Source: Medicago truncatula (taxonomy: Eukaryota; Streptophyta; Magnoliopsida; Fabales; Fabaceae). Taken from it: DNA of 64,000 nucleotides. Shown here piece after piece: positions 1-64,000 of this stretch (position 1 is its first letter; every line of letters starts with the position of its first letter). The notes under the pieces were generated by a model, which had not been told where the DNA came from, searched no databases, and saw nothing but the letters and a program-made list of their open reading frames with translations. The position numbers were made by a program, and so were the translations under genes. Location of the stretch: NCBI RefSeq assembly GCF_003473485.1, contig NC_053045.1, positions 36,802,494 through 36,866,493 on the forward strand, written 5' to 3'.

Positions 1-8
1 GAACATAC

Positions 9-919
9 CAAACCATCTATATCAATTACATCGTCTTTTAGAACACCTATCATCACTCGGTGTAAAAGGTTCCCACCATTATTTGCCTGTCCAATTTCAC
101 TCTCTTTCTCCCATTGCTTTCGTGCAATTGTAGCCCTCAACTCTTTTGCCAGGTCCTTTTCTCCTCCATCAATCATAGATGCATTGCCTTTTGCCATATG
201 TGAGGTAGATGTGGATGTGGATGCCTCACCTACAACCTCCCCATGTTGTTTGTCTGACGGAAATAAATCATCCAAGTAGGCATCTCCTGGAGGGTCACTA
301 AATTTACTCAGCTCATTTCCTTCTGCAGGGTGCAGCATCTTCATTGCCTTCAGATTCCAACCAGACAAGTTTATAAATTTTATCTTTCAAAAAAGAAAAA
401 CATGTTTTCTAGACGAGTTATAGCATCAATAATTAAAACAGTGAAGCTTTAAGCAACACCTCAGTAGACTCAATCCAATCTCGTGTCTATGGGTTGCAGA
501 AAAACTTGTCACATATATCTGGTAAAGAACTACCCAATGTATTGCTCAGAAGCGCTTAATGATTTTATAACTCAATTTCAAACTGAACAAAATAAAAATT
601 GATGTCTGTGCAAATTTGATTCTCTAAAATGGTGGATAATATCAACAAAAGGGAAAGCAAGCTCAACTAAAAAAAATGCATGCCAGAAACTCATCCAAGG
701 TGATTCTCTCATTTAAGAAGTACCGAGAGGCATAGTTGCACAAAAGGGATCAAAATGAAGACAATCCAATTTAAAATGAGAAGAAAAGGACTCAAATTTT
801 TTTTTAGGAGAAACAATTAAAAGGACCATACTCTAAATGGATTTATTGTAAATTTGGTTTCCAATAGAGCACAAGTGTATCATTTGATCTCACTTAACGG
901 GGCAAGGCTTGGTTTATCA

Positions 920-997
<78 letters not shown>

Positions 998-3900
998 CAT
1001 GTGTGTGAGTGTGTGTGTGTGTGATAATAAAACAAAATAATCAATAATAACCAAGTCAATAATCAACAAATCTTTCAATCAGCCATAACAATGACGAAAT
1101 ACTTTACCTTTGCGGGACCTTTATCATGACCTCTTGGTCCAAATGCAAATGATTTTCCTCCAACCTTATTAGTCATTCCTCTTGACTGTGGTGATCCACC
1201 TTCTCCATTCATCACGACTTCATGAAGGCCTTTAGTGTTTGAAATTTCATGATTACCAGTTGGCTCGGTGCTACCCATTTCTCCATCAGAAGAGGGTTTG
1301 CTAGAATCAATTTGTTGAAAGGACTTCTCGTGAATGGCTAAGGTAGGAACCTCATCCGATGGGACATCATTAACCTTTTCTGTTCTTTCGTTGGGAAAAT
1401 TAGAATCTGAAGCACTTCCATCTTGACATCTGCTGCTTTCAGCAGCCGCAGTGCCCTACAATATGAAAATTAAAGTTGAGTGTACTAAAATTACATTCAA
1501 TTAATCCCAGTATCTAGATTTATTGTCTATGGTTAGTTTCAATTAATAAAATTATCAGCTCCAGTAGAAAAGAGAGAATAGCAGGTCCTTATAGCTCCCC
1601 ATCAACACTGACCTCTTTCTCCACAGAAGAGTTTTCACCAGCATGCTTATGATCACCATCAGAAGCTTTTCCGTTTGTGGAATCACCTTCCTCTATATTT
1701 CTGCAAGAGGTAGCACCATTCAACTAAAAAACTATAGCAATTACAGAGCTAAAATAAAAAGGCAGCATACAGTAATTCAAAAAAAAAACGGCAGTATAAA
1801 CATCAAAAACCAATTAATCTTCCATTTCTTGAATTAGAGAAAATTTATCTTCAAAGTGACCACCAGTAGTTGGCAGATATACTACAAATCCACAGCGGAA
1901 AACTAATAAAACATGCATAATATGATCCACGTTACTTTTCCCCCATTCCTCTCAGAATTACAAGACAAAATAGAAATTTATGAGTATGAGATTTCAAGGA
2001 AACTGACAATTTGATTATGCATTAAGTATGAAAAATGATTTTGACCCCACTGTCGTGTTAATATTCGTTATTTATAGTGTAGTCTAGATCTAACTAACTG
2101 AAACAATTATGTAACTAACTCAGACAGATACCGTAATCAGACAGCTAGACAAGTGTAAAGAAAGGGTACAACCAGAAGTAGTACACGAGAAGTGGTAATC
2201 TCTATTCTCTCAGTGAGCAGCTACCCATTGAGGAATGTTGATGCAAAAAACTATTATGTCAAGCTATCTGCTGTAGGGGAATGAAACCAAAGTAGTTCTT
2301 GGGGTTCATCGGGAAAATGAGAAAAGCAGGATTACACACACACACAAACAAAGTCAGGGTACTCCCATAGACATGGATGTGAGAGACTAACCCCTTGGAT
2401 AGGGGTGATTGTTAGGTAAAGCACTGTCCAGTCAATCTATTAGAGAATAACTACTGTAAGAAATGGTCGAGTGATACATACTCTAATGCCAATTGTAGAA
2501 ATCTAGCAGAATAAAGTATACTTATTTGGCATATTTGGTTTTGAATAAGAGGGATTTGGTAGTTATGTTACCATCTCTCATCATTGACCTGTTTTATTCC
2601 TGTTATTAGGTTTTATTTTTTGTCATCATTAGGATTAATTTGTTTCCTTTTCTGGTTCATAAGGTAAGGATGGCTGAGAGGCTACTTACTCTATATATAC
2701 CATTGTAATATATTTTCATATTCAATCAATGAGAATACAAAAACTTATTCTCTGAAATTCTACACCAATAATACAGATCTTAGCACATCTCGTTATGACC
2801 AAGATTGAACATCAGGAATATGGACAAATATGGGTGGTCTACTAACAAATCTATGATAGACTCTGATAGCATCTTAAATAGAGTATATCTAACTCGACTC
2901 TAGAAGCTAGTTCAAAAGGTGAAGATTGTCCAAGCCTTATAATGACTAATTTGGCCATACCTCTAGGGTACTCAACAAACACCCTAACAGTTACAAATGA
3001 AGCAAGGACAAAAATAGGTGGCCTTGCAGAGATTTTAACATCCAAAATAGGTACAGAGCAACATCACTTACTATGAGTACAATTTCAATAGAATAATGTG
3101 ATCTGACAGGTGTCAAATCACAGATTAAACTAAATACTTATATGGTTTGATTCAACTACTATAAATAACATAATATGACAATAGAACCCCACGCTGTCTA
3201 CCTTAATGTTCCACTATGACGAAGAGAAGACTGCAGGGCACGTCTGCAGTTTTGAATCCAAGGGTGAGACAGCAGCGTTTTAGCATCAGGCCTTTGTCTA
3301 GCATCCTGACATATGCAACAAAAAGAATCAACATAGGATAGGTTAGTGACTTAAGCTCCAGCATATCTGCTACTTTCAATTATTACCAAAAATGAATATC
3401 ACTTTGTTCATATAATTCCCTTAAAAATTTAAATTATACAGTCATACAAGCGTGTGACCATAGCATAGCCAGTAATTTTTTTTTGAAGGAAGCATAGCCA
3501 GTAATTAAGAAACAGTTGGTGTACATAAACATAAACACAAAATAGAATAATAGTATTTTAGTGAATTTTCATTGTCGCAACCTAATATTACTGGAAATAG
3601 TATTACCGTAATAATAGTGGCCCAAATTTTTTGGAAATCATCCTCATTTCCCTTCTTTTTCTCCAATCATTCAAATGACCAAGCAATTCGGTAACAGTCC
3701 AGTAGCAGAACAAGTTATGTAACTATGAAAACCAATCTAAAATATTGTGCAGAATTATGCCCACATAACAATTCCTAATTCCATTTTGGAAGATCCGTAT
3801 TGTAAAAATCAGTTCTCTTTCTTAACTATTGTGCAATTAATGAATAATCTAACCATATACGGTTGGTAGAAACAAAATTCTTAAGGATAAGTAATATAAC

Positions 3901-6900
3901 ATCTTTCAAGTTGTTATTTGTTATATATAGAGATAGAGTCTAGTACAGAAAAAATAAATCCTTATACTGACAGCAACAATCGACTAATGTCAGATCGTGG
4001 GTGAGGGTTGGGAACAAAGTCCAAGATAGACGGAGAGAATACACCAATAGAAGTTATACATAACCACAACGGCATCCAAGTAAAAGACATCATGTTCATT
4101 AAGAAACATTTTCCCATCAACGGCTGATATTCAGTTTACCTTCTTAAAGCATTGATGCAGAAAATCAGTAATGTCAGGCGAAAGGCTATCAGGAATTGGA
4201 GGATTGTCATCCTGAAAGAAAATTCGAGAGACACAGATCAAATTATAATTGTGTAATTGAGCATATTAAGATTGCATGCTAGCAAAAATTGTTCCAATTA
4301 TGAACTTGGTAGCTGTGCAATCAAGTGCAAATATCATTATCTAGACAATTCTAAAAGAACCCCAGGTCCAAAGAACCTTCATAGATTGAGGAAACAATGA
4401 ATGATGACACATAAACAAACCTGGACAATACGGAAAAGAGCCGGCATAGGTTGCAAATCATAATAAGGAGGCACACATGTAAGAAGCTCAATAACTGTAC
4501 AGCCAACACTCCAAATGTCAGAAGCTGCACAAACTCCAGACATTTCTATAACCTGAAAAACCAAAATGAGATAAGGAACACAGTACATCTGGGATAAAAT
4601 GAAATTTCTCCTAAAAAACACAAACTGAACAGTGAGGCAAAGTTGCTAAAAACTGCAACAGAGTAATCTAATATCTTCGCATACCAGTCTGGTCTTAGAA
4701 GAGAATTTAGAAACGATAATGGTCACAAGCTCTAATCAAATGATTTAGCGGAATAATATCATAATTTTAATACCTCCGGCGCCATCCAGTATGGTGTTCC
4801 AACAACCGAATGAGTATTAACATCAGCTTCTGTTAATTTTGTTGCAACGCCAAAATCAGCAAGTTTGACAAGACCCTGAAAGCATAAATGACGAAATTAA
4901 AGCAAATTTTCTAGATGAATCTAGAACATAGAAAAAAAAAAAGAAAAAAAAAAACAAGATACAGCAATGCAAACATAATGCAGTTTATGTTTAAAAAGAG
5001 ACTTGAATAAAAGGGAACCCGTGGTGACACTGTAACGCAGACATAAAGTAGTAGATATTTTTCCACTGTTTAATTTGTTTTTTTAGGAGAAATTTTCGTA
5101 TTATCCCAGATGTACTGTTTTTGTTCCACAATATTTTCCCATGGTTTTCACTAAAACTGCATGGGAAAATATCGTAGAACAGCGGGTGACGTGAAAGGAA
5201 ACCTGTGGTGACACTGTAATGCAAACATAACGCAGGCTGACGAAAAAAATTGTTCATTAATGAATAATTTATCACAGATGATTAAAAATGCTGATGTATA
5301 AGAAATCCTCAACAAAGACAACAAAAGGAGAAAAAACGGACACAAAATAGGGCATTCCTAAAAGAAAGTCAAAATTGGTAACTCTCTATCTGTGCTGTTT
5401 TATTTTCCTCTTTACACTTAATGGAGAATGCATTATGCTCCACATTCCAAGTAATTAGCTGATGTTTGTATTAAAACATATACACGTCATTCTGAATTTA
5501 ATGCAAAATGCTTAAGAGTGATAATAATGCTCAAAACAACACAAGGCATGGACTCCTTTCTTTTGTCATCTATTTTCTATCTGCGTTTATTTTTAGCTAT
5601 AAAGGATAAACTGAATATCAACACAAACAAGATACAGTAAAGTAAAGAAGCATATAAGTAATTAAAATAAAAAACAAAAGTTGATGCAGCAGATAATGAA
5701 ACAGAAAGGCAAGGATTATACAAAATGTACTTTTTCACAGAAAGATTCAAAATATAATTACACACTGAAAATCCACACTCTAGAGCTCAACATGGCTACA
5801 CGGTGATTTTAGATTACTAAAAACAACCATCTATTACATCCAGATGAAACACAGTTAATCAAGTCCAAAAATAAAAGGATGAATTGTTTGATGAAAAACT
5901 AACCTATGAACAGATATACCTTAACCTAGCGACGAAATCAATTTGCACATAAGCAACCACTAAAGTTTCTAAAATACAAAGCTCAAGTATGCAATAGGAC
6001 CATAAAAAATTTACCTCTTTGGTTGTCAATATATTTGCACCCTTAATATCCCGATGGATAACACCTTGCTCGTGTAGGTACACCAAGCCTTCCAACACCT
6101 TTCACGTTATATAATACTTTTAGCATGAAATTCAAAAATAGCCAAATCTTAGAAAGACTTTTAGCACAAACAGTTAAGCCTACAAACCTGGGCAATATAA
6201 ACTGCAACCAACGATTCTGGAAAGGGTCCAAATTTATTTGGCTTGATAATATTTGCAAGTGAGCCATTCTCAACATACCTATGAATTTGCAAACAATGTG
6301 AAGCAAAATCAATTAACTACTCTAAATACCCTCCTTCAAATGATCCCACAATTAAATCTTCCAACATTGAGAAAGAGTTGAGCTCACTTACTCAAGAATT
6401 ATGTGCAGGTGACTCTTTGTCTTCAGAGATCCAAGATATTTTACAATGTTTTTGTGATTCAAATTCTGTAAAATAATAATCATTTAAAAAATCACGATAT
6501 CATATAATAAGTTTACCAATTCCACCAATGCTCAAAATCCCAAACTTTTCAGAATTGTTCCAATCCAAGACTAAGACAATAAATTATTAATTATTACAGT
6601 ATCAGCAGACATGGAAAAGTAGCATTGTAGTCAATCACGGGGCACTACCTAGCATCATGGCACCTAACCACTGAAACCATCACATCACGTCACATTTTAA
6701 CAGTTGTGGTGGTCACGGCCAATCACAGCCATTTTGGCCATTACACTCTGTTGAGATATTGAAAAGTTGTGACTATTTAGTTTTAACTTCAATATTTATT
6801 GTATTGATCGTATTGATTGATCTTCCTTATTAATTAGGGATTAACTAGGAGACTTCTACCCATATAAATGTACATTCTCCCCACATAATATGATAAACAT

Positions 6901-9672
6901 ATTTTCAGTCTTAAGACACTATTTGAAAATGCGAAAGAACCCAACTTTGCCCCTAGTGGTATACACCGGGTCCGTTTTAGCTGGATTTGTTGCACGACCC
7001 AATCAAATTTCATCGGATCGGGTTAAAAACATGTAGCTTTTATGTCAAAACCAACTCAATCCAGTGGTAAGCGGGTTGGTTGAGGGGGTCGGGTCATAAG
7101 ACCTAACTTTTTACTTCAAAAAATAAATAATTAAATGAGATTCTATTTTATGATAATTCCAACACTTGACTAAATTCCACAAATTAAAATTTTAGCACTT
7201 GAACTTAATTAAAACACTTTTAGATCAACACATAAAAGTCTAAAACTACATTGACAAAAATTTATTACAAATGGGTTGGGTTTGCGAGATTGAAAACATA
7301 ACCCCCATTATCCGAACCAAACCACTTTGGGTTTGGTTGGGTTGATTCAGGTTCTACCCAAACAATTAAAAAAAACACTTCAGATTGGGTTGGATTGCCC
7401 TTGTTGTTTATGGTTTCCCACCCTCTTTCGAAGAATTTTGTGATTCCGCAAGCAAGTTCATGGCACAAATTTTGAAGAATTGTGTATAGTGCATAAGAAT
7501 TTGATTTTGGAAGCATGTATGTTAGACATCGACAACAGCAACAAAGCCTTTCCCCACGGTATGGCTAGCTACATGGACCAATCAATGTTATAAAGCCCTT
7601 TGGTGAATTTAGACCATTTACATTGAAATCATATATGTTAGAATATCTAAAAAATATATTGCCGTGTCATTATTCTATCATAAAATATCTTAGAGTATCT
7701 CTGAGAATTAGTTTCTATCTTTCTTTATTTCATTATTGTTTTTTGTATTAATAAGGATTAAGAGTCAAGCATTAAGAATTCGAGCAATGACTTTTTTTTG
7801 TAGAGTGCTCTGTCTCTACAATAACATCCAACACATCATTCACGTCAATATTAATATAGTTTTAAGAGTACTTTTAATGCAAAAACAGCTGTATCATGTC
7901 ACTCGAAATCATTGCCTAAAGCTTCAGCCACAATATATACATAGGAGGAATAGAGCAAATAAAACCCTGAGAGCTATCAAGCAAAAGAAAAATTAACTGA
8001 TAATGTACTGCAAATCTAACATTTGAGGAAAAGAATTACCTTTAACAAATCAATTTCTTGCTATAAACATTGAGTCGTCCATCCAATAACAGCATAGACA
8101 CAGGTAAACAGCACCCGAATTAGTGATTAAAAAAATGCATTAAAAAAAAAAGCAACAATAAAGAGGCGTTACAATCTAGATGAAACACTAAAAAGTTTGC
8201 TAGTTGTTTTATCTGTTGCAAATATATTTTGGGAATTTAGGTGTGCTTCAAAAGGCCCAACATAAAAAGTAATGAACTAACGAAGAGCAGTATAAGTGGA
8301 ATAACCTAAGATGTTCATGGAATCAATCTCCCGCAAATAACTCCAAAAACTAACGAAGAGCAGTATAAGTAATGACACTAATGATGATATTTTCATGGAA
8401 TCAATCTCCCGCAATTAACTCCAAAAACTAAGCAAAGTTGGGATTTGCAGACCCTAAAACTTTAGGGTTTTCAAATTTCATACGATTTGCACATAACTTC
8501 CTAGTAATCCCGCTTTAATCACACAATCATTGGTGTGTCCCATTTCAATTGGGACCAAAATTAACTCCACCAAGGATGCCATCAAGACCTAATCATTTAT
8601 AATTAATAGCTACCGTAAAATTTTAAAAGAAAACGGATGATACCATGATAATGTTGAGATCCTCCTGAGCAATATTCTCCAAAGAAACTTGTTTAATTGC
8701 AACAAAATCTCCATTCTCCAAGTCCAAACCTTTGTAAACTCGACCATAAGCTCCTTTCCCAATCTCATCTCCCAGCATCTGCTCCAAAGCTCACATGTAA
8801 ACAAAGCAATCAGCCATCAAAAAATCAAGCTATCAAACAAGTCAATTCCATATGCAACTTAAAAAGAAAAAAAGTTGCAAATGATACTCATACACGTGAA
8901 TTAGAAAAACAATACTTCTAAGTGCATTCCCTCTACACACTCTCCAACACTTAAAATGTTCAATTAAAAAAATCAATCAACAATGATAAAAATCACTTGT
9001 AAAAAAAAACAATGATAATAATCAAAATAAAAGACATTTAACACGCGTTCGTCAAAAAAACATTTAACACACGTTCGTCCAAAAAACATTTAACACTCGA
9101 TTAAGCAATTGAAAAAAAAAAACAAAAAAAAAATAGAAACTTCCAGCATCCAGTTCGGCAGGAATATCCCTTGCCTCCAGCGCACGTCACAACTATCTTA
9201 AACACCAGCATATTATTGCAAAATCATCTTTACTTCATTACTGCAACCACCATCATTGTTTCAATTTTACTGCCTACCACCGTTCCACATTACATCTACG
9301 CCGTCAATACCGCTACGCTACCAGCTACACTACCATCAGCTTGCTTCAGCTTGCTTTCTACTACTCACACAGCCACCGCAAAATACTAGGGTTTCAGCTC
9401 AACTACTACACTATAAACCTCACTGTTACTACAATCATATCATAATCCATAACTTCATCATATCACACTGATCAAACAAAAACTACACTAAAATTTCTGA
9501 CTTCAACAAAAAAACCAAACTAATCAATTTCAAAGTTCAGTGTTTAATTTAACAGTCTACAAAGCAATAATTCACCAATTTAAACTTCAAAATGGATGAA
9601 GAAACGACATACATATTTATTATCCAGAGTTTTGGATTTAGTGAAAGCGGAACCAGTAGACTGACGCGACAT
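9..9672 (-). CDS. MAP3Ke1: MAP3K-epsilon protein kinase, N-terminal ~550 residues (gene continues beyond base 1)
   Basis: Ser/Thr kinase of the plant MAPKKK-epsilon (Cdc7/Cdc15-like) family, which in Arabidopsis acts in pollen viability and cell division at the plasma membrane. Thirteen exons read from splice sites: 9613-9672, 8644-8778, 8040-8060, 6392-6465, 6188-6278, 6015-6098, 4774-4875, 4421-4552, 4140-4211, 3202-3305, 1613-1700, 1108-1455, 9-347; all junction phases agree. The protein starts [20 protein letters not shown]. The kinase domain has the glycine loop GKGAYG (27-32), ATP lysine K49 (VAIK), HRD aspartate D144, DFG D162 and APE E189. Exon 3 is a 21-base micro-exon encoding QEIDLLK. 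After the kinase comes a polar, Ser/Glu-rich linker. The last exon ends at GL before a GTATGT donor at base 8, where the Arabidopsis protein continues with VFDEK and a long armadillo-like C-terminus. About 40% of the usual ~1370 residues is present. Identity is very secure from the kinase sequence. Confidence 0.95.
921..994. repeat. (TA)n microsatellite with adjacent (GT)n tract
   Basis: About 37 uninterrupted TA dinucleotides followed by a short TG/GT run to about 1022, inside the MAP3K-epsilon intron 348-1107. Likely length-polymorphic; no function is suggested. Confidence 0.95.
2494..2764. mobile_element. Solo LTR of a copia-like retrotransposon in a MAP3K-epsilon intron
   Basis: A 271-base fossil LTR with matching inverted ends TGTAGAA and TTCTACA, flanked on both sides by the 5-base duplication CCAAT (2489-2493 and 2765-2769). 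It contains a TATA-like CTATATATA and a terminal region typical of copia LTRs. No internal coding part remains, so it arose by LTR-LTR recombination. It lies in the intron between the exons at 3202-3305 and 1613-1700. The perfect target duplication suggests moderate to young age. Confidence 0.85.
5123..5180. repeat. Imperfect hairpin within a local ~182-base duplication
   Basis: Bases 5123-5142 and 5161-5180 are inverted copies around an 18-base loop, with ATTTTCCCAT pairing to ATGGGAAAAT. It sits between two direct copies of GTGGTGACACTGTAA (near 5020 and 5203, about 182 bases apart). All of it is within the MAP3K-epsilon intron 4876-6014. Confidence 0.6.
8275..8431. repeat. Two-copy tandem duplication (~73-base unit) in an intron
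   Basis: The unit starting AACTAACGAAGAGCAGTATA occurs at 8275 and again at 8348. Both copies carry CATGGAATCAATCTCCCGCA. The second copy has a small internal insertion. Located in the MAP3K-epsilon intron 8061-8643. Confidence 0.85.
9034..9100. repeat. 26-base tandem repeat, about 2.6 copies
   Basis: ACATTTAACAC followed by a CGTTCGTC A-rich spacer recurs at 9034, 9060 and 9086 in the first intron of the kinase gene. Confidence 0.75.
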
Positions 9673-9738
9673 CGCTGCAAACGGCGGCGGCGGCGGCGGT
9701 GATAGGAGAAACAAAATCCTAGACGGCAGTGGCTGATC

Positions 9739-9756
9739 TCAAATTTCAGTATCCAT
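9739..9756 (-). promoter_or_regulatory. Short upstream ORF in the MAP3K-epsilon 5' leader
   Basis: A five-codon frame MDTEI then stop lies 67 bases upstream of the kinase ATG at 9672. Between them is a run of GGC/GCC triplets (about 9685-9702). If the leader extends this far, the uORF could lower translation of the kinase. The transcript start is not known from sequence. Confidence 0.4.
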
Positions 9757-10332
9757 GTCGCCGCCGATTCTAAAGGGGTGGAAAATTATTTGACTGAAGC
9801 AAAAATGGGGGTATGGATAGTAAAAGAAGTGTGTGTTATTGTAACGGAAATGGGTTTGAAAAATTTGAGAAACTTTTGATAAGTAAATTGATAAATAATG
9901 ATAATTAAGTGTAATTGTGTTAATAATGAGAAGTGCGTGTTATATTTATTCATGAATTCATTTTATTTTATTTTGAGAGAATTTATTCATGAATTCATGA
10001 ATATGTAATTAATAGAAAAAGAAGAAAATGTATGTTTGTAAGAAAGAAAGTGGTACGACGCATGCTTAGTTGTATTTTGTAAATAACGGTCAAAATGGAA
10101 TGAATGTACTTACTGCTATATAGCTGGCAATGTCAATTCTTTTCTTTTTAAGGTAAGTAGATGATATTTATACTTTTTTGCTAATTTTACTTTTTAAAAC
10201 AATTTATTAGTATACAATACTTTCCATTTGTCAAAAAAGTATAATCTACTTTCCAAATTATATTAGAAATATCAAAATAATTCATTTTATGCACCTACGA
10301 AAATATGGTTTATAAGACTTAGTTTAACCGAC

Positions 10333-10855
10333 AATGTTTAAAATGATATTTATTCATTCTATTTGGTCAAGTATATAGTAAAATACAACCACATATTCAA
10401 CATCGTTCAAAACGCAAATACAACCATATATTCAATGCCGCTTAAAACATAGAGAATAAACAAACTCATGTCATTCAAATTAATAACATATAACGATAAA
10501 ATAACTAAAATAATATGATAAAATTAAAGTGACCGGAATAGTCATGTCTCCGGATCTACAACGTTGACACTAAAATCGTTGATTGAAACTGATGTTTCAA
10601 TAAGAACCAAACGAATTTCGCAACAAGACAGAAAATCAAACAACATTGCACAAGACGAACAATGCAACATCGCACTCACACAACAAAATCACCATAAAAA
10701 ACCTAAATTTATGTGAAAATAACGTATTTGGATTAAAATAAGGAGAGAGAGAGAGAGAGAAAAAAAGAGAAAAAGAGATGACTTCCGATCAAAATTGACT
10801 AAAAAACACTCCCTCATGGAATACCGTTGAAGAGAGAAAAGAGATAAAATTAGGA
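10333..10855 (-). repeat. Dispersed repeat family A, copy 1 (retroposon-like)
   Basis: Read on the minus strand this ~500-base stretch aligns along its length with copies at 13350-13880 and 33545-34075. Shared landmarks in order are a T/C-rich start, GTGATTT, a GTTGTTTGATT block, TATTGAAA-ATCAG, AACGTTG-AGATCCGGA, TATATG-ATTAA and the 3' end AGAATGAATAAATATCA. A (GA)n microsatellite (about 10741-10760) lies inside it. No protein is encoded. It is the oldest-looking copy and has no clear poly(A). Confidence 0.7.
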
Positions 10856-10999
10856 TCGGCTTATTGGAATGGAAGAACAACATAGATGTTGTATGAGGTG
10901 TAATATTGTTGCCAACAAAACACGTTACAAAACAACCGACAACATTGTTATTGTTATGACACATAAGTCAAAATGTAGAGAAACTAAACGCCGCTATTT

Positions 11000-12600
11000 A
11001 TAAACAACATAAATTCGTGTTTGCTTTTTACACTATTACGCAGACGAAAATAATGGAAAAAATTGCATTCAATTGTCTAGTGGCTCTATCAGAGATATGA
11101 TTGACTATGAATTTAAACTATAGCATGTGACTTCATGAAACCATATGATTTTTCTTATCTAAATAAAGACGAATGTTTATAAAAAAGATTTGACTTGGTG
11201 TTCTATTCAATAGGCGTAAGAAAAGAACTGACTCAATATTCTTTAAAAAAAATGATAAATCAAAATTAAGGCAGGACGACATAGGTGAACCCTTCTTTTT
11301 TTGTGTGAGATATCTTACCAATTCCGAAAACACGTCGTCTATTTTTTCATTTCCACTCAAAGAGTTGTTATGCTTTCTAACTTCACTCGAATTTTAACAC
11401 GAGACATCGTTGTTGTGTATGTACGTTTTAGATTAATATTTATTGCTTCATATAAATACTAAAACAAATCCGTTATTTGTGATTTGTCAGGTCTAAATTT
11501 TGTCACACTAGTAAAAAAAACTGAAATTAGGTTATGTTGCTTTCTAACTTGCCTTTTCTTGAAATAATCATTTTGGTTAAAAAAGCAAGAAAATTAAATA
11601 TTTAATTGATCTTCTGCTTCATCGTTCACATTTTTTAAGTTTTTTTTTCTTTCATTTTTCACACACATATTAGAAAAAATATATGTAATAAATTGTCATT
11701 CATGTATAATGTTTATTATGTTTTATAAATTTAATTGTAGAGCTATTATTATATGTTACTTGCAGAAAGATAGGCACTCATGTGTAGGTTTTTTCACTCC
11801 TTTTATTGTGTTAATGTTTGTAAATTATAAACAAACATTTTTTATGAAATTTAAATTTTAATTAAAAGTATAAATATAGACGTGTGATTTTCAAATTATA
11901 ACAAACCCAATAAATCATTTTATAAATAAAAAAAACAATAATCATGTTTGTCCATTTCAATAACACAAACAAGATAGCAAATATAATATAAATCATTTTT
12001 AATGACAACAACAATAAATATCATTATTTTGTAAAAAACAATAAATATCATTATATAACAATTTGTTTAAGCGTATAATTGAAATAATGAAAGATTCATC
12101 TCAAAGTTTCGTATTTACGTATTGTAATTATAATTAGGGAACTTTTACGGTACACTCACAAAATGAGGTGAACTGGTACTCCTGCTTCTTAATTTTATAA
12201 ATGAACGATCGTTTTTTATGTAGTAAATAGCTATTTGTCAATATTTATATTTTATAGAACAACATTTCATAAGAAAAAACATCATTTAATTGTGTTTATA
12301 AGAATCATGGTAACTTTTTTTTACATATTATCGTAAAAAATAATTAATGTTCTCATGATTTTAGCCTCGTATTTTTAACGACTAAGTCAATTGATAACTC
12401 ATGAAGTTTTTAACTTGAACGTCTTATTGATTTATTATAGATTTTCAGATGATGTAAATGATATGTTTGAATGATTATTTTCATATTTTTAGTGGAGTGA
12501 TTAGTTATATATTTAGATTTTCTTAAATTGTCTTTAAATTTTTATATTTTTACATTGTTTATGTGATGTTTTTAATTAATATTTAAAAAATAAAACATTG
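11000..12600. other. AT-rich intergenic DNA, nothing recognised
   Basis: Both strands were examined; there are only short random reading frames, no splice-supported coding sequence, and no terminal repeats that I could pair. Confidence 0.6.
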
Positions 12601-12602
12601 AA

Positions 12603-12737
12603 CGGTCAACTTGCCGGTCCACAATAAAAGAAAACGGGATGAAATTTTCAATCCTACATCTTTAATTGGTCCGCCCCGCTTCGTTCTTTTTTAGACAGGT
12701 TATTGACGGGGCGGATCAGACATGACAAGTTGACCTT
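12603..12737. repeat. Short inverted-repeat (hairpin) element
   Basis: GGTCAACTTG at the left end is inverted as CAAGTTGACC at the right. A GC-rich inner pair, GGTCCGCCCCGC and GCGGGGCGGATC, forms a second stem. It may be a small MITE or the degraded end of a larger element. It directly precedes a LINE remnant. Confidence 0.4.
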
Positions 12738-12764
12738 TTTTGTCTTCGCTAGCTAAAACACTGG

Positions 12765-13190
12765 ATTAATGAGTTTAGTGGTTGTCTTGGTGATTCCAAC
12801 AATACTCATGCCGAGCTAGCTGCAATTCTTCATGGCTTAAAGCTAGCTAGGAGTTACAATTTTAGGAATGTTGTTTGCTACTCCGATTCCTTGCATGCTT
12901 TTAACCTTGCTGCAGAAACTGATATTCATTTCCACTCTTATGCGGTGGAGATCTTATCTATCCAAGATTTATTGAAGCTTGACTGAAATGTGTGGTTAAC
13001 TCACACCTTAAAGAAGGTAATCAAGGTGCATACATTCTTACTACGTTGAGTTCTTTCAGCGGGGATAAGTTTTACCTTTGGCATGAACCTCCTACTAATC
13101 TCCTTCCATCCCTGATGTTTGAGAAATAGCCAGCTACTTAAGAGAGTAGTTTTTCATGATTTTTTTCCCCCGTTGTACAAATAAAAACAC
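12765..13190 (+). mobile_element. LINE (L1-like) RNase H domain remnant
   Basis: Translating from 12765 gives WINEFSGCLG, NTHAELAAILHGLKLA and CYSDSLHAFNLA. These match the RNase H-like (RVT_3) tail of plant non-LTR retrotransposons; the E of HAEL and D of YSDS are catalytic-type positions. The frame then has an in-frame TGA after KLLKLD-like sequence and a frame change within the LKEGNQGA segment. It ends at an A-rich TACAAATAAAAA. Only the C-terminal part remains, so it is a 5'-truncated and decayed copy. Confidence 0.75.
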
Positions 13191-13349
13191 GTATCTTTTA
13201 GATTCTTTTTTGCAGGCGATATTTCTTTTAGATTCTTATATTTTTAATTTTTTTATATAAGTTGTGACAAATGAATAAAAAACTCCGATCAATTATTTTT
13301 TTACAATTATATGTTGTGTAAATTATATAAGTTTTTACAAACAAATCAT

Positions 13350-13880
13350 CTCTCTTCTCTCCTTCTCAAACCCCACTTCTCACCCTTTCTTCTTCTTTTT
13401 GTGAGAGAGGTAATTTAGGATCAATTTTGACCAAAAAATCACCCATCCGTTGTTTTTCCTTCTATCCTAATCGAATACATATTTTCTGTTTTTTTTCGTT
13501 TGTTTTTGTGATTTCGTCGTCTCTGCACGACGCTGTTTGTTTTGATTTCCCGTCTTTGTGTGGTGTGTTTTTGATTTTCTGTCTTAGTGCGGTGTTTATT
13601 TAATTCACGTTGAAAGATTAGCTTTGAGCAAGTGAAGATCCGAACAATGACAATGACTTTCGTGTCGTCAACGTTGCAGATCCGGAGAAATGAATATCTC
13701 GGAGACTTGAATATAGTCATATTTGTAGGCATAGTTACTTTGTCGTTTTATGCATTAATATGGATGATGTGAGTTTATTCACAAATTTATCCTTTTTGTT
13801 TTTAGCGAATTTGGATTTGTATTGTATCGATGTACTCTATCAATTTGAATGAATGAATATCAGTTATTTTTATAAAAAAA
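13350..13880 (+). repeat. Dispersed repeat family A, copy 2 (poly(A)-tailed)
   Basis: Plus-strand copy of the family also seen at 10333-10855 (minus) and 33545-34075 (plus). It ends TCAATTTGAATGAATGAATA followed by T-rich then A-rich sequence (about 13874-13891), typical of retroposed DNA. It has a T/C-rich 5' start and no convincing reading frame. Confidence 0.75.
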
Positions 13881-14850
13881 AATAAAAAAAATTAAAAGTT
13901 ACTTTCTTCATCATCATCAGCCTTCAGAGTTGGTATATGAGTATTTTACAAAAATTACGGATATCAAAAGATAGTTGAGGTCATTTAAAAAAAGTTGTTG
14001 TAGTGTTCCTAATTTTTTTTATTGAAGTTTAAAAAAATATGTCATTATTACCAAATTACTCTTTAAATGCAACGTTGATTTTTTTTTTTCTTAAAAAAAA
14101 AAGTAACAAATTATAGATAATACTTTTTTAGGGATGGTGGGAGTAATAATAATTAACTAATTGATCGATAAAAATAATAAGAGTGGTTATCCAAATGGGA
14201 TAGAATGAATATTGTTGAAATTTGAGAATCAAGAGACCACTGTACGACAGCACAAATCCATCGTTTGCTTGCTGTGATCCAAAACGACAACTCTTCCACT
14301 ATCCTTTCACTTTTCACCTTTTTCCTCTAAAAACAACAATTACAATTCACAACTCAATAGAAGAACAAGAATATTGAAGATAAGCATCAACCATAGATAG
14401 ATAAGGTAAAATCTTCTTCAATTTCAATTTGTTCTCTCAATGCGTTTTTCTGCTTCCAATTTGCTCATCTTCATAGTTGAAACCCCAAAATTACTTTGAT
14501 TCAATGTCACTTACAACTGTATGTACGAATTTTGTTTAATTGGTTATTCCCAAATTGGTGTTGTATATTTCATTCATTGTGCATTGTGAGAAATTTACAA
14601 GCTTTGTTTAAGTTGATTCAATTCGATTTGAGTCCTGTTGAGAATTGTATGTATGAGTTTATCTTATCATATGATTACAACAATATTTTACTTATTTTAA
14701 GCTGCAATAGACATTTTCATATATTATTTAAATAGCGATGATTCTATCAGATTTTAACTTGAGAAGTTAGGGTATTGTTCTGTGAAATTATATACCTTCA
14801 AATGGCTTCATAATGTGTAGGAACCAATTTTCAAGCCGTGGCTTTTGGAC

Positions 14851-14871
14851 ATGTCAAAGGTCACTGCTTGA
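14851..14871 (+). promoter_or_regulatory. uORF in the bHLH121-like leader
   Basis: In leader exon 14821-14880 a six-codon frame MSKVTA followed by TGA lies out of frame with the bHLH start. The first leader exon probably ends at the donor AAG|GTAAAATC near 14405. Translation control is plausible but untested. Confidence 0.4.
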
Positions 14872-15026
14872 AGAGTTCAAGTAAATTATATTTTTTTTCT
14901 TTCTTTTTTTGATCATTTTGGTTTTGTTATGATTGAATGCTGAAATAAATGATCGCTCATTGATTTAATTATTTTGTGTTTTTTTGGAACTTATGTGTCT
15001 ACTGCGAAAGGTCTGAAGTTGAACCA

Positions 15027-16326
15027 ATGGAAATTACACCTGCTAGAAAGACACAGAAGGCTGATCGAGAAAAGTTAAGGAGGGATAGACTCAATGAACA
15101 GTTTTTAGAGCTGGGTAACATTTTAGGTACATGAAACTTCACTTTCTAACATAGGAGAATAACAATAAGCGAGCATTGTCACTGGTTCTTGATATATTCT
15201 ATTCTGATTTTAAACTACATATGGCTAATGTTACTTAAGATTGCAGTCATCGATAAATTTTACCAAACAAATTATTGCTTGTTGCTTCTTTAGAATTCAT
15301 TCATGTGTTAGGCATTTTATGCTTAGAAGTTAGAACTGATAAAACAGAATTCCTCTTAAAATAACTCTGTGCTCTGTGTTGACTCTGAAATGCAGACCCT
15401 GATAGGCCTAAAAATGATAAAGCAACTATTCTAGGAGATACAGTTCAATTGCTGAAGGACCTTTCTTCTCAAGTTAGTAAACTAAAAGATGAATATACTA
15501 TGCTAAATGAAGAATCTCGTGAGGTAATATTTTCTCTCGGTTCGATGAATCACCTTGATACTTTTGGGACATAAAATTACAGAGGAAATAATTTATTTCA
15601 TTCAATTTCCAGTTGTCTCAGGAGAAAAATGATCTCAGAGAAGAAAAGGCTTCTCTTAAATCAGATATTGAGAATTTGAATAACCAGTATCAGCTGCAAC
15701 TAAGGACTATGTATCCATGGCCTGCAATGGATCATTCTGTTATGATGGCTCCACCATCATATCCGTATCCAGTTCCAATGCCAGTACCTGCTGGTTCAAT
15801 TCCCATGCAGCCATACCCCTACTATGCTAATCAACATCCTGCAGTCATCCCTAACCCTTGTTCAACATACGTTCCCTTTTTAGCCCCGAATACAATTGTT
15901 GAACAACAATCCACTCAGTACGTATCCCCGCCTCTTCATCCAGGTAGCCGGTCCCACGTATCAGGAAAACAAGACTCCAAAAACAAATCATCCAGGGAGA
16001 GTAAGGCTCAAAGAAATGAGGATTCTAATGATGTAGCCACGGACCTTGAGTTGAAGACTCCTGGGTCGTCCGCAGATCAGGTTAGTGCTGCTTTTTTATT
16101 GGCAAATCATGTAACCTATAGCTGTAGTAGAAGAGGTATTGAATAAAGCTGTGTTTGCTGTTGGATTTTGCAGGATTTAACATCCGCACAGAAAAAATCT
16201 AGTAAGTCGTCAAGGAAGGAAACCAGTTTCACAGAAGGTAGTTCGTTAGGCAAGTGTTCTTCATCTCACAGTGTTCAGGATAGCTCATCAAGTAGTGTAG
16301 TGGGGAGCAGAAAGGCTAGTGAATGA
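15027..16326 (+). CDS. bHLH121: bHLH transcription factor, clade IVb (bHLH121/URI type)
   Basis: Nuclear bHLH regulator related to Arabidopsis bHLH121/URI, which activates iron-deficiency genes with clade IVc partners. Coding exons: 15027-15126, 15396-15523, 15613-16080, 16174-16326, giving 282 residues. The basic region and helix 1 read KADREKLRRDRLNEQF (11-26), with the E-x-x-R-R DNA-contact pattern. The loop and helix 2 read PKNDKATILGDTVQLLKDL, and a leucine-zipper-like coiled coil (about 55-95) follows. The middle is proline/tyrosine-rich, starting near PWPAMDHSVMMAPP. The end carries DSNDVATDLELKTPGSS and a serine-rich tail; all are URI hallmarks. A leader exon 14821-14880 precedes a 130-base intron; in the spliced leader the frame meets a stop upstream, so the ATG at 15027 is preferred. 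If the intron before 14821 were retained, ATG 14813 would add 28 residues. Confidence 0.9.
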
Positions 16327-16844
16327 GAAAGGACTTAATTTTAGACAAATGATTATGCCTTTTGAAGCTACTGTGAGGGTTTTCATTGGGCTTCTGCTGC
16401 AACTATTGTAGAGGTATATGTCCCTTCTATTCTCGTCCAAAAAAGAAAGCTGCTTCTGTTCTCTCTTCTTTACTAGGAATTTTTATTCTGAGTAATGTGT
16501 AATTTAATCATAAACTTTTCTTTGTGAGTTGTGAGGGAAAAGCTGCGTGAGGTTCAATTGTTTATATTCCTATTCCTTGTGACAAATTGAAATTGCAGAT
16601 GGAAAATCTTCAAGTTGAGACCAGTGTGGCTAATTGTAGGTTTGTAAATCCCTTAATCACAAACTCTCCTAAAAGGACCATACTCATTTTATCTAGTCTA
16701 TGGTTGGATTATAGTTGAAAATGTTAAACGTATATTTGGACTCGGTATCTGTGTAGAGTTCTTTGGAGTCGAATGCAAACAGAATTTTACAACAGAAATC
16801 GAAATACGTGTACTCTTGATAATGGATAATGGTATTTATTATTA

Positions 16845-16965
16845 GTTAAAATCATACGAAAGGGGTTCGAACCCTAGACACCCTACTCAACACCCTACTC
16901 ATTCACCTTAAAAAGGTGAATTCCTAGCCATTAGGCTTGACCCAAAAATAATCATGCGAAAGCGA
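16845..16965 (-). repeat. tRNA-derived SINE head, copy 1
   Basis: On the minus strand a box A-like AAGCCTAATGGCTAGGA is followed by box B GGGTTCGAACCCC. A local duplication of GAGTAGGGTGT lies between them. No tRNA fold with an acceptor stem is present, so this is a SINE-type Pol III promoter remnant. Related copies lie at 54855-54945 and 57670-57745. Confidence 0.6.
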
Positions 16966-16999
16966 GTGAATGTAGCCCCAAACCCCATAAATATTAAAG

Positions 17000-17860
17000 T
17001 GTATGTGAGGGACATGATGTGCTATAATTGAAGAACTGGGGATTGACCTGTGATTATAGTCTGGTCTTGCTCTGTGATACAAAGAGTATTAATTTTTGTA
17101 TCTTTAACAAATAAAAATAAAGGTATTATAATGCTCGAATCGTAAACAAATAATATAATGCATTCGTTTTCACAATAGAACGACTGGCAGACGCCGAAAA
17201 CACTCTTTGTATGTAATATTTTAAAAATGTTATATAACTCAAATCTTGGGCGAGGGTTTAGTGCAATACTAGCGGGTTACAATTCTTGGTACATATGAAT
17301 ATTATCGACCTTTTGATAGGTCAGTTGAAAATTTTGTTGATAAATCTAACGTATTGTTGTGTTCTCTTTGTTGGTCATTAATAAGAATATCAGCGAAACA
17401 TAAAAAGTGGTAATAGCATGATATAAGAAGAGATTAATTTGGTATTTTTGTTTAGTTAAAATATATAGTTCTCAATCAAATTGAAAAAAAAAAAAAAAAA
17501 ATGATAGCATAGCTCTTTACATTATCATCAGCAATATTAAATATCAAAAATTGTTTCGAAGTATTTGAATTTGAATGATTTGTATGGTTGCTTCAAAAAG
17601 ATGGTCTTGACTGATGAGGGTTTTTCCTCTCCTTTTCTCAACCTTGAAGTGTGTTGAATAAGGCCAATGATAATTCTTTGCTCTCATTCTTCTCAATCAA
17701 GATATCTCTGTTGTACTTGTCCAAAAAAAGAAAAGAAACACTGATACCCGACACTTGCAACAAGTTCTAGTACAGAGAAAAATTTGTGGACAGGACATAA
17801 GTTACACTCAAAGAATATATGCCAAAATCCAAAACAAACCTCATATCAGAAGTAAAAGAA
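17000..17860. other. AT-rich intergenic stretch, nothing recognised
   Basis: Contains a poly(A) run near 17485-17501; no coding or paired-repeat signal was found. Confidence 0.5.
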
Positions 17861-17873
17861 TCTCAAAGGCACT

Positions 17874-17880
17874 TATATAA
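17874..17880 (+). promoter_or_regulatory. TATA box of the 54-residue membrane protein gene
   Basis: TATATAA lies 86 bases upstream of the ATG at 17966, a normal spacing for a plant core promoter with a ~50-60-base leader. Confidence 0.55.
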
Positions 17881-17965
17881 CCTTAAGAACAAGCTGTTCC
17901 TAGTATGCTCATGACATAGTCTGTTTCTGCATGTTTCACTGAGTGAGAAAAAGAAAGAGGGGAAC

Positions 17966-18130
17966 ATGGCGTGGTTCTTTTCCAAGAAGAGGAATGCAGG
18001 ATGGAAGCATGGATACGCGGAGCAGAACATGGAAACTGTTTCTCCTTCTCCAACTCTTCATTTGTTTGTGATATTTGGCATTGTTATTAGCTTGTTGTGG
18101 TTCTCCCACTACACCACCTACAAAATTTAG
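17966..18130 (+). CDS. Small single-pass membrane protein, 54 aa
   Basis: Single-exon frame too short for usual gene callers. It begins MAWFFSKKRNAGWKHGY, a basic, aromatic N-terminus. The second half is one hydrophobic helix (about residues 32-47, LHLFVIFGIVISLLWF), and it ends HYTTYKI. The charge pattern predicts the N-terminus in the cytosol. Support for a real gene: a TATA box at proper distance, a clean start and stop, a coherent signal-anchor design, and two neighbouring small hydrophobic-protein genes. I recall similar short plant membrane proteins but cannot name a function. No enzyme motif is visible. Confidence 0.65.
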   Translation: MAWFFSKKRNAGWKHGYAEQNMETVSPSPTLHLFVIFGIVISLLWFSHYTTYKI

Positions 18131-18419
18131 TAACATCTCACAGCTATCAATCTTCACTTGTTCCTTTTGCTGTATCCCGTTTCATAAATTTTCTTCATTT
18201 CATGTTCTACTTTTCGAAATTCATCTTTAGCTTCACACGTTCAAAGTATGGGTTGTTACAACGAGATATGGTGCCTCTCTCTAACTTTGCCATGTTGCTG
18301 ATGCTGCTATAATGCTGTTGCTGTGGCTTTCTTATTAATCTCAATATCATTCTAAGTGGTTTTGAGTCTTTTGACCCTTGCTGATAGTGATGACCCCTCA
18401 AGTTGAACTTCATATATGA

Positions 18420-19215
18420 AAATGACTTACGTTAAATACAAATTTATTTAAAGCATGTTTTTCTCTTTCTTTTTGTTTTGTATGTTACTATCTTGAATGT
18501 TTACTGCAAAATACATTATATTACATTTTTAATAAGTTGTTCTAAATATGTCGTGTGTAAAAATATTGTTCTTATAAGAATAGCAAGAACGCCTTTGAGA
18601 ATAACCAAGCCCTTAAGAAGACCAATGAATTCCATGATTTCATCACATAAGGACAAGCATATTCATGATAGTTGCGTTTCTTGTCCTTTTTTTCAGTAGA
18701 GTATCAGGTCATGTCTTAAACGGTCAATTAGTTTCTTAAAGCAAGGAAGAAATGGTTGGTTTGTTTCGTCATGATATCATTTTTTTTTATTTAATCTTTT
18801 GAACAACCATGACTTTTGTGTATATAGAAAATTTGATTGAAATGAGAGAATCCACTTTAGCAAATCCACTTAAACGGTCCAATATGTTCTTGAAGATTAA
18901 TCATCGTCAAACAGATGTCGACACCTCCTCCTACTTGTAACATACTACTAGTAATAAACATGAAAAATTTATGCAAATAGCAAATCTATTTTCTAATAAA
19001 AAGTTATGAAAATCTCAGTTACATCTTTGCCATCATTTTGAAGGAAGTATACAGTATCTTCCTTTCTTCATCTAAATATTTACAAACAACACCATATGAT
19101 ATGCATCACATATTCATACTTCATAATCAAGTACAATTAAAAAACTAAAAAAAAAAAAACCAGCTAAAACCAAACCAACCTATAGAGAAAAAGAAAAAGA
19201 TAAAACAAGAACTCC
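18420..19215. other. Intergenic, nothing recognised
   Basis: AT-rich spacer between two small membrane-protein genes. It likely includes the 3' UTRs of both. Confidence 0.5.
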
Positions 19216-19218
19216 AAA

Positions 19219-19608
19219 TCAATAAAACCAGCCCTCTAGAAAAGAAGATTGAAACTGCACCAAAATCAACAACACAACAATCAAAGCAGCCACACCCCAT
19301 GGAGAACTCCCTTCAGATGGACTTTGGTAGGTTGTGCTGCGCCTGTTCAAAACAGAAGGACCAGAAAACCAACCTGAATCTTCCATTGATGATACCAAAC
19401 GAACTATAAATATCAGCACCACTGGTAAGGCAAATAGAACCCAACCAAATTGTTCTTGAGCAGTTTCAACAACATCTTCATAAGAAAAGTACCATGAAGT
19501 ACCAAGGAAGATGAAGATCACTGCTAAGATCAACAGAACAGGATATGGTAGGGGACTCAGAGTGAATCCATCCACAACAGAGGAACCATTGTTTCTGTTA
19601 TAAGACAT
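19219..19608 (-). CDS. Small plant membrane protein, 129 aa, three hydrophobic segments
   Basis: Intronless frame starting MSYNRNNGSSVVDGF. Hydrophobic helices lie at about 22-40 (PYPVLLILAVIFIFLGTSW), 54-72 (FGWVLFALPVVLIFIVRLV) and 104-122 (WGVAALIVVLLILVQFQ). They are separated by an acidic loop YEDVVETAQEQ and a Ser/Pro-rich loop. It shares with the 93-residue protein at 21334-21615 the layout helix, FxSxE-type acidic loop, then a LP-V/I-L-rich helix ending in a basic or serine stretch. They are therefore probably members of one plant family of unknown role. Its ATG is preceded by an AT-rich leader on the minus strand. Confidence 0.75.
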   Translation of the reverse strand: MSYNRNNGSSVVDGFTLSPLPYPVLLILAVIFIFLGTSWYFSYEDVVETAQEQFGWVLFALPVVLIFIVRLVSSMEDSGWFSGPSVLNRRSTTYQSPSEGSSPWGVAALIVVLLILVQFQSSFLEGWFY

Positions 19609-19649
19609 TGAGTTTTATGGTTTTTTGAGTTTTGGAATTTAGAAGTGTA

Positions 19650-21260
19650 AAGCTATAAAGAAACCCTTCTGAGGAAGTTACTGATATATGCTAAGTTAAA
19701 GAATCAAAGGTAGTGTTGTGTTGGCAGGTACAAAAAAAAGGTGACAGGATTTCGTTCCTTAAAAGGGGTGAATGATTTTGTAGGACATTACATAGCAAAA
19801 TAATGTTATTTATCTTTTCAAGTTATAATTAACTATTGATTATGACCTTTAATAATATATGGTTGTCCCTAACCAAAAAAAATATATGGTTGTCCATACA
19901 AACAAGAGTTGTGTAAACAAGTTTGTTACTACCAATAATTACATATTATAAGTATTGGCAAAAGTAAAGGTTTTGAAGTAAAAATTATAAAAGCATAGGG
20001 GTAATATACGAGCATACTTTTTTTCTCTAATGCCAACACAAACACGGTTAAAAAATACAATGGATTATTTTTGTCATAACCATAGTTCGGCTAGGGGATG
20101 AGGTTTTAGTAATCAGGAGCACAGTAAGTAAATTTAGTTAACAACTGTTTTAGTTAAGATTTAAATTCGGGTTCTTCTGAATAATATATCATTAGCTGAA
20201 GTTCTTTGATCACTTGAGTTCAACCACTGAATTAAATGACATGAACTTTTTACCTAGTATGAACTGATACCACTCTATATGGTATGAGCTTCATGTTAAT
20301 ATCAAAAGTTTGATATTTCTTGATGTCACTTTTGCCGACTTCCTAATCAAGTGATTGCATTTACACACACCTACTATAGTAACGTTTGAAAAAAAGGAAA
20401 AGTGATTACCAACAACACAACACTATCTGCATTTTTAACGCATATGGCTGTCTCTTTCAAGTGACTCCTCCAAATGCATTCCCACCACTACTGCAAGAAT
20501 TTAACTTTTGCAAGTATTGTAAAACCACTTAAGTGCCGACACCGTGTTGGACTGATTCACATAGCTATCATAAAAAATAAATAATTGTGATAATGTGTGA
20601 CAAATCAGCCACATTAAGATGTTGGGTGGTGATTATTCATTGAGCCATTACAATACCTACTGATAAAATATATTTGTTTCTCCTCTTTCCTTCTCTCCTC
20701 TGCACACTCTCTCCTTCTCTTTCTCTCATGGAGTACAAGAATCAATGCATTCCCCCGGAAAAACCTCTGTGTTGTAACTTGTGTAACACTAAAAGTCAAA
20801 ACTTCAAGAAATTATTAATTATGAACCGTTTTGCTCAAGATTCCTCCATTTAAAATAAATAAATAAATACGCAACCATAAAGAAAGAGAAGACCTTCATT
20901 CATTCCAACTCTAATCTACGTGGAAGCATCACAATTTACATGATTTCTTTTTTACATTTAAACTGCAGAGTCCTCATTTCAGAAATGCTAAAGCAAGCAA
21001 GAAAACACAACCATATACTACTACATAACATGCTTAAATTATATTATAATGTAACCTGACAAAAAAAAGAGTACACTGATAAATAAGAAACTTTTTATGT
21101 TGAAATCCAAAAAGCTCATCCCATGTTCATTACAGACTTACAAATGCTATTTGTTGATTCATTACAAACATTGAACATTCTTTTTAATTATCATATGAAG
21201 CAATGCAAGAAGCTCATCCAATATTCCTATGCAATATCTTATTTACTAGCCTGAGATGAT
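19650..21260. other. Intergenic with no supported gene
   Basis: A 61-codon minus-strand frame at 20614-20799 has no hydrophobic core, domain or conserved composition and is judged random. Near 20060-20240 there is a degenerate repeat-like segment, resembling bases 42820-42920, with fragments such as CACTTGAGTTCAACCACT. Confidence 0.5.
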
Positions 21261-21333
21261 GATGGGTGACAAACAACACAATACCGTTCATCATCAAACA
21301 CCACCACCACCACCAAGCTCTTGGACACACTAC

Positions 21334-21615
21334 CTACCGATAACAGTAGCAGGCATGCGTGCAGTAACAGTATCGTGGCTTGGCACAAACCCTTTTACTT
21401 GAGCTTCCCAACCATGATACCAAAAGCACCATCAATAATACGAGTATTGGTAGTACAAAAGGTGAGGAACCACTCTCTACTTCAACTTCTTCCTCTGGTT
21501 CACTTGAGAAGAGCTTTGGTATAACCAGAAGAATCAATGCCACAGCCAAGAACAGAACAACATTGGAAGTATGAGTATCATTAGCCCTGGGTTTACAATA
21601 GTAGTAACCCATCAA
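21334..21615 (-). CDS. Small membrane protein, 93 aa, two helices, Cys/Tyr-rich ends
   Basis: Intronless frame beginning MMGYYYCKPRAND. Helix 1 is about residues 18-34 (NVVLFLAVALILLVIPK), followed by a very acidic loop EPEEEVEVESG. Helix 2 is about 52-68 (FVLPILVLLMVLLVSWL). It finishes with a cysteine/tyrosine-rich tail CAKPRYCYCTHACYCYR. The two-helix plus acidic-loop layout parallels the 129-residue neighbour at 19219-19608, suggesting a local family. The Cys-rich ends could be lipidated or bind metal; this is speculation. Confidence 0.65.
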   Translation of the reverse strand: MMGYYYCKPRANDTHTSNVVLFLAVALILLVIPKLFSSEPEEEVEVESGSSPFVLPILVLLMVLLVSWLGSSSKRVCAKPRYCYCTHACYCYR

Positions 21616-22050
21616 GTGATTAGAAAGGAAGGCCTAAGAAAGTGGGAAGAGTTTATTGAAGGGATTCACAATGATAAAGTCGGAGAATACAATGAAGACA
21701 AGGGAATTGCTCCAACCATATCAACATGGAATTTTATGAAAAAAAGGTGGAATCTCAATAAGAACAATTATCAAACATAACATTATTGTCCTCCACACAA
21801 CTTTTTGGTAGTTGCTCAATTAATATTATCTTTTTAGTTAGGCAATCACATTCCGTGAGAAAGAAGATATTATCATCGCATATACATAGTTGTGGGGTCA
21901 ATTGAAGCATTTATAAGGCAGCGTTTGGATCTTAATATTATGATTTTCAATTTGCTCAAGTATTAACCGTTCTTATACAGCACCAATATTTATTGAGCAG
22001 GAGTTAGGAATGAAGTGTGCTATTGAAAGACTCCTTTTCTAGAATGAATT

Positions 22051-22219
22051 ATTAACCAAAAGGTCAATTCACATTACCAACTCATTTATCCTGTGACTCG
22101 TGGAACTGGCTTTTACCTATAGAAGTCTAATTGTTAATCAAAAGGTCAATTTACATTCCCAACTCATTATTTATCCTGTGACTCATAGAATTGGCTTTTA
22201 CCTGAGAATAGAAGTCTAA
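22051..22219. repeat. Two-copy tandem duplication (~81-88-base units)
   Basis: Copy 1 (22051-22131) and copy 2 (22132-22219) share AAAGGTCAATT, ACATTACCAACTCATT (variants), TATCCTGTGACTC, GGCTTTTACCT and AGAAGTCTAA. Copy 2 is interrupted at its end by the MITE at 22220-22377, and its last bases continue at 22378. Confidence 0.85.
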
Positions 22220-22377
22220 GAAAGTGTTTGGATGGAGGAATGTTTTGAGGGAATGTAATGTTTCGAGGGAATTCAACTACTTTAAGGTGAATTCTATTGT
22301 TTGAATTCAACTCAAAGTAGTTGAATTCCCTCAAAACATTATATTCCCTCAAAACATTTCCCCATCCAAACACACTC
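22220..22377. mobile_element. Tourist/PIF-Harbinger-like MITE (158 bp)
   Basis: A near-perfect hairpin: the left end GTGTTTGGATGGAGGAATGT pairs with the right end ATTTCCCCATCCAAACACAC, and inner arms GAGGGAATTCAACTACTTT are inverted too. It is flanked by the 3-base duplication TAA (22217-22219 and 22378-22380), the Harbinger-type target. There is no coding capacity. Confidence 0.85.
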
Positions 22378-22516
22378 TAATTGTCTTGTATCACTTTATA
22401 TTAGGAAAACGAAGAAAAATAATTCAAACGTTGGGGCCTATTCCCATTCACAAAACAGTAGGGATTAAGATAAGCTTGGATATTTTATCAAAGAAGAAGA
22501 TAAGTCTGGATATTAA

Positions 22517-23536
22517 GGGGGTGTATTGGATTGAGATTTTAAAAGACTATTTTGATGAAAAAAATCTTTTAAGATTTTAAAAGACTTATTTGAAATTTTT
22601 ACACTCAATATTTATACCAAAGGATTTTATGGGATTTATAACACAGATCTTGAAGATTTCAATGGATTTTATTGGATTTATAATTCAGACTTTTAGAATT
22701 TCAAATGACTCATTACCATCACGTAAACCCTATACATAGCATCAAGACGTGCAACAACTCCATAGTTTTATCCAGGTTCAAGTTATATACCTATCTTTGT
22801 TTTTCCCCTTTCTTGTTGTGAATCTCTCATTTGATCTCTAATAAATATAAGGAACCATTTATTTCACGAGAACAATCCTAATGCTCCCTACTTGTTAAGA
22901 AAAATACTGATGCCCCCTAATTAATCAATATAACAACAAATCGTAACAAAAAAAAATGTATTGTTTCCTTAAAAAAAAAAAAAAACGGATCGTTGTTAAA
23001 ATTAACCAAATCTGACACAAGAAAAAGAAGTTGATCTTGTCAAAAAAAAAAAAAGAAGCTGATCCAAGAAAACAACAAATTGGACGAAAAAGAATTATCA
23101 GTTAAACAAGACTCGGAAAGAAAAAAATGGCAAGACTTTTGAAGAATTTGATGTAGAAGAAGAAGAAATGACATGAAGAAAATGATTGCACAAAAAGTAT
23201 TGAAATAGAATGACAAAATCTCAAGGGTTTGTGTGAGATTGTTTGATGAGAGTAGTATTTATATTTTTCACTAAAAAGTCTTACAAAATCCATCCAATCC
23301 AAAAATCCATCAAAATCTATAGATTTTTGAATACCAATGGACAATTAATAAGTCAAGAGAAATCTCAATTGAATACCGACGGATTTCATGGCCCTGAACA
23401 AAAAGTCATGATTGTCTTAATTGAATACCACAAGATTTATTTTCATTTCATAAAAGTTTTGATTGAATACCACTAGACTTTTTTATTATAAAAAAGTCTT
23501 TTAAAATCCTTTAAAATCTCAATCCAATACATCCCC
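22517..23536. mobile_element. Non-autonomous PIF/Harbinger-like element (~1.02 kb)
   Basis: Ends GGGGGTGTATTGGATTGAGA and (inverted) GGGGATGTATTGGATTGAGA, continuing as inverted ATTTTAAAAGAC-type arms. TAA duplications at 22514-22516 and 23537-23539. The interior holds repeated GATTTTA and TTGAATACCA motifs and no transposase frame. It lies just downstream of the URB2-like gene's 3' end. Confidence 0.85.
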
Positions 23537-24107
23537 TAAATCTTAATTTTAATCATATTTGGAAATATATGACCTACAAGAAATTGGCTATCGATACACC
23601 TCATTGCCTGCTGGCAACAAATAACACAACACCAGCCAAAGTAAACGAATTTCTGCACATTTGAACTGCTAATGTTGTCACTGAAATGATCGTACAAAAG
23701 TACCACTTTGTCAAAAAACTTCAAATTAGTCAACAAAAATAAAGCTAAGGCAATTTAGTTGAAGCTATTTTCAAACTACAATTGAAAAAAAATACAAAAA
23801 TCAGTTAAATAAGCATCTAAGATAGCATTGAACTAACTATAGCTGAACCTAGTGATGTCAATGGCGCTAGTAAATTCCTCACTCTAATGTGTCTTCCTTA
23901 ACCAAATAGACAGGGATTTGGTAAAATGGTCACCCTGGGTGTTGCTGATATAGTTTTGTTACAACATACAAGACGTTCCCCATGAAAACAATGGAGGCAT
24001 TCCATGAATATGAGTTGAAACATTAAGTTATCAATCTCAGCGGAAACCATTCTGTGTCGTAATAAAATGAGAGGGCACAAAAATTTACCATCAACAGAAT
24101 TTCAAGG

Positions 24108-27100
24108 TCACACTTTTCCTTCATATTTGAAATTGAGTTTGTAATCATGTTGAAGAGTTGCCAAGGTATTTCTGCAAGGTCCCTCTACAAAATGAAGGAA
24201 AAAATCGAAATTAGATTCTTCCTTTAAGTACTTCGCTAGAATTTGTTCTTGTCAAGATTGCTTACCTCCAAAAACAGTATGAAGATATTGAAGATCATCA
24301 ACTGAGCAAGCATCTATCAAAGCATAGACACCCGGTCTTAAAGCTTCATCTATTTCTCTGCAAATAATAATGCAAATAATTATTAGTATTTGCTAATGTT
24401 TATTTGGCTAAACTTTCCTAAAGAAGTCAGCCTCACTCAGCCTACCAATTTTCATCTGTATTTATAATTTTTCATTGTTATTCATTTCAAAATATGGGCA
24501 AAAGAAAAAATTTAAAAGTATCTGTGCATTTGAAAAGTGTAAACATGCAACCAGAAAAAAGAAACGAATAAACAAGGAAAGTAATATACAACCTTCTAAT
24601 ACCACTTCTTTTGGGACCATATCCTGAATATACCGATATGTAGTTCGATAAAAACAGACAACATTGCCGACCAAATATATCCTTTTGCTGTTTTATCTGC
24701 ATCATGATCATAGAAACAAACTGGGTAAGCAAAAGGAACACAAAAAGAATAAGCTATCAAAAATAAGAAACAAATAAATGATTTGTTAAATAAAGGCTGA
24801 TCTTTTTTGGTGCTTTTCTTAAGGCTTAGAAAATTAACTAGCTTTCTATTGATGTATAGCAAGAGTGTACAAGCAATTCATGCATAACATAAACTTTGGC
24901 TTTGAAAAGGCAGGACAGGGAGAGTATTTTGCATGAGGAAAATTACTAACATGCATTGCACAAAATGTTAATAATGCATTTGTGTTCACTGCTCAAAAGG
25001 CATATACATGGATGTACATACCTCTTCATAAATTCTTCGAAGAAAACAAGCACATTTCACTCCCTCGTCTACTTCCCAAGAAAAGCAACCTTCATTCACA
25101 ATGGATTTCTTTTCTAAAACAGTCTCCAAGCAATTAAGAAGAACAGTAACAGAAGCTTCAAGATGGGCAACACATTGCTTGCACTCACTGGAAAGATTAT
25201 AAAACAAGCAGAGTATCATCTAAATGTTGGGATTACAATAATAAGCCAGCTTACACAAAGATGCTATTAAGTACATCAAATAACAATATCATCACATATT
25301 TGCTATCTCTACCCATTTAATACGTGAAGTTGTACTTGGGCACAGTGACCCAAAAGGTACAAAAATCAAACATACCTTGGGCGATGCCTTATAATGGTAC
25401 ACAATAGTTGACAACATGCAACAAATAGGTTAACTGTGAATTGGTGATCTACATGACTGATATTCACTCCCTCTGCTGGATCATAATTTTGCTCTTCTGA
25501 GACCATGAATGAATCTGATGGACCAGAAGCTTTAGAAATTCTATGCTGATCGAAATTTTGAAAGAGTGCTGCAGGGATATGTAACATGTGTCCCACATGC
25601 CCCACATCCATTGAGAATAGAGTATGCTTCCTTGAGACTGTCGCTAGCACTTCAATACACATGAGAATGGCTGACCCTGGATCGGGAGTACCCGCAACAG
25701 TTCTACATCTCAAGTTACCATTAAATATATGTGGGCTCTGTAAATGCACAATAATGCTGAAAATAGCAGATACTAAGCTCTGACTGTGGCTTTTGATCAG
25801 CTTCAAGCTTTTCCGACCTTAAAAGGGGGAAAAATGTCATAAAATAACAAAAATAGATATGCATTTTCCCTCTCCCTATTTTGTACTGATCAAGCATGCA
25901 ATATATTGATAGAACATAGAACAGCAGTAATCAATAAAATGTAATCAATGTCAATCTGATAATCCAAGTGTTTCAACCACGGATTATGAATAGGGAATGT
26001 GGTTATCGTAATTCATAATGTGAAAACTACAGACAATGTTATAGATAACATATGAGTGAGCATTTAGGGTAAATTAACAAAACAATGAATAAGTGAATGA
26101 ACCGAGTCCTGATGACTGCTTTATTTTAGAGAACAGAAACTATAATAAATAATATTCCTTAGTACTATTTTACTAACTTTAACAATGACTAAAAGAATAT
26201 TAAAGGGATGTAGGTTGCAAACATTAATAATGACTAAAAGGATATTAAAGGGAAGTAGTTTGCAAACATTAATTAAACAATGAAATGAAAATTTTATTTT
26301 CAAAATAGCCATAATATGTGCCCTCAGCAGATGTTCTTAATACCTGAAACAAATTCAATAATCATGTCCAAGCAATCAATGCCAGCTGCCACAAGCGTCG
26401 AAATTTCACCCCCATCTTTACTTGTTTTTATGTCATAGATTACAGCACATCCTTCTTGTACCCCAACTAGGGCTCTCTCAATGGCCTGTATCATAGACAA
26501 AAGATGCAACTCTGACTGCCTCTCTATATATGCTTTGAACGACACCCGCAGCCTAGTTTTCAATTCGTTCAAGCAAAAGTCATATGTTTCATTAGAAGAA
26601 CAAGCTTCAAATGATCCTTTATGTAGTGTCTTTGTACTTGACTGTCTTTCATGCAAGGTTAGTGTTGCCCTTTTTCCTTGCAACAATATAGACTTGCCTA
26701 TTGCCCTCATGTGAATTTGTACTAATTTTGTATAAACTTTATTCGATGAGGTAGGATCAGTGGAAGGAAAATAACTTGCTAATTCTCTCAAATAGCTGAG
26801 AACACCATCTAACAAAAGAAAAGCAGATTGTTGTGGGACTCCAACCATCTCTGTAAATTCTAATAACAAGACTTGTGAGATTTCAATAAAAGCAGGCACA
26901 AAACTTGAAGTCAACGGCGAATCATCCGACAGCAAATTTAGCCTCAAGAGAGACGCAGAAGCTATTAACAGTTGTCTTAGTAAAATAGCTACTTCAGGAT
27001 TATCACCTTTTACCAAGCTTTGTAACAAAGGTTTATTCAAACCCAATGGCACCGGGGAATCATCCGTAGCCAAAAGACTAGCAACGAAGTTTACATTTTC

Positions 27101-30100
27101 TGGATTTGACATACTTTCAACATCACTGCCAATTTTGGAGACAATATCAATTGCTGATGAAGTGGAGCAAGTAGATTCCCTTTTAGATTCTTTTTGTGTT
27201 CCAGCTGAGCTATTAGCCTTAGAAACTGAGCATTCAGGTGACAAATTATTTGTACCAGACAGAGATAAGTTTAAGATTGGCTTCTCAAAATTCTGGGTAT
27301 CATGTAAACTTTCGGAGAGTTGATTATTCTCATTGAGCAATTTGTTTATGAAGAAATCAACAACTTCGACAAAAGAAAATATACAGCTATTTAGTTCAGA
27401 GCCATGCTCACGTTTCCACATCAACACTTTTTCTTTATGACCACTATCTTTAGCATCTGTTTGACCCAGTGAAGATGTTAGGCCCCACAAGACTCCACTA
27501 AAGCACGAAACTGCAGAAGACAATCTATTAATGTTTTCGTACGAAAGACTGCGTCCCACGTTGACATGGCAACGTACACCCTTTTGAGAAACAGGCAAGT
27601 TTTGCATATGCTCTTTTAAATTGTCAGCCATTAAGGTTAAACACTTCAATGCCTCAAGCTTGGAAGAATCTACATACTCAGAAGGTGAAAGCAAATGATT
27701 CTCTGCATGGCTAATTTTGTGATCAGAGATCTCTTCACAAGGCATCTCAGCTTCGTTATCAAAAGAAAAAGCATGGATAATTTGATGTTTACCAATGCAC
27801 AACAAGGCATATGACGTGTGATCCATTAAAGAAAACATTAGAGATTTAAATGAAATATTTTCTGCTGAGAATACCTCTTGAATTCCAACAATCACAGATA
27901 ATGACTTCGAAAGCCACAAAACAGGAAATGAACTTCCAAAAATAACCGAGTCTGGCGAGGATTGAATGGTGTCTGTCTTCTCAATAAATTCCGCTAATAT
28001 ATACCTTAAGGCCTTCCGGCAAGAGACAAACAACCTCAAATATTCACAATAATAGTCCCGGTACATTGTGCTCTGAAAATATACCAAGGCATTTACAAGA
28101 AGCCTGCAAAAATTATGCAGACAGAAATTGAGAATTAATCATGTCTTTCACAAATTATGTTCCAAAGAAATCATTGGCACAAACAGCTAAATGTGTCTAA
28201 GACATCTTTATCAAAGGTTCACAACTATTTGGTTTTCCTTCTCATCAGCAAGGAGTGTATAATAAACAGAATTGAAAATCTCTTTGCAAATAAAGATGCT
28301 TTTGCATTTTCATCAAATTAATTTGAAGTGCATATAAGCAACTGATCAAATTATGGCATTTGATTGTGTTTCTGGCATGCAAGTTCTCTTTCACAATATC
28401 AGCATTCTTTTAATTAATTGCTCTCTTTTATCCCTTTAATTCACGCTCTCTTTTAATAACCAAGTTCTGTTGTGGCATTTTTGCATTTTTTACCCCTTTA
28501 ATTCACGCTCTCTTTTAATTAATTGCTCTCTTTTAATTAATTTCTGTGTTTTTGGAGCAATCTTATCCTAGGCACTAATTACAAAATTTATCCTTTGTAA
28601 TATAATTTGTTCTTTTATTTACACACATAAAAGACAATAAGGTAGTATCTAACACAGAGATGATTGTACCTTTCAAGGTTGAAAATACAAGACACAATAT
28701 CTGAAAAAGATCTTGCATTTACATCTGACATCAAAGATAGGAGATTAAGCAACTGGTGGCAATCTGTAAAACTCTTGACAGTAAGAGGGGAGGAATTTTC
28801 TCTGCTGCTGACATCTGTATCGTCACATGAATGAGCGACTGGTTTTTGAATTGCAGAACAGTTAACTGGAACCTCTTTATTTTCGACAAGTGCTGAGTTG
28901 TCGAGGGCACTTAAGAACTCAACCCAGTTAGGTTCTGATTGAAGCTCGACTGCAGTACATGCAATGTTTCTAAACAATGGTAACACGGATTCCTCTAAAG
29001 CACTGCAAAAGATTTTGGCAAGATTCCTGTGGGCAAACTAAAACAACACAATCTAATGAATACATATAGATAAAGTTGTTTTCTTACTCAAAGTATTGCA
29101 TAAAAGCATCAAACAACAAACAAATTGAAGTTTACAGAACTGACGGTAATAAACACTGGAAAAGATTAATATGTAATTCTTTACTGGATTATTCATGAGT
29201 ATTTGATAAAAAAGAAATGCATAACCAACGCATCTCACCTTTTGTTCAAACAAAATTGAATCACTTAGAAGGTCTGATGATATATGCGGTAAAGTGACTC
29301 TCTTGAGCAGCATACAGTCATCTAGAATGTCTGGCTCTGGAAAACTGCTTGATACACGATGAAGGGAAACACAAAGTAAATGTGAGAAGAATTCTTTCAA
29401 CTGCTTCTTGGAACCATGTTTTCCCCAAATATCAATGTTTTTGCAGAGATTTGACCAAATGGCTATCGGCAACGAATTTTTGTTAGCAATATAAATTCCT
29501 TGATTCCATTTGTTGATTTGAGGAGCCAAAGAAACTAAATCTTCGCACCTTACATCATCAGAAACAAAGACTGGGGATTGGTACACACATGCTAAGTTTT
29601 CCATAATAAAACTAGCAAGTCCAGCAGCCTCTTCCTTCAGGGCCTTGATTCGTGATTTGTAATGCTTCTTTTGCAAATACGTCAACAATATAATGCGTCT
29701 ATCCAAGTCAACAAGCCTCTGAAGAGCCATAGACTGAAATATATAAACCAAAGGAGAAGAATCATCGGAGCCATACTTTAGATAGAATTTTGAAATTAAT
29801 TTCATAACAAAAAGGAGGGAAGCAGAAGGTTGGGAAATCCACGAGAAGAAACCACTGTCAGTATCATCAGCCCTCTCCATCAACTCAAAGGCAGAATATG
29901 CTGAGTAATCCCCCATCTCGACAGACATTTTTTTTGACAAGCTAGGAGGCATAAGGCTGATTGCTTGCCTAAGCAAGCTTCGGCTGGACACAAACAACTG
30001 CAAAAAGAAAACAAAGATCCATTGACTGGACCTACCAAATTTCTTCAAAACCTTGCCCTTTCCAACAGCCCGATCAACAGTTTCTCCTATAATAGGCGTA

Positions 30101-33100
30101 AAAAACTTGCAAATAGTATCTAGGCAAATAGTATCTGGGCATATAGTATCTGGTTGTTGTAGAACTAGATTACTCAAGTAGGGACGCAATAATGAAATAA
30201 GTTCTTTAACAGCAACTCCGACAAGATTGCTATTGCCTTCAGTTATAGTGGCTGAATCAAGCACTAAAGAATACAGTCTGGAGAGCCCTCTACCCAAGAG
30301 TTCTGCCTGCAGATTAATCTTTCGCCATTTGTTTCCATCAACCAATGGAGAGCAGTCTTTCATCCACCTAAGAGTTTCAGATATATCATCTGTTATCTGT
30401 CTAATAAACCCACTCACTTGCCCTTCTGGAATATATTCCATGGCTTTATAGATGGTGTGGATGAACTTATGTGAAGATAACAGCCTTTCAACTGATTCGG
30501 AATAAATATCATTAGACAGAAATGTCAATAACTTAGAAGAACTTTCTTCAGCATCACCATCACAAGTCATCATGAGCCTTAGCGCTTTGCACAATGCTAA
30601 AATGGCAATTTGTACCTACATCATTAACAGAAAAAATGTGGTGTTAGCTTAATAAAACCATGAATATAGAAAATTTCAGCAAGACTTTCCCTGACCATCA
30701 TTTCCCTTCCCTCTGCCAAACGATCATACCTAGAATTAGTATGAGTTACTGACAGTCTGACACACAGTATAGTAATGAAACCACAAGAAAGACAAACCTA
30801 TGCAAACCTCTAAAACATAAGTTGCTATAGTAATCAGAGTTTGGATACAAACCTGACGAAGTTGACTGTACAGATTAACTATTTGGCACCCCAATGCAGG
30901 AATAGTTGAAGATAATGAGCTTTGATCAAAAGCATTTGCTATATTACAGTTGATGGCAGAGTATGATAACAAAATAAGCCATAAATTCACCAAATCTTCT
31001 CCAATAACTTCATACTCAATTTCCAAAAGATAGCCCATTGCAACTAACGCCTCGTTAGCTGATAAAATAAATGTTTCCATCTCCATCATGATAGCTGTAT
31101 CATAGTTGGACAAGCAGAGTATACCAGTGGAACTAGCTATCAATGTATTAAATATTTTCTTCAAGAAATTAAGACAAGCTCCTCCAGATGTGTCCTCTGT
31201 TTTCACATATACTTTCTCTTGCATAAAACTAGCAAGCAAATTACCAATAGACTTCAGTATACCACAAAGGTCAGAAAAAAGGAGCTTGGCATCTATTTTA
31301 GCTTGGATACATGCATTCATTTCAAGCAAAAGAGGCTCCATAATCAGTACCAAAAAATTAAAAAGGGATTTTTGAATATCGACAGAAGTATTATTGGAGC
31401 TACTAGTTCCTCCTGGCACTGGTTGCTTTAAATCATTTATTTTCTCTGTTGTATTGCTCCCTTCATACACAACTAAAGTTCCCTTGAACTTTCTTGCGGA
31501 ATCAGCATACAAGCGAAATATCAAACCTAAGCTACCCATTGCTATAGCTTTCTTTCTGGATATAATTTCGTTCAGCGCATCAAACAAATGTCTATGATAA
31601 CTCTTAATAGTTGCTTTAGAATCTTTTGGTTTATCATCACATGAAGCTACATACTTTTCTGAAACATGTAAGCTTAAAAATTCATCAATATGAACTGGAT
31701 GAAAAAGTCCATGAGAAAGAACTTCTTCTATCACCTTCACTAATCTCCCTGTCCAAATAGGATCACTTCCACTAACCCGACGATGCAACTCACCTGACAA
31801 ATGCAGCAATGGCTCAAGAAGTTTAACCACAAAACTTTCAAATCCTTTCCTAGCTGGATGGACCCTCAAAAACTTGGAGAAGGGCTGAAGCACCAACCAC
31901 AAAAGGCGTAATGCACAAGCACCCACACAACTTCCGTCAAGGTTCTTGTCATACACTTTTTGGACGAGCCCAAGCGCTGCCCCAGTCGTTTCAACCCATA
32001 AATCCAAATTTTCATTTGACAACCCACCATGGGAGGAGAACACCAACGAAACACAATCAAGAGCGGTCTCGTATAATTTAAACGTTTCATCAGATTTAAA
32101 ATGCTCTCCTGAACTGGTAGAGAAGGCATCTAGCAGCAACATAATATTTCTGACAACAAATTGAACAGTCTGTAGAAGATTCCGCGACATATTCAAAGAG
32201 ACGCGACACTTCAAAGACTCATCCAAGCAGAACTTGAAAATCTCCCAACAACGAAGATCCATATATGCCTCGACTCCGTCAAGCTGGGGCGTTTTTCCTT
32301 CACCCCAGTCTTTCTTCCCATTTGGAGGGAACAAAACTGTCAAGATCCAATCATTAAGATAACCTAGTAGTCTTGGTAGTTTTATAGTTTCACAATTCTG
32401 ATCAATGTGAGCACCATCGTCCACTCTCGAACGCACAAAATTGAATGCTTGATTAAGCTTACTGCATTAACACAAAAAGCAGTAAAGAACAAGTTAATTT
32501 TTCTCCAAAATCATTAACACACACTGTTGACAGGATTCAATTACTTGAAAACTTGTCGCATATTACAAGATATAAGGTATGATTGGCAAGCACAATAACC
32601 TAGCTTATATGCTCATATGACTACACAAGTCCCATCTCATAACCGTCATTTTCTTGCGAACTTATAACTTATTTTTACTAGCTTATAGCTTATCATTTTT
32701 TTCTCAAGTTTACCTATTTAATCTTAATTTTTTAAAATTAAATACTAACTAAATATATCTTTTTTTGTCATTACATATTTATAAGCTAGTTCCACAACTA
32801 ATTCTGTTAAACACTGCAAATTCAATCAACTATCTTATCCGATATAAGCTAAAAGCTAGCTTATCAATTATCAGTTAGAAATTCGTCTGCTAGCTTATCA
32901 GCTATCCCGTATTTTTTAGGAAACAGAGTCATTAACTAATATGGATGAAAAAAAACAGGAAAATAACCTGTTAAGATCAAGGTTTTTGTCTTGGATGCAG
33001 AGTATCAACTGAAGATTGTTCCATGGAGTGGAAGATTTTGCAGGTTGCTGATCCTGAGGCTTCTGAGCAGACTCAGAACGATGCAATTTGGAAGGTTTTT

Positions 33101-33170
33101 GGGGTTGGTCATGGATTTTCTGTTTTCGCTTGCGATTCTGCTTGTTTTGATTTGCTTCCAAATCGACCAT
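24108..33170 (-). CDS. URB2: URB2/NPA2-family nucleolar pre-ribosome protein, 2065 aa
   Basis: Large nucleolar protein of the Urb2/Npa2 family, which in yeast is needed for 27S pre-rRNA maturation and 60S assembly. Ten coding exons: 32968-33170, 30853-32461, 29239-30615, 28670-29037, 26344-28103, 25376-25817, 25022-25187, 24593-24696, 24266-24357, 24108-24184. They total 6198 bases and all phases close. The N-terminus (MVDLEANQNKQNRKRKQK) is lysine/arginine-rich like a nucleolar signal. The body is leucine-rich helical-repeat-like sequence. The C-terminus, about the last 230 residues, is the Urb2 domain region and ends LNFKYEGKV. Residues about 759-773 hold three tandem DTIC units from a 15-base duplication. 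The length agrees with the Arabidopsis homologue (about 2000 residues). The start is the first ATG after a spliced leader. Confidence 0.88.
28430..28545. repeat. Internal duplication in a URB2 intron
   Basis: TTAATTCACGCTCTCTTTTA occurs twice (near 28437 and 28499), together with repeated TTAATTGCTCTCTTTTA. This is a local duplication in the intron 28104-28669. Confidence 0.7.
30111..30153 (-). repeat. 15-base tandem repeat inside URB2 coding sequence
   Basis: Three units of a 15-base repeat with core ATAGTATCT encode PDTIC, PDTIC and LDTIC in exon 3. They keep the frame and add ten residues relative to one unit. Confidence 0.85.
32572..32915. repeat. Degraded MITE-like sequence in URB2 intron 1
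   Basis: Begins near GGTATGATTGGCAAGCACAA and carries scattered AGCTTATAAGCTAG-like and CTAGCTTATCAGCT words. These are usual inside a common legume MITE type. No clean terminal repeats or target duplication could be paired, so class and limits are tentative. Confidence 0.35.
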
Positions 33171-33204
33171 TGTAGAGTTTCAATTGAATAATGTGTATTA
33201 TGAT

Positions 33205-33300
33205 AAACCCTACTGCACAATCGAAACGTTAAGGGTTTAAGCTCTTATCAGTAGAATAAGCTATGTATAAGGTTGATTAGGGGAAAGTAATGAACTAACC
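33205..33300 (-). promoter_or_regulatory. URB2 5' leader with an 87-base intron and a telo-box
   Basis: A leader exon ends at donor CAG|GTTAGTTC (33299/33300). Acceptor TGCAG lies just before 33212, so 33213-33299 is a 5' UTR intron. The next exon opens with TAGGGTTT, the reverse of a telo-box AAACCCTA (33205-33212 on the plus strand). Telo-boxes are a known signature of plant ribosome-biogenesis genes, which fits the product. Confidence 0.55.
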
Positions 33301-33544
33301 TGAAGCGCAAAGAATACGGGCTCAGGAAGAGAATAGCGGCGAGCTGAACACAGAGAAGCTGAACCACGGAGCGCGAATGATATAGGTCAAAGGGTTTTTG
33401 CTGTGGGAAAGAACCCACAAAATCAAATTAATTAATATATATGGGCACTAAAGTAATTAATGAAAATATATTTAGACTTTTTTCTTAATTTTTTTTTTTT
33501 TTTATATTTGTAATCACACTTTGTAGTAATTTTTTAGGGACAGA

Positions 33545-34075
33545 AACTCAAACTTCTCTCTAAGTTTTCTTTCACTTTCACTCTGCGAGGAGGGGTTTTT
33601 ATGTATTTTTTGACCTATAATCACCCATCTGTATCCTTTTTCTCTTTCCTTTCAATCCAAATAAGTGATTTCCACATATATTAAGAGTGATTTTCACATA
33701 TATCAAGTGTTTTCTTGTGTTTTTTTGTGATTTCATCGTCTAAGTGCGGCGTTGTGTTGTTCGTTGTCTTGTGCGGCGTTGTTTGATTCCGCGTCTAGTT
33801 GCGGTGTTCGTTTGTTTCATATTGAAAGATCAGCTTCAGTCAATCACATATTCAATTGATGATTTGGACGCCAACGTTTCAGATCCGGAAGCATGGTTTT
33901 CTGGTGATTTAGATTTCATCATATTTTTTGTAGGTATTTTGCCCTTATATGCTATTAACTTGGCAGCTGTGAGTTTGTTCGCAGATTCATCCTTTACGTT
34001 TTTAGCGATGTTGATTCCGATGTATTATATCAATTTGAATGAATGAATATCGTTTTGTTTTTCTAAAAAAAAAAA
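33545..34075 (+). repeat. Dispersed repeat family A, copy 3 (poly(A)-tailed)
   Basis: The best-preserved copy of the family. It carries GTGATTTCATCGTCTAAGTG, GCGGCGTTGTTTGATTCCG, TATTGAAAGATCAGCTTCAG, AACGTTTCAGATCCGGAAGC and the end TCAATTTGAATGAATGAATA, then a short T-run and an A11 tail (about 34065-34075). A 100-codon frame (33744-34046) covers it, but no equivalent intact frame exists in the other two copies, so I do not call a protein. Confidence 0.75.
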
Positions 34076-34383
34076 TCATGAAAATGTGGTGCCTGAAAAT
34101 ATTCCACATGTTTAAGGGATAAACATAATAGTTAAAAGTTCCGAGAGATATACCTTACTAGATTTTGGTGCATCAGACTTCTCACTTTAAAAAATAAAAA
34201 ATAACTTAACACTTTTTTTTACTATGATATAGATACAGGGTTTTTAGTGGTGATTAATCTTCATTGGAGACATAACATGTGTTCTCCTCTTGCAATTGGA
34301 TTTTCTTTGTCTCCCTACTCTCGAACCACTTGTTAAATGGGTCCAAATCGCTTATTGAATAGTAATAACAACAACATAATTAG

Positions 34384-37306
34384 TGTGTCTTACGACCCTT
34401 TTCACCAAAGAGGAATTTCGAATCGCAATGTTTTCTATGCACCCGGATAAATGCCATGGTCCCGATGGGTATAATCTGGGTTTTTATCAACATTTTTGGA
34501 GTCTTTGTAGCGATGACATTTTTAAAGAATGTTGTGCTTGGCTTGACATGGGTCAATTCCCGCCGGACCTGAATATGACAAATATTGCTCTTATTCCAAA
34601 AGGTCATTCCCAACATAGTATGAAGGATTGGCGCCCTATAGCTCTCTGTAACGTGCTCTACAAACTCATTTCTAAAGTTCTTGCTAATAGATTGAAAGTT
34701 GTCCTCTCTCAATGCATTTCTGATTCTCAATCCGCTTTTGTTCCGGGTCGTTAAATACTGGATAATGCCATGGTAGCTATTGAGGTCGTGCATTTCATGA
34801 AAACAAAGACGAAGGGGACTGATGGGTATGTTTCTCTTAAAGTGGATATTAGCAAGGCATACGATCGTATGGATTGGGATTATCTACGTCAAGTTATGCT
34901 TAAAATGGGTTTTGATCATAAATGGGTTCACTGGATGAGTTTATGTGTTGAATCTGTGGACTACTCTGTTTTGGTTAATGGTGAAACGGTTGGACCTATT
35001 ATTTCGGGTCGAGGGCTTCGGCAAGGGGATCCTTTGTCGCTGTATCTATTTATCATTTGTGCTGAAGGCTTGTCATCCCTTATTCGTGACGCGGAGGAGA
35101 AGCGCGTCATTACTGGAACCCGGGTGTGTAGAAGGGCGCCCCCGGTTTCCCTTCTTCTTTTCGCCGATGACTGTTTTCTCTTTTTTCGTGCGGAAGAAGA
35201 TGAAGCTCACATCATGAAGAATATTTTACTAACATATGAGAAGGCTTCTGGTCAATCTATTAGTTTGCCAAAATCTGAGATCTTCTATAGTCGTAATGTC
35301 ATTGACACGAGGAAGAATGCTATCACAAACATTTTGGGTGTTCGTGCAGTTCTTGGAACAGGTAAGTACTTAGGTTTGCCATCTATGATCGGAAGGGATA
35401 GAACAACCACGTTTGCATATATTAAAGATCATGTTTGGCAAAAAATCAATTCTTGGAGTAGCAAATGCTTATCAAAAGCGGGAAGGAAAATTTTGATCAA
35501 GTCGGTATTGCAGGCTATCCCCTCTTATGTCATGAGCATCTTTCAATTACCTGCTACGCTTATTACCGCTATTGAAAGAATGATGAATTCCTTTTGGTGG
35601 GGGCATTAAAGATCCTCCAATCGTGGTATCAACTGATTAAGTTGGGAAAAATTGTCCACGCATAAAACTCAAGGTGGTTTGGGTTTTAAAGATCATTCGG
35701 CGTTTAATTTGGCGATGTTAGGCAAGCAAGGGTGGAAATTCATGTCATAACCCAACTCTCTTGTGTCTCGCATTTTTAAAGCACAATACTTCCCTAACAA
35801 GTCTTATCTTACAGCAACCATTGGTCACAATCCAAGTTATGTGTGGCGAAGCATTCTCCGGGATCGCTTTATTGTTCGTGGCGGAGCACGTTGGAGTATT
35901 GGTTCAGGTAACAATATTCCCATCCTTAATGAACCTTGGATGTGTAATGGTGACAGTATCGACGGAAATATAGCAGGAGCACATTTTGTTAGGCATACTT
36001 CTATTAATAGTCTTATGGATCCAAATGCGAAGCGGTGGAATGAACCTGTGGTTCGGCAGGTTTTTAGTGACAACATTGCAGCACAAATTTTAAATACTCC
36101 TCTGTTTGATCAAGTGCAGCAAGATCGTTTGATTTGGAAAGCTGAAAAACACGGTCATTACTCGGTTCGTAGTGCTTACCGGTTATGTGTGAACGAACTC
36201 ATTGATGTGTCACATCTTCGCAGGCGGGGAAATTGGTCTGGAATTTGGAGACTCAAAGTCCCACCAAAAGTGAAGAACTTGGTTTGGCGTATGTGTCGAG
36301 GTGTTTTGCCCACCCGGATTAGACTACATGATAAAGGGGTTCATTGTCCAACTGACTGTGTAAATTGCAATTCTAGTCAGGAAGATTTTGCTCACCTATT
36401 CTTTTCATGCCCCTTTGCGATTCAAGTATGGACAAGGGCCGATTTATGGACTGATATTGATTTTTTTGTTGCTACTGCTCATACGGCTGAAGAGGCTATT
36501 TTTTTACTTCTGTAGATTCTCTCTACTGTGCAGGCAAAACATATGGTTATGCTATTATGGAGTATATGGAAACGCCGTAATTTAAAGGTTTGGGAGGATG
36601 TTACAGAGTCATGTGCCGCTGTGATTGAAAGATCTAAAGTTATGCTAGATGATTGGGAGTTCGCTAACAGTTTGCGAACAGATATGCAGCCCACAACTCA
36701 GCCTGCACCACACGGTCTGCAGCAACAGGCTGCTGCTGTGAACAGTTCAACTGCTGTTCTTGCGGCATCTGCTACTGCTGAACCGCAACAGATCAAATGG
36801 CAGCCCCCTGCGAGTGGTCGTTTGAAATGTAACGTTGACGTGGCTTTTTCTATCCCCCATAACCGCACCGGTGTTGGCATTTGCTTGCGAGACGACGAAG
36901 GGACTTTTGTCCTTGCCAAAACTGTGAACTTTGAAGGTGTGTACTCTATTGAGGTGGGAGAAGCTTTAGGCTTGTTCCATGCTATTCAATGGTTGAGTGA
37001 TATGCAAATGGACAACATTAATTTTGAAGTAGATTCAAAAATCACGAAAGATACTTTTACCCTTAGACGAGATGATATATATGAATTTGGGCACATTGTT
37101 GAAGCGTCTCGTTCTATGTTTCATCCAAATTTTTTAACTCTCGGGTGGAGTTTGTTAGGCGACAAGCCAATGTGGTAGCTCACACTCTCGCTAGAGAGGC
37201 CACATTATTAGCTAGTGCCGTAGTTTATTATGCTATACTCAATTGTATTGAATCTTTGATTATAAATGATATGCTATAAGCACCTTTTCTTAAAATAAAA
37301 AAAAAA
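34384..37306 (+). mobile_element. 5'-truncated L1-type LINE with RT, zf-RVT and RNase H
   Basis: Reverse transcriptase motifs appear in order: KCHGPDGYNLGFYQ, WRPIALCNVLYKLISKVLANR, SAFVPGR, KVDISKAYDRMDW, GLRQGDPLS and the catalytic box FADD (about 35161-35172, in place of the usual YADD). The zinc-binding zf-RVT region reads PPKVKNLVWRMCRGVLPTR near 36260. The RNase H domain (about 36790-37180) follows, then an A-rich tail at 37293-37306. In-frame stops at 34753 (after VPGR), 35607 (after FWWGH) and 36512, and a frame change near 35640-35760, make it dead. ACAACATAATTAG (34371-34383) and ACAACTTAATTAG (37307-37319) are a 13-base target duplication with one mismatch. The endonuclease half was thus lost at insertion, not afterwards. 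Confidence 0.9.
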
Positions 37307-37319
37307 ACAACTTAATTAG

Positions 37320-38040
37320 GGCTAGAGAGTTATTATTTCTATCTCCAATCAAGTTCACGAACGGATCGCGAATGAAGGAGCTCCAATCAAAATTCAGTTT
37401 TTGATAAATATTAGAAAACATGACAAATTAAAAAGTGATTCCTTTTCCCTATGACTTAATACACGAAAGTTATCAAGTAATATGCATAAAGAGAATTCAG
37501 TCACGTCATTCGCAATGTATTCATTATGATATCGTTCACGAGATATAACATTTTTCTTAAGTTTTTTTTATAGAAGATATCACAAGAAAATACTTGTTTA
37601 AAAGAATGTTTATAATAAATGAATCTCTCTTCTCTGACTTATCAAAATGGATTTGAATTGTACTTTAGAAGAAACCATGATAGGTTTTTTAATATGATAT
37701 AAAAACTATCTAGTAATATAGTTTACGAGTTTAATTGATAAATGAGAGGCTCTCGAGACATTAAGCATTATTTTTTGTTAATATATTCCGTGTAAAACAA
37801 TTTTACATCATGTCTAGCAAACTTATTTAATGAATTAAAAATGCATATTTATCGTATTCATTATTAAATGTGGTGACAATATATTATTGCGTGTGTCTAT
37901 ATATATAATATTTTTAGATTGGCTGGTATATACTTAGAAATTAAATTCTTTTATGTTTACAGTAAAAGATTATTAAATTGATTTGTCAAAAAAAATTAAA
38001 TTGAAAAATAAATAAAACAATAAATAAATTTCAATTTTTG
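37320..38040. other. AT-rich intergenic spacer upstream of the invertase gene
   Basis: No coding frame or paired repeat recognised. It presumably includes the invertase promoter. Confidence 0.5.
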
Positions 38041-38045
38041 AAATC

Positions 38046-38052
38046 TATATAA
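38046..38052 (+). promoter_or_regulatory. TATA box of the neutral invertase gene
   Basis: TATATAA followed about 25-30 bases later by a likely start near 38075. A leader intron probably ends at the acceptor TTGCAG (38559), 35 bases before the ATG. Confidence 0.5.
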
Positions 38053-38593
38053 GGAACCAAGCGCCAAAATACAGAAACAGAACGTGCAAAGCAATACTGT
38101 AGTACGTTCTCGTCCTCACAGCAATAGCAGCTGCACAAATTCTTTCTCTCTTCCATTTCTGGTTTTACTTTTCTTCATATTCAATTTGCATGTGTATGTT
38201 CTTCTTTATTTGGTTTCCATTAAATTATCTTCATCTTTCTGAATTTCTTTGCATTGTTGGTGTCATTATGAGATATACATCTTTGAATCTCTGATTACAT
38301 GAAAGCATGCATGTGAGTGTACGTTCTTGAATGAATTCTTGAATTTTGATCGTTATTTAGAGAAAAGAATGGTGTAAGAGTTTCTAAATGTATATCTGCT
38401 TTAAGGAATCCATGAAATGATGTATGTTTGAAATCACATGCAAAAATTTCATGGTCTTTTAACTGTTACCAAATATAGAATTTAGAATTTCACAAGAACA
38501 GGTTTAAGATTCATGTTGATTATTTAATCTCATTGATATTATTCTGACTTAATTGCAGAATTTGATCAATACAATACTAGTGAAATTGCAAAT

Positions 38594-40985
38594 ATGGATC
38601 GACCATTGGGTCGATGTGCAACACTGTCTGCAGCATTCTTTTCCGCATTGAATAAAACTGAGGAGAACTCTTCTTCTAACCAGGTGGACAATCCCAATGA
38701 TAAGGCAGATTCTCTTCTGCAAAACTCAGTTCCAATGATTAATGAAGCTTGGGAATCTCTGAGGCGCTCCATGCTATATTTGAATGGTGATCCGGTCGGT
38801 ACAATTGCTGCTTTGGATAGTTCTAATGAGAAACTTAATTATGATCAGGTATAAGCATGTTCCCATGATCTCCTAACTATATTAATGCAACTATTGTTTC
38901 TTGTTTTTCTGGGTTTATATTTAGTATTAGTTTGAGTGAACTACTGATTTAGTCTATTGAATTGTAATTTGTAAACAATGTATAGTTTGATCCTAAAATT
39001 ATCAAAATTTCAAATTAACTTATGAAATTGAAAATCTATGATCATATTAGTCCTTTTAGACTGTCAATTTTGTTTGTGACATTGTCTAAGACAGATTAGT
39101 GTAATCGAAGATTTTTAGTTTTATGAATAACTTTAGAATTTTGTTAATCTCAAGGACTAAATCGTCTGATCCTAATTTTTCAAGCACTAAATTGGTGATT
39201 TACTCTTTTTTTTTTTTTTGGTACAAGGTGATTTACTCTTTCTAGTTTTGAATATATTAAATCAGATACATAAGCTAGAATATATGTAAATGAGTGAATT
39301 TATTTTCTGATTTCTCTTTATTTCTCCTTTTTCAATTCTAGATCAGTGACTTTGATCCTTATGCATATATCACACCCCTTTTGCATGTAGGTGTTTGTAA
39401 GAGACTTTGTGCCAAGTGCTCTGGCTTTCCTGATGAACAAGGAATATGGCATTGTTAAAAAGTTTCTCGAAATGACTCTTCGCCTTCAAAATGAGCGGAA
39501 AGTTATTGATAGGTTTCACCTATCAGCAGGTGTAATGCCAGCTAGCTTTAAGGTGAAACGTGAAGCAGGAAAGAACCATGAATCCGTGGTTCCTGACTTT
39601 GGTGGAAGTGCAATAGGCAGGGTTGCTCCTGTTGATTCTGGATTTTGGTGGATTATATTACTTCGTGCTTACACAAAGTCTACAGGAGACACTTCCTTGG
39701 CTGATAGCGATGCTTGTCAAGAGGGTATGCGCCTGATTCTGAATTTATGCCTTTCAGAAGGATTTGACACTTTTCCAACTCTGCTATGTACTGATGGATG
39801 CTGTATGATTGATCGCAGAATGGTAAGTACTACTTCTGTTGAAAATTTGATAGTAGATAGCTATACAGCACTGACACTTCATATTAGAGGCATGTATAGT
39901 GTTTGTGTCTGTATCGATGTTTTATAGGCCAAGGGAACTAGACCATCATAAATTAAATTGACTAGAAACAAAAAATAAGGCACCAGTTGTATATGCAAAG
40001 ATTAGTTCACTTTGTTTGGATAAAAAAAAATAATTGTTGATTTATGTTTTGATGAAGAATTTAACATACAAAAACTTTATCAAGAAGGTTTGTTAATTGT
40101 TACATTCATTTTTTGACCAACAATTTTCAGGGTCTGTATGGTTATCCAATTGAAATTCAAGCACTGTTCTACATGGCTTTAAAGTGTGCTATGCATTTGC
40201 TTAAGCAAGATAAGCAAGGGAATGAGTTTCTAGATCGAATTCTGTTCCGCTTGAATGCCTTAAGCTATCATCTGAGAAACTATTTTTGGTTGGATTTAAA
40301 GCAACTTAACGATGTATATCGATACAAAACAGAAGAGTACTCACATACTGCAGTAAACAAGTTTAATGTGATGCCTGATTCTCTACCTGATTGGATTTTT
40401 GATTTCATGCCTCATCGTGGTGGTTACTTCATTGGTAATGTGAGTCCTGCTAGGATGGATTTTCGTTGGTTTTGCCTTGGTAATTGCATTGCAATTTTGT
40501 CATGTTTGGCTACTCCTGAGCAATCCACTGCAATCATGGATCTCATAGAATCACGCTGGGATGAATTAATCGGTGAGATGCCAGCTAAAGTTTGTTATCC
40601 TGCACTTGAAAATCATGAGTGGAGGATCATAACAGGCTGTGACCCCAAAAATACTAGATGGAGTTACCATAATGGAGGATCTTGGCCAGTTCTTTTATGG
40701 CTTCTCACCGCGGCTTCGATCAAGACTGGAAGACAGAAGATTGCAGAACACGCACTTAAAATTGCTGAGACCAGATTGCTGAAGGACAATTGGCCCGAAT
40801 ATTATGATGGAAAGCTAGGTAGATGTATTGGGAAGCAAGCTAGGAAATGCCAAACTTGGTCTGTTGCTGGTTACTTAGTTGCTAAGCTGATGATGGAGGA
40901 TCCATTACATTTGCGTATGGTGGCCTTCGAGGAAGATAAACTCCTAAGTCCTCAACACAGAAGATCAAAATCATGCCCATGGTGA
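38594..40985 (+). CDS. Alkaline/neutral invertase (GH100), cytosolic clade, 513 aa
   Basis: Hydrolyses sucrose to glucose and fructose in the cytosol. Exons 38594-38848, 39391-39822 and 40131-40985, all in phase. GH100 landmarks are [40 protein letters not shown] (putative general acid D167), [79 protein letters not shown] and [39 protein letters not shown] and MPHRGGYF place it in the beta (cytosolic) clade. Odd points: the N-terminal ~50 residues with the conserved LLDKPRLNIERQRS-type segment are missing; the usual DFGES motif reads DFGGS (G157); the usual KQARKYQTWS reads [10 protein letters not shown]; and the tail ends RRSKSCPW. No TM or transit peptide is evident. A diverged paralogue is likely, probably still catalytic. 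Confidence 0.92.
38931..39212. repeat. Foldback/MITE-like element in invertase intron 1
   Basis: Arms of about 110-120 bases pair imperfectly: GAGTGAACTACTGATTTAGTC at the left versus inverted GAGTAAATCACCAATTTAGTG at the right. The inner halves AACTTATGAAATTGAAAATC and ATAAAACTAAAAATCTTCGA correspond. Downstream, GGTGATTTACTCTTT is repeated across a T-run (39198-39242). Confidence 0.5.
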
Positions 40986-41867
40986 TGAGGTAAATGCAAT
41001 GGAAAAAGTGCAAGGTGAAACACTGTAAATGAAACACTGCAAAGAATTATCTACAAGACTTAATTAGTTCAACTTTTTAGAGTATGTTGACTATGTTCTC
41101 TCTTTGTGAGATGCATTACCCTAATAATTGCTTGTTGCTTTGTGCCAAAGTTTCCTGGGAATTGCATGAATTTCTTAATAGATGATATATACAGTTAGCT
41201 AAAAGAGCCTTTGTTATTGTTAGAATTAAGATCATTAAGGCATTAGACAAAGAATGTATTAACGTAATTTCTTGATGGTTGGAATCATCACACTTCTGCA
41301 TAACACCAGTACATATCATTCCTTCATCAATACCATATCTTGTCTAGTCTAGTCTAAATCCTTTTATGTGAAGTATAATAGCAGTGTTATTTCTTTATAT
41401 TGTTTATCTCCAAATCTATCTATTAATCAATGATGTATTGAAGTTTACATGTTGGTTTCTCAGATATAGAAAGAATTAAATGAAACTGTTTTGGTATAGC
41501 ACTAGCTCGGTTACAAAATACTCCTACTTCTGAGTAATATGTATTGAAGTTATGGTTTAAACTAACTAGTTGAGATATTTAAAAGTTTTATTTTTGAGGG
41601 AGAGATATTTAAAATACTACAATAATAGTATAGCATACTCCATGAAGGTTGATTACCAAACATTTTCTAAGAAAAAGTTTGATTACCAAACACATTTATT
41701 TTGGTTCTATGAGATTATCTTCCATCATAAATTAGTGGTTTGGTCTCACCAAGTTTAGGTCACAGAAGATGATTAGACTCAGATTAATTGGATATTTCGT
41801 AACATTCGACAAATTAAATTGTTACTCATACTTCTCGCTTTTCTTTGATAACCTAAAGACCAATTTA

Positions 41868-42009
41868 AAAGTTTTTGCTTTATGTGGAATTCGAACATTC
41901 TATCTAGGGGATAAGTACAAAGATTCTTAGAAATCCACTATCAATCAATTGAAGGCTTGTAATTATCTTCTAGGTGTAATATTTGAATTCCACGAAAAGT
42001 AAAAACTTG
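41868..42009. mobile_element. Small hairpin MITE (~140 bp)
   Basis: Left AAGTTTTTGCTTTATGTGGA and right (inverted) AAGTTTTTACTTTTCGTGGA continue as ATTCGAACATTCTA versus ATTCAAATATTACA, giving arms of ~45 bases. The AT-rich flank leaves the target duplication unclear. Confidence 0.6.
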
Positions 42010-43340
42010 TAAATTAATCAATATGTTACCAGGGAGTGAGAGATATCGTAATGAGTTACGGTCAAACACGTCGATTGTTAAAAAAACATGATGTGTAGGA
42101 TATAAATTTTCTTAATAGGAGCTCATTAACTACATGAGCTCAATCACTTGGTTAATCATTCTTTGTTTAATTAAATAATTGATTTTTTCAAATATATATA
42201 CTTTGTTATTTATCAAGTAATTTATTTTAGTTAAAATGTGGTTAACAAGTACGAGTACGGGTCCCCTGAAAAAATACAAATACGGTACGAGTGCTTATGT
42301 ATTCAATGGGTATAGATACACGTATTGAATTGACTATCCACAAGGTTATAACTATTTTTTCAAACTGTGGGTTTGAGAATGTGTATTATAGTATCTTATC
42401 CATTGTTATCCCTAACCAAACCGGGTTTGTAGAGTTTCTTCATATGTTTTTTTTTTTGTCGATGGTTTATATGTCTAGATATCACTTCAAGTAGATTTTG
42501 AATTTATAAATTACAAAGTATTATTTTTACTCTCATTTTTACCTCTGTTATTTTAATTAGCATTTTTTTATAAAAATAAAATAAAGCAATATTGTTTTGC
42601 GATAAAACATGTTCAAGTGAATTAGGTCATAGGGACTCAAGAGCAAATTTCAAAGCTCAGAGATTGTTTGAGTGTAGATTATTCAACAAAGAAGTTATAA
42701 CATTAGCATGACCACGAAAGTAAGATTTTTTCTTGGTGTTAGCCCTCCACATTTTTTTGCGTGTGTCAACCCTTCGATTTTCAAGAAAAAAAGGGTAGTA
42801 ATCCGAGGTTTTAGCTGGGAAGTAAGTAAAGTCTGACTAAGAATTGTTTAACTTAGGATTGAACTCAAGTTCTCTTAATAATCCGTCGTTTAGTGGAGCT
42901 CATTAACCACTTGAACTCTATTGTTTGGTTACGAAACAAAGTAATTTTGTAGAATAAAACGAAACAAAGTAATTTTGTAAAATAAAAATAACACTATAGA
43001 ATGAGTGCAAAACAATTAAAAGGCATTTTTTTTTCAAAGTATGAAGAAAAAAAAAATGATTTTCAACTTTCTACATTTCTTAAAGATTTAGTAAAAAAAA
43101 AAAAAATACTTAAAGATTATTTTAATAGATAGAAACTGAATTTAACAATAATTTTGAAATAATTATAATGTTTTTAGTATTTTTTTTTTGAGAAGAGTGT
43201 TTTAATATTTCTTAAAAAACAGGTTTTAAATAAACAAGTATATTATTTTATGATTTATCTATGTTGTTATTAATTAATGAATTATTTTTAAATATTAATT
43301 TTTCTTTATCAAAAACACGTAATAGTCAATATTCTAACTT
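42010..43340. other. AT-rich intergenic, no gene
   Basis: Holds two degenerate snippets (42110-42160 and 42820-42920) sharing GAGCTCATTAAC-ACTTGA(A)CTC words, i.e. remnants of one dispersed repeat. Otherwise nothing is recognisable. Confidence 0.45.
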
Positions 43341-43355
43341 AGAGCTATAATATTA

Positions 43356-44216
43356 GACTGGTGCTAGTCACACAAAAAAAAAAAAATAAGTTACACCCCA
43401 TAATGACTAATATACCCTTTAACTAAAATAACAATTTCAAATCAACTAAATTTACATTAACGTAAATTGAACATAAGTAAATTTAATTTACATTAACCTA
43501 GATTGAACGTAAGTAAACTGAATTTACAAACTTAATTTACATTAACCTAGATTGAACGTAAGTAAACTGAATTTACATTAACCTAGAATGAACATAAGTA
43601 AACTTAATTTACATTAACCTAGATTGAACGTAAGTAAACTGAATTTACACTAACCTCTTATATACATACGTAAACTAAATTTACATTAACCTAAATTGAA
43701 CATAAGTAAACTTAATTTACATTAACCTAGATTGAACATAAGTAAACTTAATTTACATTAACCTAGATTGAATGTAAGTAAACTGAATTTACACTAACCT
43801 AAATTGAGCATACGTAAACTTGAATTTACATTAACCTACATACGTAAACTACACTAACCCCTTTTATATACATACATGTAAACTTAATTTACACTAACCT
43901 CTCACTTAAAATCAAATTGACAGACATATCTCATACCAAAACAAACAATAAAACAAATAGAAACTCATCGAAAATGAAATTCATGAAATTCACTAACCTT
44001 TATGAATATAGTACAGATCAATAACAAAGATGTTGATTCAGATATTGGTTGCACATCTATGGTGATTTGTGGATGAAAGGGGGTAAGGGTTCAGAATGAT
44101 CATAAAAGATGAGTTTTTAAAAATTTACATGAAGAGAGCAATTTTGGTATTATTGTAAAATTTTAAATAAATTTAAGTGTAACTTGTTTTTTTTGGGATG
44201 TGACTAGCATCAGTCA
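43356..44216. mobile_element. TIR element (~0.86 kb) carrying an internal minisatellite
   Basis: Left end GACTGGTGCTAGTCACAC and inverted right end GACTGATGCTAGTCACAT are followed by A-run and AAGTTACAC words on both sides, so the TIRs are ~40 bases. TAATATTA flanks both sides (43348-43355 and 44217-44224), an 8-base hAT-like target duplication. However, the wider flank TTAGAGCTATAATATTA / TAATATTATAGCTCTAA is itself palindromic and may belong to the TIR. There is no transposase. The inside is dominated by the minisatellite at 43449-43903. Confidence 0.65.
43449..43903. repeat. ~35-base minisatellite, about 12 units
   Basis: Consensus unit AATTTACATTAACCTAGATTGAACGTAAGTAAACTG (given here as two overlapping words: AATTTACATTAACCTAGATT and GATTGAACGTAAGTAAACTG). 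Alternating CGTAAG/CATAAG and CTGA/CTTA variants suggest higher-order duplication of unit pairs. The last units are shortened and contain TATATACATA. Confidence 0.9.
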
Positions 44217-44264
44217 TAATATTATAGCTCTAATTTTATTTTATTTTTTTTACTTCAAAAAAAC

Positions 44265-45240
44265 TTAGAGCTATAATATTATCTAACCATAATAGGAGTA
44301 TTTTATAAGTGATCTTTTATCTTATGCTGTGCTATGTTATATTCTAACGATGTTATTATTCCATGGTTCTTTTTTTTTTTAAGGAATTATTCCATGGTTC
44401 TTAGCTATTCCCTATCGTTCATCTAATATCATATAAATTTTTCATTAGCCACTATTCATTACCATTAATGGATTAACTTAAGTAGGAAGAAATTTTGACC
44501 ATTTAAGCAAGGGTTTACCCTATTAACCAACAACCATTCATGACATTTAGATCATTCAAATGCTTGACGTTGGATGTAAATTTCAAACTATTATATACAT
44601 AGATAGATTTTTGGAATAGTTTTTTCTTGAAATATATAGACAAGAATTTTATTTATACGTACTTTAAAAAAAAAGGTTTGGTTAACATTTATATTATTCT
44701 TGAGAATTAATTTAAGTGAAAGATTTATGCATAGTTACACATTGATTTATTCACTTTCCTAAAAAAGAAATGAATTTATTCACTCGTTTGTGAAAAAATC
44801 CACTATTTCCCTCTAGAATAAAACAATTTTCCCATAGTAAATACAAAACTTAGTGGCAAGTACATAACATTTGATGTGCAAGTATTATTATTATTATTTT
44901 GATATGGAAGTATGTGACTTCATATAAAAATATTCAATTCTTTACATTTTTTCGTGTATATGTGCGAATTTGCAATTAGGCTAAATAAAAAAAAAAGAAA
45001 AACTTTTTTTTACCTTATGCGAATTTGTAATTAGTATGAATATGAGAGAGAAAATTATCATAAATAGATGTTCAAATATGATTTCTCAATTATTATATAC
45101 TTGGTCAATTACTCTTTGCTTTTTTTTTTTACCTTGTGCCTAAAGTCAAATCAAATCTAACTATTTTGGAAAATAATAAAAAAAATCAATCAAGCCTGTA
45201 GATTAAAATTTTCTTTATTTAACCTAACATAACACAATCT
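44265..45240. other. AT-rich spacer upstream of the ERD2-like gene
   Basis: Starts with a third copy of TTAGAGCTATAATATTA (44265-44281). A direct repeat TTATTCCATGGTTCTT flanks a T-run near 44355-44402. No gene. Confidence 0.5.
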
Positions 45241-45438
45241 CATAAATTAGTTTTTGTGTGTTTTATTTCTGTTTGGTATTTTGTTCCATCTCTCTATCCC
45301 TTCTCTCAAATCTATAGATCCTTCCAATCTTTGTCCCACGCATAGGCCAACAAAGAGAAAGAGAAGAACCATCTTTGTCTTGTTCTTGTGCTGTGTTGTG
45401 TTTTTCCTCAAAGAAAACCCTTAACATCATCATCAACG

Positions 45439-48059
45439 ATGAGGCCTCAGAGAACATCGATCCACGCTATCTCCACATGGGTCAGGCGACAACCACCAAA
45501 GGTCAAGGCTTTTCTCGCCGTTGTTTCCGGTATGGCCGCTCTTGTTCTCCTCCGATTTATCGTTCATGATCACGATAATCTTTTCGTCGCTGCTGAAGCT
45601 GTTCACTCGCTTGGAATCTCTGTTCTTATCTATAAACTCATGAAGGAGAAGACTTGTGCTGGTTCGTAATTGTTTTCGTTTCGATTTGGCAAAAAAATTG
45701 ATTTTTTTGGGTTATTATTCATGTTTGAATCTTTTTGTTTTCTTGGGTAGGTTAAAAATTTCCCCTTTTTATGTTTTGTCAATCAAAAGTTGTTTTTTTT
45801 TTTTTTTTTTTTAATAATTAGTCTGAATTCTCATGCAAAAAAACATAAAACATTACATGGGTCATGAAAAAGATCAAATTTTTCAGATTTTTTTTCCCTT
45901 TAGATTGGCATTGCCCTTAAAAAAATTAGACGGGTCAGGAAAAATTACATGGGCTAATTTGATTTGTGTTTGTGGTTGCTTTAATGTGTTATTTTTGGAT
46001 CAAGAAAGGCATGTATAAATTAAAAGGTATGATTTTTTTTTTTTTGTTTTTTGTTTTGATGATGGTTATGAATGATGTAACAGGATTATCACTCAAATCC
46101 CAGGAATTGACAGCTATATTTTTAGCTGTGAGGCTGTACTGTAGTTTTGTCATGGAATATGACATTCACACCATACTTGACTTGGCGACTTTCGTAACTA
46201 CGGTGTGGGTTATATACATGATTCGTTTTAAATTGAAGGCGAGTTACATGGAGGAGAAGGATAACTTTGCAATATACTATGTGGTAAGCTCCAATTGTTT
46301 GTTTCATCCTAAATGGTAAAGATGTAAGTTTTGACATTATTAAATTTTATAGTATCTTTAGATGATAGAGATGTACTATCAAGCATCTCACAACTTCGAT
46401 ATGTCACCTGTGTGCAATGGTAGTATACATGAAAAGTTGTCATATTTGTTTCACAGAATCTTTAACTATTGGTTCCGTAACGTTAAAATTGTCATATTTG
46501 TTGACAGTACCGATGCAAATTTCCTTCTGCATGAATAATATGATTATGAAATCTGGATCCATAGAATAACCTTGGTGAATACTGAATAGTATTGTGTAAC
46601 ATGCTAACAAGCTATCATGTAAATTGGACTTGTTATTACTAACCTGTAACGTTGGTTGTGGTTATGAGAACAAAGACTTCAAACTCATGATATGCCTGCA
46701 TATTAGAATAGGGTTTGGGGTGTTGTATACAGCATGCACATGATTTACTAGGATCCTCTTCTTGCAATAGAACCAAGTGACACATCACCAAATAAAACCT
46801 GATGCAATCATATTTGAATACGGTTCTCCTTTTAAACCCCCTCTTCTTTTAGTTCTGTACTTTCTGCATATTCTCAAGAATTTAAATTATTCCTCTTCCT
46901 AAAGGCTTGATTCTGTGACTTTTTTCTGGTAACATGTGCATTTACCTTCCATCATTATCAGCTTGATATATTTTTTCTTTTGAAAATGGTTGCAGGTGAT
47001 ACCATGTGCCGTGTTAGCCCTGCTCATTCATCCATCAACTTCTCATCATATATTAAACAGGATTTTCTGGGCATTCTGTGTATACCTGGAAGCTGTTTCA
47101 GTTCTACCCCAACTGCGGGTCATGCAGAATACCAAGGTATAAATTTTTAACTCCAGGATCTATGTCCATCATCTAATGTATGGGATCTGATTCTATTACT
47201 TTCCTTCTGAATTGTTTCATTTTGTACTTTCAGATTGTTGAGCCATTCACTGCTCATTACGTTTTTGCACTTGGCGTAGCAAGATTCTTAAGCTGTGCTC
47301 ATTGGGTTCTTCAGGTCTGTTCATAAATTTTTTGAGTCGTCTTTCCCGTTGATCAAGGAGTGGGATATGAACATTGTTTGATAAATTTTAGTCTTTCTTT
47401 CATTTTCAATGGTATAGTATAGCTAAGCCATTTTTATAGGCAACATGTGCTCTAAAGCTCTTGCCGTTTTGTGAGGGCCAAACTCATTGTGGGTGCATTT
47501 TATTGTACAATAGACAAGGCGACCTTACCTTGTTTGTAATGCAATAGATACTGATTCGACAACCCGAATCTGTTATGTCCTAGTTACATGGCAGAAACTC
47601 CATCCGTTACAATGTTTGTGTGTTCGGACTCTTTTAAGTTTACATCTTATTGATAGTCATCTGGGTACAAGACTACTGCTGTTTTTGCACCAACTCTCTG
47701 GTTTTGTAGCTTTCTTGGATTCTATAACCGCATGTCTCCTTCTACTAACATACTATTTCTTGCATCAGGTGTTAGATACCCGTGGACATTTGTTGGTTGC
47801 CTTGGGGTATGGTTTATGGCCGTCGATGGTTCTTATCTCAGAAATTGTCCAGACATTCATCTTAGCAGATTTCTGTTACTATTATGTCAAGAGGTTAGCA
47901 TAGTTCCTAATTTGTTTTTACTATTTATCGCACCTTTTTGCTGATAGTGACTTAAGATATTTCCTGCATGACTCCGTGCTGTTGTCCTAATGATATTTAT
48001 TTAATTGCAGTGTTTTCGGAGGACAGCTTGTTCTACGCCTTCCCTCTGGAGTGGTGTGA
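45439..48059 (+). CDS. ERD2-like ER lumen protein-retaining receptor family protein, 272 aa
   Basis: Seven-helix membrane protein of the KDEL/HDEL-receptor (ERD2) family; plants have canonical 215-residue ERD2 and longer ERD2-like proteins of about 272, and this matches the latter. Exons 45439-45661, 46084-46283, 46996-47136, 47234-47314, 47769-47893, 48011-48059 (819 bases). The N-terminal extension MRPQRTSIHAISTWVRRQPP is basic and precedes the first helix. Family landmarks: NLFVAAEAVHSLGISVLIYK, SLKSQELTAIFLAVRLYCSF, YLEAVSVLPQLRVMQNT, AHYVFALGVARFLSCAHWVL and QTFILADFCYYYVKS. The end is GGQLVLRLPSGVV with no dilysine signal. The role in cargo retrieval is inferred from ERD2. Exon 5 is duplicated as a relic at 60921-61065. 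Confidence 0.9.
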
Positions 48060-48548
48060 TTGCAGATCTTCACCCTCACATTTTCTTGTTAACTTAATCA
48101 GGCATCATGTTTGGTTACCCATGTTAGACTTAGAGTACATTTTGTGTTGACATGTTTATTCTGTTCCTTGGTGGAAGTGTAAAGTTGGGGATGAACGATA
48201 ACTAAATATATTTTATGTTCGAGGTACCGTTATTTATTATGGTTGGGAAATGCTTTATACTACATGAAGTATCTATTTGCTTAGAGCTTTTGTCGCAACT
48301 ATTCCACATGCTCAAGTTCTACGGAGTCTTAGGTTTTGGTCTATATCTTTTATTTGCAGTGGAGTCTAATGAAATTTCGGATCATACACTTTGCTTTGAA
48401 AGTATACTAAAAAAGTCTTCTTCATTTGATCATTAATTAAAGTTCTCAATTTGCTTTTGACCTTGATGATCTCACAAATACATCTTATGTATGATAATAT
48501 ATTATAATAATAATTTTAATAAGCCTTGTATCACGGTTGTTAGGAGGT

Positions 48549-49828
48549 TCAAGGACATAGGTTCCTTGCTAGAATCCCCTCAAAAGTAATTCCAGGTCCA
48601 AAAGCAAGTATCAAACCCCATTCAGGATATCCTCCTTCCTTTCTAATCTTCTTGCTCTCATCTAGCATATACTCAAGCACATAAATAATGGTATTGCTGC
48701 TAGCATTTCCATAATCCATAAGAGCTTTCCTGCTAGCATTCAGCTTCTCTGGCGACAACTCAAGTCGCTTCTCCACGCGATTCAATATCGCAGGCCCTCC
48801 TGGATGCACAGCCCAAAACAACTTATTATACTCCTTATTCTCCAACTCAACAGCATCCATTAGTCTGTCACAGAATCCCTCAACGTTGTCTTCAATGATC
48901 TGAGGAAGTTCCCTCGCTAACGTGAAGCTTATCCCTTCCTCCGTCAGCCTCCCATCAATCTTCTTCTCTGTGTCTGGTATAAACTCTTGAGCTGAAGTGT
49001 GTAGCTCAAATAATGGCATCTCAGTTTCCAATTTTGGGTCTGAACCAATTATCATAGCACCAGCACCATCTCCAAAGAGTGCTACGCCAACAAGATCATA
49101 AGGTCTATCAGCACTTGGTGGCTTGAATCCAATAATTGTAGTCTCAGAAGTAGCAAGCAAAACTCTACTTCCAGGGTTGTTCTCAGCTATGTCTTTCGCA
49201 ACGCGTAGACCAGCCACACCTCCTGAGCATCCCGAAAAATAGAGCATGGTTCGTCGAATAGTAGGGTTTAGTCCCAGTCCTTTTGATAGGTAAAGGTCAC
49301 CGCCGGGTAGCCTAGCTTCACTGGATGAAACATAAACCACATGAGTTATGTCCGATAAAGATCCACCCCAATTCTTTATGCAAACCTGGGAAGCCTCGAT
49401 TGCCATTTGCGTCACCGCCTCGTTACATATCTCTAGTCGTTGTTTTACGGTGGAGGCGCCTTCGACAGCAAGTTCGGGATACTTTTTAAGTATCTCCTCA
49501 TTCATAACAACATACCTTGTTTTCACTGTGGTTGTCTTGCCTGTTTATACCATATGAAGCCAAATTACATGTCAATGAAACAAAGTTGTTCCCTATGTAT
49601 GCATAAAAAAAGTGAACTGATATGTGTATTTTACTATATATACTTACAAAGTCTAGCCAGTTTTTGCTTAAGCTCAGGATTGTCACAATTAGTGTCCCTA
49701 AAATATCCATCAACTAAATATTCTTGCATCACAAGTTGGTGAGGGAAAGCTTTGCCAAGAGCCAATATAGTAGCCTTCCCGGCGGTAACCTGCTTTGTGA
49801 CACCTCTCACTATACCTTCATCTCCCAT
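48549..49828 (-). CDS. PKSB: Type III polyketide synthase, LAP5/PKSB-like, 390 aa
   Basis: Chalcone-synthase-fold enzyme of the anther-specific LAP5/PKSB group, which condenses fatty acyl-CoA with malonyl-CoA to alkylpyrones for pollen-wall sporopollenin in the tapetal ER. Exons 49648-49828 and 48549-49540. The intron splits a Cys codon (T|GC), the intron site shared by the whole family. Catalytic triad: C165 (FSGCSGG), H306 (WAVHPGGPA) and N339 (DYGNASS). LAP5-type signatures are TTTVKTRYVVMNEEIL, VYVSSSEARLPGGDLYL, AKDIAENNPGSRVLL and FGPGITFEG near the end. Beside the active cysteine the usual LAP5 GCYGGV reads GCSGGV, so pocket shape may differ. A relic of exon 2 lies at 61117-61390. Arabidopsis LAP5 neighbours a neutral invertase, as here. 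Confidence 0.92.
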
Positions 49829-49917
49829 ATTTCTTCTTTTTGCAAAGATCAAATGTGTCTACTTTTCTATGCAGTGAATGTTATCCACAACACCTTGAAT
49901 AGAGAAATTAAATAGGA

Positions 49918-49927
49918 CTATATATAG
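49918..49927 (-). promoter_or_regulatory. TATA box of the PKS gene
   Basis: CTATATATAG lies 90 bases upstream of the PKS ATG (49828) on the minus strand. The palindromic form reads the same on both strands, but no gene starts on the other side within 5 kb. Confidence 0.5.
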
Positions 49928-50227
49928 TCTTCTAGGCATGTTGGGAGTAATAGCGTGACAGATTTAAAATAGGTAAATGTGTGTTAGTTGGGAGGTAAGT
50001 TGTTCATAGTAATCGTATCATATTTTTGTCGCTGGGAGGAGGTTGGGATTTGGGGGAATTCTTAGTTGGATTGCAGTTACATCAAATTTGTATTAGTGAA
50101 CTATTTTGAACTATCACAAAAATAAATCGGGACATAATAGCCTTTCCGTAATTTTTTTATTTTTATTTTACCGCTGTTTAACTGTGGTAAAGCTGAGACG
50201 ACGTTCCACCTGTCAAGTAGTTGACAT

Positions 50228-51029
50228 TAGGGGTGTTCACGTCCAATCCAATCTAATGCAAACCGAGGTCATGTCCAATCCAATCGTTGTTTAGAGTGCA
50301 TTTTATTAGGCTATTGATTTCAGATTTTGTTTATTAAGAGAGTGGAACTTTTTGGTTAATTGTAATTGATCTTAATTTTGTGTTTAAAATGGTTTTTGTA
50401 AGACACATAAATATTTGAATAACTTTTCTTGAATGACTACTACTTTGTTTGCCTTTTATAAGGCTACTATTTTATTTGTGTTATGAATAAATGAAAATAT
50501 GATGTGGATGTCCATTATCCCTAGACCTTCTATATTTCTTAACTATTATGACTAAATGACTTTATTGATATTTAGTCTCATGGTTCTTCATGTAATTGTA
50601 AGTTACAACTTTTGTATCCTATAAATAGGACCTACACTGTCATATAAAGACACACTTGTGAAGTAATACAAAACATTTTTATGTTCTCTCTTTGTTTCTT
50701 TCTCATTATATACTTTATAATATCTTGCAATGTTAAGGATCAATTTCATAACAATTTGCTTTTATTTTCAACTTATTCATCTTTTTCATAACCATAGCTT
50801 TTATGAAATGTCATAAACATAAAACTTATTTTCTTAAATAAAATAAAAAATTATACACAACAATCAAAACAGAAAACCAATCCAATCCAAACAGAACAAA
50901 TTGAATTAGGTTGGATTGAATTTGATTTTAAAACCAAACCATTTGGATGAACAAATAACAAAATCGAAGAGATTGGATCATATGATTTTTCCTTTTAAAA
51001 CTGAACCAATCCAATCCGCGAACACCCTA
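50228..51029. mobile_element. hAT-like non-autonomous element with nested solo LTR
   Basis: Ends TAGGGGTGTTC and (inverted) TAGGGTGTTCG, with a perfect 8-base duplication GTTGACAT (50220-50227 and 51030-51037), the hAT hallmark. Sub-terminal CCAATCCAATC repeats occur at both ends. Without the nested LTR and its duplication the element is about 522 bases, with no transposase. Confidence 0.88.
50479..50753. mobile_element. Solo LTR (275 bp) nested in the hAT-like element
   Basis: Fossil LTR with inverted ends TGTTATGAA and TTCATAACA and a perfect 5-base duplication ATTTG (50474-50478 and 50754-50758). A promoter-like CCTATAAATAGG sits mid-way. Copia-like by size and end structure. It is younger than the hAT element that hosts it. 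Confidence 0.85.
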
Positions 51030-51955
51030 GTTGACATCGTGTATTTGAAACGAACTTAAGAGACATTTAGTTTTTTAATAAAAATATTTTAGGACAATTT
51101 GGTTCTATTTTTCATTTTTTTTAAATTCCTAAATTCCAAAATAAAAAATTTCATATTCTTCCTCCTTCTTTCCTTTATTGAAAGATCCAAATCACATAAT
51201 TTGTTCATGTTTTTTTTTAATCAATGACAAATATTTATCCTTTTTTATATTAATAAAAAACAAATATTTATTCTCTATTTTTTTTAAGCATCAGTGGAAT
51301 AATATATTTTCTTGAAAGAATGTGTCAGTGACTAATATTTATCACGTGCTTTTTATATTTATCACTAAATAATTTTTTGTCTTTTTTATTTATCAATGAC
51401 AAATATGTGACTCACATTTCTTTTTTATATCTATTAGTGACAAATGCTTGTTAAATATAGTCACAAACATTGTTTGTTAATTGTTATAATTATTGTTTGT
51501 TATAATTATCAGTGAAAATGATTTTTCGTATCTTTTTTATATTAATCAGTCAAATATTTTTCTAAAACATACCAATGTCCTTTTAAGTCTATAAAATACA
51601 CCAATTTAAAATGTCAAAATTAAGAAAACAAAATCTAAGAAAATATCCTCTAAAAAAACAATAAAAAAAATGTAGCAGCAACACCAAGCCGAGAGAAATG
51701 GTTACTTGGATATAACACCAATAAAAATATTTGAGTACACACAAATAAACAAATTAAAAGTGAATAAATTTAAATGATGTTAACTATTTTTTCCCCATAT
51801 TATGTAATTGTGCCCAAATACTTGTATTTGAAATTGTGACCATAGAAGATTTGCTCTCAGAAGATCGAGTAGTTCAACTGATTTGAATTTATGGGATAAT
51901 GAAATGGAGGTAATGAGCTAAAATCTAGATTAAACATAAAAAAAACTAATTACTA

Positions 51956-52228
51956 CTCCCTTCGTCCCATAGTGAAGATCCAGTTGATCGTTGCACATAT
52001 ATCAATACACAATTTTGACATTTAATATATTTAGGTTTTTATTTTTTATTTTTTTTACAATTATATATTTAGTTATCTATTAGCAAAATTTATGAAAAAT
52101 TGACATTTTAAAAATATCCGTTGAGACAAATTCAACATCATAATTAATAGAAAAATATGATAAAAATATATTAAATAAATAATGGACATAATCAAATTGA
52201 GTTACTCATTGTGCTGGAACTTAGGAAG
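51956..52228. mobile_element. Stowaway-like (Tc1/Mariner) MITE, ~273 bp
   Basis: Left end CTCCCTTCGTCCCATAGTG is close to the Stowaway consensus CTCCCTCCGT. The inverted right end reads CTTCCTAAGTTCCAGCACA. TA dinucleotides flank both ends (51954-51955, 52229-52230). The right end has drifted. Confidence 0.75.
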
Positions 52229-52821
52229 TAACAATTGCACTTAAAAAAAAGTTATCTCAATTCTCAACCGATTCTTCTATTTCTAGCCTCATCCAAATTC
52301 TCTTTATCAGTACTATTTTCCTTTTCCATTTTTGTGAAACAACAAGCATAGTTGTTGTAACCGTGCCTTTTTTCTGCAAACCCTAACCCTTGTAATTTGA
52401 CATTTTCCCTCATACCTTAACCCAATTTTTGAGTATATATATATATGAGAGCAAAATCAAAACAAAGGGTGGACGGGAAAAAGAAAACAAAGGTGGTGAA
52501 AATGGAGAAGGGGGATAACAAAGAAAAAAAATACATCTTTCCTCTACATACACCATTCCACTCACTCCAACATTCATTCATCAAAAACTACAAAAGCTTT
52601 TAAAATCGATCTGCCATGTAACCCCTGAAACCTTTCAGCTGGTCACTATCGATTAATGGCGGAGCGAGGAAATTTATGAAATTCGGGCAAAAAATTTATT
52701 GCAAAATTACATGTGACATAATGTATCAACGGTCATAAATCGAATTTTTTTTTAATTTTAATTTTAATTAAAAAAACGAAATAAAAGAGGTTTATCATTT
52801 TGTCAACAAAAGTACAATTTA

Positions 52822-53626
52822 AAATAGGATTATTAATTGAAATTGACCATGTAATATACGTGAAGTCTGAAAATTGACCTTGTAATTAAATAACATATAT
52901 TATGACCATGTAATTCGAGATTTTTATTATTTATAACCCTGTAATATACGCGAAGTCCAAAAAAGCAATCGAGAGATTGAATTTTTTCATGATTTGTCAG
53001 AGGCGAGTTAAGAACGTTAAAATATGGCTTTACACAAAAAATTTATAAATTTTTGACAAACGACAAATTAATTATGAATTTTTAAAGTGTCAAAAGCTCA
53101 AAAAACAAAACAATGGAAATCTCGATCTATAAATCGAATTTTGAGCTCATTATTTGCAGAGACATCTATAAAAATACATAAAAAGGATCTGTAAAGTTTC
53201 ATAGCATTTCAAAGTCGTTTAAATTTATTTTGATTTTTCAACCAAAACGTGCAAAATTGAAATTTTGTTCCGCGTAAGCGTATACTCACAAGTCAAATTT
53301 AGTTCCCTAATTTTGTAGGCATGACTAGAACATGATAAGAACCTTCACAATGAAATTTTGTAGTCTTTAAACGAGATAGAAATTAATTATAAATTGTTTA
53401 AGAAATTCATAATTATGAGGAAATAAAAATTCATAATTAATTTATCCCTGATCGAAGAAATTTAATTTCTTATGTAAAGCTATATTTTAACGTGCTAAAC
53501 ATGTATGAAAAAAATAATGAAAAAATTTAACATGTAGGTCGCATTTTTAGACTACACGTATTTTAAGGGTCATTTTTCAGACATAATGTATATTACAGGG
53601 TCAATTTGAACAATTAACCCGTTAAA
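52822..53626. mobile_element. Long foldback element (~0.8 kb)
   Basis: Outer arms: AAATTGACCATGTAATATAC at the left, and inverted AAATTGACCCTGTAATATAC at the right. GTCTGAAAATTGACC matches GTCTGAAAAATGACC further in. Inner pairs are GTTAAAATATGGCTTTAC (near 53017) with GTAAAGCTATATTTTAAC (near 53474), and ATTAATTATGAATTTTTA (near 53069) with TAAAAATTCATAATTAAT (near 53424). The whole is one long hairpin, Mutator-like or foldback in style. Confidence 0.7.
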
Positions 53627-54100
53627 ATAAGAGAGATGAACCCATCAATAGTGTGCTAAATAAAATTCCGAGACCTATTTGCGTGTGAGAATTTTTAGAT
53701 TTCCCAAATTTTTCTTTTTATAAGCGTGTTAATTAGCTTTTAGGTTGAATCTAATGTGCAAAAATTATCGATCTAGCCCAAGCGACCGCACGGGGTCATC
53801 GGACGGTGAAACCGCCCCTGCCATCGATGCACCCGTCACCACCACAACCACAAGGGTGGCCATGAACTCCCTTTCTTCCTCACTTTTTATTTTTTATTTT
53901 TTATCTTTCTTATCTTCCATTTTTTGTTTACAACTCTCTCCTTGTCTCTATACAAAGTTGCGTCCCTAACTCCCTCTTTTCCTCTCACACACATGGTAAA
54001 TGTTTTGTTTCGTTTATTAGGATTTTAATTTTCTTTACTTTATGTTACTATTTGTTTGGACACTTCTTTTTATGATTGTTATCATAATTATCATGTTTTA
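53627..54100. other. Spacer with a local GC-rich patch
   Basis: Bases about 53775-53870 are GC-rich (GCACGGGGTCATCGGACGG and CACCACAACCACAAGGGTGG) in otherwise ~30% GC DNA. A 74-codon plus frame covers it but has no family features; see the rejected list. It may be captured foreign or genic DNA. Confidence 0.4.
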
Positions 54101-54106
54101 GTTAAG

Positions 54107-54502
54107 GATTAATGGTTGAAATGACCCCTTAAAATATGTCAAGTTAGGAAATAGCCTTGGTAAAATAAAATAAAATTATAATATTTTATGATTCTTCTTA
54201 TTTTGGTCTTCAAGCAGTCTAGTCACATAGAGGGCGCGGACGTACCAGAAAATCTTGCACGTGGTTGCTGACATGTTGATTTGTTTGATGATCATATCAT
54301 TTTTTTAAGATCATCAAATAAGTACACTTAAAGCAGCCACATATAGGATTATCTGACATGAGACCACATTATGTGTGACTATTTAGAAGACCAAAATATG
54401 AACAATCTTTAAGGGTATAATTTATGTTTTTTATTTTACATAGAATATTTCTAAACTTTAAATATATTACATGAAGTATTTCAACAATTAGCCATTTAAT
54501 CA
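54107..54502. mobile_element. Foldback MITE (~395 bp, arms ~125 bp)
   Basis: Left arm GGTTGAAATGACC, AGTTAGGAAATA, GGTAAAATAAAA, ATTTTGGTCTTC and TAGTCACATA. The inverted right arm reads TTGTTGAAATACTT, AGTTTAGAAATA, TGTAAAATAAAA, ATTTTGGTCTTC and TAGTCACACATA. The loop is ~140 bases with no frame. Confidence 0.7.
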
Positions 54503-54854
54503 ATGAGCCCAAGCTCAACCTTTTTGCTCTTTTTAAAAATCTGAATTTGACTATTTTCTAAAAACAAAAATAAAAATAAAATAGGTTGTGAGCAGTGGCT
54601 ACTTAAAATCTACTTTGGTTTGGTCACTACTCAAATCTTTTTCAAATCTCAAAACTTATAATTGATGATTATTTTTAAATCCTATTTTGGTTTAATCATC
54701 ACAAATGTTCAATAACAAATCCAAATCTAAAAAAAAAGTAATACTACTCCAAATCCTCTTTTGATTTGATTGTTACAATATTTTTAATAGATCTAGTAAA
54801 CACAAGTAAGTGACTATGTTGTCAAATCATTTTTTGGGAGGGATATTGCAAATT

Positions 54855-54945
54855 ATATGTAGGGTCCGAGTTCGAACTCCGAACACCCCACTTTTTTATA
54901 TTTAAATTGCGTAAACTCCAGCCACTAGACTATTTAACATTTTTT
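54855..54945 (-). repeat. tRNA-derived SINE head, copy 2
   Basis: On the minus strand box A-like TAGTCTAGTGGCTGGAG is followed by GTGGGGTGTTCGGAGTTCGAACTC containing box B GAGTTCGAACTC (shown only in part). Same family and strand as 16845-16965. Confidence 0.6.
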
Positions 54946-55664
54946 TTTGTTTAGTCATTGCAAATATCGCAAAGCCAATTACTAACTTGTAATTTTGACT
55001 CCCAAACCTTAAATTTGGTTTTAAAGAATACTTTTTCATTTTAAAGAGTTTTTCCAACGTTTTCTCAATTTTAATAAATTCTAATAGCTACTACATTGTA
55101 TTCTAGCAAGCCTCAAATTTTAAGTGGCAACATATAAAGAATTTCAATTTTACCTCTTTTGTCATTTAAATTCATTCCCACGATCTATTTATGGTACATA
55201 AAAGTTTTCTGGTAGTTAAAATTGTAAATCTATTTACATGGGAATGGATTCCAGATATAAGACACGACTAAATTGTGGTCGAACACCAAATTCATTATAC
55301 TTAATTACTAATAATTACAAATTCAAATTTGGCCTATAAATAAAAATAGACGAGGTTATATTTTCATTTATATTGATTAAAATAAAAAATGCATTAAACT
55401 AATTAACCCGCCAAAAAGATAATTAAAAATCGGAGGCTTTTAGGACCAATTTGTTATAACTTTTTTTAAAATAAATTTTTATAGTGTTTCATATGTGTTA
55501 TAATATTTTAACAAAGACTTTTTATAAGAAAACTTTAATTGAGAAATTGGTTTTAACATCTTATCTTAAAAAGTCATTCTAAATATTGCATCATTTTGGT
55601 AGAATTTTTTTTGAATATTATTTTTTAAATCTCTAAAATAAAAAGCTATTTCAAATAACATCTG

Positions 55665-55808
55665 TTTTAGGTTGGCTTTGGGTGGGTGTGGTAGGCGTTT
55701 TGTTAGTGCCTGCCCCGGTCCTCTTTTCTTGTTCAAATTTTGTCCACGAGGTTTTTGTGTTTCTTATACATTCTTGACGAGAATAATCTTTGTCGATTAA
55801 AAAAAAAT
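55665..55808 (+). mobile_element. Short retroposon 3' tail (LINE-like)
   Basis: A relatively GC-rich segment (GTTGGCTTTGGGTGGGTGTG, GCCTGCCCCGGTCC) ends in an A9 tract. Flanks AGCTATTTCAAATAACAT (near 55647) and AGCTTTTCATAAACAT (near 55810) may be a decayed target duplication. No coding part is left. Confidence 0.45.
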
Positions 55809-56255
55809 AGCTTTTCATAAACATAATTTTTGGAAGATAACTTTTTGAAAAAATATGTGATTTTTATTATTATATTTTGAAAGAATGTGGTTTTTTTTTT
55901 AATAAAATCTATAGCAATGAATATTTAATTTAATGAATGTCAAAATTTCTCTTTTAACTTGTATCAAGTAAGTTTGAAATAACTTATACTATATTTTTTA
56001 GTAAGTTTTTAAAAAAATCCATTTTTAAAAATACAATGATTTTTTTTTTTACATCTATAACAAAAAGGATCTAAATTAAAAGAAATACATTATAACTATG
56101 AGTTATACAAATTTATTTAGTGGAAAATCCCATGTCAGCCTAAAAACATCACTTGAAACATGAATGAAAGAGTAAAGAGATACGAGGTACTTTGTTAATG
56201 ATTGCCTGGCCTCATCTATATTGTCGTATCAAAGGTGAAACATTTTTTTCATACT

Positions 56256-56633
56256 CCTTAGATTTTGTTTGCGAGTTTGGAGAGGAGAGGAATGAAAGAC
56301 TTGGAAAAAAAAAAAGAGTAAGCGGATGAAATAGAGGACATTGAAAAAAGGGTTTTGGGTTGCTTATTTTTCTTCAAAATATAAAACTCTCCTCATATGA
56401 ATAACTAAAATATTGTATTGAATGAGGATTTTGGAGGATTTATATGAATTCTTCAAATTTAATATATGTTGTTATAATATTCTTAAAATTAAAAATATAT
56501 TAATCATAAACATTAATTTATCACTCTCTAAAAAAATACTCTTTCAAAAAATGTAAAAGATTTCTCAATTTTCCCCTATATTTCTCTCCCCTCAAAGTCT
56601 TCCTTTCCCTTCAAAACTTCCAAACAAAGCCTC
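56256..56633. mobile_element. MITE (~380 bp) followed by a truncated relative
   Basis: Left end TTTGTTTGCGAGTTTGGAGA and inverted right end TTTGTTTGGAAGTTTTGAAG are followed by G/A-rich stretches. Directly after it, at about 56637-56720, a single arm TCTTGTTTGAGAGTTTGAAG of the same kind occurs without a partner. A 20-base direct repeat (56197-56216, 56810-56829) brackets both. Confidence 0.6.
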
Positions 56634-57219
56634 AGGGGTCTTGTTTGAGAGTTTGAAGGGGAGGGGTAAAGAAGGTTTTGAAAGGTGGAAAATACGAGGG
56701 GAAATAGAAAAAAATTTCAAATTTTTTAAAAGAATAGTTTTGTAGAGAAATTTTTCAATTTCAAGTTGATAATTGAAAACCCTAAACCTTCATATTTTCC
56801 CCTCAACGAAATGATTGCCTGGCCTCATCAAAATGGAAAAATCAACAACGATTGTAATTATCAAGTTGTAATAATGTGAATCAATAGAATATTGTTGCAT
56901 TTCCATTCCAATTGAGTAGAACCATTACATAAACTTACAACATTAGTCTCATAATTAATTGTATAAAAAAAATTAGTTTCTTATTTACATTTTATGTTTG
57001 CTTACTAGTTTACTTTAATTTGAATGCCGGACTGTAGAGTTACAAAGGTCCAAAAATTGGCATTGTTCGATTTGAATAAGTTCACAAAAACTAGAGATTT
57101 TTCTCTTTGTTTTGCAGGAAAACGAGTATAGAGTAAGCTCAAAACCTGTTCTACATTTTTTAGTAATTCACGCAGTCACACCATTGCATCATTCCATTAG
57201 TTAATGTACATAGCAATTA

Positions 57220-57239
57220 ACGTCATTGCACTATAAATA
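57220..57239 (+). promoter_or_regulatory. XIP copy 1 core promoter: ACGTCA plus TATA box
   Basis: ACGTCA (57220-57225) precedes TATAAATA (57232-57239). The same arrangement recurs at XIP copy 2. TGACGT/ACGTCA is the core bound by TGA-type bZIP factors. Confidence 0.55.
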
Positions 57240-57395
57240 ACATTTTCTAGTCACCACTTAGTCAATCACCTAATCCTCAAGAGTCAAGGGGTTGTTATCA
57301 ATCACAACAATACCAAATAATTATCTTTACTTTTTTTTTCTTTCTTTCTTGATCATAAAAAAAAATCCTTATACAATCTTAAGCATACATAATCC

Positions 57396-58675
57396 ATGAA
57401 TTCAACAAACTCACGTGTAGCTGATGAAAATCTTTCTATGTCATTTCAAACTTGCGAGAAAATTTGTTTGGGACCTAAAACCCCTTTAAAAGGGAAGTTT
57501 CAGGCTTCTCTTGGCGTGCATGAAATTTTTAGCCCTGAGGTAATAATTAAATACGAATTTCAGTCATTATACACTCTTTTTATTTTATAAAATAGTCATT
57601 GAAAACATGTCAATAAATATTTAAAATTAATCAAGGCTGTGCATATAAATTTGCATGTTATGATATATACACTACAATATATGCAAGGTCTGCGGATAAT
57701 GTATAATATATGCAAAGTCCGAGTTCGAATCCCGGACACCATAAAAAAAAATATACACTGCAATATGGTCTTTTAATATAAATTTGTAATGTTTAAAGAC
57801 TCTCCTACTCTTTTTTTCTTCTCTTATAGACTTGGAAGGCAGCTTTGATAGAATTAGTGGCAACTGCCTCTCTAATGGTCACCTTCACTGCCTCCATTAT
57901 TGCATGCTTGGACTCACAAGAACTAGATCCTAAGCTTATTATTCCCTTTGCAGTCTTCATCATAGCTTTTTTGTTCCTAATTGTGACAGTTCCTCTATCT
58001 GGTGGCCATATGAGTCCTGTTTTCACATTCATAGCTGCTCTAAAAGGCTTTGTCACTATTTCTCGTGCACTCCTTTACGTGTTAGCACAATGCATTGGCT
58101 CAATAATTGGTTTCTATATACTAAACTGTGTGATGGATCCAAAGTTAATAAACACATATTCATTAGGGGGTTGTGCTCTTGGTGACAAAGGACTCAATTC
58201 TAGTATTAATCAGCACGAAGCTTTGTTATTGGAATTCTCTTGCACATTTTTGGTACTCTTTTTGGGTGTCACATTGGCTTTTGACAAAAAAAGGTCAAAG
58301 AATTTGGGCTTGCCATTGGTGTGTTTGGTGGTAGCTGGTTCCATGGCATTGGCAGTATTTTTGTCTATAACGGTATCAGGTCGGACCGGTTACGCTGGCG
58401 TTGGTCTTAACCCAGCAAGATGCTTAGGCGCGGCGTTGCTTCATGGAGGCTCATTATGGAATGGACATTGGCTTTTTTGGGTTGGACCTATCTTGGCATG
58501 TTTACTCTATTATAGTGTCTCTATCAACCTACCTAAAGAAGTTTCAGTTTGGGATGATGAAGAATATGTTGTCTTAAAGCTGCCTCTTGGTTCTTGTAGG
58601 ACTATTCCTAATGGTGACATTTTAAATGATATCACAATAGAAGGAGGTGCACAAGGCTATCAAGTCCATGTATGA
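57396..58675 (+). CDS. X-intrinsic protein (XIP aquaporin), copy 1, 329 aa
   Basis: Six-helix MIP channel of the XIP subfamily; characterised XIPs from other dicots pass glycerol, urea, boric acid or hydrogen peroxide and little water. Exons 57396-57539 and 57830-58675. The first NPA motif is replaced by SPV (SGGHMSPVF, 110-112). The second is NPARC (242-246), whose cysteine is the XIP signature. Helix LSGGHMSPVFTFIAALKG and GYAGVGLNPARCLGAALLHG form the half-helices, and the arginine of NPARC fits the selectivity filter. A long charged loop GDKGLNSSINQHE follows helix 3. The C-terminus is acidic and soluble (WDDEEYVVLKLPLGS). The intron holds a SINE fragment. The N-terminus MNSTNSRVADENLSM is 14 residues longer than in copy 2. 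Confidence 0.9.
57670..57745 (-). repeat. SINE head fragment, copy 3, in the XIP copy 1 intron
   Basis: Minus-strand GGTGTCCGGGATTCGAACTC (box B GATTCGAACTC) is followed by GCATATATTATAC-like sequence as in the other two copies. Box A is missing. Confidence 0.5.
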
Positions 58676-58779
58676 AAAGTGATGATAAACTTTGTGACTT
58701 TGTTGTCACTCACATACTAGTAATAGTTGGTTTAAGGGAAGGGAAATGATATCTCATTCACTTTTCCCCCATTAAAATA

Positions 58780-59190
58780 TAAGTTTTTAATGTTAGAACA
58801 AATATGGTTCAGTGAATCAGTTAGAACTACTTATGACTTCTTATTTTTATTGTGTTTTACCTTTTTATCTTTTAAAAATAAGTAATACTTATTTGATTTT
58901 GTAGTTTTAAATATGTGACACGAACTTTGATTTTGACTGTGTTTAGATGGTTTATATGGTATGATTTCATATTTATTTATTTTGTTTATTTAGTATGGAC
59001 GTCATCCATCCTAAAATACATATGTTTTGACGAGTGTTTTTTTTTAGTAAAAATGTTTAGGATATGTAAGTGAAGTTTGACAAGTTCAGAAGACATAAAT
59101 CAATTTTTAAATGATTGAGAGTTTCAGCTCAAGATTTTCTTCTAGCTATCTCTATTTATGAGTTAGGCTAACGTATTTTCAATTGACGAT
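58780..59190. other. Intergenic, nothing recognised
   Basis: AT-rich sequence downstream of the XIP copy 1 3' UTR. Confidence 0.5.
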
Positions 59191-59705
59191 GTTTGCATTG
59201 TTTGTTTGTTGTAAGACGTGCTTGGATGCCTTTAGGGTGCACACAGTTCTTTGTAAGAAGCTTCTAAGCTTCAAGTACATGCATGACTTTGTTAGAGATG
59301 TCATTTTTTATATTTTTAGGTGGGCGAGAGCATCTATGAAGAAGGAGGCGCCTCTAAACTTCTTGACTGACCCACAAGAAGGAAAATTGACACTTAAGCC
59401 AATAGACATGTTGATGTACGGTGGGTAGGAGCGAAACATGCATATTTAGACTATATTGGGTCTCCTCGCTTGTGGGATTGGGGATCGAAGTTTTTATTAT
59501 GGGACACACAACCCTCAAAACCACTTTAAGCAAACGAATCAAACATGAGAAAACGTGTTCGAACAACCAACATGTTTTTATATCATTTATGTTAGACACT
59601 TTTGACTTTGTAGCACTAAAAATTGATGACCTTCTAAAAAGAATTCAAAAGGTCATATGCAACAATGTTATGTCTTCTAAATCTATTAACATTGTATTTA
59701 AATGA
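59190..59705 (+). pseudogene. Fossil of a repeated plant element-type reading frame
   Basis: Fragments such as ARASMKKEAPLNFLTDPQEG and, further on, SPLVGLG with MGHTTLK and KRIKHEK match a protein segment I recall as repeated widely in legume genomes next to reverse-transcriptase remnants. Coding is broken in several places. Family assignment is from memory and tentative. Confidence 0.45.
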
Positions 59706-60058
59706 TTGATTTTACCATTTAAATGTTATCCACTTGCCTTATAAAATAAGAAATAAAGTTTAAAAAAAGAATTTTATCAAATAAATTTTATCTTCTTTTT
59801 TTTGTGTACCAAAAACAATTTTATTTTATCTTTTTAATAATTACTTGAGGTGTCTTAGCAGCAATATGGAGCAACCTTTATCATCCGCATCAAAGAGAGA
59901 GGGAAACCAATTCTGTTGCAATTTATGAACAAGAAATAACGAGATCCGGATCCACGTTTATTACAGAAGTGGGCCCCATCGAAAGTAGCAGATTTCATTT
60001 CAATTTCAATCTGCATTGATAAACAAAACCGCAACAGAATTTTCCGTCACCGACGAAG

Positions 60059-60844
60059 ATGCTGCCAAATCTCCGATCCCGGCGACGCCCCCGTTACGGC
60101 AGCCTTCTATGCGCTGTCGTTTCAGCACTTCTTCTCTTAACAACCCTCTCCTTCCTCCGTAGCCACACTCACCGCGTTTTCCCCTCTCACTCTGTAAATT
60201 ACGATTCTCTCCTCTCCGATTCATCCAACGAAGACACCACCGGCGGCGAAGATACAATCGACGCACTCGACGTAATCGAAGAACAACAGACACAAGAATC
60301 AACAAACGACGCAGAAGAAGACGACGAACCAATTGAAGAAACGAACAAAGCTTCAGGCTATTTCTTCTACCACGTAGAAGGTGTAATTCGAAGATCATTC
60401 AGCAAACAATCAATGATGATGACAATGGATCAATCAAACGAAGGAGTGAAGATTTTCGAAATAACGGCGGAAGATAAAGGGAAGACAGCATTTGGTTCTG
60501 ATGATGTTGCGGTGGATGAGAATGTGAGGATGAAGATGATGGAAGTGAAGGGAATTGAGGATGCACTTTTGTTGAAAATTGGGAAGAAGGTATCGCCTTT
60601 GAGAGAAGGTTGGGGTGATTGGTTTGATAAAAAAGGTGATTTTTTGAAGAAGGATAAGATGTTGAGGTCTAATTTGGAAGCATTGAATCCTTTGCATAAT
60701 CCTATTTTACAAGACCCTGATAATGTTGGTCTTACAGGACTTACCAGAGTTGATAGATTGTTGCATAAGTCATTGTTGCAGGAGTTCAAGACTGTTCCTT
60801 TTCCTTCTAGGAAAATCTCTAGGGAACCCAAGTTAGCAGCATAG
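60059..60844 (+). CDS. Single-pass type II membrane protein, plant-specific, 261 aa
   Basis: Intronless frame beginning MLPNLRSRRRPRYGS, a basic cytosolic tail. One hydrophobic anchor spans about residues 16-34 (LLCAVVSALLLLTTLSFLR), followed by a luminal/extracellular region. The region 55-95 is very acidic (EDTTGGEDTID, EEDDEPIEE). The remainder is charged, with FFYHVEGVIRRSFSK, VSPLREGWGDWFDKKGDFL and a C-terminal NPLHNPILQDPDNVGLTGLT, ending KISREPKLAA. Basic tail plus anchor plus stem suggests a Golgi or ER type II topology. I recognise no catalytic domain. GC content of the first 300 bases is clearly higher than the surroundings, as expected of a real coding start. It sits just left of the duplication boundary at ~60.92 kb. 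Confidence 0.8.
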   Translation: MLPNLRSRRRPRYGSLLCAVVSALLLLTTLSFLRSHTHRVFPSHSVNYDSLLSDSSNEDTTGGEDTIDALDVIEEQQTQESTNDAEEDDEPIEETNKASGYFFYHVEGVIRRSFSKQSMMMTMDQSNEGVKIFEITAEDKGKTAFGSDDVAVDENVRMKMMEVKGIEDALLLKIGKKVSPLREGWGDWFDKKGDFLKKDKMLRSNLEALNPLHNPILQDPDNVGLTGLTRVDRLLHKSLLQEFKTVPFPSRKISREPKLAA

Positions 60845-60920
60845 CTTAGTCATAGGTTTATTTAGTAGATAGGGACTGGTAAATTAATGTAGCACCGACT
60901 CTTCATACTGAAGAACGTAT

Positions 60921-61065
60921 GTGGTGTCCAACATATGTCCGTGGGCATTTGTTGGTTGCCTTGGGGTATAGTTTATGGTCGCCAATGGTTATCATCTCAG
61001 AAATTGTTTAGATATTCATCTTAGCTGATTTTTGTCTGTGCAGGTTAGTATAGTTCATAATATGG
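60921..61065 (+). pseudogene. ERD2-like exon 5 relic (segmental duplicate)
   Basis: Matches 47763-47915 of the ERD2-like gene: GGACATTTGTTGGTTGCCTTGGGGTAT there reads GGGCATTTGTTGGTTGCCTT here, and ATCTCAGAAATTGT, TTCATCTTAGC and the donor-side GTTAGTATAGTTC are also kept. Other exons are absent, so it cannot be expressed as a receptor. Confidence 0.85.
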
Positions 61066-61116
61066 TTCTCTCTTTTTTTACTTGTTTCTGCATTCTTTTT
61101 GTAGCTTTTTCTTGGA

Positions 61117-61390
61117 GCGAAATTAACCGCATAACCTAGCTTCACTCGATTACACATAAACCTCGTGAGACTGTGAGTTATGTCTGATAAAGATCTACCC
61201 CAGTTTTTTATGCAAATTTGGGAAGCTTCAGTAGCCATTTATGTCGCTACCTTGTTACATATCTCAAGTAACTGCTTTGTAGTGGGTATGCCTTTAGCAG
61301 CAAGTTCTTCAGTATCTCCTCAGACAAAATCAAGCACCTTGTTTTCACTGTAGTTGTCTTGTCTGGTGATGCAATATATGAAGCAAAATA
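61117..61390 (-). pseudogene. PKSB-like exon 2 relic (segmental duplicate)
   Basis: Matches about 49300-49560 of the PKS gene. On the minus strand it keeps CAAATTTGCATAAAAAACTG-type sequence encoding ASQICIKNWGRSLSDITH, near-identical to ASQVCIKNWGGSLSDITH, and the acceptor side CAAGACAACTACAGTGAAAAC. Several small insertions and deletions shift the frame, an internal ~10-base gap is visible in the serine-ladder region, and everything after the SSSEAR region is lost, including all three catalytic residues. It has the same orientation relative to ERD2-like and XIP as the intact locus. Confidence 0.88.
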
Positions 61391-61870
61391 AACAGTGGAT
61401 CATTTAAATTCAATTGTAATGAATCAATTTTGCAAAGATTAATTCCATTTAAAATATAACTATTCAAACGCGCAACTAAACTTACACTGAGAACTACAAG
61501 TATCTGTATTGTCTTAACTCAAATTATATGTTGATTGATACTTGTTTTGAAAGCTGTAGCTATATAATTGTATTTGCTGTGTTGTAAGAAAAGAGATAAT
61601 AGGCGAAGGTATATGTTTTTTTAATTGACAGAGTGGAGGAGGATAGGGGGGTGTATTGACCGCTTTCGCCGCAGCCGTTGAGTGGACCATAGGGAAGCTA
61701 CACGGTGAAGGTGTCCTTCGAATCTTCGATTGTTTAAGGTTGTGTGGAGAGCATTTAGCGTAAAACAAAACCAAAGTCTTGGTACAAGTGAGGGTACACA
61801 CCATCAAGATACTATCCAATACCAATTAAACTCAATATTATTATCTTATACACATATTTTATATTTTGTT
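61391..61870. other. Spacer between PKS relic and XIP copy 2
   Basis: A GC-richer patch at 61630-61760 (GCTTTCGCCGCAGCCGTTGA, GGAAGCTACACGGTGAAGG) is unlike the surrounding DNA. A 103-codon minus frame crosses it. I do not recognise it and find no splice or family support. Confidence 0.45.
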
Positions 61871-62089
61871 ACCTAATTTTTAATTAATTTGACTGCCGGA
61901 CTGCAGAGTTTCAAAGGTTCCACAAATTGGCATAGTTCTAAGTGAAAGAGTTGGAAAAAACTAGAAATTTTCTCCTTGTTTTGTAGGAAAGTTTAAGTGA
62001 ATATTCAGTTAGCTCAAGCATATTCATTTCTTAGACATTCACGCTGCTACACGATTCCAACACTCATTAGTTAACTTACATGACTATTA

Positions 62090-62109
62090 ACGTCATTGCA
62101 TTATAAGTA
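62090..62109 (+). promoter_or_regulatory. XIP copy 2 core promoter: ACGTCA plus TATA-like box
   Basis: ACGTCA (62090-62095) and TTATAAGTAA (62101-62110) keep the same spacing as in copy 1. The TATA box is changed from TATAAATA to TATAAGTA, which may weaken it. Confidence 0.5.
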
Positions 62110-62248
62110 ACATTTTGTAGTGAGCATTGTCCTAACCCCCTCAAGGGTTGTTATCAACTGTCAATCACAGCATAAACAAATAATGATCCTTATGACCTTA
62201 TCCTTTTCTTAATATACAAGATAGTTAGTTGATAACATAAAACTCTCG

Positions 62249-63682
62249 ATGTCTGTTCAGACCTGCGATAGAATTTGTTTGGCGCCCAAAAACCCTTTAA
62301 AAGGGAAGTTTGGGACCTCTATTGGAGCACATGAGATTTTCAGCCCAGAGGTAATGACTAAACACAAATGTCAATAATTATACATTCTTTCTTTGACAAG
62401 ATTATACATTTTCTCTTGGTCTCATATATTCTACGTTTTATTTTGAGTTTGTTACAATTAAATAACTTAAAAACCTCTTGTAATACAACCTTTTTAATAA
62501 TAACGTGTTGTTGTGTTATGAAACACAACTATAAATCATTTGTTAGTACAATTTTTCCCCTTTGCCGACAATACCATAATACGATGAGGAAGACATACCA
62601 CGTGTAAGTACTCGCCCGATCGATGTTACTATTGTCTTTGTACCATGAACATTCTTTCAAGAGAAGTATATTTTTTGGTCAAATTCAGCAGAAGTGTATA
62701 ACCAAGTAGAGACTTAAGTAGATAATGAACTTTGATTTTTTCCAAAAGAAAGTAGATAATGAACTTATTGTTCTAGTATCACTAGCCTAGTATATGAAAT
62801 AATTACAATCCCTTTTTTCACCTTCTCTTTTAGACATGGAAAGCAGCTTTGACAGAACTAGTGGCAACAGCCTCTCTAATGTTCACCTTGACTAGCTCCA
62901 TTATTGCATGCTTGGACTCACACGAAGTTGATCCTAAGCTTATTGTTCCCTTTGTAGTTTTCATCATAGCCTTCTTATTCTTAATTGTGACAGTTCCTCT
63001 ATCTGGTGGCCACATGAGTCCTGTTTTCACATGCATAGCTGTTCTAAAAGGTGTTGTCACTCTTTCTCGTGCAGTCCTTTACGTCTTGGCACAATGCATT
63101 GGCTCAACAATTGGCTTCTATATACTAAACTGTGTAATGGATCCAAAATTAATAAATACATATTCATTGGGAGGTTGTGCTATTGGTGGCAAAGAACTCA
63201 ATTCTAGTATTAATCAGCATGATGCTTTGTTATTGGAATTCTCTTGTACATTTTTGGTACTCTTTTTGGGTGTCACGTTAGGTTTTGACAAAAAGATGTC
63301 AAAGAATTTGGGGTTGACAATGGTATGCTTGGTGATAGCTGGTGCCATGGCATTGGCAGTTTTTGTGTCGATAACTATAACGGGTCGGGCCGGTTATGCT
63401 GGTGTTGGGCTAAACCCGGCAAGATGCTTAGGCGCGGCGTTGATTCATGGAGGCTCGTTATGGAATGGTCATTGGGTTTTTTGGGTTGGACCTATCTTGG
63501 CATGTTTAATCTATTATAGTATCTCTATCAACCTACCAAAGGAGGGTTTGGTTTGGGTGGATGGAGAATATGATATCTTAAAGTTGGCTCTTGGTTCTTG
63601 CGCAACTATTCATAATGGTGATGTTTCAGATGATATCACAATAGAAGGAAGTGGAGCTGGCTTTCAAGAAGGTCATGTATGA
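62249..63682 (+). CDS. X-intrinsic protein (XIP aquaporin), copy 2, 316 aa
   Basis: Tandem paralogue of the XIP gene at 57396-58675. Exons 62249-62350 and 62834-63682; the intron is at the same place but 483 rather than 290 bases long. SPV replaces the first NPA (residues 96-98 in SGGHMSPVF), and NPARC is at 228-232. The start used is the ATG of MSVQTCDRICL; bases upstream that correspond to the copy 1 N-terminus contain stops, so the N-terminus is 14 residues shorter. Differences from copy 1 near the pore include FTCIAVLKG for FTFIAALKG, ITITGRAGYAG for ITVSGRTGYAG, and GGKELNSS for GDKGLNSS in the long loop. The acidic C-terminal tail ends FQEGHV. Both copies look functional. Confidence 0.9.
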
Positions 63683-64000
63683 AAAGAGATGATAAACTTT
63701 GTGACTTCGTTGTCACTCACATACTAATAATAGTTGGTTTAAGGGAAGGAAAATGATATCCCATTCACTTTTCCCCCAACAACATGTGAGTTTTTAAAGT
63801 ATATACATTACTCAATATATAATTATGACTTGTTTGATTGTGTTTTTGCTTTTTAGTATTTGATAATTGTTTGATGTCTACCTCTAAAAAAAAATGTTTG
63901 ATGTCTAGAAAATATTTCAATTGAAATTATTAAGTGAAACACATAAATATCCGTTTTATTGTTTTTTAATAATGAAAATTTTAGATGAGTTGAGTTTTAA
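63683..64000. other. XIP copy 2 3' UTR and AT-rich flank
   Basis: The first ~95 bases match the 3' UTR of copy 1 (58676-58770), including ACTTTGTGACTTCGTTGTCA, which can form a small GTGAC/GTCAC hairpin. Beyond about 63780 nothing is recognised. Confidence 0.6.

What the first reader, a model, noticed from the sequence alone, without database searches (positions are those of the whole stretch)
47763..63800. Segmental tandem duplication of an ERD2-like / PKS / XIP block with asymmetric decay
The order ERD2-like exon 5 (+), PKS exon 2 (-), XIP (+) occurs at 47.8-58.7 kb and again at 60.92-63.7 kb. In the second block ERD2-like and PKS are reduced to 145- and 270-base relics with ~1.4 kb between them deleted, while XIP stays intact. 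XIP is therefore the only gene whose extra copy was kept. The boundary falls just after the single-exon membrane-protein gene (ends 60844).
Basis: seen in the sequence. Interest (0 to 1): 0.85.

Follow-up and report, generated by a model that had tools for sequence, protein, structure and literature searches.

The report
Tandem duplication that doubled an aquaporin
On this barrel-medic chromosome a block of neighbouring genes was once copied in tandem; the copies of two genes have crumbled to fragments while the copy of a plant membrane channel (an XIP aquaporin) stayed intact, an ordinary route by which plants gain a second gene.

Summary
Four collinear, same-strand stretches match between 47.8-58.8 and 60.9-63.8 kb: ERD2-like exon 5, the start of PKS exon 2, XIP promoter plus exon 1, and XIP exon 2 plus 3' flank. 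Relics include intron sequence, which speaks against retrocopying; most divergences fit one event. XIP1 and XIP2 are intact two-exon XIP aquaporins (Ks 0.33, Ka/Ks 0.28). Corrections: a third XIP, a wrecked pseudogene, lies about 1 kb past the window end; the ERD2-like copy lacked its upstream exons from the start, so its loss says nothing about selection; PKS-XIP spacing also differs (7.4 vs 0.44 kb), partly from a repeat insertion; the membrane-protein gene between the blocks has no second copy found. A species marker points to Medicago truncatula. Two XIPs are already reported for it (Min 2019, via a review), although other papers call XIPs unreported in galegoid legumes or absent in alfalfa. 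Real, well explained, ordinary.

The parts
45439..48059 (+). ERD2-like (ER lumen protein retaining receptor) gene; approximate span. The 5' end is read from an open frame and not proved.
48549..49828 (-). Type III polyketide synthase (chalcone-synthase-like) gene, two exons: exon 2 48549 to about 49540, exon 1 ending at an ATG about 49828. Exon 2 frame intact. Its likeness to anther-specific PKSB/LAP5 is recalled, not tested.
52657..53820 (.). High-copy repeat in the PKS-XIP1 spacer of the first block: 40 other places listed at 86-97% (3,453 first-look candidates, 40 scored)
56969..57395 (+). XIP1 promoter region, matched in the second block from 61834 (strict match 56969-57329 with 61834-62192)
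57396..58675 (+). XIP1, intact XIP aquaporin, exons 57396-57539 and 57830-58675 (stop included), 329 aa; SPV and NPARC motifs
57694..57755 (+). Fragment of a dispersed short repeat inside the XIP1 intron
60023..60844 (+).
60933..61116 (+). ERD2-like relic: exon 5 with an in-frame TAG plus the start of the following intron; matches 47774-47968
61127..61417 (-). PKS relic: start of exon 2 plus intron edge, with gaps and a stop; matches 49303-49589
61418..61833 (.). Stretch of the second block with no significant match in the first block and none other reported in the genome
61834..62248 (+). XIP2 promoter region
62249..63682 (+). XIP2, intact XIP aquaporin, exons 62249-62350 and 62834-63682 (stop included), 316 aa
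63686..63800 (+). 3' flank shared with XIP1 58679-58793 (about 90%)

Best explanation
A stretch running from about exon 5 of the ERD2-like gene through the PKS gene to beyond XIP was duplicated in tandem as DNA, most simply by unequal crossing-over or template switching, after the old polyploidy of papilionoid legumes. In the new copy the ERD2-like part was dead on arrival because its upstream exons and promoter were left out. The PKS copy was then lost by deletion and point decay. XIP2, which brought its promoter, both exons and 3' flank, stayed under purifying selection and is the second XIP gene. Shown: collinearity, relic origin, inclusion of intron and promoter, intact XIP2 frame, dn/ds below 1. 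Inferred: the downstream breakpoint, the mechanism of duplication, that the PKS copy was whole at birth, and any benefit of two XIPs.
For: Four collinear same-strand matches. In the genome searches each relic has one other place, the 47-49 kb gene. Relics and XIP include intron, promoter and 3' flank. Ungapped divergences are alike: ERD2 relic 0.164, PKS relic 0.252, promoter 0.228, intron edge 0.233 (40 bases), XIP exon 2 fourfold sites 0.249. XIP Ks is 0.33, well below the 0.7-0.9 given for the old polyploidy in Medicago and Lotus (PMC2644698 passage). Both XIPs are intact; pairwise Ka/Ks is 0.28. Polarised by XIP3, dn/ds is 0.30 for XIP1 (p 0.0004) and 0.44 for XIP2 (p 0.011). In 2,000 neutral substitution-only simulations at 0.165 per site, 1.1% kept the XIP2 frame free of stops.
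Against: No second copy of the 60023-60844 gene lies after XIP2, so if the unit ended at 60932 that copy was wholly lost; otherwise the copy was not placed strictly head to tail. Divergence is not uniform everywhere: exon 1 has 11 synonymous differences at 21.3 sites against 48.5 at 201.5 in exon 2 (Fisher p 0.008 on rounded counts), and the near 3' flank is only 0.094. This hints at later gene conversion over exon 2 or at a conserved 3'UTR. 416 bases of block two have no counterpart. At a lower divergence of 0.10 per site, 4.9% of neutral simulations kept the frame.
Confidence: 0.9

Rival explanations
1. Two separate events: XIP duplicated locally more than once (XIP3 shows that it does), and the ERD2/PKS fragments arrived in another duplication or transposition.
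For: A third XIP copy stands downstream without detectable ERD2 or PKS relics; PKS-XIP spacing differs strongly between blocks.
Against: Order and strand of all four pieces agree and most divergences agree; two events would have to restore both by chance.
Confidence: 0.06
2. An older block duplication in which XIP exon 2 was later made alike by gene conversion, so the XIP pair looks younger than it is. This would sit on top of the block duplication, not replace it.
For: Exon 1 synonymous divergence is higher than exon 2 (p 0.008) and the near 3' flank is only 0.094; under strict settings only the first 40 bases of the intron align.
Against: Exon 2 fourfold divergence (0.249, 22 of 104 sites) is like that of promoter, intron edge and PKS relic (0.23-0.25), which conversion of exon 2 alone would not predict. 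The XIP1 intron holds a repeat fragment that explains part of the intron difference. Exon 1 offers only 21 synonymous sites.
Confidence: 0.15
3. Retrocopies or transposon-carried gene fragments (Pack-type capture).
For: Relics are short gene fragments lying together; the region holds repeats.
Against: Introns, promoter and flanking DNA are included in genomic order. No long repeats bounding the second block appear in the self-comparisons; short element ends would not have been seen.
Confidence: 0.02

Closest known systems
Tandem XIP aquaporin gene clusters in dicots (XIP subfamily of major intrinsic proteins)
   Same: MIP domain, non-canonical first motif (SPV), second motif NPARC, one intron, neighbouring paralogs
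   Different: Here relics of flanking genes preserve the outline of the duplicated block. That other plants have tandem XIP clusters is recalled, not tested.
The two XIPs of Medicago truncatula reported by Min et al. 2019 (paper not held; quoted in review PMC12036568, passages seen)
   Same: Two intact XIPs in this genome and no other intact one found
   Different: The passages seen do not describe their arrangement, the third broken copy or the ERD2/PKS relics
LjXIP1 of Lotus japonicus (PMC3533510, passages seen)
   Same: Legume XIP with an atypical first NPA motif; 299 aa
   Different: Induced in mycorrhizal roots, though also present in non-colonised cells, and non-functional in that paper's water, urea and ammonia assays. 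Expression of the two genes here is unknown.

Membership tests
Segmental tandem duplication | Several adjacent genes repeated in the same order and orientation on the same chromosome | tested here: met
Segmental tandem duplication | Second-block pieces are closest to the first-block pieces, not to another locus | tested here: met
Segmental tandem duplication | Introns and intergenic DNA included | tested here: met
Segmental tandem duplication | Divergence uniform over the pieces at neutral sites | tested here: inconclusive
   0.16-0.25 for two relics, promoter, intron edge and exon 2 fourfold sites; exon 1 higher (5 of 8 fourfold sites differ) and near 3' flank lower, 0.094
Segmental tandem duplication | Direct adjacency: end of unit joined to start of unit, with both copies of the last gene | tested here: inconclusive
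   Upstream junction lies 89-95 bases after the 60023-60844 gene; no second copy of that gene found in 50 kb downstream
Segmental tandem duplication | Single block in an outgroup species | not testable with these tools
   no other plant genome is held
XIP aquaporin | Major intrinsic protein domain | tested here: met
   PF00230, 101.3 and 97.6 bits, cut-off 25
XIP aquaporin | Non-canonical first NPA box and second box NPARC (definition recalled) | tested here: met
   SPV and NPARC in both proteins; SPV is listed for the Arachis XIP2-1 proteins in PMC6423786
XIP aquaporin | Distinct from PIP, TIP, NIP and SIP members of the same genome | tested here: met
   25 of 31 matches lie outside the three XIP loci and are at most 40% identical; no tree was built
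XIP aquaporin | Plasma-membrane channel for uncharged solutes | not testable with these tools
   needs expression and transport assay
Retroduplication | Intronless copies | tested here: not met
   XIP2 keeps its intron; relics contain intron edges

The most novel reading that the evidence does not exclude
The second XIP was kept because legume XIPs serve arbuscular mycorrhiza, and this duplication gave the Medicago lineage a divided pair of symbiosis-linked uncharged-solute channels, in a legume group where some papers hold XIPs to be lost.
Probability: 0.12. Interest if true: 0.5.

Novelty: new member of a known kind. Interest (0 to 1): 0.25.

Why it matters
It documents how one plant gained its second XIP aquaporin and leaves relics that can serve as markers in related species. 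It also shows at genome level two intact XIPs and one dead copy in what appears to be Medicago truncatula, in conflict with published statements that XIPs are missing from or unreported in galegoid legumes. The kind of duplication and decay is standard.

Tried and rejected
Relics from another locus: rejected; each relic search returned 2 matches, itself and the 47-49 kb gene. Retrocopy: rejected because introns are present. A relic of the 60023-60844 gene after XIP2: none by tblastn over 50 kb downstream. ERD2 or PKS relics between XIP2 and 50 kb downstream: none at E 0.1 or better. XIP3 as closer to XIP2 than to XIP1: undecided; sites unique to XIP3 outnumber those of XIP1 and XIP2, no outgroup was at hand, and intron columns there align poorly. 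Gene conversion over exon 2: a hint only. The global alignments used cheap gap extension, and shuffled controls averaged 74-79% identity, so the strict blocks are used for divergences. Homology of 63801-64187 with 58794-59195, seen with sensitive settings, is weak: under strict settings only one further block (58831-58867 with 63823-63855) remains. Mapping the selectivity-filter residues onto PIP structures gave an ambiguous helix 5 and was dropped. No structure was predicted. Eight paper searches were made and passages of 11 papers were opened; I saw no account of this block duplication there, but Min et al. 2019 is not held and was not read. My note gives CDS ends 58678 and 63685; the right ends with stop are 58675 and 63682.

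Full report
A self-comparison of the window gives four matches in the same order and on the same strand between the two blocks: ERD2-like exon 5 (60939-61067 with 47780-47917, 80%), PKS (61132-61389 with 49308-49565, 73%), XIP promoter with exon 1 (61834-62390 with 56969-57579, 68%) and XIP exon 2 with 3' flank (62812-63800 with 57810-58793, 88%). Sensitive settings stretch them slightly; the only other strong match to the first block is the third XIP described below. Searched against the 430 Mb assembly, each relic matches only itself and the 47-49 kb gene. The search tool skips very common words and scores only its best candidates, so this is strong but not absolute.

Species. The 24-residue NCR247 peptide, which six listed papers hold together with the name Medicago truncatula, occurs once in the assembly at 100%. 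This points to M. truncatula; a close relative with the same peptide is not excluded.

Genes. The first block holds an ERD2-like gene (PF00810 matches at 46077-46307 and 46990-47184), a type III polyketide synthase on the minus strand with an intact exon 2 (PF00195 and PF02797) and XIP1. XIP1 has exons 57396-57539 and 57830-58675 and 329 aa; XIP2 has exons 62249-62350 and 62834-63682 and 316 aa. Both carry the MIP domain, SPV in place of the first NPA, and NPARC as the second. They share 257 of 315 aligned residues. A genome search with the XIP1 exon 2 protein gives 31 matches: two intact XIPs, four pieces of one broken copy, and 25 matches of at most 40% identity to other places.

The third XIP. 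Just past the window end, at window-equivalent 64899-65605 (locus L009), lies a copy about 74% identical to both XIPs. All three reading frames are broken by stops, and the NPARC segment is missing. A weak match (E 0.017) at 64346-64472 suggests an exon 1 remnant. No ERD2, PKS or 60023-60844 gene relic was found with it. So XIP had duplicated on another occasion, and that copy died.

Nature of the duplication. XIP2 keeps its intron and promoter; the PKS relic runs across the exon 2 edge into the intron, and the ERD2 relic runs into the intron after exon 5. That speaks against retrocopying. With strict alignment blocks, ungapped Jukes-Cantor divergences are 0.164 (ERD2 relic), 0.252 (PKS relic), 0.228 (promoter), 0.233 (intron edge, 40 bases) and 0.249 at 104 fourfold sites of XIP exon 2. 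XIP Ks is 0.33 and Ka 0.094. A single event fits these. Against full uniformity, exon 1 has 11 synonymous differences at 21.3 sites against 48.5 at 201.5 in exon 2 (Fisher p 0.008 on rounded counts), and the near 3' flank is only 0.094. Later gene conversion over exon 2 is possible but not needed.

Age. [quoted passage not shown] Ks 0.33 is clearly below that. No absolute date is claimed.

Unequal decay. The upstream edge of the copy lies at about the start of ERD2-like exon 5 (first block 47769-47780, second block 60933-60939), so the copied ERD2-like part never had its earlier exons; its loss tells nothing about selection. The PKS copy was probably whole at birth, because the whole gene lies inside the unit, but that is inferred. 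About 1.33 kb between the relics is missing. Between PKS and XIP matches the first block has 7,403 bases and the second 444; a high-copy repeat at 52657-53820 accounts for about 1.2 kb of this, most simply as an insertion in the first block. For 61418-61833 the search returned only the stretch itself. XIP1's intron also holds a fragment of a short dispersed repeat (57694-57755).

Is XIP2 functional? The pair shows Ka/Ks 0.28. With XIP3 as the third sequence, changes on the XIP1 branch are 18 synonymous and 17 non-synonymous (ratio 0.30, p 0.0004) and on the XIP2 branch 16 and 22 (ratio 0.44, p 0.011), over 164 and 514 sites; 9 further differences could not be placed. Polarising by a pseudogene is imperfect. 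In simulations of neutral substitution without indels, 1.1% of 2,000 runs at 0.165 per site kept the XIP2 frame free of stops, 1.55% at 0.145 and 4.9% at 0.10. XIP2 is therefore very probably a protein-coding gene under constraint, perhaps less constrained than XIP1. Whether it is expressed is unknown here.

Downstream end. The single-exon gene at 60023-60844 stands between the blocks. If the unit ended at 60932, its second copy should follow XIP2; none is found within 50 kb. Either it was lost or the copy was not inserted strictly head to tail. This is the weakest joint of the model.

Known literature (passages only, unless said otherwise). Review PMC12036568 cites Min et al. 2019 for two XIPs among 46 M. 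truncatula aquaporins; I did not read that paper. By contrast, PMC5126082 says XIPs were missing or not yet reported in galegoid legumes such as Medicago and Lotus, and PMC8950044 finds none in alfalfa. PMC3533510 describes LjXIP1 in Lotus, raised in mycorrhizal roots and highest in arbusculated cells but present in other root cells too, and non-functional in its assays. PMC13233624 reports XIP1;1 of black medic as specific to mycorrhizal plants at flowering under drought, but also cites work in which XIP1;1 went down on mycorrhization at the second-leaf stage, which counts against a simple symbiotic role. [quoted passage not shown] A symbiotic role for the retained pair is a guess, no more.

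Verdict. This is a true, well-supported tandem block duplication with standard decay. It is ordinary in kind, with modest value for settling XIP presence in Medicago and as a marker for comparison with relatives.

Noticed in passing
L009:346-1612 (window-equivalent 64346-65612): Third XIP copy, a pseudogene with broken frames and a missing NPARC region, just beyond the window end
   Followed up: yes
52657-53820: Repeat with 40 other places listed at 86-97% and internal inverted repeats; looks like a fairly recent non-autonomous mobile element
   Followed up: partly
   Followed up: no
22224-22373: A 150-base stretch that matches its own reverse complement at 88%
   Followed up: no
43444-43900: Short tandem array; offsets between matches suggest a period of about 72 bases
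   Followed up: no
window-equivalent 96548-104151 (L012, L013): Dense cluster of direct and inverted repeats, mostly 80-93% alike, downstream of the window
   Followed up: no
literature: PMC5126082, PMC8950044 versus PMC12036568, PMC3533510: Published statements disagree on whether XIPs exist in galegoid legumes; this genome has two intact ones
   Followed up: partly
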